From: Bacillota bacterium
GTDB taxonomy: Bacteria > Bacillota > Bacilli > Alicyclobacillales > SLC66
DNA length: 48,037 nucleotides
Reading direction: 5' to 3'
Assembly: GCA_021846285.1 (NCBI GenBank)
Contig: JAJZCB010000019.1
Location: 1 to 48,037, forward strand
Within the stretch, counting starts at the first letter, position 1; each line of letters opens with the position of its first letter. The position numbers and the translations under genes are program-made. The notes beneath the pieces were generated by a model, which was not told the DNA's origin, did no database searches, and was given only the letters and a program-made list of their open reading frames with translations. Shown piece after piece: positions 1 to 48,037 of the stretch.

Positions 1-148
1 CGCGGCGCAGTTTTGCCGCGTCTATATATATGCGCAAATTTTCCTTAACGGTTTCCTGGCCAATATATTCGTGCAGATAGCGCGGCCGCAGGGTTTCCTC
101 CCTGACGTCTTCCTCCAGTTGCACAGCATTTACGATGCGCTCGTGCAT
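1..148 (-). CDS. ruvB: Holliday junction helicase RuvB, N-terminal part (cut by window edge)
   Basis: The reverse strand encodes 49 residues starting MHERIVNAVQ, with LRPRYLHEYIGQE further on, the usual N-terminus of the RuvB branch-migration ATPase. RuvB hexamers pump DNA through the RuvA-bound Holliday junction. The Walker motifs lie beyond the window edge. A strong AAGGAGG (161-167 on the reverse strand) lies 12 bases before the ATG and overlaps the end of ruvA, so the gene is the last visible member of a ruvC-ruvA-ruvB operon. Confidence 0.93.
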   Translation of the reverse strand, partial: MHERIVNAVQLEEDVREETLRPRYLHEYIGQETVKENLRIYIDAAKLRR

Positions 149-165
149 TGGCGTCCGTTCCCTCC

Positions 166-789
166 TTACCGAGCCAGCGCCCTAAGTGCGAGCTTTACCC
201 CTTGCGCCAAATCCGCCGCCGCGATGTCGGCGGAAAGTTCCCTCAACACCGGCGCCGTTTCCCGGTCCGCAAAACCGAGAGCCGCGAGAGCCGTCTGAAC
301 CTCGGACAATCGACCGGAAAGCATGGATCCCTCCTGTTCGAGACGCTTTGTCGAGACGGAAACAGCGCCCGTTCCAGGAAACCCAGCCAAATCGTCGAGG
401 CGATCTTTCAATTCCAAAAGTAACCGCTGCGCAGTCTTGCTTCCGATTCCGGGAACACTGGTGAGCGCTCTGGCGTCCTCACCGCGCACGGCGGCAATGA
501 TCCCCGGCGCTCCCATGAAGCTGATCATTTGCAGGGCGAGCTTCGGACCTACCCCTCCGGCGTTTTGCAAGCGGATGAACAGACGCCGTTCCTCGTCCTG
601 CGCAAATCCATAGAGCAGTAACGCGTCTTCCCTAACGTGCTGATATGTGAAGATCCGGAGCGATTCCCCAATCTGGACGCTTTTGGCCAGCGGACCAGGC
701 ACATAGATGCGGTATCCCACACCTCCTGTGTCCATCACCAGCGCGTCGTCCTCTGTCCATGCCACCGTTCCATCCAAAAAGGCGATCAC
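166..789 (-). CDS. ruvA: Holliday junction DNA helicase subunit RuvA
   Basis: This 207-residue protein matches the family length. It binds four-way DNA junctions as a tetramer and loads RuvB. The N-terminal OB-fold (about 1-62) starts MIAFLDGTVAW. The helix-hairpin-helix region is visible as LQNAGGVGPKLAL and LTSVPGIGSKTAQRLL, two GxG-type DNA-backbone-binding hairpins. The C-terminal third (about 150-207) is the small flexible RuvB-contacting domain, ending in an Ala-rich helix. The start overlaps the ruvC stop by four bases, indicating translational coupling. Confidence 0.97.
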   Translation of the reverse strand: MIAFLDGTVAWTEDDALVMDTGGVGYRIYVPGPLAKSVQIGESLRIFTYQHVREDALLLYGFAQDEERRLFIRLQNAGGVGPKLALQMISFMGAPGIIAAVRGEDARALTSVPGIGSKTAQRLLLELKDRLDDLAGFPGTGAVSVSTKRLEQEGSMLSGRLSEVQTALAALGFADRETAPVLRELSADIAAADLAQGVKLALRALAR

Positions 790-1304
790 ACCGAACCCCT
801 CCCTGAACCCTCGCGGCTGTGCATGACGCGCGTCAAATAGGGACTGCTGTGAGCGTGCGCAATGGCAATGGCCAGAGCGTCTGCGGCGTCATCCGGCTTT
901 GGAATCGCCTGCAGTCCGAGCAGTATCCGGACCATCTCCTGCACCTGGCGCTTCTCGGCTCGGCCGTACCCGACCACCGCCTGCTTCACCTGCATCGGTG
1001 TGTAGGCGATCTGCGGCACGGCGGCCATTTCTGCGGCCAGCACGACGACGCCTCTCGCTTCTGAGGCCGTGAACGCTGTCGTCACGTTGCGATTGAAAAA
1101 CAGTTGCTCAATCGCGGCCACATCGGGTTTCAGGCGGGTGATAATATCGGTCACCGCTTCGTAGATATCGCGCAGTCTTTCGCCCGTTGGCGTATGCGGC
1201 ACTGTCTCGATGCAACCGTACTCGATCGCCGCGAGTCCGCGCACCGTGTCGATGACCCCGTATCCCGTTCGCCCAAAGCCAGGGTCGATCCCCAATATGC
1301 GCAC
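786..1304 (-). CDS. ruvC: Holliday junction resolvase RuvC
   Basis: This 172-residue RNase H-fold endonuclease cuts Holliday junctions symmetrically. The four acidic catalytic residues are in place: D7 in GIDPG, E66 in AIEQLFF, and D139 and D142 in the PDDAADALA segment. Length and all conserved blocks are normal. It overlaps ruvA by four bases and is the first gene of the ruv group. Upstream, a 309-base spacer containing a large inverted repeat separates it from yebC, so it may have its own promoter or depend on readthrough past that hairpin. Confidence 0.97.
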   Translation of the reverse strand: MRILGIDPGFGRTGYGVIDTVRGLAAIEYGCIETVPHTPTGERLRDIYEAVTDIITRLKPDVAAIEQLFFNRNVTTAFTASEARGVVVLAAEMAAVPQIAYTPMQVKQAVVGYGRAEKRQVQEMVRILLGLQAIPKPDDAADALAIAIAHAHSSPYLTRVMHSREGSGRGSV

Positions 1305-1333
1305 TCACAAAAGCCTCCCCCACTGTGTGCCTG

Positions 1334-1516
1334 CTCTGGCGGGGTCGTATACTGCGCCGCTGCTCAAACACGGCTGCGCCGAACTCGCCTCGGCACAGTA
1401 TACGACCCCGCCAGAGCGAGTGTTTCATCCCTGAAAAACGTCGCAGACGTTTTTTCATTCCACTGATGGCGGCGCGCAAGTGAGATTTTGCTTCGCAAAA
1501 CTCAGGCATGGAAGTC
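1334..1516. repeat. Structured intergenic repeat, copy 1
   Basis: A perfect 21-bp inverted repeat (1334-1354 with 1396-1416) encloses a 41-base loop (1355-1395). The loop holds a small CGGC-TGC-GCCG hairpin at 1371-1381. About 70 bases on, a second short palindrome, TTTTGC-TTC-GCAAAA (1486-1500), is followed by a tail that also recurs. The same arrangement occurs at 29755-29907. The loops differ at one base, while the stems differ at four aligned pairs and all four remain paired. The element lies between yebC and ruvC. It accounts for most of this gene-free stretch (1305-1613). Confidence 0.85.
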
Positions 1517-1613
1517 CGGTCTATCCTGTGTTCTTATTCGCCGTCACTCTCTCGACTCCCTGCTTTTCTGCAAAGCGCTGCCGCCAAACGAAGCGCTGTC
1601 CAACCAGGAACGA

Positions 1614-2348
1614 TCATGGCGCCTCTGAAAACTCCGCATTGGTATACACATTTTGCACGTCGTCATGTTCTTCAAGATCGCCCAGCAGCGCTGCTACACG
1701 CTCCGCTTCCTGTGCGGGAACCGCCACTGTCGTGATGGGGATGTAGGAAATCTGCGCACGATCAGAATGCACGTCGGCTAAACGCAAGGACTGGTCGACA
1801 TCCGTCAGATCCTCTGGAACTGTGTACAGCAAAAATCCGTCTTCCTGTTCCTCCAGATCATCCACACCGGCCTCCAGCGCGATCAACGTCATCTCATCTG
1901 CGGTGAGTTTCGCGCGGTCTCCGACTTCGATGAGACCTACCCGTTTAAACATCCACGCCACGCACCCGGACTCGCCGAGGCTGCCGCCTGCCCTCGAAAA
2001 CAGATGGCGAATCTCCGCAGCGGTCCTGTTGCGGTTACTCGTAGACAGTTCCAGCAAGACGGCTACTCCTGCCGGGCCGTACCCTTCATACATGAACTCC
2101 TCTACCTGCATGCCCTCGAGAGTGCCAGTGGCTTTCGCGATGGTACGTGTTATTGTGTCATTGGGCACACTCGCGACCCGCGCTTTATCCAGGGCGACTT
2201 TCAAGTGGTAATTCGTATCCGGATTACCGCCGCCGCGCCGGGCCGCCGCGTAAATATCGCGACACAGTTTCGTGAACAACTGCCCCTTGGAAGAATCCTG
2301 TTTGCCCTTGCGGTGAGCAATGTTTTTCCATTTCGAGTGTCCGGCCAT
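1614..2348 (-). CDS. yebC: YebC/PmpR family protein
   Basis: This 244-residue protein has the full family signature: MAGHSKWKNI at the N-terminus, the LFTKLCRDIYAAAR helix, the YEGYGPAGVA segment near the middle, and an acidic C-terminal half. Members are cytosolic. They have been described as transcriptional regulators, and more recent work on the family points to a ribosome-associated role in relieving stalls. It is often found beside ruvC, as here. It follows nadE after about 20 bases, so it probably shares the nitrilase-nadE transcript. Confidence 0.95.
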   Translation of the reverse strand: MAGHSKWKNIAHRKGKQDSSKGQLFTKLCRDIYAAARRGGGNPDTNYHLKVALDKARVASVPNDTITRTIAKATGTLEGMQVEEFMYEGYGPAGVAVLLELSTSNRNRTAAEIRHLFSRAGGSLGESGCVAWMFKRVGLIEVGDRAKLTADEMTLIALEAGVDDLEEQEDGFLLYTVPEDLTDVDQSLRLADVHSDRAQISYIPITTVAVPAQEAERVAALLGDLEEHDDVQNVYTNAEFSEAP

Positions 2349-2368
2349 AAAAACCCCGTGCCTCCCAC

Positions 2369-3217
2369 TTACATGCCCCAGTCGCGCGGATACCGAAAAT
2401 CAATGCCGATCGTTCGACTGGATACCTTCGCAATCACTGGCATGCGTCTCTTGTACTGATGTTGCCGAATGCGGCGCATCACCTGATCAACCAGTTCACC
2501 CTGAAAACCCTGCCTGACAACTTCCTCTTCCGTCAGCCGTTCATCCACCAACAAGTGCAAAATCGCATCGGCGTCTTCATAGGAGAATCCGAGTTCATCC
2601 TCATCGGTCTGGTCTTGCCACAGATCAGCGGAGGGCGCTTTGCGCCGGATCGACTCTGGCACGCTGAGTTGCCCCGCGATGGCGCGAACCTGCGTCTTGA
2701 ACAAATCGCCGACGGGGTTCAACGCGGAGGCCAGATCGCCAAACTGCGTGCCGTACCCGAGCAAAAGTTCCGTCTTGTTGCTCGTGCCAAGAGGAAGCGC
2801 CTGATACACGACCGACTGATCGTAAATGATGGACATGCGTTCTCGGGCCATCTTGTTTCCTCTGCGCAAATGGGTGGCGCGTTCCTGACAACTAAAATAC
2901 GCGTCCACCTGAGGGGTAATGTCAAACATCCGTTCTTGCAGACCGAGGTCGGCCAACACTTGTCTGGCGTCATTGACGCTGGCCTGGCTGCTTTCCCTAT
3001 AGGGCATGATCAGAGGGTAGACATGGTCTTTGCCAAGCGCCAGCACCGCTAGATACGCCACCACGGCAGAATCGATTCCTCCCGACAGGCCGAAAATGGC
3101 GTTGCGATGTCCCGTCTTCAGAATCTCGTCTCGCAGGAATCCTACGAGCACAGGTACTGCGCCAGCAACGCTGGTTTCGAGTTTACGGCAGATGTCCATG
3201 GCGCGATCGCGCTGCAT
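2369..3217 (-). CDS. nadE: NAD(+) synthetase, stand-alone synthetase domain
   Basis: This 282-residue ATP-pyrophosphatase-fold enzyme amidates deamido-NAD to NAD. The P-loop is SGGIDS (residues 45-50), and LGTSNKTELLLGYGT and the C-terminal RMPVIAKVS block are typical. The frame is open upstream to 3352, but I chose the ATG at 3217. A GGAGG lies just before it and it falls immediately after the nitrilase stop. The glutaminase domain that would supply ammonia is absent from this chain, but the adjacent upstream gene encodes a nitrilase-fold protein that could fill that role. Confidence 0.93.
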   Translation of the reverse strand: MQRDRAMDICRKLETSVAGAVPVLVGFLRDEILKTGHRNAIFGLSGGIDSAVVAYLAVLALGKDHVYPLIMPYRESSQASVNDARQVLADLGLQERMFDITPQVDAYFSCQERATHLRRGNKMARERMSIIYDQSVVYQALPLGTSNKTELLLGYGTQFGDLASALNPVGDLFKTQVRAIAGQLSVPESIRRKAPSADLWQDQTDEDELGFSYEDADAILHLLVDERLTEEEVVRQGFQGELVDQVMRRIRQHQYKRRMPVIAKVSSRTIGIDFRYPRDWGM

Positions 3218-3218
3218 A

Positions 3219-4067
3219 TTACTGTCCCTCCACAAGTCTCGCCAATGTCCGCTGGGTAAAATGAACGTCTTCATCGCGAAGTAACGGTGTACGGTAGCGC
3301 TCCTTGCGGATACTGGCCAAATCGAGGGAAAAGATCTCCAGGCGCTCGTCATGCGATTCTACCTTGCCCACCATCTCGCCGTCCGGACCGGCGATGGCAG
3401 AATGACCGAAGAAAAATACTCCATCTTCAAAACCGACTCGATTCACAAACACCACGTAACAGGTAAAAAGCTGTGCATAAGTGCGAATGAGCCGCTCCCA
3501 AAACAATTGCGAGCCCGAATGCGGATCTCCGCCAAGGGCGCGACCCGGACCCGCAGCAGGCACATACAGCACATCCATACCAGCCACGGACAGGAGGTAC
3601 GGAACAGAAGGATGCCAGACGTCCTCACAAATCGCAATACCGGCGCGATATTCCGCCACTGCAAATGAATTCAGCGACTCGCCGCGACTAAAATGTCTGC
3701 CTTCCTCAAATAGCCCATACGTCGGAAGGTAAATTTTGCGATGAACATGAATGACGCGGCCGCCGCTTGCGTATACAGAACACGTATAAAAGCGATGGGC
3801 AGCGCTTTCCTCGACAAAGCTGAATAAAACGTCGATGCGTTGACTCGCGCCGATCAGTTTCTCAATATCGGGATCATCGATCCTGCGCGCCACCTGATAC
3901 GTGAGATCCCGAAGCAGGTACCCTGTCAGTCCAAGCTCCGGAAAGACTACCACGTCCGCTCCCTGTTCCACTGCCCGATCAATAAAGGCCATATGCTTGT
4001 CCGCATTGGCATAAACATCTCCCAGAACAGGCTGCACCTGCCCCAAAGCGACGCGAATCGATTTCAA
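3219..4067 (-). CDS. Carbon-nitrogen hydrolase (nitrilase superfamily), possible glutaminase partner of NadE
   Basis: This is a 282-residue nitrilase-fold protein. The catalytic triad is readable as E44 (FPELGLTGY), K111 (RKIYLPTYG) and C147 (ICEDVWHP). These motifs match the N-terminal glutaminase domain of two-domain glutamine-dependent NAD synthetases. The gene ends two bases before the nadE start and shares its transcript, which suggests it makes ammonia for NadE from glutamine. That pairing is inference from motif and position. A free-standing amidase on another substrate is the alternative. Confidence 0.88.
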   Translation of the reverse strand: MKSIRVALGQVQPVLGDVYANADKHMAFIDRAVEQGADVVVFPELGLTGYLLRDLTYQVARRIDDPDIEKLIGASQRIDVLFSFVEESAAHRFYTCSVYASGGRVIHVHRKIYLPTYGLFEEGRHFSRGESLNSFAVAEYRAGIAICEDVWHPSVPYLLSVAGMDVLYVPAAGPGRALGGDPHSGSQLFWERLIRTYAQLFTCYVVFVNRVGFEDGVFFFGHSAIAGPDGEMVGKVESHDERLEIFSLDLASIRKERYRTPLLRDEDVHFTQRTLARLVEGQ

Positions 4068-4106
4068 TCCAGAATCCTCCCGACAATACGATTCATCCGT
4101 AGTATA

Positions 4107-5066
4107 TCACGCCAACGCCCGCATACGCTGCCGCAGCAACTGACTGGCAAATCTTACACGGATAGCCCCTCGCTGTTTCGCTTTTCCGGAACGTGCTCCT
4201 CTCAGTTCGCCGATCTCCCGCAACAGAACCGATGGAAACTCTGCGAGTGCAGCCAGCGCCTCCAGGTGCTCCCGGCCCAGTGGATGCACCCGGCAATAGG
4301 CGTCCAGCGCATCATTTTGCCACTGACCGGACGGATGGCGGTACATCATGTGATCAAACAGCTGATGCAGGTCGTAGATCGGCGAATCAGCCCCAGTAAG
4401 ATCAAAGTCGATCAGCCGCGCAGGCGCTCCAGCCGCCATCAAGATATTGTGAGGCGCGAGGTCGCGGTGGCAGAGCACTCCTGTCGCTCGATCGCGGTTC
4501 GTAAGGGCGGTGATTTGCCGATGAGGCAGACTGCGCAGCACATGCTCTGCCCGCCCGCGCCACTCCTCCCATTCTTCCCGCGAAATGCCCAGCAGTTCTC
4601 CTCGACTGGCCACTTCGTCGGCTCTTGCCAGCCGAAAGGCCAGCTTTTGCAAAATCGTCGTGCTGTGACGCAGTACAAAGGGAATGCGCAGTTGAGCCCT
4701 GTGTAACCGCGCTACGGCCTGCATGGCGCGCATCCGTTCGGCGGCGTTGGAAAAATCAGCGTGACGGCCCGCAAGCCACGGTTCGACCGTCACCGGCGCC
4801 TGTCGCCAATGACAGAATGGTTCCCCGTCGCAAGTGCTCAGGTATGATCGGGAAAGCCCCGCCTGTTCGAGCTGAGTTTTCACGTCCACTATGGCTCGCA
4901 GACGTTCTTCGGATACACCCTTGTCGGCGTCATAGCGCTTGCACATGAATCGGCCGCGATCTGTGACCAGCCCGACAACGCTGCGCATGGGTACCGTAGC
5001 CCAAATGCGCAGCCCATAGGATGTCTGAATGTGGTGCAACGCATCATCGGTCAGCCAAGTCTCCAT
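4107..5066 (-). CDS. CotS-like / aminoglycoside phosphotransferase-fold protein
   Basis: This 319-residue protein has a choline-kinase/APH-type fold. The catalytic loop is HRDLAPHN (about residues 200-207) and the metal-binding motif is IDFDLTG (about 219-225), so kinase residues appear intact. CotS-family proteins with this fold sit in the spore coat, and the neighbouring LysM spore gene supports such a role. The frame extends to an ATG at 5093, but that codon abuts a hairpin. The ATG at 5066 is preceded by GGAG at good spacing and is preferred. The substrate is unknown. Confidence 0.8.
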   Translation of the reverse strand: METWLTDDALHHIQTSYGLRIWATVPMRSVVGLVTDRGRFMCKRYDADKGVSEERLRAIVDVKTQLEQAGLSRSYLSTCDGEPFCHWRQAPVTVEPWLAGRHADFSNAAERMRAMQAVARLHRAQLRIPFVLRHSTTILQKLAFRLARADEVASRGELLGISREEWEEWRGRAEHVLRSLPHRQITALTNRDRATGVLCHRDLAPHNILMAAGAPARLIDFDLTGADSPIYDLHQLFDHMMYRHPSGQWQNDALDAYCRVHPLGREHLEALAALAEFPSVLLREIGELRGARSGKAKQRGAIRVRFASQLLRQRMRALA

Positions 5067-5096
5067 CAGAACCACTCCAGCGATTTGGCGCATGTA

Positions 5097-5129
5097 GACA
5101 GGACCGGTTGGAAACCCGCCGGTCCTGTC
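5097..5129. terminator. Hairpin between the LysM spore gene and the CotS-like gene
   Basis: An 11-bp perfect inverted repeat, GACAGGACCGG with CCGGTCCTGTC, has an 11-base loop just after the stop of the LysM gene. No clear T-run follows on either strand, so it may be a weak or partial terminator, or an mRNA 3'-end stabiliser separating the two genes. Confidence 0.5.
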
Positions 5130-5151
5130 GGGAACGTTTCATTGCTTCCAG

Positions 5152-6069
5152 TCAGCGCGACGCTGACTCTCTGAACCAGGATGATTCCATCTCCCAGGAC
5201 GATGAACTCTCACGCATCTTGATGTCCTTATGAAAATGAGCCGCCGGCCCTCCCTGAACAGGCGCAAAGGGAGAGGGAGCATACGGATAGGCGCCCTTGT
5301 GCGCCGGGTCCAATGGTCCTGTGATGATCACACCGGGCGGCAACATCGGATCCTCACAGACGATGGCCTCGCCAGCAGGCTTTTGCTCAATGATTTCTTC
5401 TGTGATGTACAGTTTCGCCACGGCTGGCGGCGTTGGTTTCATCTTTGGCATCTTCATCTTTGTAACGTGGGTTTCTTCCGCATACTGAAAGTCGGCCTTG
5501 ACCTGCAGCGGCGGCGGCGGAGCGGTGGGCGGCATGCCGCTGGGTACACCTCCGGAAGGCAACGGTTCTCCGTACGGCAGCGACTGATTCGGGGTCAACG
5601 GTTCTCCGAATGGCGCCATCGGTTGCGCGCTCGCCGGCGGTCCATACGGGTGCTGCGGTTCCCCGTAAGGCAGTGGTTGCCCGGAGACATAGTGGCCCGT
5701 ACCTGCAGGCGCATGGCCAGGCGCCTGAATCACTTGCCCTGGCATGATCTGGTCCGGATTGGCCACCTGTGGATTCATCATCAAAAGCTCCTGGAACGGA
5801 ACCCCGAGTTGCTTTGCAATCTTCCACATGGTGTCACCTGTTTTCACCACATACGGCCATACGGGTTCCGGATAACTGTACCCGTACGGGTCTGTCATTG
5901 TCGGCGCCATACCTGACGCGACAGCGGGCACATTGAGACGATCCCCGATGCGCAGTACATTGGGATTGGCGATTTGAGGATTTGCCGCAATGAGGGTTTG
6001 CAGAGACAGGCCAAAACGCTTGGCGATCTTCCACATGGTGTCCCCTTTTTGCACCACATATATGTTCAC
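5152..6069 (-). CDS. SafA-like LysM spore-coat morphogenetic protein
   Basis: This is a 305-residue protein with two LysM domains, at about residues 1-48 (VVQKGDTMWKIAKRFG) and 73-115 (VVKTGDTMWKIAKQLG). A long Pro/Gly/Tyr-rich tract follows and the C-terminus is Ser-rich and Met/Lys-rich. In B. subtilis, SafA uses an N-terminal LysM at the cortex-coat boundary and lies in the same neighbourhood as yrbC (yebC), nad genes and pheA, which supports the assignment. The start is a GTG preceded by GGGGG about ten bases away. No signal peptide is present, as expected for a mother-cell protein. Confidence 0.82.
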   Translation of the reverse strand: MNIYVVQKGDTMWKIAKRFGLSLQTLIAANPQIANPNVLRIGDRLNVPAVASGMAPTMTDPYGYSYPEPVWPYVVKTGDTMWKIAKQLGVPFQELLMMNPQVANPDQIMPGQVIQAPGHAPAGTGHYVSGQPLPYGEPQHPYGPPASAQPMAPFGEPLTPNQSLPYGEPLPSGGVPSGMPPTAPPPPLQVKADFQYAEETHVTKMKMPKMKPTPPAVAKLYITEEIIEQKPAGEAIVCEDPMLPPGVIITGPLDPAHKGAYPYAPSPFAPVQGGPAAHFHKDIKMRESSSSWEMESSWFRESASR

Positions 6070-6294
6070 TACATGTCAGCCCCCTAGGTCGAATGTCTGT
6101 AGCAATATATGCGGGCATGGGGCAAATGACAGGGGAACTGGAAAACATGGGCGTGGCTTTACGCTAAAAAGAACCGCACACCATACGGAATGTGCGTGGG
6201 GTTGGCACAAATCCGTCTGTTGGCAGTCCTTTTCAGTTTAAAATGAGTTGTGACGTCATTATAGGGTTTTCGACTAAATCTGTCAAATTTCTTG

Positions 6295-7197
6295 CTATTG
6301 GTCGGCTGATTTCTCGGCTGGCGAGTAACAGGGATAGGAACCGAGGTCCTTGACTGAGAACCCCGACAGCCGACCAAGTTCTGTGATCGCGTCACGCACG
6401 GTCTCGTCCGTGTCGCGCAGCAGCAAATCGATGTAGAAGTGATAGCTGCCCAGGCCACGGCGAGTTGGTCGGGACTCAAGCCGGGACAGGTTGATTCCAT
6501 GTCTCGCGAATACTCCGAGAACCTCAAAGAGCGCTCCCGGGTGGTCGTCTCCAAGAGCGAGCAGCAGAGAGGTCTTATAAACATCGGGCAGCGTCAATTC
6601 GCCGGAACCAGTGGCAGCGGGGCCTTCTTGCGGCGGTCTTTGGCCAGCCCTGACGATGAGTGCGAAGCGGGTCTCATTGTAGGGTTCGTCCTGGACATCC
6701 ATCTGCAGCAGTTGCAGGCCCGCTGCAAGGCCCGTCGCCAGGTCGCCGACGCACGCGATGGACGGATCGCCCCGTTGCGACACAAAGTGAATGGCTGCAG
6801 CCGTGCTGTCCATATCTGCATGATTGGCGTGCGGCATGATCATGCGGAGCGTTCGGCGACACTGCGCAAGAGCCTCGGGTTTTGAGCGAACCTCCAGAAT
6901 CCGCTGCGGATCTGTTCCCGCTATCGCAAAAGCGGCGTGCCTGATGGGCAACGTGACTTCCGCGCTGATATGCAGCGGCGCCACCGCCAACCGATCCAGC
7001 GTCACGAGAATGGAACCTTCCAGCGAATTCTCCATGGGCACCGCAGCTACGGCGACATCGCCGTTTTCCACAGCGTCCAGTGTCTGCGAGACAGATGGAT
7101 ACGGGCGGATGGCCATGCGGCCCGCATAGAGCGAATCGGCAAAAAAAAGCGCGGCCTGTTCGGTATAAGTGCCCTTGGGACCCAGATATCCAATCAT
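6295..7197 (-). CDS. pheA: Prephenate dehydratase
   Basis: This 300-residue enzyme converts prephenate to phenylpyruvate in phenylalanine synthesis. The catalytic domain starts MIGYLGPKGTYTEQA and contains the active-site TRF (176-178, in NETRFAL). The C-terminal ACT domain has the phenylalanine-binding motifs GALFEVL (221-227) and ESRP (241-244), so feedback inhibition by phenylalanine is expected. The frame is open 16 codons further upstream, but AAGGAG at the right spacing marks the ATG at 7197. It is monofunctional, with no chorismate mutase part. Confidence 0.96.
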   Translation of the reverse strand: MIGYLGPKGTYTEQAALFFADSLYAGRMAIRPYPSVSQTLDAVENGDVAVAAVPMENSLEGSILVTLDRLAVAPLHISAEVTLPIRHAAFAIAGTDPQRILEVRSKPEALAQCRRTLRMIMPHANHADMDSTAAAIHFVSQRGDPSIACVGDLATGLAAGLQLLQMDVQDEPYNETRFALIVRAGQRPPQEGPAATGSGELTLPDVYKTSLLLALGDDHPGALFEVLGVFARHGINLSRLESRPTRRGLGSYHFYIDLLLRDTDETVRDAITELGRLSGFSVKDLGSYPCYSPAEKSADQ

Positions 7198-7244
7198 CGT
7201 AGTTCTCCTTTTCCATGAGCTCCCGACAGGCAGTGGCCTGCACA

Positions 7245-7397
7245 TCAGTCTCCAAACTGTAACCAGGCGGGCGTCCAGACTACTCCATAGGCATAGTCCG
7301 CAGGGTCATCGGCGCTCTCCACCACGTCACTCTCCCACTCAATCCACGTATCTTCATCGTTCGAGAAATCCATAAATCGTACGAACGCTGCTGACAT
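7245..7397 (-). CDS. Small acidic hypothetical protein (50 residues)
   Basis: I do not recognise this ORF. It reads MSAAFVRFMDFSNDEDTW and continues as a strongly acidic, Trp-rich peptide ending TPAWLQFGD. AAAGGTGG lies eight bases before the ATG. It fills the pheA-yunB gap on the transcribed strand, ending 48 bases before pheA. The competing 82-residue frame in the same place has no comparable ribosome site and looks compositionally random. Acidic bias and good initiation context favour a real gene, but no function can be given. Confidence 0.5.
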   Translation of the reverse strand: MSAAFVRFMDFSNDEDTWIEWESDVVESADDPADYAYGVVWTPAWLQFGD

Positions 7398-7538
7398 ATA
7401 GCCTGCCACCTTTCAAACGTGCCATGAAAATCCACGTTTGTATCAGGGTTCGTGGCCAACCATCCGTTGGCGGCAATGCGAACCTTAGACAGAGTATAGC
7501 ATCTGTCCAACGCGCGAAGCGCTGTCAATCATTGGCTG

Positions 7539-8249
7539 TCAATGCCCGTACGGAGTTGGATAGACCGGCATTCCGCTGCCCACGATCGTGGTTTGCGGCA
7601 CACTCCCGACAAATACGACGTAAGCGATCGGGATTCTCGTGTCCACTCGCACGGGAGTCGTGACAAACGGCACGACTACACTGACTTGAGCCATAATGTG
7701 CAGATACAGAATATGCACAGTCTGATTGATGCCGGCGGTCTTGACCACGGGCTCTACCTCGCTCTGCGCAGATCCCATGGGTTCGATCCGAATGGGAATC
7801 GAAGGACCCAACGTGGCCAGGATGGCGCTGCCCATGGACTGCAGCGCCGGCACGTAGATCGTGCGCTCTTCAAGTCGCGTCAGCACATGCTGCACTCTGA
7901 GCGTGGTGAGACTTTCAATGCGGGCGACTTCCGCAAAATTGAAATGGGCGCTTGTCACCCGACCATTTCGATCCTTATCGATCACGACAAGTTTTGCATA
8001 CTCCGCGTCTTCGGCAATCCGTTTGGTAAGCGCATCATTGATCGCCTGCGTAGCCATTTGGCGTGCGATGCCCGTCGCCATCGCCATAAATGGGGGACGG
8101 AGGCTACGGTCAAGCGCTGCTACGCTCTGGACAAGAGCAAACAGCGACAAAGACAGGAAGATCATGCTGAACCATGCATACCGTTTTACCCGTGACGGTT
8201 GGCGCCGCGCCCGAAAGCGAATGGAACCCGCCCCCTCGCATACTCGCAT
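7539..8249 (-). CDS. yunB: Sporulation protein YunB-like
   Basis: This 236-residue protein has a basic N-terminus, one membrane segment at about 27-48 (WFSMIFLSLSLFALVQ) and an extracytoplasmic remainder. The pattern of amphipathic helices (AINDALTKRIAEDAEYAKLV) and the late VRVDTRIPIAYVVF block match the YunB family, which is found in spore formers and required for normal sporulation in B. subtilis. It follows tyrS in the same direction after about 42 bases and may be read from the tyrS promoter as well as its own. The ATG at 8249 is the first available. The start is not certain. Confidence 0.8.
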   Translation of the reverse strand: MRVCEGAGSIRFRARRQPSRVKRYAWFSMIFLSLSLFALVQSVAALDRSLRPPFMAMATGIARQMATQAINDALTKRIAEDAEYAKLVVIDKDRNGRVTSAHFNFAEVARIESLTTLRVQHVLTRLEERTIYVPALQSMGSAILATLGPSIPIRIEPMGSAQSEVEPVVKTAGINQTVHILYLHIMAQVSVVVPFVTTPVRVDTRIPIAYVVFVGSVPQTTIVGSGMPVYPTPYGH

Positions 8250-8291
8250 ACTTGTCTGCTTTCATTGTATGCGGACTGGGGTGCGCTCACC

Positions 8292-9527
8292 TCATTCAGA
8301 CATGCGCAGACGAACAAATTTGCGTTTTCCCACCTGCAATACCATGCCGTCTGCCGGAGTCACAATCGCCGCCGGATCTGTCGCCTGGACGCCGTCAATC
8401 CGTACGCCGCCGCCCGCGATCAGTCTTCGCGCCTCCGAATTGCTCGGCGCAAGCTGTGTCGCAGCCAATATCGCGTAGAGTGCTGTCGCTCCGTCCGAAA
8501 TCGTGAACTCGGGGATCTCATCCGGCATGGCGCCTCTTTGAAATACTTTGACAAACTCGTCCTGCGCAACGCGTGCAGCGTCACTCCCCTGAAAGCGGGC
8601 GGTCAGCAGATAGGCCAGTCTCATCTTGGCGTCGCGCGGATGAACGGAACCATCTTCAAGGCCCCGGAAGAGGAGATCGAGGTCCTCGCGCGGCAAATCC
8701 GTGAGCAGTTCGTAGTATCTTGGCATCAGTTCGTCGGGAATGGACATCGCTTTGCCGTAAATCGATGGGGCCGGTTCACTGACCCCAATGTAGTTGCCCA
8801 GACTCTTGGACATTTTCTGCACGCCGTCGAGTCCCTCAATGAGCGGCATCGTGAGAGCAACCTGCTGAGACACGCCGTATTCTTTTTGCAGCGTTCTGCC
8901 CATGAGCAGATTGAATGTCTGATCGGTTCCGCCCAGTTCGATGTCTGTCTTCAGAGCCACCGAATCGTACGCCTGCATAAGCGGATAGAAGAACTCGTGA
9001 ATACTGATCGGAGCTCCGGACACATAACGCTTTTTAAAGTCGTCCCGTTCCAGCATGCGGGCCACCGTCAGCGTAGACGCGAGACGCACAACATCCGCAA
9101 AGGTGAGCGGCGCAAGCCATGTGGAATTGAAATGAATCTCAGTGCGGGCAGGATCCAGCACTTTAAAGACCTGCTCCTCGTAGGATCTGGCATTGGCCTG
9201 CACCTGTTCTTCCGTCAGTTGCCGGCGTGTCTCTGATTTTCCTGTCGGATCGCCGATGCGGCCCGTAAAATCGCCGATCACGAGTTGCACAACATGACCC
9301 AGATCCTGCAACTGCCGCAGCTTATAAAGGACGACCGCATGTCCGACGTGGATATCAGGCGCTGATGGATCCAGCCCTAGCTTGACGCGCAAGGGTTCAC
9401 CGCTGATTACGCTCTGGCGTATTTTGTGCTCCAATTCATCCTCAGGCACGATGTCTACGGCGCCCCTGCGAATGATCGCCAGTTGCCGCGCGACCTCCGC
9501 TTCCGCATTCAGATCCTTGCCGCTCAT
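8292..9527 (-). CDS. tyrS: Tyrosyl-tRNA synthetase
   Basis: This 411-residue class I aminoacyl-tRNA synthetase shows HVGH (60-63) in place of the HIGH motif and KMSKS (238-242). The tyrosine and ATP pocket is visible as GLDPSAPD and GGTDQTFN. The C-terminal S4 RNA-binding domain starts at about residue 345 (SNSEARRLIAGGGVRI). Length and the HVGH variant fit the TyrZ-type subfamily rather than the classical TyrS of B. subtilis. Expression is controlled by the T-box leader directly upstream, which should be relieved when uncharged tRNA-Tyr accumulates. Confidence 0.97.
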   Translation of the reverse strand: MSGKDLNAEAEVARQLAIIRRGAVDIVPEDELEHKIRQSVISGEPLRVKLGLDPSAPDIHVGHAVVLYKLRQLQDLGHVVQLVIGDFTGRIGDPTGKSETRRQLTEEQVQANARSYEEQVFKVLDPARTEIHFNSTWLAPLTFADVVRLASTLTVARMLERDDFKKRYVSGAPISIHEFFYPLMQAYDSVALKTDIELGGTDQTFNLLMGRTLQKEYGVSQQVALTMPLIEGLDGVQKMSKSLGNYIGVSEPAPSIYGKAMSIPDELMPRYYELLTDLPREDLDLLFRGLEDGSVHPRDAKMRLAYLLTARFQGSDAARVAQDEFVKVFQRGAMPDEIPEFTISDGATALYAILAATQLAPSNSEARRLIAGGGVRIDGVQATDPAAIVTPADGMVLQVGKRKFVRLRMSE

Positions 9528-9554
9528 CAGTCTCTCCCCCTGTCTATGATGTTG

Positions 9555-9813
9555 ATGTCAAAAAACGCAAAAAACCCGCCCCATAAGGGACGAGATCACT
9601 CGCGGTACCACCCTCGTTGATGCCTGTTTCTGCACCCACTCTGCAGTCGATAACGGCGCCTTGCACCGGTGCGCAAACACGTGACTCGGACTTCGTAATT
9701 CATCGCAGGCCGCGACTGGCTCGCACCGACCGCCAGTTCTCTGGGAACGCTTCTCCTGCGACTGCGCAACAGTCAAGTTGCAAAGCCGTCAACGTCAATC
9801 GCAATCTGAATTT
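9555..9813 (-). promoter_or_regulatory. T-box leader (tyrosine) upstream of tyrS
   Basis: On the reverse strand the T-box core GGGTGGTACCGCG (9601-9613) is followed by a G/C-rich terminator (9577-9592) and six T residues (9569-9574). The upstream Stem I region carries a TAC triplet at 9695-9697 in the context GAATTACGAAG, consistent with a tyrosine specifier. Uncharged tRNA-Tyr would pair with both and stabilise the antiterminator. The leader occupies nearly the whole space between tyrS and the next gene. Confidence 0.92.
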
Positions 9814-9819
9814 TGATTC

Positions 9820-9849
9820 ATTCTATGCCATTGGCGCAGCCATTGTCAA
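9820..9849 (-). promoter_or_regulatory. Sigma-A promoter of the tyrS T-box leader
   Basis: On the reverse strand TTGACA (9844-9849) and TAGAAT (9820-9825) are separated by 18 bases. Transcription would begin near 9813, at the start of the T-box leader. The site lies just after the stop codon of the SHMT-like gene. Confidence 0.65.
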
Positions 9850-9877
9850 ACGGGGGCAAAGGGCACGCAGGAACCGA

Positions 9878-11221
9878 TTACTCAACAAAGCAATACTGCA
9901 ATGTCTGAAAAGAAGCGCGCAAATCCATCACACGCGACTTGACCGACTCTGTGCTTTCATTGTTTATCAAAATACTCGCAATGAGATCTGCAATGAGCTC
10001 CATCTCCGTTTCCTTCATCCCCAGTCTCGTGACCTCTGTTGAACCCAAACGCAACCCGCCCGGGAAATCCCAATGCTCGGGTTCGTCGCCGGGAATGAGA
10101 TTTTTATTTGTGATGATGTTGGCTTCCGCCAATCGATTGGCAACCGCATAGCCGCCGCCGAGAGTCCGTACATCGACGATCACTTGATGTGTGCGCGTAA
10201 AGCCTTTATGCGCGCAAAGGACAGTCATCCCCCGTCGGTGCAATGCGTGGCCGAGCGTCTGTGCATTGGCGACAATTTGCGCCATGTAGTCCTTGCCGAA
10301 GGCCAGAAATTCGGCGGCGGCCGCCGCCAGAGCCGCCACGCGGTTGACCTGATGAGTCGCGGCCAGGGTTGGGAAGATGGCGTCTGTCAAGGGTTTGTTC
10401 AAGTCCGGATCATTCCACACAATGATCCCACTCTGGGGACCGCTGAAAGTTTTGCCGGCCGATCCGGTCATGACACACGCTCCTTCACGCAGCGGGTCCT
10501 GAAATTGACCGCCGCCGATCAGCCCAAGTTGATGTGCGCCGTCAAAATATATGCGACCGCCCCATTCGGAGACAACATCCGCCATTTCCTTTATGGGAAA
10601 CGGGAATAGTGTCATCGACGCTCCGAGGGTTGTCAGTTTAGGTTTGATTTTCCGCGCCAATTCCGCAAATTGAACCATGTCAACTTCCAATTCGACGGGA
10701 TCCATCGGAACGTCGTAAATCCGCAATCCCCGAACTCCCGCCGGTCCATCATGTCGATTGCTTGAATGGCCGCCAAACGGTTGCGAAATCGTCATGATGT
10801 TATCACCAGGCTGAGTCAGGGCCGTGTAGACGGTCATGTTTCCGATCATACTGGCGACAAGACGATGGTCAGCATAATTTGTTCGGAAAACCCGCTTAAG
10901 CAGTTCCACACACAAAGATTCAATTTCATCAATGTATTTGGTGCCCACAAACCACCTTTGCTGACGACCAATGTGGCCTTCCGCTGCGCGAATGCCCACC
11001 TCTGACGACAATAGCCTGCGCACAATTGGGCTTGTCGGAGCCTCTGGGGCCAGAAGATTCAGGCATTGCTGCCCACGCCAGGTTTCATTTCTACTCACGG
11101 CGTTCAAGACTTCCTCTTGCATCTGTCGCGGCGACGAACAGTCATCGAGAACTCTGCGCGCCCAATTTAAGGCGTCTACATCATGAACTTCATGTTCCGT
11201 CGTGGAAAGTTCCATACCCAT
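9878..11221 (-). CDS. Serine hydroxymethyltransferase-like PLP enzyme
   Basis: This is a 447-residue fold-type I PLP enzyme. The cofactor lysine is K257 in GSAGKTFSGPQSG, aligned with the THKTLRGPRGG block of SHMT. D227 and H230 (FDGAHQLGL) match the SHMT DxAH segment, and E60 (LLAPEAP) corresponds to the active-site Glu. The SHMT tyrosines of the YYGG region are replaced by RWFVG, and the His before the cofactor lysine by Gly. This is therefore a divergent relative rather than the housekeeping glyA. A threonine-aldolase, transaldolase or other beta-hydroxy amino acid activity is possible. The start has GGGGGAA upstream. Confidence 0.72.
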   Translation of the reverse strand: MGMELSTTEHEVHDVDALNWARRVLDDCSSPRQMQEEVLNAVSRNETWRGQQCLNLLAPEAPTSPIVRRLLSSEVGIRAAEGHIGRQQRWFVGTKYIDEIESLCVELLKRVFRTNYADHRLVASMIGNMTVYTALTQPGDNIMTISQPFGGHSSNRHDGPAGVRGLRIYDVPMDPVELEVDMVQFAELARKIKPKLTTLGASMTLFPFPIKEMADVVSEWGGRIYFDGAHQLGLIGGGQFQDPLREGACVMTGSAGKTFSGPQSGIIVWNDPDLNKPLTDAIFPTLAATHQVNRVAALAAAAAEFLAFGKDYMAQIVANAQTLGHALHRRGMTVLCAHKGFTRTHQVIVDVRTLGGGYAVANRLAEANIITNKNLIPGDEPEHWDFPGGLRLGSTEVTRLGMKETEMELIADLIASILINNESTESVKSRVMDLRASFQTLQYCFVE

Positions 11222-11329
11222 ACCAATTCCCCCAGTCGTCCGTTCGTTTTATCTGCAACGTTCTCTAATAACGACAACGTACTGATAATTTGGATGGTAT
11301 GACAGATCCAAAAGGCATCATTTTTATCA

Positions 11330-11539
11330 CTCCAAAAATCTGCGCCGCGAAGGATTGCGCTATATTTCACTGACCGAAGCGCGCAAGGCTGTCCAGGACG
11401 AATTAGCGGAGCGGTTATGAGTTCGACCCATTGGCTCGATACGAATGTCCTTTTTCGTTTCCTTCTCAACGATCACCCGGAGATGTCGTCAGGAGGAATG
11501 AATCCATTGCACGCCCAATTTCACGGAAACGGCCAGTAA
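11330..11539 (+). pseudogene. Remnant of an antitoxin-PIN toxin pair
   Basis: On the plus strand a frame ending at 11420 reads LRYISLTEARKAVQDELAERL, typical of the C-terminal helix of a small antitoxin. Its TGA overlaps an ATG at 11417. The second frame begins STHWLDTNVLFRFLLNDHPE, the classic N-terminus of a PIN-domain ribonuclease with its first catalytic Asp. After about 24 residues homology stops and the frame ends at 11539, running antisense into the TauE gene. The toxin has therefore lost its other acidic residues and should be inactive. A complete but different PIN pair lies near 34.4 kb. Confidence 0.65.
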
Positions 11540-12280
11540 GGCCATAAGGACAGCCGTCTTCAGCAGCCGTTGGGGCAGCCTCTTTGCGAGAAGTCCGCCA
11601 AGCGCAGAACCGATGACCGACGCCCCAATGACAGGAATGGCGACTCCCCAGGGCATGGTCGAGAAGCCCATTTTTGCGACCAATCCAAGCAGCGACATGC
11701 CTGCTCCAAGGATGAGCGCGTTCGCCACTGCCGCCCTGAGCCTGACACCCAACACCGTGAACGCGGGCACCAAGACAAACCCGCCGCCAATTCCGTACAA
11801 TCCGCCAAGCAGTCCGATCAGGGTTCCGCTGGACAGGATCACAGCCCACCTTGCTGCGGGTCTGGATCGTTGCAGATCCAGGCGCACAGGCAGCAACATC
11901 AGCAAAATGGAGGCAAACGCCACAATCACAAAAACACCGAGCATCACATGCTGAGGCAGCAATTTTGCGAGGTATCCCCCAATAAAGCCCATGAGCAGCG
12001 TGGGCGCCAGAAACGGCCAGAGCACGCTGAACTGAACCACATCCCGATAATGGCGGAGCGCCGCGAGTGCGGCGGCGATGGTTTGCAATCCCACTATTTC
12101 AGACACAGAGGAGACGGACAGGGAACCGCCCAGGGCAACAGACGGAGCATTCAGAAGCAGGACGGTCAAAACAATGCTCCCGCTCACAAACACCGCACCG
12201 ACAACGAATCCTGAAACGAAACCTATGGATGCATACAGGCTGATTGCCTCCACCAAATCTGCGACCCCCGTCCCTATCAA
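11489..12280 (-). CDS. TauE/SafE family membrane transporter
   Basis: This 263-residue protein has about eight hydrophobic segments and the family's repeated glycine-rich motifs, for example GSIVLTVLLLNAPSVALGGSLSVSS and GLLGGLYGIGGGFVLVPAFTVLG. TauE/SafE proteins export sulfite, sulfoacetate or related organosulfur anions. The first start in frame is a TTG with only a weak ribosome site, so the true start is uncertain. It lies about 130 bases downstream of the ChrB-like operon and on the same strand, so it could be a last member of it. Its 3' end abuts the toxin remnant. Confidence 0.85.
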   Translation of the reverse strand: MIGTGVADLVEAISLYASIGFVSGFVVGAVFVSGSIVLTVLLLNAPSVALGGSLSVSSVSEIVGLQTIAAALAALRHYRDVVQFSVLWPFLAPTLLMGFIGGYLAKLLPQHVMLGVFVIVAFASILLMLLPVRLDLQRSRPAARWAVILSSGTLIGLLGGLYGIGGGFVLVPAFTVLGVRLRAAVANALILGAGMSLLGLVAKMGFSTMPWGVAIPVIGASVIGSALGGLLAKRLPQRLLKTAVLMALLAVSVKLGVQWIHSS

Positions 12281-12414
12281 TTGCTTCTTGACATTGCCTG
12301 CGGCAAAATTGGTTTAGAGCCACGCGATCACCATGGTTCCCTGGTTGGAAAGCAGCAAACCGGCCAGGCAGTTCCCCTGTCCAATATGCGCCGTATCAGG
12401 TCAACCGGATTGAG

Positions 12415-12837
12415 TCAGGCGGTTCCCGTCTTCAGATGAACATACAAGGCGTCAAATACTACTTGGGCCTGCTTCAGGGCCTCCAGATCATCGTTCGCCA
12501 ACGACCGGATTCCTTGGCAAATCGCCTCTACGCCTTCGGACTCGGGGGGTGGGAGCACGGTGGTGATGCAATCGGCGCCGTCGACAATGCGGGCGATTTG
12601 AGACAGAGCCGGATCCGTCAACCCATATTCCTTTAAAAACGCAGCAAAACTGCACCGTCCGCGGTGATGACTCAGCCGCACTCCAGGAATGTCAAACGGA
12701 ATCGCGTCCGGCGCTTCCTCCGCCGTCTGACCGGAAGGAAGAAAATGAAATTCAGCATGCGCATCAATGTACTTCCAAATCAGCCAAGCGCAAGCCATTC
12801 GGTCAATCCCGACGCGTTGCCAGGTCACCCATTTCAT
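12415..12837 (-). CDS. ChrB C-terminal-domain protein (chromate resistance family), copy A
   Basis: This 140-residue single-domain protein matches the C-terminal domain of ChrB. Conserved blocks are VGIDRMACAWLIWKYIDAHAEF, IPFDIPGVRLSHHRGRCSFAAFL and the ARIVDGADCIT segment with its Asp. In other bacteria this domain is fused to the ChrB N-terminal domain in a chromate-responsive protein. Here its ATG directly follows the TAA of the ChrB N-domain gene with no gap, so the pair is a split ChrB. A paralogue lies at 15834-16283. The ligand is unproven. Confidence 0.85.
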   Translation of the reverse strand: MKWVTWQRVGIDRMACAWLIWKYIDAHAEFHFLPSGQTAEEAPDAIPFDIPGVRLSHHRGRCSFAAFLKEYGLTDPALSQIARIVDGADCITTVLPPPESEGVEAICQGIRSLANDDLEALKQAQVVFDALYVHLKTGTA

Positions 12838-13344
12838 TTACGCTTCATCCTCTCCCCCTTCGACAAACCGTGCGCAAAGCAGACGTTCCAGTCGGTCGCG
12901 CACAGATGCCCCGGTTGCCGAATGAAAAAAATCCTGCGCATACACCTGTCGATACTCCATCGTCAATCGTCGAAACGCATCCTCCGCCTCGACGGGCGGG
13001 GGATACGCTGCGGCCTCCCAGCGATCCAGGGCCTCCGTAATACTCGTGTACCGTTCCGTCGCCTGGTCCTCAAATTGTCGCCGCAACTGGGCGTCTTGCT
13101 GCGGGCCGAGGGAGTTTGCCTGCCAATACGTCGCCGCGCCGCCCATCTCGACGATTTCCGCAGCGATCCATTGCAGGTGTTCGCGATGCCGTTCCGTGTA
13201 GGGTAGGACACTGACCGAATCCACCAGATACAGGGCGCCAAGTTGCTTCAATTTGCGCCACAAATACACCCGTTTGTTGCTTGGATGCGTCGGCAAACTA
13301 TAGATCAAGAGTAACCAGGATAAAGGAGACACCGCGCCATCCAT
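12838..13344 (-). CDS. ChrB N-terminal-domain protein
   Basis: This 168-residue protein matches the ChrB N-terminal domain: WLLLIYSLPTHPSNKRVYLWRKL, then GALYLVDSVSVLPYTERHREHLQWIAAEI and GGAATYW. The C-terminal part is helical and charged. In ChrB this half is thought to contribute DNA binding or protein interaction. The stop codon touches the start of the C-domain gene, so the two are almost certainly made together. The MFS gene ends 15 bases upstream. The protein may regulate the operon through the palindrome at 16303-16320, which is inference. Confidence 0.8.
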   Translation of the reverse strand: MDGAVSPLSWLLLIYSLPTHPSNKRVYLWRKLKQLGALYLVDSVSVLPYTERHREHLQWIAAEIVEMGGAATYWQANSLGPQQDAQLRRQFEDQATERYTSITEALDRWEAAAYPPPVEAEDAFRRLTMEYRQVYAQDFFHSATGASVRDRLERLLCARFVEGGEDEA

Positions 13345-13359
13345 GATCGTTCGCCATCC

Positions 13360-14805
13360 TCACCGGTGTTCCGCGAACCGCAGGGGCACGCGGCGAAAAC
13401 TTTGATATGTAAGCAGATCATACCCGATCTTTAACGCCCCCGCCAAATAGAAAGGCCAACCTGCCGCAGCGAACGTCAACAGCACACCCGCGAGCGCCGG
13501 CGTCAGGGCCGAGCCGATGTTTCGCGCCCCATTGGTCCAGGTGGCCGCAAAGACACGGTCAGACGGCGCAACCAGCGCCATTGTGTACGCTTGGCGCGTG
13601 GGAACGTCCATTTGCGATAGGACATGGCGCAACAGCAACAGAACCACTGCAAGCGAAGGGGTGGGCATGAGCGGAATCAGGCAAAGAAACACATTGGACG
13701 GAACATGCGTAAAGACCATCGTATTCAACAGACCGATGCGCTCTCCGAGCCACGCGGCCCCAAACGACGACAGCGCCGACAGCACATTGGTGCCAAAGAA
13801 CAGCAGGCCCAATTGGAACAGATCAAAGTGAAAACGTTCATAAAACCAGAAGGCCAGCAAACTCTGTACGATGAATCCACTGCCAAACGCGTCGAGCGCG
13901 AAGAGCGCAGACAGCGCGTATACCCGACGTCTGCCGTCGGAGGACTGGCTTTCCGAAGACTGGCTTTCCGAAGACTGGCCTGCCGAAGACTGGCCTGCCG
14001 GAGATTGGCCTGTCGAGGGTTGGCCTGTCGAGGGGTGCCCTGCTGGCTCGTCCATACCGTTCACCGGTTTCCTGTCGTCCAACGACTCCCCTTCGCCCGT
14101 CGGTTTCCCCCCGTCCGCCGATTCGTTGTGGACCAACGCATTTTGAGGCGAATCGGCGCCCGACTCGCTTTCGCCCTGCCGTCCGGCGCCGCGAGGCAAC
14201 CGGGTATAGAGTATCCCTTGAATCAGCCCCGCAGCCATGTACCCCCAAAGCAGTGCGCGGTACGCCCCAAATCCCATGGTCCATCCAAGCGCGCCGACGA
14301 GCAGCGCCCCTGCTGAACCGCTCGCATAGCCAATGAAATTAAACCAGGTGTACGCACGCAGCCGTTGTTGACCTCCATACATCACCGCCAGCAGAGTTTG
14401 TTCGACGGACAGATAGGGCCCGACCTCCTTGCCGGTGGGACTCACTGAACCCAACGCCACCGCAAGGCCGAGCCACAGGGGATTGCGGGTGACTAAGAGA
14501 ATCGGAACCATCGCGGCCCACAGTCCGCTGCTCGCCAACAGTGCGGTCCGATAGCCCCGTCGATCTGAGACTCGGCGAAACAACACGGTGAGCGCAAAGG
14601 AGCCGAGCAATGCGATCGAGTATAACGTTCCGATCTCAGCCGCTGACAGCCCTCTGGTTCTCCAGTAGATCGGCAGGGCGATGGAAATCCAGCCAAAGGC
14701 CGTTTCCCGCACGGCGCGGGCCGCCAACAACAATCCCGCTGCTCTCGCACTGTTCCCCGCTTTGCCTCCCGCCGCGTCCCTCTCAGCATGTGCCGCCTGC
14801 AACAC
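13360..14805 (-). CDS. MFS transporter with a repeat-containing central loop
   Basis: This protein of about 481 residues has two sets of about six membrane segments. The usual motif A is recognisable as FRRVSDRRGYRTALL. The loop between the halves is unusually long (about 85 residues) and hydrophilic. It ends in near-identical pentapeptides (SSESQ, SSAGQ, PSTGQ types) encoded by a 15-base tandem repeat. The frame opens with GTG at 14832, but GGGGAGG precedes a GTG at 14805, which is preferred. Within a ChrB operon an exporter for an oxyanion or related toxicant is plausible. The usual ChrA transporter is absent. Confidence 0.82.
   Translation of the reverse strand: MLQAAHAERDAAGGKAGNSARAAGLLLAARAVRETAFGWISIALPIYWRTRGLSAAEIGTLYSIALLGSFALTVLFRRVSDRRGYRTALLASSGLWAAMVPILLVTRNPLWLGLAVALGSVSPTGKEVGPYLSVEQTLLAVMYGGQQRLRAYTWFNFIGYASGSAGALLVGALGWTMGFGAYRALLWGYMAAGLIQGILYTRLPRGAGRQGESESGADSPQNALVHNESADGGKPTGEGESLDDRKPVNGMDEPAGHPSTGQPSTGQSPAGQSSAGQSSESQSSESQSSDGRRRVYALSALFALDAFGSGFIVQSLLAFWFYERFHFDLFQLGLLFFGTNVLSALSSFGAAWLGERIGLLNTMVFTHVPSNVFLCLIPLMPTPSLAVVLLLLRHVLSQMDVPTRQAYTMALVAPSDRVFAATWTNGARNIGSALTPALAGVLLTFAAAGWPFYLAGALKIGYDLLTYQSFRRVPLRFAEHR
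13943..14032. repeat. 15-bp in-frame tandem repeat, six units
   Basis: Six imperfect units of the type GACTGGCTTTCCGAA encode Ser/Gln-rich pentapeptides in the central cytoplasmic loop of the MFS protein. Units diverge gradually from one end to the other, as expected for stepwise slippage. Unit number could vary between strains without breaking the frame. Confidence 0.9.
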
Positions 14806-14870
14806 AAAAGAACCTCCCCGTTCGCTTTTCACGCGCCTCGCCGACCTTCGCGTATTTGCCGCGCGAGCAT

Positions 14871-15830
14871 CTACCGTCGCGCGCCGCCTTCGTCCATCAT
14901 GCGATCCATTTCGTGCGATCTATTTCGTTCATCCGTCTCTTCGTATACGGCCGCCTGCCCGGTTTTCGGCATAAATACGTAGAGCCGTTGCCGTCTTTCA
15001 TCAAATGTCAGTGTATGGGCTCCCTGCTCGGTCACAATCTCCTCAACAATATCGTACGTATCCAGGTCGACCGCCTGCACACATCCAGGTTCGCCAATCG
15101 CGACATACAATCGCCTTCTTTGAGCGTTTAGCCACACGACATCCGGCGGACCAGCCAGGGCGCATTGACCAACGACTCGCCCGGTATCCCGTTCGAGCGC
15201 GAGCAGACGCCCTGCGTCGCAAGCGACAAGCAGACGCTCGGTCGGCTCGTCCAGAGCGAGACCATGCGGGCCGGCCGCATCGACGGGAAACTCGACACTC
15301 ATATGTAAATCCGCGCCCCGCAGTCCCACCACCATGGGAGGATCGGCGATGTTCACCCAATATCGGTCCCGTGCGGCGTCATACAAGCACCACCGCGGTC
15401 TCCCAGGAAGCGCTGCATGGGCTGCCAATGAACCGGTGAGAACATCCACGAGTCTCGCCGAATGATCTTCGACGTCGGCGACGAGAACCAGCCTTCTTCC
15501 CCCATCCCAGGCCAGTCCGTTTGGCCGGGGCCCGACCGCCGTCCCCCGCACCACCTGCCAGGAGCGCGCATCCACCAGAATGACGCGTCCCTTCGCGCGG
15601 GCGGCGCCAATAAAGGACCGAAGTTCGGGAAGATACAGGACCCCGCTGGCGCCAGGACAGTCGGGAATGGACACCTCATGCCGAAGAAGCTGCCCGTCCA
15701 AAACCTCGAGACACCCTTGCGCTTCGTTGGCCAAGACGACCGTTCCGGTGTCCGGATCAAGATCCGCATGGTCAAACGCGCCCGGGAGCTTTTGCGGGAT
15801 TCTGATGAACCCCGCGCGGTGCAGGCTCAT
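14871..15830 (-). CDS. YncE/SMP-30-like cytosolic beta-propeller protein
   Basis: This 319-residue protein is made of repeated blades of about 40 residues with recurring motifs such as GPRPNGLAWDGGRRLVLVAD, AGPHGLALDEPTERLLVACD and QGAHTLTFDERRQRLYVFM. It has no signal peptide or membrane segment, unlike periplasmic YncE. The fold is often a ligand-binding or scaffolding propeller. Position between a ChrB C-domain gene (stop four bases upstream, ribosome site inside its end) and the MFS gene suggests a role in the same resistance or sensing process. No catalytic residues can be assigned. Confidence 0.75.
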   Translation of the reverse strand: MSLHRAGFIRIPQKLPGAFDHADLDPDTGTVVLANEAQGCLEVLDGQLLRHEVSIPDCPGASGVLYLPELRSFIGAARAKGRVILVDARSWQVVRGTAVGPRPNGLAWDGGRRLVLVADVEDHSARLVDVLTGSLAAHAALPGRPRWCLYDAARDRYWVNIADPPMVVGLRGADLHMSVEFPVDAAGPHGLALDEPTERLLVACDAGRLLALERDTGRVVGQCALAGPPDVVWLNAQRRRLYVAIGEPGCVQAVDLDTYDIVEEIVTEQGAHTLTFDERRQRLYVFMPKTGQAAVYEETDERNRSHEMDRMMDEGGARR

Positions 15831-15833
15831 GCT

Positions 15834-16283
15834 TCAACCTCCTTGCCGCTGTCCGAGTTCGTGTTGAAAGTATGCATACAGGGCATCGTACATCGGCGAT
15901 TCCAGTTCGATTTTGCGATGATCCCTCTTCCCGTGCAGATAGGCAAAACCGTGCGCAATGGCCCGCAGTCCCAAGCCATAAGGCGAAGTATCGATGTCCG
16001 ACCGCACGTCGGCCGCGTGAACAACCTTCGCCAGTTCCGCCAGCGCGGGAATGCCGGTCAACCCGTATTTGAGCATGATCGATTCAAACGAGCAGAGGCC
16101 ATCCACATGCCCCAATTCCACGCCCGGAACATCAAAGGGAATGGCGCCCTCCTGCTCAGCGACTTCCTGCACCTGATCGGACGGCACATAAAGAATCTCC
16201 GCCTCCGTATCGATGAACCGCCTGATCAACCAAGGGCACGCCACCCGGTCCACGTTCGCATTTTCGCGCGTGATCCACTTCAT
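15834..16283 (-). CDS. ChrB C-terminal-domain protein (chromate resistance family), copy B
   Basis: This 149-residue protein is a paralogue of the 12415-12837 product. It shows ENANVDRVACPWLIRRFIDTEAE, IPFDVPGVELGHVDGLCSFES and the VVHAAD motif. It is the first gene of the operon, with a strong GAGGAGG ribosome site and a consensus promoter and palindrome directly upstream. A lone ChrB C-domain cannot carry the DNA-binding half, so it may act as an enzyme or ligand-binding partner. Its divergence from copy A suggests an old duplication. Confidence 0.85.
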   Translation of the reverse strand: MKWITRENANVDRVACPWLIRRFIDTEAEILYVPSDQVQEVAEQEGAIPFDVPGVELGHVDGLCSFESIMLKYGLTGIPALAELAKVVHAADVRSDIDTSPYGLGLRAIAHGFAYLHGKRDHRKIELESPMYDALYAYFQHELGQRQGG

Positions 16284-16302
16284 TTGTCTTCCTCCTCAGT
16301 CA

Positions 16303-16320
16303 TTGTAACCACCGTTACAA
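16303..16320. promoter_or_regulatory. Palindromic operator at the ChrB-like operon start
   Basis: TTGTAAC-CACC-GTTACAA is a perfect 7+4+7 palindrome placed from about four bases after the -10 box, across the predicted start of transcription. A repressor bound here would block initiation. Candidate binders are the operon's own ChrB N-domain protein or an unlinked regulator. Confidence 0.7.
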
Positions 16321-16324
16321 TACG

Positions 16325-16353
16325 ATTCTACCCGACTCTATCTATCCTGTCAA
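16325..16353 (-). promoter_or_regulatory. Consensus sigma-A promoter of the ChrB-like operon
   Basis: On the reverse strand TTGACA (16348-16353) and TAGAAT (16325-16330) are 17 bases apart. The palindrome at 16303-16320 follows directly. Such a strong promoter next to an operator points to a tightly repressed, inducible operon. Confidence 0.8.
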
Positions 16354-16439
16354 TATGCAAAGAAAATCGGCTCCACATGGTGTGAAGCCGATCCCCACAA
16401 CTCTGACTCATGCTCACGACAATGGGAGCTTGCGCTGCC

Positions 16440-16609
16440 CTTTTCCATGTGATCGCGGACTCCCAGCAGTTATCCTCAGAGTAAGCGGGGTTATACACGA
16501 CCAAGACGGTCATCTCATCGTTGTAGATCGCATACGTGATTCGATGCACTGTGCCCCCTTCCTCTTGTTGGTCTTGCAACGGAACAAATTGCTCTTTCCC
16601 GACTTCCAA
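16440..16609 (-). pseudogene. Possible RelE/ParE-like toxin fragment
   Basis: The reverse strand has a short stretch, VHRITYAIYNDEMTVLVV, that resembles the central strands of RelE/ParE toxins. No antitoxin partner or full toxin flanks it, and the frame then runs into the promoter of the ChrB-like operon without family resemblance. It is a weak call. The remaining gene-free bases up to 16779 show nothing else convincing. Confidence 0.25.
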
Positions 16610-16779
16610 TAGATCTCAGAATACCGGGCAATCGAATTATCGCATCGCTGGTGATATGTATTCGTTCACTCCTAACCGACTTCCTGCCGTATAGTGAACC
16701 ATAGAAGCGCGGCAGAAGGCAAGGAACGAAGGAGACCGTACACGGACCGAGAACTGCGAGGCTAGGGAGGAGCTGGGCC

Positions 16780-18000
16780 ATGATTCAACAAAAAAGCAGG
16801 GATCTCCATGACACGCAGCCCGCCATTCCGGTGATCACTTGGTCACTGCTCGCAGGCACTGTATTTGGAAAACTTGTTTACAAATCCACGATCCCCTTTC
16901 TTTCTCTCTTCCTGCTCCGTCACGATCATCTGTCGGCCATGACGATCGGATTTATACTGGGCATGAGTTATCTTGCGGGCGTCTTCAGCAGTCTTTATGC
17001 GGGGTATCTCACGGACAGGTTTGGTCACCGACGGATCATGTTGATTTCACTCGTCATCCTGGCTTTAGCCATCAGCATGATTCCTGTGCTGCAGTCGGTG
17101 CCTTTTATCGCTGCAGTCATCGCGATTGTCGGGCTCTTCCGCAATTCGTTTGAAACGAGCAACCAGTCCATGGTGGTACATGTCACACCAGTTCCGCGAC
17201 AAAGCGAAGTGCTGTCCATCCGCTATGCTTGCGTCAATTTCGCAGCGGGATTAGGGCCGCTGATCGGCGCATGGTTGGGCTATTCCGGTGAGCCATCATC
17301 TTTTTTGATTAATGGAGTAGGGTACCTTGCATATACGGTGGTACTGTTTGTGTTAACCAGGCAGTCGTCTGGGATCGGTGCAACGACCGAAGCCAAACAG
17401 GTCCATCCAATGAAACTCGCCTATCAAGACATCGCAAAAAATCGAACGTTTCTCGTGGGACTGCTTTCGGCCTGCATGTTGACGTACGGTTTCATACAAA
17501 TCGACGTTACGCTTCCCCAGGTGTTGGCCGCCCATTCGAATGCTGCCGTTCACTGGTTTGCGTGGATTCTCGCGCTCAATACCGCAATCAATATCATCTT
17601 TCAAATACCGCTGATTCGATTTTTAAAGCGGTTCCCAAAACGGAAAACCATGATGGTAGGCGCCGTTGTCTCGGCGTTCGGGTACATCTGTTTCGGACTG
17701 GCGCAACACTTGCTCACCTATTTGATGGCAATGGCCGTTACAACCATGGGGGAAATGCTGTCGCTAACTCTCATCGTACCGTATCTTGTGGAGGTGTCCA
17801 ATCCCAACCATCGGGGAGCCTACTTTGGCGCGGGGCGCCTGCGATTCCTCGGCGATTTCGCCGGATCTGCCATAGGAGGCATACTTCTCCAACACTTCGG
17901 CGCCTTCTCCTTGTTTGGCAGCACGGCAGTTCTCGTTGCATCTGCCTCCCTATGGCTTGCGGTCGGAAGGCATGAGATTAGAGCTGAAAGTGATTCATGA
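16780..18000 (+). CDS. MFS transporter (drug efflux type)
   Basis: This 406-residue protein has twelve predicted membrane segments. Motif A is clear at GYLTDRFGHRRIMLIS, and a weaker copy appears in the second half at IRFLKRFPKRKTMMVG, as in MdtH-type multidrug efflux proteins. GGGAGG lies eight to nine bases before the ATG. It stands alone on the plus strand between two minus-strand operons. The substrate cannot be read from the sequence. Confidence 0.85.
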   Translation: MIQQKSRDLHDTQPAIPVITWSLLAGTVFGKLVYKSTIPFLSLFLLRHDHLSAMTIGFILGMSYLAGVFSSLYAGYLTDRFGHRRIMLISLVILALAISMIPVLQSVPFIAAVIAIVGLFRNSFETSNQSMVVHVTPVPRQSEVLSIRYACVNFAAGLGPLIGAWLGYSGEPSSFLINGVGYLAYTVVLFVLTRQSSGIGATTEAKQVHPMKLAYQDIAKNRTFLVGLLSACMLTYGFIQIDVTLPQVLAAHSNAAVHWFAWILALNTAINIIFQIPLIRFLKRFPKRKTMMVGAVVSAFGYICFGLAQHLLTYLMAMAVTTMGEMLSLTLIVPYLVEVSNPNHRGAYFGAGRLRFLGDFAGSAIGGILLQHFGAFSLFGSTAVLVASASLWLAVGRHEIRAESDS

Positions 18001-18561
18001 ATGCCGCTGCAAACGTTATAGGCGGGGGTTTCCCCACCGTATAATGATGCCGAGCACCACGTGCACGGTGGTCCCGCCCTTGTTTGTGGAGCGGGTACTG
18101 GCAATCGACCCCATCCTGCCAGTTTGGGGTGATCCGTTTTCACTCATCCAATTCCGGGTCGCATCATCAGACCAATAGCAACCGTCTCGGATCATGCTTT
18201 TCGGAAAGTAAGACAATACATACGATTGTAGCCAACGTTTTTAACCTCAACGTCTTGCGCTTCCTGGGATTCGACAGCAAACGTTATTATCTCGCTCCAT
18301 CAACTTGTTACGGCATAGGTCGGGATTGCGGGAACATTTGAGTTCGAATTGAATCTATGGACGGGTTGCTGCTCACGTCATTGGAGCTGATCTCTTGCGG
18401 TCGAGTCAAAAACCATCGACCAAGTCGCCATTGACACTGGCGCACTCATACCTTCATCATTGTAATATATCCCGGGGAACAGCAATGGCAAAATAACCGT
18501 TTGAATGATTTTGGATGATAACCGCCGTGCTGTCGACGCCCGTCCGAAAGGAGACACCGCG
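18001..18561. other. Gene-free stretch with no convincing content
   Basis: No frame here looks protein-like on either strand. A G/C-rich imperfect hairpin (GGCGGGG with CCCCACC) lies just after the MFS stop at about 18022-18040 and could end that transcript weakly. The rest is AT-richer and may be decayed sequence. Confidence 0.4.
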
Positions 18562-19170
18562 ATGCTGACAACACTGCGCAAGTTCATGATTCGGCGTATG
18601 ATGACTCACCAAAAACCCGGAAGCGGATCAACGTGGAACAGGGAAGAGGATAAAAAGACGGCGGCCAATCGTCTTTTGGAATGGGAATGGATAGAAAATG
18701 TGCTGTCGGAGTTGAGTCATGTGATCGTGGGAGGGATGGCGGTCAACCAATTCGCTCCACCGCGGGCGACTGAAGACCTGGACATCGCTCTGGCTGTCGA
18801 CGATGCCCGAACCGCCGTCTCTCTTCTCGGACAACAGGGATTCAAGGTCGCTGGGGAACACATCATCGGGGGTTGGACACTGAGGCGCGAAACCATGTCG
18901 CTGGATATACTGGAGCTGGACGAGCCGTGGTTGGGCGAAGCTTTGCAACGTCCATGTCGCATTGGACCATTTCCCGTACTGGATTTTCCTTATCTGATCC
19001 TGATGAAGATGGCGGCGAACCGCGGTACGGACATTGGCGATATCCAGCGTATGTTGCACGGCGCCGACGAATTGCAAAGGCAGCAGGTGCGAGATGTGTT
19101 CCGTCGGTTTGCATCTCAGGATCTCGAAGATGCAGAACAACTGATGGCGCTGTCCGATGCGGCGTGGTAG
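18562..19170 (+). CDS. Nucleotidyltransferase-fold protein (AbiEii-like superfamily)
   Basis: This 202-residue protein carries the VIVGGMAVNQFAPPRATEDLDIA block. The GG...DxD arrangement (EDLDIAL) is that of minimal nucleotidyltransferases related to AbiEii toxins and kanamycin nucleotidyltransferases. The downstream LDFPYLILMKMAANR helix also fits that group. I chose the ATG at 18562 because GAAAGGAG precedes it, although the frame opens at 18505. No AbiEi-type partner is seen beside it, so a toxin role is unsupported. The substrate is unknown. Confidence 0.65.
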   Translation: MLTTLRKFMIRRMMTHQKPGSGSTWNREEDKKTAANRLLEWEWIENVLSELSHVIVGGMAVNQFAPPRATEDLDIALAVDDARTAVSLLGQQGFKVAGEHIIGGWTLRRETMSLDILELDEPWLGEALQRPCRIGPFPVLDFPYLILMKMAANRGTDIGDIQRMLHGADELQRQQVRDVFRRFASQDLEDAEQLMALSDAAW

Positions 19171-19206
19171 CAAAGCCGTGGCAGCAAACCGCTCTTGACG
19201 CCATGC

Positions 19207-21234
19207 TCACATCGCAGCGACCTGTTCCCCCTGCTGCAGCTGGTACATTTGTTGGTACCTCCCGCCTGACGCCATCAGCCCCTCGTGCGTGCCGCGCTCC
19301 ACGATCACGCCGCGGTCCAGCACGAGAATGAGATCGGCGCTGCGAATCGTCGACAGCCGATGCGCGATGATGAACGTCGTCCGCCCGCGCTTGAGGACCT
19401 CAAGCGCATCCTGGATCACCGCCTCCGTCTCCGTGTCGATGCTCGATGTGGCCTCATCCAGCACGAGGATGGCTGGATCAAACGCGAGCGCCCGTGCAAA
19501 GGAGATCAGTTGTCGCTGACCAGCGGACAGTGTGCTGCCTTTTTCCACCACCGGCTCATCCCAGCCCCCTGGCAGATGACCGAGCAGACGCTCCGCTCCC
19601 ACATCGCGCAGTGCCTGATCCACCCGTTCACGCGTTACCGCCTCGTCTCCCAGGCTGACGTTTGATGCGATCGTTCCTGTGAACAAAAATGGATCCTGCA
19701 ACACGATCCCCATGTGCCTGCGCAGATGCTGCGGCGCCACAGAAGCGATGTCCCGGCCATCCACCGTAATGCGACCCGCCTGCGCATCGTAAAAGCGAAA
19801 CAGCAGATTCATGATCGAACTCTTGCCCGAGCCGGTATGTCCCACCAAAGCGACTGTCTGCCCCTGTTTGGCTGCAAACGAGATCCCGTGCAGCACATCT
19901 TCCTTGCCGTCATAGCTAAAATGCACATCGGCAAATACGACATCGCCGCGATACCGTTCGATGGCGCCGGGAACGGTGTCTACGCCGGGCTCATCAAGCA
20001 GTTCAAATACCCTCTCCGCCGAGACGCGAGCCTGCTCAAGATTGGCGAGTTGATTGACGACCTGAATGACAGGCTGAAACAGTCGATTGAGATAATCCAC
20101 AAACGCATACAGCGCGCCAAACGAAATCGCGCCCGCCAGATGAAACGATTGATACCCAAAATACGTGATCAGGGCCATAAAAAACGCGTTGCGCAGAGCG
20201 CCCGCCAGATTGTGCCCGGTCCACGCGTTGATGCGCAGGATTTTCGTCTGATCCCGATACTGCGCCTCATTGATCGACTCGAACTCGACAAAGGTGCGCT
20301 GCTGCCGATTGAACGTACGGATGACGGGCATGCCCTGGATTGTCTCATTGAGCATTGCATTGATGTCGCTGACGAGTGCGCGAATGCGTTGGTTGATCCC
20401 CACCGCATACTTCCTGTACAGCGTGACCCAGACAACCAGAATGGGCACAAGCAGCAGGCAGATGACAGCCAACTGCACATCGAGGATGAACAGTGCGATG
20501 TAGATGCCTCCCATGGTGATGAAACTGGAAAACACATTGGCCAGCACGGTGACATACAGTTCGCGAATCGCCTCGGTGTCATTGGTGATCCGGGACACCA
20601 CCTTGCCCGCGGGCAGGTTGTCAAAATAGCGCACCGGCAGTCGGTGAACATGCCGGAATACGTCGCGACGCATCGTCTGTATGATGCGATCCGCCGCCAC
20701 CTGCAACAGCCAGCGCTGCCCATAGGTAAATACGGACGAGATGAACAGCAGCCCGAAATACAGCAGGGCCAGTTGCCAAAGTCCCGGCAGTTCTGGACGA
20801 TAAAAGGCGAACAGTTGCCGCGCGGTGAGCGCCTGCACCGGCAGCGTGACATGGCGCGATCCCGCCGTCACCGTCAACTGACCGGCGCGCACGGACCGCT
20901 CGCCGGCAAACGGCAACGCCTGCCTGGCGAAATAAAACTGGCTGCCCACCTCAACAACCGAGGCTGGCGCTCCCTTCTTCTGGCCAGGCGCAAAATAGAC
21001 CGCCCGTTCGTACCAGCGGCCGGCGAAATGCACAGCGTAAGGCCCCGGTACAGACGTCTGGTACCAACTCTGTTCGATGCCAAGAATGTGTTGATTGATC
21101 ATCGTCTTGGCGACAAACGGACCGGCCAGGTCTGCCGTCACGGAGATGAGAAGCATCGCGAGCGCCAGCAGGATCGTTCGCTTGCACAGCGCTGCGTAGC
21201 GGATCAACCGCCAATTGATCGTCTGGACATTCAT
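19207..21234 (-). CDS. Heterodimeric ABC exporter half-transporter, catalytic-site subunit (YheH/BmrD-like)
   Basis: This 675-residue protein is a fused membrane and nucleotide-binding half-transporter. After the first membrane segment a large extracellular insert (about residues 50-150) precedes the second, as in BmrD/YheH. The ATPase domain has Walker A GHTGSGKSS, signature LSAGQ, and Walker B ILVLDEATSSID with the catalytic Glu present. It should pair with the upstream product, whose site is degenerate. Such pairs export drugs or lipids. The start overlaps the upstream gene by four bases. Confidence 0.93.
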   Translation of the reverse strand: MNVQTINWRLIRYAALCKRTILLALAMLLISVTADLAGPFVAKTMINQHILGIEQSWYQTSVPGPYAVHFAGRWYERAVYFAPGQKKGAPASVVEVGSQFYFARQALPFAGERSVRAGQLTVTAGSRHVTLPVQALTARQLFAFYRPELPGLWQLALLYFGLLFISSVFTYGQRWLLQVAADRIIQTMRRDVFRHVHRLPVRYFDNLPAGKVVSRITNDTEAIRELYVTVLANVFSSFITMGGIYIALFILDVQLAVICLLLVPILVVWVTLYRKYAVGINQRIRALVSDINAMLNETIQGMPVIRTFNRQQRTFVEFESINEAQYRDQTKILRINAWTGHNLAGALRNAFFMALITYFGYQSFHLAGAISFGALYAFVDYLNRLFQPVIQVVNQLANLEQARVSAERVFELLDEPGVDTVPGAIERYRGDVVFADVHFSYDGKEDVLHGISFAAKQGQTVALVGHTGSGKSSIMNLLFRFYDAQAGRITVDGRDIASVAPQHLRRHMGIVLQDPFLFTGTIASNVSLGDEAVTRERVDQALRDVGAERLLGHLPGGWDEPVVEKGSTLSAGQRQLISFARALAFDPAILVLDEATSSIDTETEAVIQDALEVLKRGRTTFIIAHRLSTIRSADLILVLDRGVIVERGTHEGLMASGGRYQQMYQLQQGEQVAAM

Positions 21235-23210
21235 ACTCTCACCCCGGATGTTGGTACGGATGCTGGTGCGGATGTTCGGTTCACTGACACAGTTGACGCT
21301 ACGGCATCTGCCCGCTCAGAGGGCCCATCATCGGAGAGCGCATCATCCACGACGATGTCGTATTCGCTACCCGCGCCGTCTTCCTCTGTTTGTTGCCGCA
21401 CATACTGCTCCCGATACCAGCCGCCCGCGCGCAACAGACTCCCATGCGTTCCCTGCTCTGCGATGCGTCCGTCTTCCAGCACGACAATCCAGTCCGCATG
21501 CAGAACCGCCGACAGCCGGTGCGTCGCGATGAGTGTCGTCCGGCCTTGACGAGCGCGCCGAATCGCCTCGACGATATGGGCCTCAGTGCGCGCGTCAACG
21601 GCTGACATCGCATCGTCCATGAGCAGAATCTCCGGATCTGTGACGAGTGCCCGCGCCAGTGCAATGCGCTGCTTTTGTCCACCGGACAGCGAGACCCCTT
21701 TTTCGCCGACCAGTGTCCTGATTCCATTTGGCAGCAACTCAATGTCTTTGGTGAAGCAGGCCATATCCAGCGCCTGCGCCATCTGGACGTCGCTCGCGTC
21801 AGGTGCGCCGAAGCGGACATTTTCTTCCACGGTGCGCGAAAAGAGCATCGCTTCCTGCGGCACATAGCCAAGCCAACCGTGCAACTGCGCCAGCGGAATT
21901 TGCTCGATCCGCGCGCCGCCGATGAGCAGAGCTCCCGTTCCTGCCGGATATTCGCGCAGGAGCTGTTTGATCAAAGTCGATTTGCCGCTGCCCGTGCGCC
22001 CGACGATGCCAAGCGTCTCTCCAGGGCGGATGGTGAGCGAGATCTCACGCAGGTTGTCATCCGCCGACAGTGGATAACGGAATGTGACGCGGTCAAACTC
22101 AAGGCACCCCGGTTCCGCAATCACCCCGGTTACCGCAGACTCCGCCTCCAGCACATCCACCGTCGACAGCGTCTCCCTCAAATTTGCAGCCGTCCCAGCC
22201 GTTCCGGCCGCCTGCATACTGTACGGCAGTTCAGAGGCATCCTCCACAACAGGTTGCTGCGCCAGAGTCTCCATGACCCGATCCAGCGAGGCATTTCCGC
22301 GCTGCATGATGTTGATGAGTTCGCCTATCGCCAGCATGGGCCAGATGAGCATGCCAAGATAGATATTGAACGTTGTCAGCTGTCCGAGCGTAAGTTGACT
22401 CTGAAATACCATGTAGGTTCCATACCCCAAACCGGTCAGATAACTGGCTCCGACCAGAATCTTGATCGTCGGCTCAAATAAGGCGTCGATCCGCGCCACC
22501 GCAACATTTTTCTGGTACACATCTTCTGTCGTGTCGTCAAAGCGCCGAACCTCCGCCTCCTCCTGCACATACGCCCTGACCACGCGAATGCCCGCGATCG
22601 TCTCGAGCACTCGGTCATTCATATCGCCAAATGAATCCTGCGCGAGAGTGAAACGCTCGTGCAGCACCTTCCCGTACTTCGTCATCAACCAGGCAATCAC
22701 TGGCAGCGGGAGCAGAGACAAGAGCGTCAGCTTCCAACTGATCAGCGTTCCCATGGTAAGAAGAATGGTGGCCGAATACGTCGTTGAATCAATCAGCGTC
22801 AGGATGCCAAAGCCAGCCGTCTGTGCCACAGCATTGAGATCATTGGTGGCTCGCGCCATCAGATCCCCGGTGCGGTTCTTCTCAAAAAACGCTGGCGTCA
22901 TGCGCAGAAACTGTGCCATCAGACGGGAACGAAGTGTCCTTTGCAGAACGTTTCCCCCGCCAAACAACTGGAACATCCACACGAACGTGAAGAAATATGA
23001 GACCGCTGCCAACCCACCGTACAGCATCACAGTCTGCAAAAGGAGAATCGGCGTCATCGCGCCCTGATTCATTTCATTAATGGCGTTGCCAAGCAGATCG
23101 GGCGGCACTACCTCGATCACATTCAGCGCCATCAAGAGCATCAGCGCAATCAAATAACGTCGTCGATGCTCCTTAAAAAACCACCCCAACTTGCGCAGTA
23201 CGACAAACAT
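21231..23210 (-). CDS. Heterodimeric ABC exporter half-transporter, degenerate-site subunit (YheI/BmrC-like)
   Basis: This 659-residue protein has six membrane helices followed by an ATPase domain with Walker A GRTGSGKST and canonical signature LSGGQ. The Walker B motif is ILLMDDAMSAVD, with Asp where the catalytic Glu should be. A linker of about 40 residues with a Pro/Ala-rich stretch precedes the ATPase domain, and the C-terminal tail is acidic then Ser/Thr-rich. The frame extends to 23342, but GAAGGAGG before the ATG at 23210 fixes the start. Expression probably depends on the leader region upstream. Confidence 0.92.
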   Translation of the reverse strand: MFVVLRKLGWFFKEHRRRYLIALMLLMALNVIEVVPPDLLGNAINEMNQGAMTPILLLQTVMLYGGLAAVSYFFTFVWMFQLFGGGNVLQRTLRSRLMAQFLRMTPAFFEKNRTGDLMARATNDLNAVAQTAGFGILTLIDSTTYSATILLTMGTLISWKLTLLSLLPLPVIAWLMTKYGKVLHERFTLAQDSFGDMNDRVLETIAGIRVVRAYVQEEAEVRRFDDTTEDVYQKNVAVARIDALFEPTIKILVGASYLTGLGYGTYMVFQSQLTLGQLTTFNIYLGMLIWPMLAIGELINIMQRGNASLDRVMETLAQQPVVEDASELPYSMQAAGTAGTAANLRETLSTVDVLEAESAVTGVIAEPGCLEFDRVTFRYPLSADDNLREISLTIRPGETLGIVGRTGSGKSTLIKQLLREYPAGTGALLIGGARIEQIPLAQLHGWLGYVPQEAMLFSRTVEENVRFGAPDASDVQMAQALDMACFTKDIELLPNGIRTLVGEKGVSLSGGQKQRIALARALVTDPEILLMDDAMSAVDARTEAHIVEAIRRARQGRTTLIATHRLSAVLHADWIVVLEDGRIAEQGTHGSLLRAGGWYREQYVRQQTEEDGAGSEYDIVVDDALSDDGPSERADAVASTVSVNRTSAPASVPTSGVRV

Positions 23211-23286
23211 GCAAACACCTCCTTCAGACGCAAAAAGACCTATCGGCGACTGCGCGACAGGCATTGGATCGTCTCCATAAGCCACA

Positions 23287-23320
23287 AAGCGCAGGTCACA
23301 TGTGAGCGTGACCTGCGCTT
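23287..23320 (-). terminator. Strong leader hairpin ahead of the ABC exporter genes
   Basis: A 13-bp perfect inverted repeat, AAGCGCAGGTCAC with GTGACCTGCGCTT, has an 8-base loop. It lies between a short leader ORF and the first ABC gene. It is followed on the transcribed strand by only a weak T-rich stretch, so it could be an attenuator-type terminator or a structure that hides downstream sequence. A GTGACC inside the leader ORF (23369-23374) could pair with the GGTCAC of the first arm. Confidence 0.6.
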
Positions 23321-23350
23321 CGTTATGTTTCCCTCTTCGCAACCACCTGG

Positions 23351-23452
23351 TTACGACGAAGGATCTCGGGTCACATTCCCATATTTGAAGTTGTCGCAGT
23401 CATCTGGCACAGCGAATAGCAGCGCCTGTAAAACCACGAGAACCTGCCGCAT
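23351..23452 (-). CDS. Putative 33-residue leader peptide
   Basis: This short ORF starts MRQVLVVLQALLFAVP and ends TRDPSS. It is preceded by a GGAAGGGGGAAG ribosome site and lies directly downstream of a consensus promoter. It stops 31 bases before the first arm of the leader hairpin. In B. subtilis the BmrCD exporter is controlled by ribosome stalling on a small ORF (bmrB) in the same position. By analogy, translation-inhibiting drugs could stall ribosomes here and alter hairpin formation. The peptide itself probably has no other job. Confidence 0.6.
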   Translation of the reverse strand: MRQVLVVLQALLFAVPDDCDNFKYGNVTRDPSS

Positions 23453-23493
23453 GGAAATGCTTCCCCCTTCCGTTCGTGTATAAGTTCTATGAT

Positions 23494-23522
23494 ACTATAG
23501 CATCCTTTGGGAGTATTGTCAA
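23494..23522 (-). promoter_or_regulatory. Sigma-A promoter for the leader peptide and ABC exporter
   Basis: On the reverse strand TTGACA (23517-23522) and TATAGT (23494-23499) are separated by exactly 17 bases. It lies in the divergent gap facing away from the penicillin-binding protein gene. Confidence 0.8.
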
Positions 23523-23541
23523 TTGTGTGGGGTGATCATCC

Positions 23542-25950
23542 ATGTCACGCAAGTCTCCTTCGGAACCGAGATCGTTGTCACGACGGCGAAATCGCGGGCG
23601 TCAACAGCGCATGCGCCGCCGTCGCAGAGCACTGGCTATCGGACTTTCTGCCGTCAGTATCGCAACCGGATGCGTCCTTGGGCTCAGCGTCTACCTGCTA
23701 AGAGACATCCCAACGCTGCGGCTGTCCGACTTCGTCGATCTGTCGGCTGCATCGCTCGTGTATGCGAATGACGGCACACTGATCGGCCGTTTTGCGGGCA
23801 ATGGCGACCGGAGACCGCTACAGACGCTGCAGGAGGCAGGAAGGAATATCCAGCTTGCCTTCATCGCCGCTGAAGACAAGGATTTCTATCGTCATGTCGG
23901 CATTGATCCAGTGGCCATCGTTCGCTCGGCGATCGACGATATACGCCATCACGCCATCCGCAGCGGTGGTTCGACCATCACTCAGCAGACGGTCAAATTG
24001 GCCATGTTCCCGCGACAGGAACGGACACTGCGGCGAAAATTGCAGGAGATGGCTCTCGCACTGGAACTCGAGCATCGACAAACCAAAACTCAGATCCTAT
24101 CAGAATACCTCAATGCGATCTACTTTGGTCGCATGAACGGAGTTCCGGTCTATGGGATCGAGAGCGCAGCCCTGCACGTATTCGGACGGCGCGCCAAAGA
24201 CGTAACCGTCGCTCAAGCCGCCCTGCTTGCGGCCATTCCGAACAATCCATCGTTTTTTTCACTTCGCCGCCATCCTGATCGAGTGCGGAATAGACAAATC
24301 AGGATTTTGTCGAAAATGAGAGAGCTCAAGTTCCTGTCCGCCCGGGAGTACGCAGCGGCCCTAGGCGCGCCGGTCTTGTCCGAAGTGCGTCACGATGCGA
24401 CTTTGCTCGCGCCTTATGAGAGTAAAATGCCCTTCATACTCGCGCAGGTAAGTCGACTGGCTCCCCAAATGATCTCCGAGAGTGAGAGGATCCCGCTCGA
24501 ACAGGCGCGCGATCAGCTGGAATCTGGCGGATACCGCATTTACACGTCCATCGATCAACAATTGCAATCCCGCGTGGCGAACATTCTTCACAATTCCGGT
24601 TTTCCTCCGCCTGTCACCTACACGGTTCACGACCGTTTCAGCGCGCATGTCGTGCATAACGCTGAGGAAGAGGTCGGCCTGGTGTTGCTTCAGAACCGAT
24701 CCGCACGCATTCTGGCGCTGGCGGGTGGACGCAGTTACGCGACAAACCAGGTGGATCACGCCGTTGCGCGACGGCAGGCCGGGTCGTCTCTCAAGCCGCT
24801 TGTGGTCTATGGACCGGCGCTTGAGCAGGGAATCATCACGCCGGGATCCATTGTCGACGATATCCCTCGCGAGTATCCTGATCCATATGCGGCGAACGGC
24901 GAGTGGACGCCCCTGAACTGGGACCAGAAATACCATGGACTGATGACGGTTCGCGATGCGTTGATGCAATCGTACAACCTGCCCGCCATCGAACTCCTTA
25001 ACCAAATGGGACCGCAAACGGGCGCGCGGTTTGCCTGGCAACTCGGTCTCACCGGGATTGAGCGGGAAGACGCGAACAGTCTCGGTCTCGCCATCGGAGG
25101 CACACATGGCGGAGTCAGCCCGCTCGAACTTGCCTCAGCCTACGCGTCATTGCCTGCCGGGGGCGTATATACTGAGTCGTCATTGATCGACCGGATTGAC
25201 GACGCCTTTGGCAACCCCATTTACAAGCGCCATGCGAGACCGCGGCGGGTATTTTCCAATAACACAGCCGCGCTGCTGACCACGATGCTGGAGCAGGTTA
25301 TCAAGAGCCCTTACGGCACTGCCCATTCTCTGCACGCCTTGTTGAGCCACGGCGATGTGGCCGGCAAGACGGGCACAACTGACAACAACAGAGACGCCTG
25401 GTTTGTCGGCTACACCCCGCAGTACACGATGAGCGCATGGGTCGGTTATGATATCCCGCACGCATTGCTGACAACACCACGGTATCATGAGAGTACACGC
25501 GCAACGAAACTGTTTGGACAAATTCTGGCGCCGCTCATCGCCCTTCGACACGACAGGTTTACACTGCCTTCTGGGATCATGCCCTACCTGATCTGCACCA
25601 AATCAGGTCTGCTGGCAAGCCCTCTGTGCAAGGCTGTCCATGAAACAGAAACGGACTACTTCTGCGCGACGTCGGCCCCCGCCGAAGTCTGCCGCGACCA
25701 TCAACTGGTGCTGACTGTAAAAATCGCAGGCAAGCGATATCTGGCTACCGAATTGACCCCGCCCGAAGACATCAGGACCGAGATCCTGTTCAATCGCCCC
25801 GCTGTCACAATCGATCAGAAGCACAAGAATGATGCGCCGACAGATCTGTTCGAGTCGATTCCGACACAGAGTGATCCACGGGGCGGTGCACCCTTGGTCG
25901 ACGTTCAGCGCAGTTCTACGACAGTCACTCCGCCTCCGCCTTCCCCCTGA
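23542..25950 (+). CDS. Class A penicillin-binding protein (PBP1A family)
   Basis: This 802-residue bifunctional peptidoglycan synthase has a very basic cytoplasmic N-terminus, a membrane anchor at about 30-52 and a GT51 glycosyltransferase domain with catalytic E111 (AAEDKDFYRH) and GGSTITQQ. The transpeptidase domain carries S415 in the SSLK motif, SYN (477-479) and KTG (609-611). The C-terminal tail is Pro/Thr-rich. It acts in the outer face of the membrane. GGGGTGAT precedes the ATG. Its last 46 bases overlap the 3' end of convergent mutS2. Confidence 0.95.
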   Translation: MSRKSPSEPRSLSRRRNRGRQQRMRRRRRALAIGLSAVSIATGCVLGLSVYLLRDIPTLRLSDFVDLSAASLVYANDGTLIGRFAGNGDRRPLQTLQEAGRNIQLAFIAAEDKDFYRHVGIDPVAIVRSAIDDIRHHAIRSGGSTITQQTVKLAMFPRQERTLRRKLQEMALALELEHRQTKTQILSEYLNAIYFGRMNGVPVYGIESAALHVFGRRAKDVTVAQAALLAAIPNNPSFFSLRRHPDRVRNRQIRILSKMRELKFLSAREYAAALGAPVLSEVRHDATLLAPYESKMPFILAQVSRLAPQMISESERIPLEQARDQLESGGYRIYTSIDQQLQSRVANILHNSGFPPPVTYTVHDRFSAHVVHNAEEEVGLVLLQNRSARILALAGGRSYATNQVDHAVARRQAGSSLKPLVVYGPALEQGIITPGSIVDDIPREYPDPYAANGEWTPLNWDQKYHGLMTVRDALMQSYNLPAIELLNQMGPQTGARFAWQLGLTGIEREDANSLGLAIGGTHGGVSPLELASAYASLPAGGVYTESSLIDRIDDAFGNPIYKRHARPRRVFSNNTAALLTTMLEQVIKSPYGTAHSLHALLSHGDVAGKTGTTDNNRDAWFVGYTPQYTMSAWVGYDIPHALLTTPRYHESTRATKLFGQILAPLIALRHDRFTLPSGIMPYLICTKSGLLASPLCKAVHETETDYFCATSAPAEVCRDHQLVLTVKIAGKRYLATELTPPEDIRTEILFNRPAVTIDQKHKNDAPTDLFESIPTQSDPRGGAPLVDVQRSSTTVTPPPPSP

Positions 25951-28253
25951 CCGCCCAAGCGGGTCATCTGAACGCGCGGATGCGACCGCAGATAAGGCTG
26001 CAGCCCGCTGCGCAGAGCTCCCGTGCCCTTGCCATGGATCAACGAAACCTGATGATACCCGGCCAGGATCGCCCGGTCCAGATATTGGTCGATTTCGCGA
26101 ATTGCCTCCTCTACCGTAGCGCCGCGGATATCCAGCGCTGGTTTCACGCTCTCCGAGCTCCGAACGACGCGCGCTGCCGGGTTTTCTACTTTATCCGCCC
26201 GTCTTAGCAACTCCACCTGGGAATGTTCCACTTTTAGCTTCATCATGCCGATGGCCACCAGAATCTCCCGGCTGTCCACTGGAATGTCAAGAACGGTGCC
26301 TTTTTGTCCCCCGAGGGACAATACCCGCACTTCATCGCCCACTTGAACGGGCTGTGGCCGTTTCGAGCGCACAGCCGTCGGCAACGTGGAAGCCGGAGTC
26401 AACCCTTCCAGACGTTTGCGCGCTTCTGTGAGTTGATGATCTTTCACCAACACCCCCGCATCTCGCAATTCCCGCAGTTCCCTCAAGATCATCTCCGCTT
26501 CTGCCCTGGCTTTGCGGACCTGAGCGCGCAGTTCGTCCTGCGCCTGTCGTTTGCGACGCTCGCGCTCCTCCTGTTCGCTCAGCTTTTCGTCCAGCAACTC
26601 CTGTTCGAGCGCCTGCGCGCGAACGCGAGTTTCGCGCAGCAATTCCTCCTCTTTCGCTGCGGCGCCTACGCTCGCCTGCAGTTTTGCGATCAGATCCTCC
26701 ACCCTGACGTCGCTGGTGGACAGTTTGTCAACCGCAGTATCAATGATCGCCGCTGGCAAGCCGAGACGGCGGGCGATCGCAAATGCGTTGGAACGCCCCG
26801 GAATGCCCATCAGCAGGCGATACGTCGGCGCCAGGGTTTCTACGTCAAATTCCATACTGGCATTCACCGTGCGAGGCGTGGTGTACGCATACGCCTTCAG
26901 TTCGCTGTAGTGAGTTGTCGCTGCGACGCAAATGTCTCTCGCATGCAGATAGTCAAGAATCGCCATCGCCAGTGCGGCCCCTTCTGTAGGATCCGTACCT
27001 GCTCCGAGTTCATCGAACAGGAGCAACGATCGTTCGCTGGCGACGCCCAGAACATGGACAATGTTTTTCATATGGCTGGAAAACGTTGAAAGACTCTGTT
27101 CAATGCTCTGTTCATCGCCAATATCGGCAAAAACTTCGGTGAACAGCCCAATTTCTGTGCCCTCAAGAGCCGGTAGATAAAGGCCGGACAACGCCATCAA
27201 CACAAATACGCCCACAGTCTTCAAAGTCACCGTTTTGCCGCCCGTATTGGGCCCCGTAATGACCAAAGCCTGAAAATCGTCGCCTAGACGGACATTGAGC
27301 GGCACCACATGCTGCTGATCGAGAAGTGGGTGACGCCCCGCCCGGATACGCAACTGCGGTCGGTTTGTCATGATCGGCCGTACGGCCCGCAGAGCATGCG
27401 CATAACGAGCTCGCGCGACCGCGAAATCGATTGTTGCCACTGCTCCTACAGCCGCTTCGAGCGCCACTGCATGCGTCGCCACAATGCCTGACAGACGGAT
27501 GAGAATCCGTTCCACCTCTTTGATTTCCTCGAGTTCTTGCCGACGCAACTCATTGCCAAGTACAAGAACTCTATCGGGTTCTACAAATACCGTTGACCCC
27601 GATGCCGATACATCGTGAATGACACCCCGAATCTGACTTTGACTGTCAGCGCGAACAGCCAGACAGTACCGGTCGCCCCGCATGGTCACGATGTTGTCCT
27701 GGAGATGCTTCTGCACTGTGGGTGAGCGAACCATCTCATCCAGAGTTCTCTTCATGCGCGCCTGTACAGACCGTATGTCTTGCCTCACACGGCGCAACCC
27801 TTCACTGGCGCGATCAAGTACTACTGCATCCTCGTCAATGCAAAACAGAATTTCGTCTTCGATTTCCTTCGCTACGGCAAGGTCTGATGCAGCCTGTACA
27901 AAATGCTCCATGGCCGCATCGGCCGCCAGATCCACAATCAATCTGTGCACTCGTCGAGCCCGATTCGCGGTAATCCCAATGGCAACCAGATCAACAGCGC
28001 CGACAACGGCGCCAAGCCGCGCTTTTGCGACGGACGTTCGGATATCGGACGTGTCCGCTAACGGCGGGGCGCCCTTGCGACGGTAAAAGGTCTCCCCTTC
28101 CCCGGTCATGGCAAGGGCAAGGTCCACCGCGGGCAAATCCGGGAGCGGCTCCATGCGCTCCGCAAGTTCCCTGCCATAGGGAGTCAAGCACAAATCAACC
28201 ACTTGAGTCCGAATCCTGCCATACTCAAGCAGGCGCAACACGCGTTCATTCAT
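25905..28253 (-). CDS. mutS2: Endonuclease MutS2
   Basis: This 782-residue MutS-family ATPase lacks the mismatch-recognition domain. The core has Walker A GPNTGGKT (334-341), Walker B SLLLFDELGAGTDP and the ATTHYSELKAYA switch. A long charged coiled coil follows (about 520-620). A KOW-like segment (PVQVGDEVRVLSLGGQKG) leads to the C-terminal Smr nuclease domain with LDIRG and HGKGTGALR. MutS2 is linked to suppression of recombination and to rescue of collided ribosomes. In B. subtilis mutSB follows the zapA-yshB genes, matching this order. Confidence 0.96.
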   Translation of the reverse strand: MNERVLRLLEYGRIRTQVVDLCLTPYGRELAERMEPLPDLPAVDLALAMTGEGETFYRRKGAPPLADTSDIRTSVAKARLGAVVGAVDLVAIGITANRARRVHRLIVDLAADAAMEHFVQAASDLAVAKEIEDEILFCIDEDAVVLDRASEGLRRVRQDIRSVQARMKRTLDEMVRSPTVQKHLQDNIVTMRGDRYCLAVRADSQSQIRGVIHDVSASGSTVFVEPDRVLVLGNELRRQELEEIKEVERILIRLSGIVATHAVALEAAVGAVATIDFAVARARYAHALRAVRPIMTNRPQLRIRAGRHPLLDQQHVVPLNVRLGDDFQALVITGPNTGGKTVTLKTVGVFVLMALSGLYLPALEGTEIGLFTEVFADIGDEQSIEQSLSTFSSHMKNIVHVLGVASERSLLLFDELGAGTDPTEGAALAMAILDYLHARDICVAATTHYSELKAYAYTTPRTVNASMEFDVETLAPTYRLLMGIPGRSNAFAIARRLGLPAAIIDTAVDKLSTSDVRVEDLIAKLQASVGAAAKEEELLRETRVRAQALEQELLDEKLSEQEERERRKRQAQDELRAQVRKARAEAEMILRELRELRDAGVLVKDHQLTEARKRLEGLTPASTLPTAVRSKRPQPVQVGDEVRVLSLGGQKGTVLDIPVDSREILVAIGMMKLKVEHSQVELLRRADKVENPAARVVRSSESVKPALDIRGATVEEAIREIDQYLDRAILAGYHQVSLIHGKGTGALRSGLQPYLRSHPRVQMTRLGGQGEGGGGVTVVELR

Positions 28254-28363
28254 CGTCTACTCACTTCCCGCGCCGATCGGTGCACGATCGTCACATGATC
28301 TCATGATTCCCTGCCGTTCGGGAAACACTACAGCAAGCGGACATACATGGAGGTGAATCATAG

Positions 28364-28702
28364 ATGCTCGGAACAATCGTCCGATTCGTCGTTTCCGCTC
28401 TTGTCCTGATGTTCATTGACCTGATAGACCCTGGGTTCCACGTCTCGGGATTCTGGACCGCAATACTTGCAGCCGTGGTAATCGCAGCCATCGGTTGGGT
28501 CTTTGAACGTGTCTTCGGTCAAAACATCTCACCTTACGGTAGGGGGTTGATCGGATTCCTTGTCGGCGCCGTCGTTATCTTCCTGGCCCAGGCGATCGTG
28601 CCAGGTATGCATGTTACAGTGCTCGGCGCATTGCTCGCGTCGCTCATCATTGGGATCGTGGACCTCTTTGTTCCTACCACCATGCGCAGCGCCAAGGATT
28701 AG
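28364..28702 (+). CDS. Small membrane protein of the YvlD/phage-holin-like family
   Basis: This 112-residue protein has four hydrophobic segments, including LIGFLVGAVVIFLAQAIVPGMHV, and a short polar C-terminus. Length and the SALVLMFIDLIDPGFHV N-terminal block fit the group annotated as phage holin family or YvlD-like. GGAGGTGA precedes the ATG. It is a lone plus-strand gene between minus-strand mutS2 and cvpA, where polX would be expected in B. subtilis. No phage genes lie nearby, so a lysis role is unlikely. Confidence 0.75.
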   Translation: MLGTIVRFVVSALVLMFIDLIDPGFHVSGFWTAILAAVVIAAIGWVFERVFGQNISPYGRGLIGFLVGAVVIFLAQAIVPGMHVTVLGALLASLIIGIVDLFVPTTMRSAKD

Positions 28703-28793
28703 TCGGCGACGACTCAATAAGGGCAAGACCTGCAGCGGCACAGGCGGGAACGGACCCAGTCCACACTCCTGCCTGCCTGCCTGCACTGCCGCC

Positions 28794-29348
28794 CTACAGG
28801 CCGCCTTCTATTTTGACGAGTTCACGAACGGGCTGGCGGAACATCGGCGCCAGCGCGGAGTGGCGAATCTGCGTCTTGACCGGCGACATCGGCAGATAGG
28901 AGGCAACACTGATCAACACTGCAATTAACAGGAAAGCAACCACCACCCCAGCAGCGAGCCCGGTTACCCGGTTCACAAATGACAACACCGGAAGACTGAA
29001 CACAGTTCCTAACAAATGACCCGCATAACGAATGACGATGAGAGAAATGTAAAATACAATGCCGAACGACAGGGCGCTCGCTATCGCCTGCGAAAGCGTG
29101 GCTACAGTGTTGCCGGTGTTAAACAGACCAAGCGCCGGTACTACTGACGGGGAGGACACGTGCTTCAGAACAGTCGCGCGCAACCAGTGATCCAGAGTCG
29201 GCGTGAGCAGACCGTGGAACTGCCAGGCGGACACATAGGCGATTACAGTGCCAAAAAGCCGTACTAACTGCGCGACAAATCCTGTTCTGTAGCCATCCCA
29301 GGCACTAAACAGCAAAACAGCGACAATAACCCAATCAGCAATATCCAT
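28794..29348 (-). CDS. CvpA family membrane protein
   Basis: This 184-residue protein has four membrane segments: MDIADWVIVAVLLFSAWDGYRTG at the N-terminus, a second and third around 85-115, and a fourth near 135-155 with the GLAAGVVVAFLLIAVLIS block. It corresponds in position and type to YshB of B. subtilis, next to zapA. The family is named after an E. coli colicin V production gene, and its molecular role is not settled. It follows zapA after about 30 bases, likely in one transcript. Confidence 0.85.
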   Translation of the reverse strand: MDIADWVIVAVLLFSAWDGYRTGFVAQLVRLFGTVIAYVSAWQFHGLLTPTLDHWLRATVLKHVSSPSVVPALGLFNTGNTVATLSQAIASALSFGIVFYISLIVIRYAGHLLGTVFSLPVLSFVNRVTGLAAGVVVAFLLIAVLISVASYLPMSPVKTQIRHSALAPMFRQPVRELVKIEGGL

Positions 29349-29378
29349 ATCACATATCCCCTTATCGCGGGGTAACCA

Positions 29379-29648
29379 TCACGACCTCGCTTCTTCTTCC
29401 AAAGCATCAAGCAATGTCTCGTATTCTCTCGCGATATCATCGTATTCCTGCGCTAGGTTCAAAGCCGTCAGGACCGCCAGAGTCTGTAAATCCAGGCGCG
29501 GATTCTGCGCGAACAGCGCATTCATCTTCTCATCGACAAGCGCGGCAAGGCGCGTCAGGCGTTCGGGCGAGGTGGGCCCCCGCAACGTGTAGACCTGTCC
29601 GAATATATCAACTTTGACGCGATTTTGCCCCTCATCCACATAAGCCAC
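29379..29648 (-). CDS. zapA: Cell division protein ZapA
   Basis: This 89-residue protein has an N-terminal beta-rich region (RVKVDIFGQVYTLRGPTSPE) and a long helix ending in an acidic coiled coil, the standard ZapA plan. ZapA binds FtsZ and bundles protofilaments at the division site. The order pheS-pheT-zapA-cvpA-mutS2 agrees with B. subtilis except that rnhC is absent. A 258-base spacer before it holds the second structured repeat. Confidence 0.92.
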   Translation of the reverse strand: MAYVDEGQNRVKVDIFGQVYTLRGPTSPERLTRLAALVDEKMNALFAQNPRLDLQTLAVLTALNLAQEYDDIAREYETLLDALEEEARS

Positions 29649-29754
29649 CTCCGCACGCTTGTCTATTCGCGATTGGAGTGCAAATTCCTGCTTCTGCTGG
29701 CTGGCAAAGAACGGCTTGGTGGCCTCTATCTCGGAAAATCGATCGTCTCTGCCC

Positions 29755-29907
29755 GCCGGAATCGTATGCTGCGCCGCTTCTCAAACACGGCTGCGCCGAA
29801 CTCGCCTCGGCACAGCATACGATTCCGGCCAAGCGGGTTTTTCTTCCCGGTTGTTGGTGGCGCGAAGCGCTTTGGATTTTGCTTCGCAAAACTCAGACAT
29901 GAGAGTC
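29755..29907. repeat. Structured intergenic repeat, copy 2
   Basis: A perfect 17-bp inverted repeat (29755-29771 with 29813-29829) surrounds a 41-base loop that differs from copy 1 at a single base. Of the 17 aligned stem pairs, four differ from copy 1 and every change is matched on the other arm (two G-C to A-T, one A-T to G-C, one G-C to C-G). The tail with TTTTGC-TTC-GCAAAA (29875-29907) is nearly identical to copy 1 and reaches the pheT stop codon. On the transcribed strand both copies follow a gene end and precede the next start. Confidence 0.85.
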
Positions 29908-32357
29908 TATGCGCGCAATGAAGCGCCGTAAGCGATTGTTAGGGCGTCGAGAACGGCCGCCATGGGTTGTTGCAAGTCTTCATCTGTAAGCGTCCGTTCC
30001 CGCGACCGAAAAGAGAGACGCAAGGCGACACTCTTCTCCTCTATGCCCACATGCTCTCCGGTATAAACGTCGAACACCCGCACATCATCGAGAAGCGGCC
30101 CAGCCACTGACCGCACTGCGGTAAGCAATTCACTGACTGGCAATGCGCGATTGACGACCAGGGCCAAGTCGCGCAGAGTACCGGGAAAGCGCGGCAACTC
30201 CACAACATGGAGACGTTCGCGGATCAGAGGCAACAGCGCCTCCACCGATAACTCGAAATAGAAGGCGTCAGTCAGCTCCATTCCAAAATCCGCACATGCC
30301 TCCTGGTGCAATTTCCCGATCAAACCAACCTGAGATCCTGCCGCCGAGATGTCTGCGGACTGCCCCCCATGCAGAAACGGAGCCCTCGAACGAGTGTATT
30401 GCGCCGCAGCGTCCACTCCAATTCGCTTGAGCAGACTCTCGACCATGCCCTTTACGTCAAAGAAGTCAACGCTCCGCGATTCACCATGAGGCGACGGCGC
30501 CTGGACTTGCCCGATCAGCAAACCCGCGATCACTCTGCGTTCTGTCGGTTGTTTTTGCAGCGGCAGAGATTCAGAAAGATATACTGTGCCGATTTCAAAC
30601 AGACGCAGATCGAGCTGCCGTCTGTTGACGTTGTATTCGGCAACCTCGAGCAAAGAAGGCAGCATCATCGTGCGAAGCACGCTCCGTTCCTCCGACAGGG
30701 GATGCAGCAGAGGAATCATGCGACTCAATTCGTCGTCGGGTTGCAGCCGCATGCGTTCCGCCACTGTCGGAGAGACAAAGGAATAGGTGACCACTTGCTG
30801 CATCCCGAGTGCGATCAGATGATCTGTCGCCATTCGTGTCAGCTGTTGCTCATTAGACAGTCCACCCGCAGTGAGTGAACCTACAATCATGGTGGCAGGA
30901 ATATGGTCATACCCGATCAGACGGGCGATTTCCTCTATCAGATCCTCTTCAATGCGGATATCCGGCCTGCGCGACGGCACATCCACCAGAACAGTTCCAT
31001 TCTCTTCGCGAGCCGCAAACTGGAGACGTTCACACACGGACAGTATCTGTCCGGCGTCGACTGTAAAGCCTAGCACAGCGGTGGCGCGAGCAGCCCTCAC
31101 GGCGACTTGCCGGACAGCATCGTGTCCCGTGTTCGCATCCGCCAGCGCCGCTCCCGCAAGCCGCGGCCCACTGGCGATCGCGCCGCCTCCATACTCGCAC
31201 AGAAGTTCCACAGCGCGAGCCAGCGCCGGCAGCGTCACCGCCGGATCGATCCCTTTTTCAAACCTCGTTCCGGCCTCGGACCGCAGTTGCAGCCGCTTGC
31301 CAGTGCGCCGTGTTTGCAGCGGATCAAAGAGCGCCGACTCGATCACGACGGCGCGTGTGTTTGCGGTCACTTCACTGCTCTCCCCGCCCATCACCCCCGC
31401 CAGACCAAGCGCCTTTTCAGGATCGGCGATCACAGTCATGGCGGGTTCAAGGGCGCGCGTCTGACCGTCAAGGGTAACAAGCGCTTCATCTCTCTGCGCG
31501 TCGCGGACGATGATATGCCCGCCCGCTATCGCGTTATAGTCAAACGCGTGCAGCGGCTGTCCCCATTCAAACATGACGTAATTGGTAATATCGACGATGT
31601 TGTTGATGGGCCTCACACCGACCGCGAGCAGCCGCATTTGCATCCATAGGGGCGAAGGGCGCAAAGACAAGCCGGAGACCACCTGGGCTGAGTATGCCAT
31701 ACACCTGTCCGTCGCGACCTCCACGGTTAACGGCAGCTTGTCCTGCGGCGGCGTCCGCAGTTCAGGCGCCTTAATGCTGACTTCGCGGCCATAGAGCGCC
31801 GCAACCTCGTAAGCCACCCCGCGCAGCGAGAGGCAATCGCTGCGGTTCGGAGTCAGTTCGAGTTCCATGACCATGTCGCTGAGTTCCAGGTATTCGACGA
31901 TACTCTCGCCCACAGGAGCGTCGGCGGGCAGGACGAAGATGCCCGTTGTCTGATCCTTCGGCAGCAGTCGCACATCAAGACCCAATTCAGACGCGGAACA
32001 GATCATGCCTTCCGACGCTACTCCGCGCAGCGTGGATTTTCCAATCGGCCCCTGCGGCAGACGCGCCCCGACCAGAGCGACAGGCACCCGCTGACCTGCG
32101 GCAACATTGGCCGCCCCACAGACAATGGTCAGATCCTCCGCCGCACCGACTGCAACCGTGCAAACACGCAGCCGATCCGCGTTTGGGTGCTGCTCCGCAG
32201 ACTTGACATGCCCGACGACCACATTTTCGACGCCCGCTGCCACAGGCGCCAGAGATTCCACCGGAATGCCCGCGTTTGTCAAATCCTCCGCCACTTGTTG
32301 CGGAGTCAATCCCTGCAAATCCACGTATTGGGAGAGCCAGTTCCACGTAATTTTCAT
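29907..32357 (-). CDS. pheT: Phenylalanyl-tRNA synthetase beta subunit
   Basis: This 816-residue subunit has the full bacterial domain order. The N-terminal strand MKITWNWLSQYVD is followed by the tRNA-binding EMAP-like domain (VVVGHVKSAEQHPNADRLRVCTV), the B3/B4 editing region (LELTPNRSDCLSLRGVAYE), B5, the catalytic-like core and a C-terminal anticodon-binding fold (RFPGTLRDLALVV). With PheS it forms the alpha2-beta2 enzyme charging tRNA-Phe. It follows pheS after ten bases and shares its T-box control. Confidence 0.97.
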   Translation of the reverse strand: MKITWNWLSQYVDLQGLTPQQVAEDLTNAGIPVESLAPVAAGVENVVVGHVKSAEQHPNADRLRVCTVAVGAAEDLTIVCGAANVAAGQRVPVALVGARLPQGPIGKSTLRGVASEGMICSASELGLDVRLLPKDQTTGIFVLPADAPVGESIVEYLELSDMVMELELTPNRSDCLSLRGVAYEVAALYGREVSIKAPELRTPPQDKLPLTVEVATDRCMAYSAQVVSGLSLRPSPLWMQMRLLAVGVRPINNIVDITNYVMFEWGQPLHAFDYNAIAGGHIIVRDAQRDEALVTLDGQTRALEPAMTVIADPEKALGLAGVMGGESSEVTANTRAVVIESALFDPLQTRRTGKRLQLRSEAGTRFEKGIDPAVTLPALARAVELLCEYGGGAIASGPRLAGAALADANTGHDAVRQVAVRAARATAVLGFTVDAGQILSVCERLQFAAREENGTVLVDVPSRRPDIRIEEDLIEEIARLIGYDHIPATMIVGSLTAGGLSNEQQLTRMATDHLIALGMQQVVTYSFVSPTVAERMRLQPDDELSRMIPLLHPLSEERSVLRTMMLPSLLEVAEYNVNRRQLDLRLFEIGTVYLSESLPLQKQPTERRVIAGLLIGQVQAPSPHGESRSVDFFDVKGMVESLLKRIGVDAAAQYTRSRAPFLHGGQSADISAAGSQVGLIGKLHQEACADFGMELTDAFYFELSVEALLPLIRERLHVVELPRFPGTLRDLALVVNRALPVSELLTAVRSVAGPLLDDVRVFDVYTGEHVGIEEKSVALRLSFRSRERTLTDEDLQQPMAAVLDALTIAYGASLRA

Positions 32358-32367
32358 GTCGTCACCC

Positions 32368-33396
32368 CTAGCGCGTCAGCGTTGCGAACTGTTCAAGCAG
32401 ACGAACATCGTTCAGGTAAAATTGCCGGATATCCTCCACTTGATAGGAGAGCATGGCGATGCGTTCGACGCCCATGCCGATGGCGAATCCCGTGAGTGAA
32501 CTCGTATCGTATCCGCCCGCTTCCAGTACATGTGGGTGAACCATGCCGCAACCAAGTATTTCGATCCAGCCCGTATGTTTGCATGTCGAACAACCATCGC
32601 CGTGGCAGTAGATGCAGCGGATGTCCATCTCCGCGCTCGGTTCGGTGAAGGGAAAGAAGCTCGGGCGCAAACGGATCTCCTGATCGGCCCCAAACAAATC
32701 GCGGGCAAACTGCAACAGTATTCCTTTCAGGTCGCTCATCCGGATCCCGTGGTCCACGACCAGCGCCTCAATCTGCATGAAGGCGTGCGAATGTGTCGCA
32801 TCGTCATCATCCCGTCTGTACACACGGCCCGGCACCACGATCCGAATCGGCGTCTCCGGACACCTGCGCTCCAGCGTGCGAGCCTGCACAGGCGATGTGT
32901 GCGTCCGCAGCAGAATCTCTTCGGTCAAGTAAAATGTGTCCTGCATGTCCCTGGCCGGGTGGTCCTTGGGCAGATTGAGCGCTTCGAAGTTGTAGCGGTC
33001 CAGTTCCACTTCGGGACCGTCCTCCACCGTGAACCCGAGGCCGATAAAGATGTCTTCAATCCGCCGGATGACCTTGCGGAGCGGATGTTCGGCGCCCAAG
33101 AAAGGCGTGCGCCCCGGAAGGGTTACGTCGATGGTCTCCGTTTTCTCGCGCAGCGCCGCCTGGTGACTCTCCAGTTCCGCCTTGCGCGCGGCGAACGCCT
33201 CTTCGAGAACGGCCCGAACTTCGTTGGCGTACTGTCCAACGACAGGCCGCTCCTCCGCAGACAGCGTCGCCATCCCTCTCAACACAGTCGCCAACTCACC
33301 TTTTTTGCCCAGATATTCAATACGCCACACTTCGAGATCCGAATCTCCGAGACGAGACAACGCTTCATCGCGCAGCGCCAACAGTTTGTCCTTCAA
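32368..33396 (-). CDS. pheS: Phenylalanyl-tRNA synthetase alpha subunit
   Basis: This 342-residue class II catalytic subunit has an N-terminal coiled coil (about 1-80) followed by class II motifs, with [12 protein letters not shown] and the C-terminal [14 protein letters not shown] block visible. The frame opens at a TTG at 33441. A second TTG at 33396, preceded by GGGGTGG at seven bases, gives the normal family N-terminus ([15 protein letters not shown]) and length. A CxxC...CxxC cluster ([16 protein letters not shown]) is notable and may bind zinc. Confidence 0.95.
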
Positions 33397-33455
33397 GCCT
33401 CTTCCACCCCATTCTGTGTGTCCTTCAGCCCGTATGGGCAACGTCGTATCGTGTG

Positions 33456-33530
33456 TCTTTCAAGCTCTGCTCCATTGCGTTTCATGTGTCTTTCAAGCTG
33501 CTCTATTGCGTTTCGTGTGTCAGTAAGCCT
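33456..33530. repeat. Imperfect tandem repeat between the Phe T-box and pheS
   Basis: Two and a half units of about 31-33 bases share TGTGTCTTTCAAGC and ATTGCGTTT. They lie in the roughly 210-base segment separating the T-box terminator from the pheS start, which is long for such a leader. No protein-like frame uses the transcribed strand here. Confidence 0.7.
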
Positions 33531-33604
33531 CTGGACTCTGGAGTCCGATCCCGCATCGTGTGTCTTTCGCCGTATCCGGCTATTCAGCCATTTGCGTCAG
33601 AAAG

Positions 33605-33889
33605 CACAAAAAAAGCTTTCGCCAAGGGACGAAAACTTCGTGGTACCACCCTTATTCGGAAGCTCCGCCATCATCGCCCGCGCCAAACGAGCTTACACTA
33701 TATTGGCCGCCGCCATGGGCGCTTCCCTCATGCATCCCTGTAACGCGGGATCTACGGATCTGCCTACTTCCAGTTCAGCACATCGCCTCACAAGTGAACT
33801 TCCCCTAGCGCCGCATGCGGCGCGCTTTCAGTCACGGCGCGCCATCCCTTGTACAAGGGCAAGCCAAGGTACTCTCTCAGTCATCGGTT
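33605..33889 (-). promoter_or_regulatory. T-box leader (phenylalanine) upstream of pheS-pheT
   Basis: On the reverse strand the T-box core AAGGGTGGTACCACGAAG (33636-33653) overlaps one arm of a terminator with a nine-pair stem (33613-33621 and 33630-33638), followed by a run of T residues. The Stem I region contains TTC at 33796-33798 in GAAGTTCACTTG, consistent with a phenylalanine specifier. Low charging of tRNA-Phe would favour readthrough into pheST. Confidence 0.9.
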
Positions 33890-33895
33890 TCCACC

Positions 33896-33924
33896 ATGAT
33901 ACAGCATGTGCGCCTCTCCCGCAA
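33896..33924 (-). promoter_or_regulatory. Promoter of the pheS T-box leader
   Basis: On the reverse strand TTGCGG (33919-33924) and TATCAT (33896-33901) are spaced by 17 bases, giving a start near 33889. The -35 box is imperfect, but the position at the head of the leader fits. Confidence 0.55.
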
Positions 33925-34004
33925 CCCTGCCCTGCAACCCTGAACATTTGCTCCTTCTGTTCTCTCCTGTTCTTCTGTCCCCGTCAATCCACCCTATGAC
34001 AGCG

Positions 34005-34406
34005 TCACTGTGTCCAATCATCCATCCGCAACCCTCGAACCCGCTCAAACTCCCGTGTGTTGTTCGTCACCAACACCACATCGAGCGACAGCGCATGTGC
34101 GGCGATGAGTGTGTCAAGCGGACCGAGAGGCCGCCCCTGAGCCTCTGATTCCGCCCGTATCTGCCCGTACACAACTGTCGCATCCACCGTAAATTCCGCA
34201 ATGTCGAGTGGCAAGAGGAACGCTTCCAGCGCGACCTGATTTCGTTCTTTGTGAACGCTTTTCGCGACGCCGTATTGCAACTCTGCGACAGTCATTACGG
34301 AAACACCGAGTTCTCCTGTGCGAAATGCGCGCATCCGGTTCACCAGCGTCTCTGACCGCCTTTTGATGACATAGATGCATATGTTCGTGTCAAGCATGTA
34401 GAGCAT
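34005..34406 (-). CDS. vapC: PIN-domain toxin VapC
   Basis: This 133-residue PIN-domain ribonuclease starts MLYMLDTNICIYVI. The acidic active-site residues are all visible: D6, E42 (TVAELQYG) and D98 (GPLDTLIAAHAL), plus the TNNTREF C-terminal strand. VapC toxins cut tRNA or rRNA and are held inactive by VapB. The frame extends upstream to 34502, but the ATG at 34406 overlaps the TGA of the antitoxin gene (TGATG), the usual coupled arrangement. The protein looks complete. Confidence 0.93.
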   Translation of the reverse strand: MLYMLDTNICIYVIKRRSETLVNRMRAFRTGELGVSVMTVAELQYGVAKSVHKERNQVALEAFLLPLDIAEFTVDATVVYGQIRAESEAQGRPLGPLDTLIAAHALSLDVVLVTNNTREFERVRGLRMDDWTQ

Positions 34407-34636
34407 CAGAATGGTTCCTCGCGTTGCTGTTCTGACGGTTGATCGCGCTCGCTCATATAATCGTCTGAGAACAAATCCAGGGATTGGGCCAATGAGTCCC
34501 ATGCGTCCTCCACAGGCAACAGCACCACGGCTTTCCCGACCCGTTTTACGTATACCTCCGTGCCGCCAAAACGAAATTCCTTGGGCAAACGAACCGCCTG
34601 GCTCCGACCAGTTTGAAACAGCTTTGCTCGCTCCAC
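34406..34636 (-). CDS. vapB: AbrB-type antitoxin VapB
   Basis: This 76-residue protein has an N-terminal SpoVT/AbrB-like DNA-binding fold (KLFQTGRSQAVRLPKEFRF) and an acidic C-terminus that would wrap the toxin. It starts at GTG, with GGGAGG eight bases before. A palindrome in the promoter (34656-34672) is the likely self-repression site for the VapBC complex. It is the first gene of the two-gene operon. Confidence 0.92.
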   Translation of the reverse strand: MERAKLFQTGRSQAVRLPKEFRFGGTEVYVKRVGKAVVLLPVEDAWDSLAQSLDLFSDDYMSERDQPSEQQREEPF

Positions 34637-34655
34637 GTCAACCGCCTCCCGAAAG

Positions 34656-34672
34656 TATATACCGAGTATATA
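34656..34672. promoter_or_regulatory. Palindromic operator of vapBC
   Basis: TATATAC-CGA-GTATATA is a perfect 7+3+7 palindrome about 20 bases before the vapB start. Its AT-rich arms could also contain the -10 box. Binding by VapB or VapBC here would give the autoregulation typical of the family. Confidence 0.65.
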
Positions 34673-34874
34673 TCATGCGCACAATTGATGCAATCTGCCG
34701 TTTCCTTGCCCCGACTGGAATCCAAAATGACCTCGCGTTTTGGCCGCGATAACACGCTGTTGTGTTCCAAGCTACGACCTGTCGCTTTGCCTTGGTGATC
34801 ACGCGCGCACCCGAAAGCCCATGGCCTGTTGCGCTCTCATCTCCTCAGCGCAGAACATGAATTTGCGTCATTTC

Positions 34875-34900
34875 GATTTGGTCAGATATAAGACCAAATC
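34875..34900. other. Perfect 9-bp hairpin in the vapB upstream gap
   Basis: GATTTGGTC and GACCAAATC flank an 8-base AT-rich loop. No T-run follows on either strand. Just before it, TTGCGTCATTT (34862-34872) repeats part of the stem-loop family seen further right. Nothing else is evident in the 34673-34964 gap. Confidence 0.45.
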
Positions 34901-34964
34901 ATCGTCTACACAAACTTGACTTCCAGGTACAACGGGAGCGTTGTGCTAAATAACTCCTATGCCG

Positions 34965-35144
34965 TCATCCGATGAATCTGCCGTTCCACAGAGCCAAGAA
35001 AGTCGTCCGTTCTCCGCTCCTGTTTTCTCGCCAGCATCTCTCCACATAATCACGGGATTTGCTGACGTCGTGACCAAATAGCCCATCGTAGATCAGATCA
35101 ACGTCGTTGCCCGCCATCTTGCGAATTTGAATGGATGAACCCAT
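34965..35144 (-). pseudogene. N-terminal fragment of a GNAT acetyltransferase
   Basis: A frame starting MGSSIQIRKMAGNDVDLIYDG and ending LALWNGRFIG at a TGA gives 59 residues that look like the first strands of a GNAT acetyltransferase. The acetyl-CoA-binding motif is missing. Neither a frameshift nor suppression of the stop restores a recognisable continuation in the next 100 bases, so the gene is truncated rather than interrupted by one change. Confidence 0.6.
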
Positions 35145-35203
35145 ATCGCCGCCTCTCGGTTCCCACCATTTCCTGCATTGACGACTCTGCAAACGCCATA
35201 ATT

Positions 35204-35237
35204 CTTCTGTCGCATTCGCACCCGATAGCGACAGAAG
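35204..35237. repeat. Cassette stem-loop A
   Basis: A perfect 10-bp stem (CTTCTGTCGC with GCGACAGAAG) has a 14-base loop containing CACCCGATA. The loop matches other stem-loops in the array, while the stem has its own sequence. It lies between the GNAT fragment and the next GNAT gene. Confidence 0.75.
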
Positions 35238-35324
35238 CTAAAATCAAATATTCTGTATCCGTGTCGCCAGAGTAACGAAATTTCTAACAGTTCATTTATT
35301 TGTACGACTTCCGTCGAACGTCCA

Positions 35325-35858
35325 TCAGCGCAGATCGAGGGCGTATAATACCTTGTCATATCGCATAGTACCAACAGCCACAAAACGAGGTAACCGCCCG
35401 TATTCCGTGAATCCCAGAGATCTATACAATTGGGCGGCGCGCTCATTGTCACCACGGAAATCTAGGGTTAGCACCTCAATTTCAGCGCTGACCGCGTTCG
35501 AAATTAACTGACTTATAAGTTGGCGCCCTAAACCACGACCTTGATACCGAGGATCGACTGCTACTTTTTCGATGTCGGCATTAGGGCGATGGGTGGGGCG
35601 ATTGTAGCGCCTCCAGTATCCGAGTCCCGCAAGGTCTGGTCCGACCCAAACCGAAAGCAGGCACGCATCACCGTGCTCACTTGCGGTGGACAACTCCCGA
35701 AGCAGGCAGACCACCTCGTCCGTTGAAGGTGGATCGACCCAACCGATTGCCGCACCGTTTGAAACGAGCTGCTGTATAAGCCGCGCTGCACTCTCGACAA
35801 ATGCAAAGTTTTCAGTATCCCTAACATCAATTGCACGTAATACAATAGACTCTTTCAC
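35325..35858 (-). CDS. GNAT family N-acetyltransferase
   Basis: This protein of about 177 residues has the acetyl-CoA pyrophosphate-binding motif as VDPRYQGRGLGRQLIS, and the downstream AQLYRSLGFTEYGRLPRF block is characteristic. GNAT enzymes acetylate amino groups on small molecules or proteins. The substrate cannot be inferred. The frame opens with an ATG at 35876, but GGAGGGG precedes a GTG at 35858, which I prefer. Stem-loops flank it on both sides (35204-35237, 35920-35951). Confidence 0.85.
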   Translation of the reverse strand: MKESIVLRAIDVRDTENFAFVESAARLIQQLVSNGAAIGWVDPPSTDEVVCLLRELSTASEHGDACLLSVWVGPDLAGLGYWRRYNRPTHRPNADIEKVAVDPRYQGRGLGRQLISQLISNAVSAEIEVLTLDFRGDNERAAQLYRSLGFTEYGRLPRFVAVGTMRYDKVLYALDLR

Positions 35859-36380
35859 GCGACGCCCCTCCGTCATACCTTTATAATTAGGTTTATCAAT
35901 TTAATACATCGGAGCAGATACTTTGTGTCACATTTCTCCCGATAGAGACAAAACGCCCGTCGCCCAGCACGGAATATTTATCCGATCACACTCCATACAT
36001 AAACCGAACGACTCACCACATGGCGACGTCGTTCGACCCTGCCTGGCGAGAAAAGCACGACGCCCATCCCATGGTCAGTGTAGCACTATTTACAGCGCAT
36101 GCTATCACGGTCGCCGAGGGTCGCCCAGGTCGTCGATCACGTTAATGGGACGTTCGACTACGGCCCGCCGCCACCCCATTGCAAGAGCGGGCGCGTACGC
36201 GATTCTCCTCCGCCTGGTGGTGGTTGAATGTGCAAATCGAATTGTCAGACTTCAGTGACCAAGGGAAAGTAGTCGGTGCGGAACTGCAACAACGATGATG
36301 AATATTTATTCTCGCTGATTCACCGGATCATATGGGATATTCGCCTCCTTTAGAGACAGAACACATGGTTGATGTAGCGG
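35859..36380. other. Gap with a stem-loop and otherwise decayed sequence
   Basis: Apart from the stem-loop near 35920-35951, the stretch has no convincing gene. On the reverse strand a short frame ends in RRAVVERPINVIDDLGDPRRP near 36109, which reads like a protein C-terminus but has no identifiable start or partner. It may be the end of a lost gene. Confidence 0.35.
35920..35951. repeat. Cassette stem-loop B
   Basis: TTTGTGTC and GAGACAAA form an 8-bp stem with one mismatch around a loop with TCTCCCGATA. The loop matches the CCCGATA of the other family members. It separates the NUDIX and GNAT genes. Confidence 0.55.
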
Positions 36381-36851
36381 TTATCTGTACACCCCTTGTC
36401 TCTTTGCAAGCCAGTCCTTTAAAGCATCCTCGTGTGATCCGGCAAACAACGGAGGTACTTCATCCGGAGGAAAGAAAGCCAATTCCAAGGTTTCATCCCC
36501 ATCTACCATAAGCTCCCCACCGATTGGTCTGCATTGAAAGAAGCATAAAATGGTTTGTGCTTTGTCACCATTCGGGAACTCTCCTGAATACTTCGAATAA
36601 ACACCAATCAAATGCTCGACTTCAACGGTCAATCCCGTTTCCTCATAAATTTCCCGTTTTGCAGTTTCCTCAATAGACTCCCCAAGTTCCATAGCACCAC
36701 CTGGGAACCCCCACTGGTTTCGGTCACCACGCTTTTGCAGTAGAACCTCGCCTCTCTCGTTATAAACGATGCCTCCAGAAAAGTTGAGGAATATCAAATC
36801 ATGCCCGACTTTTCCACGAATGTAACGAATGTAATCCTTGTTTGTAGACAT
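36381..36851 (-). CDS. NUDIX hydrolase
   Basis: This 156-residue protein has a complete NUDIX box, GGAMELGESIEE plus REIYEETGL (about residues 60-82). That motif binds the metal and positions the water that cleaves a diphosphate linked to another moiety. Preceding QKRGDRNQWGFPGG and following YSKYSGEFPNGDKAQ segments fit housekeeping or damage-nucleotide NUDIX enzymes, but the substrate is open. GGGAGG before the ATG at 36851 fixes the start nine codons inside the open frame. It lies in the minus-strand array with a stem-loop upstream. Confidence 0.9.
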   Translation of the reverse strand: MSTNKDYIRYIRGKVGHDLIFLNFSGGIVYNERGEVLLQKRGDRNQWGFPGGAMELGESIEETAKREIYEETGLTVEVEHLIGVYSKYSGEFPNGDKAQTILCFFQCRPIGGELMVDGDETLELAFFPPDEVPPLFAGSHEDALKDWLAKRQGVYR

Positions 36852-36910
36852 ATGAGCCTCCCATATGTAGTCAGACATTCAATTCAGCAAGTTCAATTAC
36901 GTTCCTGGAC

Positions 36911-36985
36911 ATTCCTGCCCGATAGCGACGCAAGACCTTTCGTTCGACAGCCTTTGCGTCATTTAGGCACCCGATAGTGACATAA
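36911..36985. repeat. Cassette stem-loop C (double unit)
   Basis: The 55-base core (36911-36965) differs from the one at 44008-44062 at a single position. It contains ATTCCTGCCCGATAGCG, then an 8-pair stem GACGCAAG with TTTGCGTC. A second CACCCGATAGTGAC follows at once, so two units are joined. It lies between the NUDIX gene and the lipoprotein gene. Confidence 0.8.
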
Positions 36986-37017
36986 ACGTAGCTATTTATC
37001 ATACAAAAAGACAACAG

Positions 37018-37383
37018 TCAAGGCTTCTGTGTCCCAACAGCATTCGCTTTCACGAATGTACCGTTCTTTAACTTCACAGCTACCGCTTTGCTGGTGTTTG
37101 CTCGTAGGATCGAAAATACTTGAACTGCATTTTTATTGTTTGTTTCCCATCCAGACGAGCCTTGAGAGGAACTCCAAGAAAAATTCCAAAGAGGATGCGA
37201 GACATTCGTCACCTTTTGAGCAGGAGATATCACGTAATATTCAGTGGGTTTCCCCAGACGGTAATAGCTAACCCATGATGGTCTGTTTGGACCTGAATGT
37301 AAGTCCTTTACCGGTTGTTTTGTTTGACCGCAACCCGTCAATAACATCGGGATCATAAGCAATGCGATGCTGAATTTCTTCAT
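37018..37383 (-). CDS. Small predicted lipoprotein
   Basis: This 121-residue protein begins with a lipoprotein signal, MKKFSIALLMIPMLLTGCG, where Cys18 would be lipidated and anchored to the outer face of the membrane. The mature part is rich in Ser, Asn and Lys with several Trp and Tyr residues (WVSYYRLG, WNFSWSSSQ). I do not recognise a family. AAGGTGAA precedes the ATG. It sits between unrelated enzyme genes in the array, downstream of the kinase gene. Confidence 0.75.
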   Translation of the reverse strand: MKKFSIALLMIPMLLTGCGQTKQPVKDLHSGPNRPSWVSYYRLGKPTEYYVISPAQKVTNVSHPLWNFSWSSSQGSSGWETNNKNAVQVFSILRANTSKAVAVKLKNGTFVKANAVGTQKP

Positions 37384-37495
37384 GTTGTGTTCACCTTAGA
37401 TTTAGACGTAACATTTCTCCCTTTGGTTGCAGAGTAAGGTTTCCCAATTGTCTTCGACAAAATTCAAAGCTGTCCCTATGCAGCTAAACTGTCCG

Positions 37496-38026
37496 TTAAT
37501 CCAAATGTCCGACAAGCTCCACCTGGGTATTGTCCTTCAAAACCAATAGTTTGTCTTGATATTGGCGTAGGATGCTTAGGATTTCTGGTTTGCTTTCTCG
37601 CTCAAAACCGGCATTCCAGACAAACATCATCTTGAACATCCGAATGGTTGGCCTGTAGTTTGACTTTTCCATTCCTAATTTCTGTAGGATGAACCGTTTT
37701 ACAATTCTCACTACCCGTTTGTGATAGCCCACATCCAAAAATATAATCAAATCAGCTTTCTGAAAGCCGACGAGAACCCATTTATGATGAGCGCCTTCAA
37801 TAATCCAGGTATCGGAGTTGACTATTTCCGTAAGATATTCGTCCCTCTCTTCATCACTTCTTCTTATGTCGCCAGACTTAGACCGCCTCCACACAACATT
37901 GTCCAATTCGTAGTACGGCACGTTCAATTTAACCGAAAGGGCCTTGGCCAGAGTTGTTTTTCCGCTTCCCACAGACCCAATGATGTGTATTCTGGCTGGA
38001 TAGCCATTGTTGAACAAGACCATCAT
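37496..38026 (-). CDS. P-loop kinase-like protein (FlaR/adenylate-kinase-like)
   Basis: This protein of about 176 residues has Walker A GSVGSGKTTLA, a following YYELDNVVWRR block and Walker-B-like LIIFLD. These fit small kinase-fold proteins often annotated as DNA topology modulation protein FlaR-like. The name is historical and the substrate is unknown. The frame begins with a GTG overlapping the stop of the upstream phosphatase gene, but GGGGGT before the ATG at 38026 marks a more likely start near the conserved IHIIGSVGSGKT. A related kinase lies at 45108-45641. Confidence 0.8.
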   Translation of the reverse strand: MMVLFNNGYPARIHIIGSVGSGKTTLAKALSVKLNVPYYELDNVVWRRSKSGDIRRSDEERDEYLTEIVNSDTWIIEGAHHKWVLVGFQKADLIIFLDVGYHKRVVRIVKRFILQKLGMEKSNYRPTIRMFKMMFVWNAGFERESKPEILSILRQYQDKLLVLKDNTQVELVGHLD

Positions 38027-38067
38027 CAGTTTACCCCCACAATAGCTTCCGACGAACTTATTAGGCA

Positions 38068-38676
38068 CTAGAGGTCATAATCAAAAGGGGACTGGATGCT
38101 CTCAATAGCGCCATTTGATAATTTGAAGATGGTGTTTTGTGAAACCTCTAATTGAAGAGCTTTTGTCTTTTCGAATTTGGCATAGATACCACGCAAAATT
38201 CGACCACTAAGTCCATGTGAAATGGCAATGACTCGCGGGAAATTCTTGATGCTGTCGAGCCAACTTGATACGCGGGTAACTACCATTTCGTAAGTTTCCC
38301 CGTCGGGATTATTGAAGTACCAGTTATATTGGTTCGTATTTGCTAATGCTCCTGGAAACTGCTCCTCGATTTCACTGATTGTTAGCCCATCCCAAGACCC
38401 TAACGAAACCTCGGTGAGGCGGTGATCGATTTTTACTTTACTAAAATCATAGCCCAGGGTATTACATATGATTTGTGCAGTCTGCAAAGTCCTTCCAAGG
38501 GGGCTTGCAATCACTTTCATCCTGGACACGTCATGTACTGTTACGCGGAGCATGTGAGCTACTTCCGATACTTGCTCAACACCGTACTCTGTGAGAGGAG
38601 AATCCAATTGTCCTTGGTAGCGCCCTTTCATGTTAAAGACGGTCTCTCCGTGTCTCACCAGATATATTTCGCTCAA
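38068..38676 (-). CDS. Histidine phosphatase family protein
   Basis: This 202-residue phosphoglycerate-mutase-like protein has the catalytic LVRHGET near the N-terminus (the His is phosphorylated), a second basic motif in SPLGRTLQTAQ, and the late ISHGLSGRILR histidine. These enzymes remove phosphate from sugars, nucleotides or cofactors, and the substrate is not evident. It starts at TTG with AGGAGGG six to seven bases before. The gap upstream (38677-39121) contains a group II intron fragment. Confidence 0.88.
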   Translation of the reverse strand: MSEIYLVRHGETVFNMKGRYQGQLDSPLTEYGVEQVSEVAHMLRVTVHDVSRMKVIASPLGRTLQTAQIICNTLGYDFSKVKIDHRLTEVSLGSWDGLTISEIEEQFPGALANTNQYNWYFNNPDGETYEMVVTRVSSWLDSIKNFPRVIAISHGLSGRILRGIYAKFEKTKALQLEVSQNTIFKLSNGAIESIQSPFDYDL

Positions 38677-38759
38677 ATCATTCCCTCCTATTGACCAAAA
38701 CGATCAACTGAATATTTCCTCTTTGGGCTATTCTTGCGGTGCTACCTTTATGTGACTCC

Positions 38760-38991
38760 AGATGCGGCGCCTTCTAGGTTCAATAGTGTCAGAGCAACCC
38801 GTAGTTACCGTATATGTTGCTAGGGTACAACTACGGTCCCAAATTGTTAAGCTCCGGCACCTTGATCTATCACGGCTACTTAGTCCACAAAATTACTCCT
38901 GTGAACCCAAGACTCGCCACTGGTGACTTGACTTTAGTCTTACCAGGCAGGGTTTTCACCTGCTAAATAACACGACCTTGCCCGGCCGCAC
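38760..38991 (-). mobile_element. 5' fragment of a group II intron
   Basis: On the reverse strand the sequence starts GTGCGGCCGGGCAAGG, the GTGYG start of group II introns. It continues with AGGTGAAAACCCTGCC and other domain-I-like elements (GTGGCGAGTCTTGGGTTCAC). A short hairpin (ACTTG with CAAGT) lies just before the 5' end, as at some intron insertion sites. No reverse transcriptase or domain V is present, so only the 5' part remains. The left boundary at about 38760 is approximate. Confidence 0.5.
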
Positions 38992-39121
38992 CGAAACTTG
39001 AGTTCACAAGTATGATCGAAACGCCAGCCGACAAATATTTTGTCTCCCTCTTGCCGCCACGATACCCGGTCGTTACACTGAGTACATATGGAAATCAATC
39101 CGGGAAAGGGGATGATCCTCA

Positions 39122-39664
39122 GTGGACGGCCGCACCAAGGAGTCCTCCCCTCAGTATGAAATGACGCGGTGGGAGATGATCGACGGCGTCGTGTATGACA
39201 TGTCCCCGCCGCCATCGACGCCGCATCAAAGAGTGAGCGGAAGTCTCCACGCCCTATTTTACGTCTATCTGCAAGGAAAGTCATGTCAAGTATTCCATGC
39301 TCCCTTTGGCGTATGGTTCCGAGTCGAGGATGAAGATGAGCATGTGGAACCGGATATCACGCTCGTCTGTGATCCGGGCAAACTGCAGCACAGGGGTTGC
39401 GTCGGCGTTCCCGACCTGATCGTCGAGATCCTGTCGCCTTCCACATCCGCCAAGGATCGCCGGATCAAGTTGCGCAAATACGAGCGTGAAGGCGTGCGCG
39501 AGTTCTGGATCGTCGACCCGCTCACGGAGTACGTCGAGGTCTACCAACTCGGCGCAGACGACAAGTATGCAGAACCCGATGTATACGAAAATACGGCGAC
39601 TCTCCAGGTCGGCATATTCCCCGACCTCGCCATCGATTTGAAGCAGGTGTTCACTACCCCGTAG
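39122..39664 (+). CDS. Uma2-family (DUF820) restriction-endonuclease-fold protein, copy 1
   Basis: This 180-residue protein has the PD-(D/E)XK-like core of the family: EPDITLVCD, then VPDLIVEILSPSTSAKDRRIKLRKY with the catalytic Asp, Glu and Lys. Uma2 proteins are common in cyanobacteria and some Firmicutes. A nuclease function is predicted from fold only. It begins at GTG after GGGAAAGGGGATG. A near copy follows 602 bases on. Both lie on the plus strand between the two minus-strand runs of the array. Confidence 0.85.
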   Translation: MDGRTKESSPQYEMTRWEMIDGVVYDMSPPPSTPHQRVSGSLHALFYVYLQGKSCQVFHAPFGVWFRVEDEDEHVEPDITLVCDPGKLQHRGCVGVPDLIVEILSPSTSAKDRRIKLRKYEREGVREFWIVDPLTEYVEVYQLGADDKYAEPDVYENTATLQVGIFPDLAIDLKQVFTTP

Positions 39665-39723
39665 GGCGTGCAGAGGTCAGCGAGTACATCTGGAAATCAA
39701 TCCGGGAAAGGGAATGATCCTCA

Positions 39724-40266
39724 GTGGCCGACCGCACCAAGGAGTCCTCCCCTCAGTATGAAATGACGCGGTGGGAGATGATCGACGGCGTCGTGTATGA
39801 CATGTCCCCGCCGCCATCGACGCCGCATCAGAGAGTGAGCGGTAACCTGTACGCCTTCTTTCACACCTATCTGCGCGGCAAGCCATGTCAGGTATTCCAC
39901 CCGCCATTCGGCGTATGGTTCCGATTCGAAGATGAAGATGAGCATGTGGAACCGGATATCACGCTCGTCTGTGATCCGGGAAAACTGCAGCACAGGGGTT
40001 GCGTCGGCGTTCCCGACCTGATCGTCGAGATCCTGTCGCCTTCCACGTCCGCCAAGGATCGCCGGATCAAGCTGCGCAAATACGAGCGTGAAGGCGTGCG
40101 CGAGTTCTGGATCGTCGACCCGCTCACGGAGTACGTCGAGGTCTACCAACTCGGCGCAGACGACAAGTATGCAGAACCCGATGTGTACGAAAATACGGCG
40201 ACTCTCCAGGTCGGCATATTTCCCGACCTGGCCATCGATTTGAAGCAGGTGTTCACGACCCCGTAG
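39724..40266 (+). CDS. Uma2-family (DUF820) restriction-endonuclease-fold protein, copy 2
   Basis: This 180-residue protein is nearly identical to the upstream copy in both its first 40 and last 100 residues, including all core residues. Most differences lie between about residues 40 and 68 (NLYAFFHTYLRGKPC here, SLHALFYVYLQGKSC in copy 1). The upstream 40 bases with the ribosome site are also duplicated. The pattern fits a recent tandem duplication followed by local divergence or gene conversion. It starts at GTG. Confidence 0.85.
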   Translation: MADRTKESSPQYEMTRWEMIDGVVYDMSPPPSTPHQRVSGNLYAFFHTYLRGKPCQVFHPPFGVWFRFEDEDEHVEPDITLVCDPGKLQHRGCVGVPDLIVEILSPSTSAKDRRIKLRKYEREGVREFWIVDPLTEYVEVYQLGADDKYAEPDVYENTATLQVGIFPDLAIDLKQVFTTP

Positions 40267-40377
40267 GGCGCGCAACTTAGCGCTTCCCGCCGTAGCGGAG
40301 GAGGTTCATCGTTCAAGCATGATAAACTTGATGCAAGCATGGGCAGAGCATGGTTTCAGCGAGAGAAGGTAGAAAGC

Positions 40378-41238
40378 ATGGCGTATCCAGAGGGAATGCG
40401 TGCAATTCCGCGCGAACCTGGTTTCCTGTTGGTCGACGACGAGAAACTGTACTATGAAACGGTCGGTGCGGGTGACCCCGTAGTATTTTGTCACGGGCTG
40501 GGGGGCAACGGCGGCATTTGGTATCAACAAGTGGCGGCATTCGCTAGCCAATATCAAGTCGTCGTCTGGGACCAACGCGGCTTCGGCAGATCGACAGACA
40601 ATGCGCGCAAGTGCAGTCCGGCCACCGCAGTGAAGGATTTGCGTCGCCTGCTCGATCATCTTGGCATTGACCGAGCTCATCTCATAGGTCAGTCGATGGG
40701 TGGTTGGGCGGCATTAGGTTTTGCGGTGGAAGCGCCTGATCGAGTTCGCTCCCTCACATTGGCTTCCACAACCGCCGGAATTCCCCTGCCGCCAGAAATC
40801 GTCCACAGTGCTGTTCAGAGACTCGCCCCTGACCGACAGGAAACTCAGTTCCTGGGGCTGCATCCAGCCATAGACGAGCGTCTGTCCGAACGAGATCTTG
40901 CGCTTTCCTACCTCTACCAAGTGATCGGCAGTTTTGGCGCGGAACGCTCCAATGCAGCCATGATGGCGAAGCTTCTGGCAACCGCGTATGATTCTGACCG
41001 GATTGCCAAGGTTGATTGCCCGGTTCTGTTCGTCTTCGGTGAGAATGATCAGACCATCCCCGCGCCACTGATCAGGGTTTTGGCAGCATCTGTGCGTGGA
41101 GCGCTGACTGTAGAAATACCAGAGGCCGGACATTCTCCATATTTTGAATCAGCGTCCACATGGAACACCATCGTGAAACGCTTCTTGGAGAACCGGACCG
41201 TTCCCTCACCAGAATCACTCATCCGCGGCCTGTGGTGA
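40378..41238 (+). CDS. Alpha/beta hydrolase
   Basis: This protein of about 286 residues has an oxyanion region FCHGLGG, nucleophile elbow GQSMGG with S106, a likely acid in FGENDQTIP and the catalytic His in PEAGHSPYF. It is cytosolic, with no signal peptide. The substrate is unknown; esterases, lactonases and C-C hydrolases share this pattern. I chose the ATG at 40378, preceded by AAGGT, over the ATG at 40339. It is a plus-strand gene following the Uma2 pair. Confidence 0.85.
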   Translation: MAYPEGMRAIPREPGFLLVDDEKLYYETVGAGDPVVFCHGLGGNGGIWYQQVAAFASQYQVVVWDQRGFGRSTDNARKCSPATAVKDLRRLLDHLGIDRAHLIGQSMGGWAALGFAVEAPDRVRSLTLASTTAGIPLPPEIVHSAVQRLAPDRQETQFLGLHPAIDERLSERDLALSYLYQVIGSFGAERSNAAMMAKLLATAYDSDRIAKVDCPVLFVFGENDQTIPAPLIRVLAASVRGALTVEIPEAGHSPYFESASTWNTIVKRFLENRTVPSPESLIRGLW

Positions 41239-41348
41239 GCGTTGTCGGCAGATAGGCTTGATTTAATGATCGTAACGATGCCAGAGCATCAAAACGGGTG
41301 GGTCATCGTGGCCAATCCGACAGAAACTTCTTCCCTGCCGTAGTGTAC

Positions 41349-41657
41349 TTATGGTGACATCCAAAGTGGGCGTAAACACACGTCGACTCGGCGCTCATCG
41401 ACTGTCAGCCAAGCCCCGCCATTCATGATCCCGCAACCCCAGCCCCCAATGTCAGAAACTTGACCCGGCCACCCCAGTTGCCGGATATCGTCCGGTGTAA
41501 ATCGGCCGCGATAGTAAATGGCAAAATCAAAATCGCGATCAAGATGATGGTCTCCCGTCACACGGGACCCGCCGAGCGCGACGGCGCATACTCCTGGAAC
41601 GCCAGCGAGACGCTGCGCCACATAATCGACGAATTGCTCGTCAGCGGAATTTCCCAT
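41349..41657 (-). pseudogene. Truncated nucleotidyltransferase
   Basis: About 102 residues carry the nucleotidyltransferase core VALGGSRVTGDHHLDRDFDFAIYY, with the GGS and DxD motifs, and the next strand up to DERRVDV. The protein then ends in about eight unrelated residues, while family members normally continue for another 100-150. No continuation appears in the next 100 bases. The active site is present but the remainder of the fold is missing. Confidence 0.6.
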
Positions 41658-41744
41658 CATGTCACCACTATCCGAATGGCTTCTATTCTCGGTGGGGAAT
41701 CCCGTGTGTTAGAAGATTCTTCGACCTTTTTAGAGCGTTCTCCT

Positions 41745-41818
41745 GCCCAAAAACGCATCAACGGTTAAGGCCCATTCTTTTCCTGCCCGAATGCGCCGCC
41801 GTTATGCGCAATAAGGCG
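41745..41818. repeat. Cassette stem-loop D (two units)
   Basis: Two TCCTGCCC-containing short palindromes lie in tandem: GCGTT...AACGC around TCCTGCCC, and TGCGC...GCGCA next to TCCTGCCCGAA. They begin two bases after the GrpB gene stop on the minus strand and end near the truncated nucleotidyltransferase gene. Confidence 0.6.
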
Positions 41819-41819
41819 A

Positions 41820-42329
41820 TTAGTCTTGCCACCCGGCTAATTGCAGCATTTCTTTTATAAATTCAGCCTTGCTATTGGTGTACGAGACACGGTCATTACG
41901 AAATCGTTGAGCGAGTTCTTGCCTTAGTTCACCGTACTCGTTTGCTTCGTCGGGGTGGCTTCTCAAGTACTCTCGAAACAAGATATGCCGCTTCAATTCT
42001 GCATTGCTTGTCTCGCAAACATACAGATGATGTGGAGGTAAGCCATCCGGCGAAGCAAAGGCTGCACGCCCTGAAATACCCAAGTCACCTTGATGAATAT
42101 AGCCAATGGATTCCAATCTCTGAATGGCGATAAGCACCTCAGCCTGGGAGTTGACTACAACATCCATATCGATGATCGGTTTAGCTGATAAGCCTGGAAA
42201 CGACGTACTGCCTACATGCTCTATTGCAACAACGATGTCCGTAAGGACTGGAGTTACGAAGTTCCGAACCATTTCAAACATAGAAACCCAACTTGGATTG
42301 TATTCAACTATTCTTATTGGTTCCACCAT
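41820..42329 (-). CDS. GrpB family protein
   Basis: This 169-residue protein is a typical GrpB (UPF0157) member. It begins IRIVEYNPSWVSMFE and has the IEHVGSTSFPGLSAKPIIDMDVVV block, then LPPHHLYVC. The fold belongs to the nucleotidyltransferase superfamily, with the GST and DxD positions visible. Function is not firmly known, and some relatives are associated with coenzyme A metabolism. It sits in the second minus-strand run of short unrelated genes, with the stem-loop pair directly after its stop. Confidence 0.9.
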   Translation of the reverse strand: MVEPIRIVEYNPSWVSMFEMVRNFVTPVLTDIVVAIEHVGSTSFPGLSAKPIIDMDVVVNSQAEVLIAIQRLESIGYIHQGDLGISGRAAFASPDGLPPHHLYVCETSNAELKRHILFREYLRSHPDEANEYGELRQELAQRFRNDRVSYTNSKAEFIKEMLQLAGWQD

Positions 42330-42366
42330 AGGTCCTCCAAACGTCAGTGTTCCTCTACTCTTCTCT

Positions 42367-42510
42367 CTATGATCTCTCTGATGTCCAAGAAATGACTAAA
42401 TCGCGGGCTTCCTGAAGATCAGCACCCGTTAGTGCGATAAACTCGGCGGTCTTAAATGGCGGATAATCGCCCAAAAAGTAGTGAGAGTGGAAGTGAGAGC
42501 GCAGTACCAT
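42367..42510 (-). CDS. Small hypothetical ORF (47 residues)
   Basis: I do not recognise this ORF. It starts MVLRSHFHSHYFLGDYPP and contains a helix-like stretch, FIALTGADLQEARDLVISW. Composition is protein-like and it fills the gap between the GNAT and GrpB genes on the same strand. No good ribosome site precedes it, so it may be the tail of a lost gene rather than an active one. Confidence 0.35.
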   Translation of the reverse strand: MVLRSHFHSHYFLGDYPPFKTAEFIALTGADLQEARDLVISWTSERS

Positions 42511-42546
42511 GACCTACGGGACTCGTGAGCTATATGTTTATTCGAG

Positions 42547-43032
42547 TTACAGCTTTAATACTGTTACTAGCTCATTTTCGTCGATCTTCTCACCGTTATC
42601 TCGAAACCCGAAGCTTTCGTAGAATTTTTTAGCAGTAATGTTGCTGGAAACATACGGTATCCAACAACATTCAGCAGGTCCTACTGGAAATGTACGTATG
42701 TACTCCAATACTTTTCGCATAGCCTCCCTACCATAGCCCATTTGCTGGTACTTCTCATCAATCATTAAGCGTAGTACGCTATAAGTGTTATTGTCCTTAG
42801 CTATTTGCGGAAGTTCGTAACTAGTAATGCCATAAACAATCAAAACAAAGCCGACCATCTGTTCATCAGCATAAATCGCGAAAGGAAGTGGATTTCCTCC
42901 ATTTGAAACAAGAATATAACACGTGGCAATACTTGACAGATTTGATGCAACAAAACGCAACTGGTCGGCTGAAACTTTTAACGAGAATAGTTCGCGTCGG
43001 TTATCCAATGTGATTTTTCTGAGTGTAACCAT
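42547..43032 (-). CDS. GNAT acetyltransferase (spermidine-acetyltransferase-like)
   Basis: This protein of about 161 residues begins MVTLRKITLDNRRELFSLKV and has the acetyl-CoA-binding segment MIDEKYQQMGYGREAMRKVLEY and the final AKKFYESFGFRDNGE, as in BltD-like polyamine or small-amine acetyltransferases. The specific substrate is not certain. GGGAGGA lies before the ATG at 43032, about 15 codons inside the open frame. A stem-loop of the array lies about 50 bases upstream. Confidence 0.85.
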   Translation of the reverse strand: MVTLRKITLDNRRELFSLKVSADQLRFVASNLSSIATCYILVSNGGNPLPFAIYADEQMVGFVLIVYGITSYELPQIAKDNNTYSVLRLMIDEKYQQMGYGREAMRKVLEYIRTFPVGPAECCWIPYVSSNITAKKFYESFGFRDNGEKIDENELVTVLKL

Positions 43033-43082
43033 GTTAAATTGCTCCTCCCAGAAACCAAATGACTTCTGTCTAATCATTCCAC

Positions 43083-43117
43083 TGCGTCTTGGTTATTCCT
43101 GCCCATAAACGACGCAA
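43083..43117. repeat. Cassette stem-loop E
   Basis: A 6-bp stem, TGCGTC with GACGCA, surrounds a loop that contains ATTCCTGCCCATAAAC. It belongs to the same family as the other array hairpins and lies between the GNAT and alpha/beta hydrolase genes. Confidence 0.65.
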
Positions 43118-43223
43118 TCGTGCACATCCAACGTGTATGTTTATGTATCAAAAAATCCAGTCCGTCTTGGATGCCTGCCTGCCCCCACAAGTTCAATGAC
43201 CATTAATCAGAGTTTCACGAAGT

Positions 43224-43919
43224 TCAAACATTCAAAAAGCGTTTTACTACATCCAAGAAGGCTGACAGGTTATCACGATGCACATGATGTCCAGCACCTT
43301 CTATGATTACCAATTCACAACTTGGAATGAGTTCAGCGACTTCCTGCAACTTATTCTGTGGAATCTTGCTAGTCGATCCCCCTCCTACAATTAGAGTCGG
43401 CGCACTAATATCGGTCAGATGAGCCCACCATTCAGGATTGGGTTCATTAAGCTGACGAAGAATAGACGGTACAACCAACCAGTCAAACGCCAAGGCATCG
43501 GTTGGTTCGGAAGGTATATCGATTTTTCTATAAGAAAAAGGCGGAGGCGTGTCCTCAACAACCAACCGTTCTAACCGTGACGAATATGATTCAGCAAAGA
43601 GATAGGAAACTGTTCCACCCATCGAATGACCAACCAAAGTGAACTGTTCCAAGTCCATGGCATCTGCGAAAAGATGAAGATCTTCACGCATCAGTCGAAA
43701 AGAATAGCTGTCCGTCCTTTCACTTCCACCGTGACCACGTTGGTCGAGTGCCAAAACCCGATAATTTCTACTCAATTCCGATGCAACCTTATCCCAGGAT
43801 TGTGCATCTTGTCCTAGCGCATGTAAAGCAATAAGAGGCGGGGAAGATGCGTCTCCCGTCTCACGATATTGAAACTTCAACCCATTTAATTCGATCTGAT
43901 GAACGAGTGTTTCGATCAA
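43224..43919 (-). CDS. Alpha/beta hydrolase
   Basis: This 231-residue hydrolase has an oxyanion region IALHALGQDAQSW, the DQRGHGGSE block, nucleophile elbow GHSMGG with S99, and the catalytic His in IEGAGHHVHRD. The cap domain is short. It is cytosolic, with unknown substrate. It starts at TTG with AGGAG six bases before. It is unrelated in detail to the hydrolase at 40378 and is flanked by stem-loops on both sides. Confidence 0.87.
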   Translation of the reverse strand: MIETLVHQIELNGLKFQYRETGDASSPPLIALHALGQDAQSWDKVASELSRNYRVLALDQRGHGGSERTDSYSFRLMREDLHLFADAMDLEQFTLVGHSMGGTVSYLFAESYSSRLERLVVEDTPPPFSYRKIDIPSEPTDALAFDWLVVPSILRQLNEPNPEWWAHLTDISAPTLIVGGGSTSKIPQNKLQEVAELIPSCELVIIEGAGHHVHRDNLSAFLDVVKRFLNV

Positions 43920-44007
43920 TAATCATCTCCTACATGGATTTTCAACCAATACTGGGCGTTTGTACCGTATCACGACGACAGGATAGTCCAGTCGATTCCT
44001 CTTCCGC

Positions 44008-44075
44008 ATTCCTGCCCGATAGCGACGCAAGACCTTTCGTTCGACAGCCCTTGCGTCATTTACGCACGCGTTTGT
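44008..44075. repeat. Cassette stem-loop F
   Basis: The first 55 bases (44008-44062) match 36911-36965 with one difference. An 8-pair perfect stem, GACGCAAG with CTTGCGTC, encloses an 18-base loop. It lies between the metallophosphoesterase and hydrolase genes. Confidence 0.8.
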
Positions 44076-44140
44076 TTAACAACGTTTGTCTGGTTTGGAC
44101 CAATACGTTGAACTTCATCGAATGCAGGACCTATCCCACA

Positions 44141-44914
44141 CTACTTTGGAAAATTGTCTACACTCTTTCGCTTCTCATAAGGAACTGGTTCCCAAAATCC
44201 AGACTGTAACGCTTCTCCGTACCAATCGGGAGAAAAGCAAAAGTCTACCTCTTTTGCCGCCCTCACGCTGTCCGCAATGTCATACTCTATCCTGTTTAGA
44301 CAAACAGACTTGGTGGATGTGTCAACAATGCAATAGGACGCTCTCCAATCTCGGTCAAGAGAAAAACCAATTGCCCCCGCATTTACGAGCATTACATATA
44401 GATGTTTGAAGACGAAGGGGCGATGTATATGCCCCATAAAAATCCAGTCTGCGTCAGCCTTTTGAGTCGCGTTATCCAACCGCTCCAAAGAATCAGTTGG
44501 TTGGATAGCTGAAAAACAATCTTGGGGAGTCCCGTGCACGAAAAGCAATTGTTGTCCGTCAACCTCAAGGCGATATTCGAAAGGCAATTGCGAAAGGAAG
44601 TCAATATCTGAAGATGACATTCTTGAAGTGTGCCACTGTAGATAAGGAATTTCAGCGACGTTTGGTTTATATGCAATGGAATGAGTGGGCTTTAGCCCAT
44701 CAACTACAGACAGAAGATACAGGTCTGTGTTTCCAAAAATGCACGGGATGCCAAGGGATTTTATTGTTCGTACACATTCACTCGGAGACGGTCCTTTAAA
44801 TGCGAGGTCGCCAAGACAAACGACCTCGTCTAGCTTGTCCTTCCCGATTCGTCGGAGAACCGCATCTAATGCAATCGAATTCCCGTGGATATCGGAAATA
44901 ACCCCGATTCGCAT
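44141..44914 (-). CDS. Calcineurin-like metallophosphoesterase
   Basis: This 257-residue enzyme shows all metal-binding motifs: SDIHGN (DxH), CLGDLAFKGP (GD), FGNTD (GN-D), VHGTP (H) and GHIHRP (GHxH). It resembles YfcE/MJ0936-type phosphodiesterases, with a C-terminal extension of about 60 residues. The substrate is unknown. Its ATG overlaps the stop of the small upstream ORF (TAATG), indicating coupled translation with that ORF and the kinase gene before it. Confidence 0.9.
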   Translation of the reverse strand: MRIGVISDIHGNSIALDAVLRRIGKDKLDEVVCLGDLAFKGPSPSECVRTIKSLGIPCIFGNTDLYLLSVVDGLKPTHSIAYKPNVAEIPYLQWHTSRMSSSDIDFLSQLPFEYRLEVDGQQLLFVHGTPQDCFSAIQPTDSLERLDNATQKADADWIFMGHIHRPFVFKHLYVMLVNAGAIGFSLDRDWRASYCIVDTSTKSVCLNRIEYDIADSVRAAKEVDFCFSPDWYGEALQSGFWEPVPYEKRKSVDNFPK

Positions 44915-45111
44915 TAAGAGCCTTCCTTCCGAAATAACGTTTGCAGCCCAGCGCCTGTGTCGCTAAACTGCCCATAAGCGCCATAGTCCATAAAAAGGAA
45001 TGCTCCCTCCTCGTTGACTGTAACCCAGCACATCGCGGAGGTCAACCCCCTGCCGTCACTGCCAGTGCTGACGCATACGGAGCGCTGACTCAAGTTATCC
45101 ATGATGTTCAT
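44914..45111 (-). CDS. Small hypothetical protein (65 residues) in a coupled three-gene operon
   Basis: I do not recognise this protein. It starts MNIMDNLSQRSVC and contains GAFLFMDYGAYGQFSD. Its start overlaps the kinase stop (ATGA) and its stop overlaps the phosphoesterase start (TAATG), so ribosomes can pass through all three. That double overlap makes a real gene likely. No signal or membrane segment is evident. Confidence 0.55.
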   Translation of the reverse strand: MNIMDNLSQRSVCVSTGSDGRGLTSAMCWVTVNEEGAFLFMDYGAYGQFSDTGAGLQTLFRKEGS

Positions 45112-45641
45112 GATTCACGCTCCCGCAAGGACTGCAAATACTCATCCGTCTGTCTCGGAGACCGCAGATGAACGATCGCCTTTCCGCGTTGACTAGCCGC
45201 GTCAAGCCTATTGAGGATGTTCCCGCGTTCCCGCTTCGGAAAGTCCCAGATCCACTTCAAGAACTCAAGATCCATCTTCTCCTGGCAGCCCTCGCCGAGA
45301 TCAGGTCTCGTTCGCCCGTGATATTGAACTCTCCTTTTTAGCGCGCGAACCAGACAAAGAGTTCTCGGAAAATCGAGGAAAATGACCGTGTCCGCAGCTT
45401 CCAGCCGCATGTCCATCGTGCTGCCATAATTCCCGTCGATGATCCACTTATCCTGTTCTATCGTCTCCCGTTGCGCCTCCACCCACTGCTCTCGGGGCGT
45501 CTGAACCCATCCGGGATGCCAGTACAGGCGATCCAGGTGAACGACCGGAAGCCCGGTAATCTCCCCTAACAGCCGTGAAAAAGTCGACTTTCCCGCGCCG
45601 CTCGATCCAATGACCGCAATGCGGCTTCCGATAGCCACCAC
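45108..45641 (-). CDS. P-loop kinase-like protein (FlaR-like)
   Basis: This 177-residue protein has Walker A IGSSGAGKSTFS, then LPVVHLDRLYWHPGW and WIIDGNYGSTM, the pattern of small AAA/kinase-fold proteins annotated FlaR-like. TVIFLDFPR is the Walker B region. The substrate is unknown. It starts at GTG after GAGGAGGA. It heads an operon with the small ORF and metallophosphoesterase. It is a distant relative of the kinase at 37496-38026. Confidence 0.85.
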   Translation of the reverse strand: MVAIGSRIAVIGSSGAGKSTFSRLLGEITGLPVVHLDRLYWHPGWVQTPREQWVEAQRETIEQDKWIIDGNYGSTMDMRLEAADTVIFLDFPRTLCLVRALKRRVQYHGRTRPDLGEGCQEKMDLEFLKWIWDFPKRERGNILNRLDAASQRGKAIVHLRSPRQTDEYLQSLRERES

Positions 45642-45818
45642 GCATCCTCCTCCTCATCGATTCGTGGTTCTCTCCCATTAGGATGGGCCAAAGTTCCCGC
45701 CACGGTCAACCGCAATTTTACTTAGACCGCGATAAAATTCAACCAACCACCGACTGAGAAACGCTGTATACTAAGACTGTTCCATAATATAGATAGCCTA
45801 CGAGGATCGTGACCCTAT

Positions 45819-48037
45819 ATGAAAACACGGATATGGCCGAAGTGGGCGAACTTAGCCGCCGCGCTCCTTGCGGGAACCGGGCTTGCGTACCTGGCTGCGA
45901 ATGGCGCGGGCCCACTCCCGGCGCTCGGCCCGACATTCAATCCCGGCACAGGCGTCTGGACCGTCGCATCCGGCGCGCACTTGCCAACCTCCGAGACCCT
46001 TCAGGCCCCCGGTCTGAACAACCCGGTCCAGATCACGTTTGACAAGAACGGTACGGCCTACATCCATGCGAAAACAAACCATGATCTGTTTTTTGCGATC
46101 GGGTACCTGCACGCCAAATTCCGCCTGTTTCAAATGGACCTGATGCGCCGTCAGGGCGAGGGACTGCTCTCGCAAGTGGTTGGTCCCGCGGCGCTCTCGT
46201 CCGACAAGTTCGAAGACCAACTGGGGATCCTGCGCACGGCGCAACTGGAATGGCGGCAAATGTCCGCAAACAGTCCTGCGCGACAGGCGCTCCTTGCCTA
46301 CAGTCAAGGCGTGAATGACGTCATTGCAAAGGATACGGCAACGGGACGCCTTCCTGTGCTGTTTAAGTTGCTCGGCTATCAGCCAAAGCTCTGGACCCCG
46401 GTCGACAGTCTCGTGGTTCAGGGCATCATGACACAGACTCTCGACTTTAGCACGGGGCCCCTCGACTACGCGCTCATGGTCAAATCGCTCGGTTACAGGC
46501 GGACTATGTCCTGGTTTCCAATCCTTCCCCCCGATCGGCAGCACCCGTACGATCCGGGCCCATACAAATATGGCGGCATCGCCCCCATTGCAGGATCGGG
46601 GCGCGTGAGCGTGCGCGAGGCGAAGGCGGTTGCAACGGTCATCAAGCGCTTCAAGTCTCTCCCGAAGACCGCGCTTCACCATGGATCGAACAGCAACAAC
46701 TGGGCGGTCAACGGTCCCAAATCCGCCACAGGCCAGGCGATGTTGGCAGGCGATCCGCACCTCAATCAGACGCTGCCGTCGATTTGGTATCAAATCTCCG
46801 CGAGCGCCCCAGGTTATCATTTTAGCGGCGTCAGCATTCCCGGATTGCCGATGATTTTGATTGGACACAATCGGCACATAGCGTGGTCGTTGACGGACGT
46901 CCAAAACCAGGCGACGCTCTTCTACGCTGAGAAAACCAGTCCCAAACATCCCGGCGCCTACTTTTGGAACGGAGCCTGGCGCCCCATGCAGGTCATTCAC
47001 GACGTGATTCCGGTCAAAAATGGCCCGGCCGTTCAGCTCACCGTCGATCTGACCGTTCACGGTCCCATCATGACCCAGAACGGGCAAACTCTCTCGGTGG
47101 ATTGGATGGGAGCGCTGCCGTCGCCGGACTTGGCCAGCTTGCTCGGCATCGTCAGAGCGCGCAACTTCACGCAGTTCCGCAGCGCGCTCCGCAACTGGCA
47201 CGCACCCTCGCAGAATTTCGTATACGCCGACAACCGGGGCAACATCGGACTCATTTCCGCCGGCTATTATCCCATCGTCAAGCACGGTGATCCTTGGCTG
47301 CCGTTGTCCGGAACAGGCAGAGAGGACGTGATCGGCACCATCCCCTATCGAGACGTGCCGCAGGTCTACGATCCGCCGAGTCACATGGTTTTTTCGGCCA
47401 ATCAACGCGAAGTCGGAAACCAGTATCCCTACTATATCGGCACAACGTGGAACTTTTTTACCAACGGTTATCGGGCGGACGAAATCTATCACTTCCTGTC
47501 GACGCACAACCACATGACGATGAAAAATTTTGCGACTCTGCAAAACAGCACCCGCGATTACTTGGCCGGCCTGATCGTGCCCAAGCTTCTCAGCGCCCTG
47601 CGGAGTCAACCGCTCACGGCCCAGCAGCGCCAGGCTCAAACGCTGCTCGCCCACTGGAATGGAGACATGAATGCAAATTCCGCCGCCGCGTCGATCTGGT
47701 GGACCTTCTGGACAACCTACCTGCGCGACACCTTCGGGCCGTGGTGGCAGGCTTATCACGTGCCGACGGCGCTTGACAGCAATTTGGCGATCAGCCCCGG
47801 TCAAGCGCCATTTGACGAAGATCTGGAGGCGTGGACCCTTAGCGATCCGACCAATCCGGCGTTCAATCTGCCAAGCGGCGCGAAGAGAACGGCCGACGAA
47901 GTCATGCGCAGCGCATTTGAGCAGACGATTCACACGCTGTCGGCCAAGCTTGGGACCGATCCGGGCAAATGGCTGTGGGGACGCATTCATTTTCGCGCAT
48001 TCCCCTCGCTCGCGCAGATTTCATCGCTCGGCTATCC
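45819..48037 (+). CDS. Penicillin acylase family protein (cut by window edge)
   Basis: About 739 residues are visible. The N-terminus MKTRIWPKWANLAAALLAG and following hydrophobic stretch form a signal or anchor, so the protein is exported. The N-terminal part has the family RLFQMDLMRRQGEG block. The nucleophile of the mature beta chain is expected at S292 in GSNSNNWAV (S290 is an alternative), made available by autocatalytic cleavage. AMLAGDPHLNQTLPSIWYQ and VDWMGALPS follow. Relatives hydrolyse amides such as penicillins or acyl-homoserine lactones. The exact substrate is unknown. Confidence 0.9.
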   Translation, partial: MKTRIWPKWANLAAALLAGTGLAYLAANGAGPLPALGPTFNPGTGVWTVASGAHLPTSETLQAPGLNNPVQITFDKNGTAYIHAKTNHDLFFAIGYLHAKFRLFQMDLMRRQGEGLLSQVVGPAALSSDKFEDQLGILRTAQLEWRQMSANSPARQALLAYSQGVNDVIAKDTATGRLPVLFKLLGYQPKLWTPVDSLVVQGIMTQTLDFSTGPLDYALMVKSLGYRRTMSWFPILPPDRQHPYDPGPYKYGGIAPIAGSGRVSVREAKAVATVIKRFKSLPKTALHHGSNSNNWAVNGPKSATGQAMLAGDPHLNQTLPSIWYQISASAPGYHFSGVSIPGLPMILIGHNRHIAWSLTDVQNQATLFYAEKTSPKHPGAYFWNGAWRPMQVIHDVIPVKNGPAVQLTVDLTVHGPIMTQNGQTLSVDWMGALPSPDLASLLGIVRARNFTQFRSALRNWHAPSQNFVYADNRGNIGLISAGYYPIVKHGDPWLPLSGTGREDVIGTIPYRDVPQVYDPPSHMVFSANQREVGNQYPYYIGTTWNFFTNGYRADEIYHFLSTHNHMTMKNFATLQNSTRDYLAGLIVPKLLSALRSQPLTAQQRQAQTLLAHWNGDMNANSAAASIWWTFWTTYLRDTFGPWWQAYHVPTALDSNLAISPGQAPFDEDLEAWTLSDPTNPAFNLPSGAKRTADEVMRSAFEQTIHTLSAKLGTDPGKWLWGRIHFRAFPSLAQISSLGY

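Follow-up and report, generated by a model that had tools for sequence, protein, structure and literature searches.

The window, a 48,037-nt stretch of DNA from a Bacillota bacterium, very probably contains an array of gene cassettes belonging to a Bacillales system of site-specific recombination that resembles integrons, as judged from sequence comparisons. A preliminary description of the window had likened its run of small genes to such an array, and this reading was supported by recurrence, by changed genes between fixed flanks, by an associated recombinase and by the location of the sites outside genes. In the mechanism we propose, each cassette would comprise a single gene, in many cases followed by a terminator of its own, and then a left half-site and a hexamer (e.g. 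GCTAAC-GGGCAG or GCTATC-GGGCAG), and the right half-site would be supplied by the first bases of the following cassette. A Xer-like integrase, whose gene lies immediately upstream of an attI-like first site and points the same way, would recombine sites at the hexamer's 3' edge and so insert, excise and exchange cassettes, the first of which would be transcribed from a leader promoter.

Results

Layout of the array

Approximately nine minus-strand cassettes lie in the window, running from a leader (45.1-44.97 kb) to the pheS side (35.2 kb) (Table 1). The array had previously been placed at 34860-44080; we now set its start at ~45,085, in the leader, and its end at ~35,218. The gene types named earlier (GNAT, NUDIX, GrpB, alpha/beta hydrolase and metallophosphoesterase) were confirmed by Pfam, and the small lipoprotein (121 aa) was without a Pfam match. 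The minus strand is the rule for array genes, as had been noted, but two Uma2 genes and a hydrolase gene depart from it and form a plus-strand block at 39.1-41.2 kb. No clear sites were seen between the plus-strand genes of the 37.5-41.7 kb stretch, and several sites in the window are degenerate. The sites at 44968-44973 (leader), 42422-42427, 37489-37494 and 36967-36972 were absent from the preliminary description. The composite site of cassette 1 is repeated ~9 times in the window's genus.

Table 1. Features of the array, listed from the leader to the pheS side.
Feature	Position	Strand	Evidence or remark
Leader / attI-like platform	44955..45085	-	promoter scan; copies in genus
Site 1 hexamer GGGCAG (attI-like)	44968..44973	-	context actatggcgcttat-GGGCAG-tttagcgacacagg
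Cassette 1: metallophosphoesterase gene 44141-44914, composite site 44007-44075	44012..44967	-	Pfam Metallophos_2
Cassette 2: alpha/beta hydrolase 43224-43919, terminal hexamer 43099-43104	43099..44011	-	Pfam
Cassette 3: GNAT 42547-43077, terminal hexamer 42422-42427 (GGGTGC)	42422..43098	-	Pfam
Cassette 4: GrpB gene 41820-42329, hexamer 41783-41788	41783..42421	-	Pfam GrpB; duplicated in own genome
Geneless 40-bp mini-cassette between sites 41783-41788 and 41743-41748	41743..41782	-	
Degenerate stretch, ending at site 37489-37494 (GGACAG)	37489..41742	mixed	
Nucleotidyltransferase fragment in degenerate stretch	41349-41660	-	
Two Uma2 genes and hydrolase in degenerate stretch	within 39.1-41.2 kb	+	
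Histidine phosphatase in degenerate stretch	38068-38676	-	
P-loop kinase in degenerate stretch	37496-38068	-	
Cassette: small lipoprotein 37018-37383, composite attC-like site (hexamers 36967-36972, 36915-36920)	36915..37488	-	
Cassette: NUDIX 36381-36878, terminal site 35935-35940 (GGGAGA)	35935..36914	-	Pfam
Cassette: GNAT 35325-35876, terminal site 35218-35223 (GGGTGC)	35218..35934	-	Pfam
Array end flank: GNAT-like fragment common to G002, then PIN/MazE pair, pheS	34960..35217	-	

A conserved hexamer between putative half-sites

The sequence TCCTGCCC occurs seven times in the window against 1.73 copies expected, a count reached in 0 of 100 shuffles. Five copies lie on the plus strand, all between 36.9 and 44.0 kb, and two on the opposite strand (9146 and 31926), in unrelated sequence; the earlier count of five for the window therefore holds for the plus strand only. 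What had been described as the common loop of a set of stem-loops (GGGCAG/GGGTGC) is a 6-nt centre flanked by two half-site arms, and an alignment of 33 sites together with a scan resolved the site into two ~11-bp arms around 6 bp. The second arm comes from the next cassette, which is why the "stems" differ between sites. At fixed register, arm pairing was good only at 35204-35237 (12/14) and at the leader site (9/14), while at most other sites in the window it was at chance level or barely above. Arm covariation in the 33 pooled sites showed nothing beyond shuffles, and no compensatory stems were found among 181 Paenibacillaceae and 94 Bacillaceae sites. In the composite sites, of which 17 were found, a GC hairpin is flanked by two simple sites that lie 60-75 nt from each other; R1:L2 pairing in these composites was not above that of swapped partners. 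Hairpins with compensatory stems were not supported by the covariation tests; the shared hexamer of the preliminary description stands, whereas its emphasis on hairpins and its loop count are corrected here. Since pairing was mostly near chance and covariation did not exceed that of shuffles, the arms are unlike a compensatory stem, and the site would appear to consist of two half-sites for protein binding with a conserved hexamer between them. Copies are homologous up to the 3' edge of this hexamer and no further.

An ordinary hypervariable intergenic region, in which terminators or RNA hairpins lie between transferred genes and no site-specific recombination occurs, could account for the sites that follow terminators, as some do, and for the small GNAT and NUDIX genes, which are commonly transferred. 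However, there was no match in Rfam, and 13 terminators were predicted against 14.7 expected, which is chance level; transcription terminators and known RNA families were ruled out on these grounds as the identity of the sites. Breakpoints exactly at the hexamer and the sharing of whole units (see below), along with the lack of arm covariation, leave this explanation scarcely credible.

Shared units and breakpoints

The unit of GrpB gene and site has a second copy in the same genome (L002:5278-5941; 664 bp, 96% identity), both edges of which lie on sites. Two congeneric genomes (G001 and G002) carry other cassettes at the window's locus. Retained in G002 are the pheS end and, as the first cassette past the leader in that genome, the P-loop unit; the counterpart of 37.5-45.0 kb is far shorter there than in the window. 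Its divergence from the window begins directly past GGACAG (37489-37494), and homology returns directly past GGGTGC (35218-35223). The small lipoprotein cassette is absent from G002, and a different NUDIX gene sits in the place of the window's NUDIX cassette. The array end flank is 92% identical to L108:1125-1382, with homology from the base right past the hexamer. The variable genes between fixed flanks anticipated by the preliminary description were thus seen in two congeneric genomes, with breaks at the hexamer.

A search for the site across Firmicutes, as had been suggested, showed that it recurs in Bacillales in small-gene arrays of the same kind. A scan of the window's order with TCGGGCAGGAA stayed near background because local sites vary, and a scan of the whole phylum with CTAWCGGGCAGKW gave the lead to the wider arrays, which in related genomes reach ~100 kb. 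Related loci contained 364 sites in 1.59 Mb, whereas block-shuffled sequence (0.91 Mb) gave 2. Of 293 sites, 4% lay inside ORFs, compared with 69% of random positions, a result in favour of cassettes; the nearest upstream gene was on the same strand for 200 of these sites and on the opposite strand for 22. Within 25 bp of a site we found 127 of 2088 internal homology edges (1.3% expected), with a peak at the last hexamer base or the next base, and 13 homologous blocks had both ends on sites, compared with ~0.4 expected. Whole cassettes with both ends on sites are common to Paenibacillus species (97-98% identity). A 1.15-kb unit is 97.7% identical in two Paenibacillus genomes (assigned to different genera in the genome set), and 1.03-kb units are common to three species (96-97% identity). 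Together with the GrpB duplication and the G002 comparison, this sharing indicates that cassettes move as units between arrays.

Integrase and attI-like first site

The array-associated recombinase is a Xer-like protein of ~280 aa and a member of the tyrosine recombinase superfamily, with a Phage_integrase domain (PF00589) and the catalytic residues R138, K162, H229, R232, H255 and Y264, which are invariant. Many Bacillaceae and Paenibacillaceae have an intact gene, as does the window's family (G005); examples lie in Paenibacillus pabuli and Peribacillus frigoritolerans arrays. The integrase forms a clade apart from XerC/XerD (100/99 support). Xer/XerA were the closest profile models, and scores with the XerC/XerD models (185-206 bits) were under the cut-off of 330-335. 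Scores were 90-105 bits with the integron integrase model TIGR02249 (cut-off 265) and 58-71 bits with NF011946 (cut-off 435). The TIGR02249 alignment fell into two pieces, with query residues ~190-207 opposite profile positions ~182-240, and the predicted structure (mean pLDDT 79) had no helix between H173-185 and H206-219. By profile score the integrase falls outside the IntI family, and neither the alignment nor the model leaves space for the I2 insertion that is specific to IntI.

The integrase gene is typically 46-101 nt before an attI-like site (46-63 nt in most Paenibacillus loci, 74-101 nt in several Bacillaceae); G005 has an intact integrase with a conserved CGATTTC-GGGCAG ~158 nt past the stop. 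This primary site keeps a fixed spacing from the stop codon, and its left part is conserved while its right part is variable. Of 40 intact integrases, 14 had no site in the 1.5 kb downstream when the chosen threshold was applied; beside some of these a GGG-N3 site is visible by eye. Upstream distances from integrase to site were scattered, and the integrase as a regular cassette was not supported. A recombinase at an array end, which the preliminary description had proposed to look for, was found: it sits where the array begins in related genomes, and a remnant of it persists in the genus of the window. Some plasmids and phages carry related integrases that are not beside such sites: two host plasmids with integrase relatives (Peribacillus, Sporosarcina) have nearly identical content, with no obvious array next to the integrase gene, and the phage relatives have no site past the gene.

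The leader consists of an integrase reading-frame end (TGA), a promoter-like TTGACC-N17-TACAGT, GAGGAGG and the first site. As an element of ~100-130 bp it recurs with differing DNA past the hexamer (L106, L108, L110, L113 and L115); in L114 the element is present and the hexamer lost. The leader flank of G001 is 97% identical through GGGCAGT and unrelated beyond, and a remnant integrase tail adjoins leader copies in G001 loci; G002 keeps an integrase-tail-like frame at the leader. In Bacillaceae a promoter-like TTGAGT-N17-AATAAT was seen by eye. We infer that the array is expressed from the leader promoter and that the array integrase is the enzyme acting on the sites. Double-strand, Xer-style chemistry is more likely, given that the arms resemble half-sites for a protein and that the I2 insertion of IntI is missing.

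Discussion

We lean towards regarding these arrays as a separate Bacillales platform for gene capture, equivalent in function to integrons, with an I2-free integrase and short double-stranded sites, that is either convergent with them or a surviving relative of the pre-I2 state that has been proposed for their ancestors. Integrons are held to be near-absent in Firmicutes, and capture is thought to need I2 and single-stranded attC folding (PMC9024848, PMC7790495). IntegronFinder 2.0 found a single complete integron in all Firmicutes, in Limnochorda (PMC9024848), and I2 is reported to be required for cassette capture and not known outside IntI (PMC7790495). A literature search that left aside preprints and most subscription journals returned no prior description of the system. 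If our reading is true, cassette capture is possible without the I2 helix, by a Xer-like enzyme, in arrays of up to ~100 kb. The system, which appears widespread in soil bacilli, would then offer a natural means of testing integron origins and would expose a large reservoir of accessory genes, as yet untapped, that move between species (GNAT, NUDIX, kinases, hydrolases, lipoproteins).

Integrons, in particular sedentary chromosomal integrons and CALINs, are among the closest known systems, and integrase-less arrays are common to them and to the system described here. Both have a tyrosine recombinase gene beside a primary site (with a promoter that is here putative), one-gene cassettes in a single direction, composite cassette sites and cassette exchange between species. 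A classical IntI integron (or CALIN) with divergent attC sites would match this outline, but it is highly improbable: the TIGR02249 scores lie far below cut-off, the model has no helix at the I2 position, and the integrase gene, upstream and co-directional, points into the array, whereas that of integrons points away. Moreover, instead of covarying hairpins, of which R1:L2 gave no sign, the sites share a conserved GGG-N3 crossover hexamer and half-site arms, and the host range is Bacillales, unlike that of known integrons.

Xer is the nearest enzyme family. The archaeal single Xer, XerA (PDB 5hxy, 4a8e), is the best structural and NCBIfam neighbour of the integrase, with an overall superposition that is loose (low-confidence hinge); XerA is a chromosome-dimer resolvase and is not known as a cassette integrase. 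Sites of dif and pdif modules have inverted arms around a 6-bp centre, a shape like that of the array sites (11-14 bp inverted arms, 6-bp centre). Host XerC/XerD might therefore move the cassettes in the manner of dif modules or pdif, the array-borne integrase being incidental, and the closeness of the integrase to Xer/XerA models is in keeping with this. We consider it improbable, however, because in many genomes members of a dedicated integrase clade, separate from XerC/XerD, keep a constant spacing to the first site. The arrays also differ from Xer/dif in site sequence, in having their own integrase at the array start, and in their long ordered arrays and putative leader promoter; to our knowledge, Bacillus dif bears no likeness to the array arms or hexamer.

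Under the integron-like reading that we prefer, the window's array is probably a stranded one, because the window's genome yielded only broken copies of this integrase and none that is intact; none of the copies lies within the window. The broken copies count against the reading, as do the degenerate sites, the opposite-strand genes of the 37.5-41.7 kb stretch, and the integrases that have no such site nearby. The array is possibly still served in trans or by XerC/XerD. Tyrosine recombinases encoded elsewhere than in arrays are also present in the same genome, and two of them cluster with Xer proteins in the tree; together with the broken array integrases, this also speaks for the XerC/XerD alternative.

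Cassette content varies at the hexamer

We compared window positions 32.3-48.0 kb with the two congeneric genomes, G001 and G002. In this test, which the preliminary description had proposed, the genes between sites varied in both while the flanks stayed in place. The breaks fell at the hexamer. The right flank was 97% identical in G001 up to GGGCAGT (44968-44973), and the sequence beyond was unrelated. G002 kept pheS, the end flank and the P-loop unit, and carried a different NUDIX gene in place of the window's lipoprotein, NUDIX and GNAT units; divergence began directly after GGACAG (37489-37494) and homology resumed directly after GGGTGC (35218-35223). The GrpB gene and its downstream site had a second copy on another contig of the window's own genome (96% over 664 bp). 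Since this homology started with AACGGGTGC and ended with TTCGGGCAGGAAAA, both edges lay on sites.

Internal homology edges in related loci numbered 2088; 127 of them were no more than 25 bp from a site, against an expected 1.3%. The last shared base of upstream homologous blocks was most often the hexamer's last base or the next one. Thirteen blocks had both ends on sites, against ~0.4 expected. One such unit, of 1.15 kb, is shared at 97.7% identity by Paenibacillus pabuli (G126) and G082, which the genome set assigns to a different genus; others, of 1.03 kb, are 96-97% identical in three Paenibacillus genomes. ORFs contained only 4% of 293 sites, whereas 69% of randomly chosen positions fell in them; the closest gene upstream shared the site's strand in 200 of 222 cases. 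The case for cassette recombination is a comparative one, and a double-strand mechanism is inferred.

Gene content and site anatomy

The array carries GNAT, NUDIX, lipoprotein, P-loop kinase, histidine phosphatase, GrpB, GNAT, hydrolase and metallophosphoesterase genes, nearly all on the minus strand, which bears out the gene types and shared orientation first described. TCCTGCCC occurred 7 times in the window (1.73 expected); the five copies originally reported do cluster at 36.9-44.0 kb, on the plus strand, but are not the window's total. No Rfam family matched in the window, and terminator-like hairpins were not in excess there.

Features of the array and its flanks in the window
Feature	Position	Description
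Direct repeats	33445-33573	Between pheS and array end; four imperfect 22-nt copies, CGTATCGTGTGTCTTTCAAGCT type
MazE-like antitoxin and PIN-domain toxin pair	34005-34636	At array end; most of the pair missing from G001, CGGACAG motif at break
End flank	34960-35218	
P-loop unit	37489-38041	
Eroded part of array	37.5-41.7 kb	
53-nt element	38950-39002	Copies in G000:C20 (L118) and G002:C78 (L121), 85-87% identical; unrelated to cassette site
Uma2 block	39001-41352	Adjoins pheS side in G001 instead
Uma2-family genes	39080-40266	Two in tandem; 300-nt stretches 91% identical
Hydrolase after Uma2 pair	40315-41353	90% copy elsewhere in same genome (L122)
GrpB gene and site	41778-42439	
Leader element	45085-44955	Reading-frame end with TGA, TTGACC-N17-TACAGT, GAGGAGG, CATTCCTTTTTATGG, first hexamer

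Paenibacillaceae sites are close to ATTAAGCTAAC-GGGCAG-GTTAGYTTAAT, with arms complementary at the consensus level. The stem-loops of the preliminary description held in part: stems do differ between sites, because the right arm arrives with the next cassette, but across 33 sites the arms paired no better than with shuffled partners. Arm-to-upstream pairing was not specific. The arms look like protein half-sites. Some sites are composite, with a GGGAAAC-type site, ~35 nt containing a GC hairpin, and then a GGGCAG site, 60-75 nt apart; a similar composite site has ~9 copies in the window's genus.

The integrase and its platform

Arrays were located with a covariance model of the site. Those of Peribacillus frigoritolerans (G327, contig C17, ~32-128 kb) and Paenibacillus pabuli (G126, contig C29) span tens of kilobases, and inside both lies a tyrosine recombinase of 280-282 aa. 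The recombinase sought near an array end was thus found in related arrays, the window itself having none. Named relatives occur in Bacillus, Sutcliffiella, Fictibacillus, Rossellomorea, Alkalihalobacillus, Neobacillus, Cytobacillus, Paenibacillus, Brevibacillus and others. From integrase gene to downstream site the gap was 46-63 nt at most Paenibacillus loci. In several Bacillaceae it was 74-101 nt, and in this family the interval holds a terminator and promoter-like sequence. Distances to the upstream site were scattered. The window's order has further copies, and in its family the integrase is intact in G005, with CGATTTC-GGGCAG ~158 nt past the stop conserved in G005, G007 and G014.

Copies of the leader element occurred in all three congeneric genomes, each followed by different DNA. 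At two G001 loci, the frame ending at the leader TGA is a tyrosine recombinase C-terminus, and the G002 copy opens with a frame reading KSETEQLYATLSG, resembling the integrase tail. The window's leader has room for only a few codons of this tail, so the platform is present without its integrase; the window's genome holds broken integrase copies only. At one place shared by the window's genome and G001 (L187, G000:C93; L188, G001:C168), a broken integrase precedes a single site, after which core genes begin, apparently an empty platform.

Comparison with integrons

By sequence comparison, the cassette system appears to function like an integron. It resembles IntI integrons in working and differs in its integrase, which has no space for the I2 insertion. 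Membership of the IntI family was rejected (TIGR02249 at most 105 bits, cut-off 265), as was an I2 insertion, the alignment falling in two pieces with no room between; the predicted integrase model had no extra helix at this position. The nearest structures were XerA and XerD. I2, known from IntI only, was added to a Xer-like ancestor and is needed for cassette capture (PMC7790495), and the single complete integron counted for Firmicutes is that of Limnochorda (PMC9024848). The claim of interest is therefore a cassette system that naturally lacks I2. The literature searched, with preprints and most subscription journals outside it, yielded no prior description of the system, and an earlier account is possible.

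Distribution

In the tree, array integrases formed two clades separate from XerC/XerD (support 100/99), among phage relatives that have no such sites. Tyrosine recombinases with 37-62% identity to the array integrase lie upstream of apparent phage genes on IMG/VR contigs (L282-L361), with no site after the recombinase gene there. Searching Firmicute genomes for the site, as first suggested, recovered the exact 14-mer TAACGGGCAGGWTA in 85 of 150 Paenibacillaceae genomes (up to 35 copies), its reversed control being nearly empty. Integrase matches at E <= 1e-60 came from only three of 249 genomes sampled evenly over the phylum, and two of the three belong to Bacillales; the family thus seems to be concentrated in that order. 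In single-contig Paenibacillaceae genomes (e.g. G436, G409, G463), site clusters tend to lie on a single strand within each chromosome half, which would fit co-orientation with replication but is confounded by gene orientation. Sporosarcina psychrophila plasmid pSP10-266k (L365) carries a related integrase and 7 site-like matches within 21 kb, possibly a mobile version of the system.
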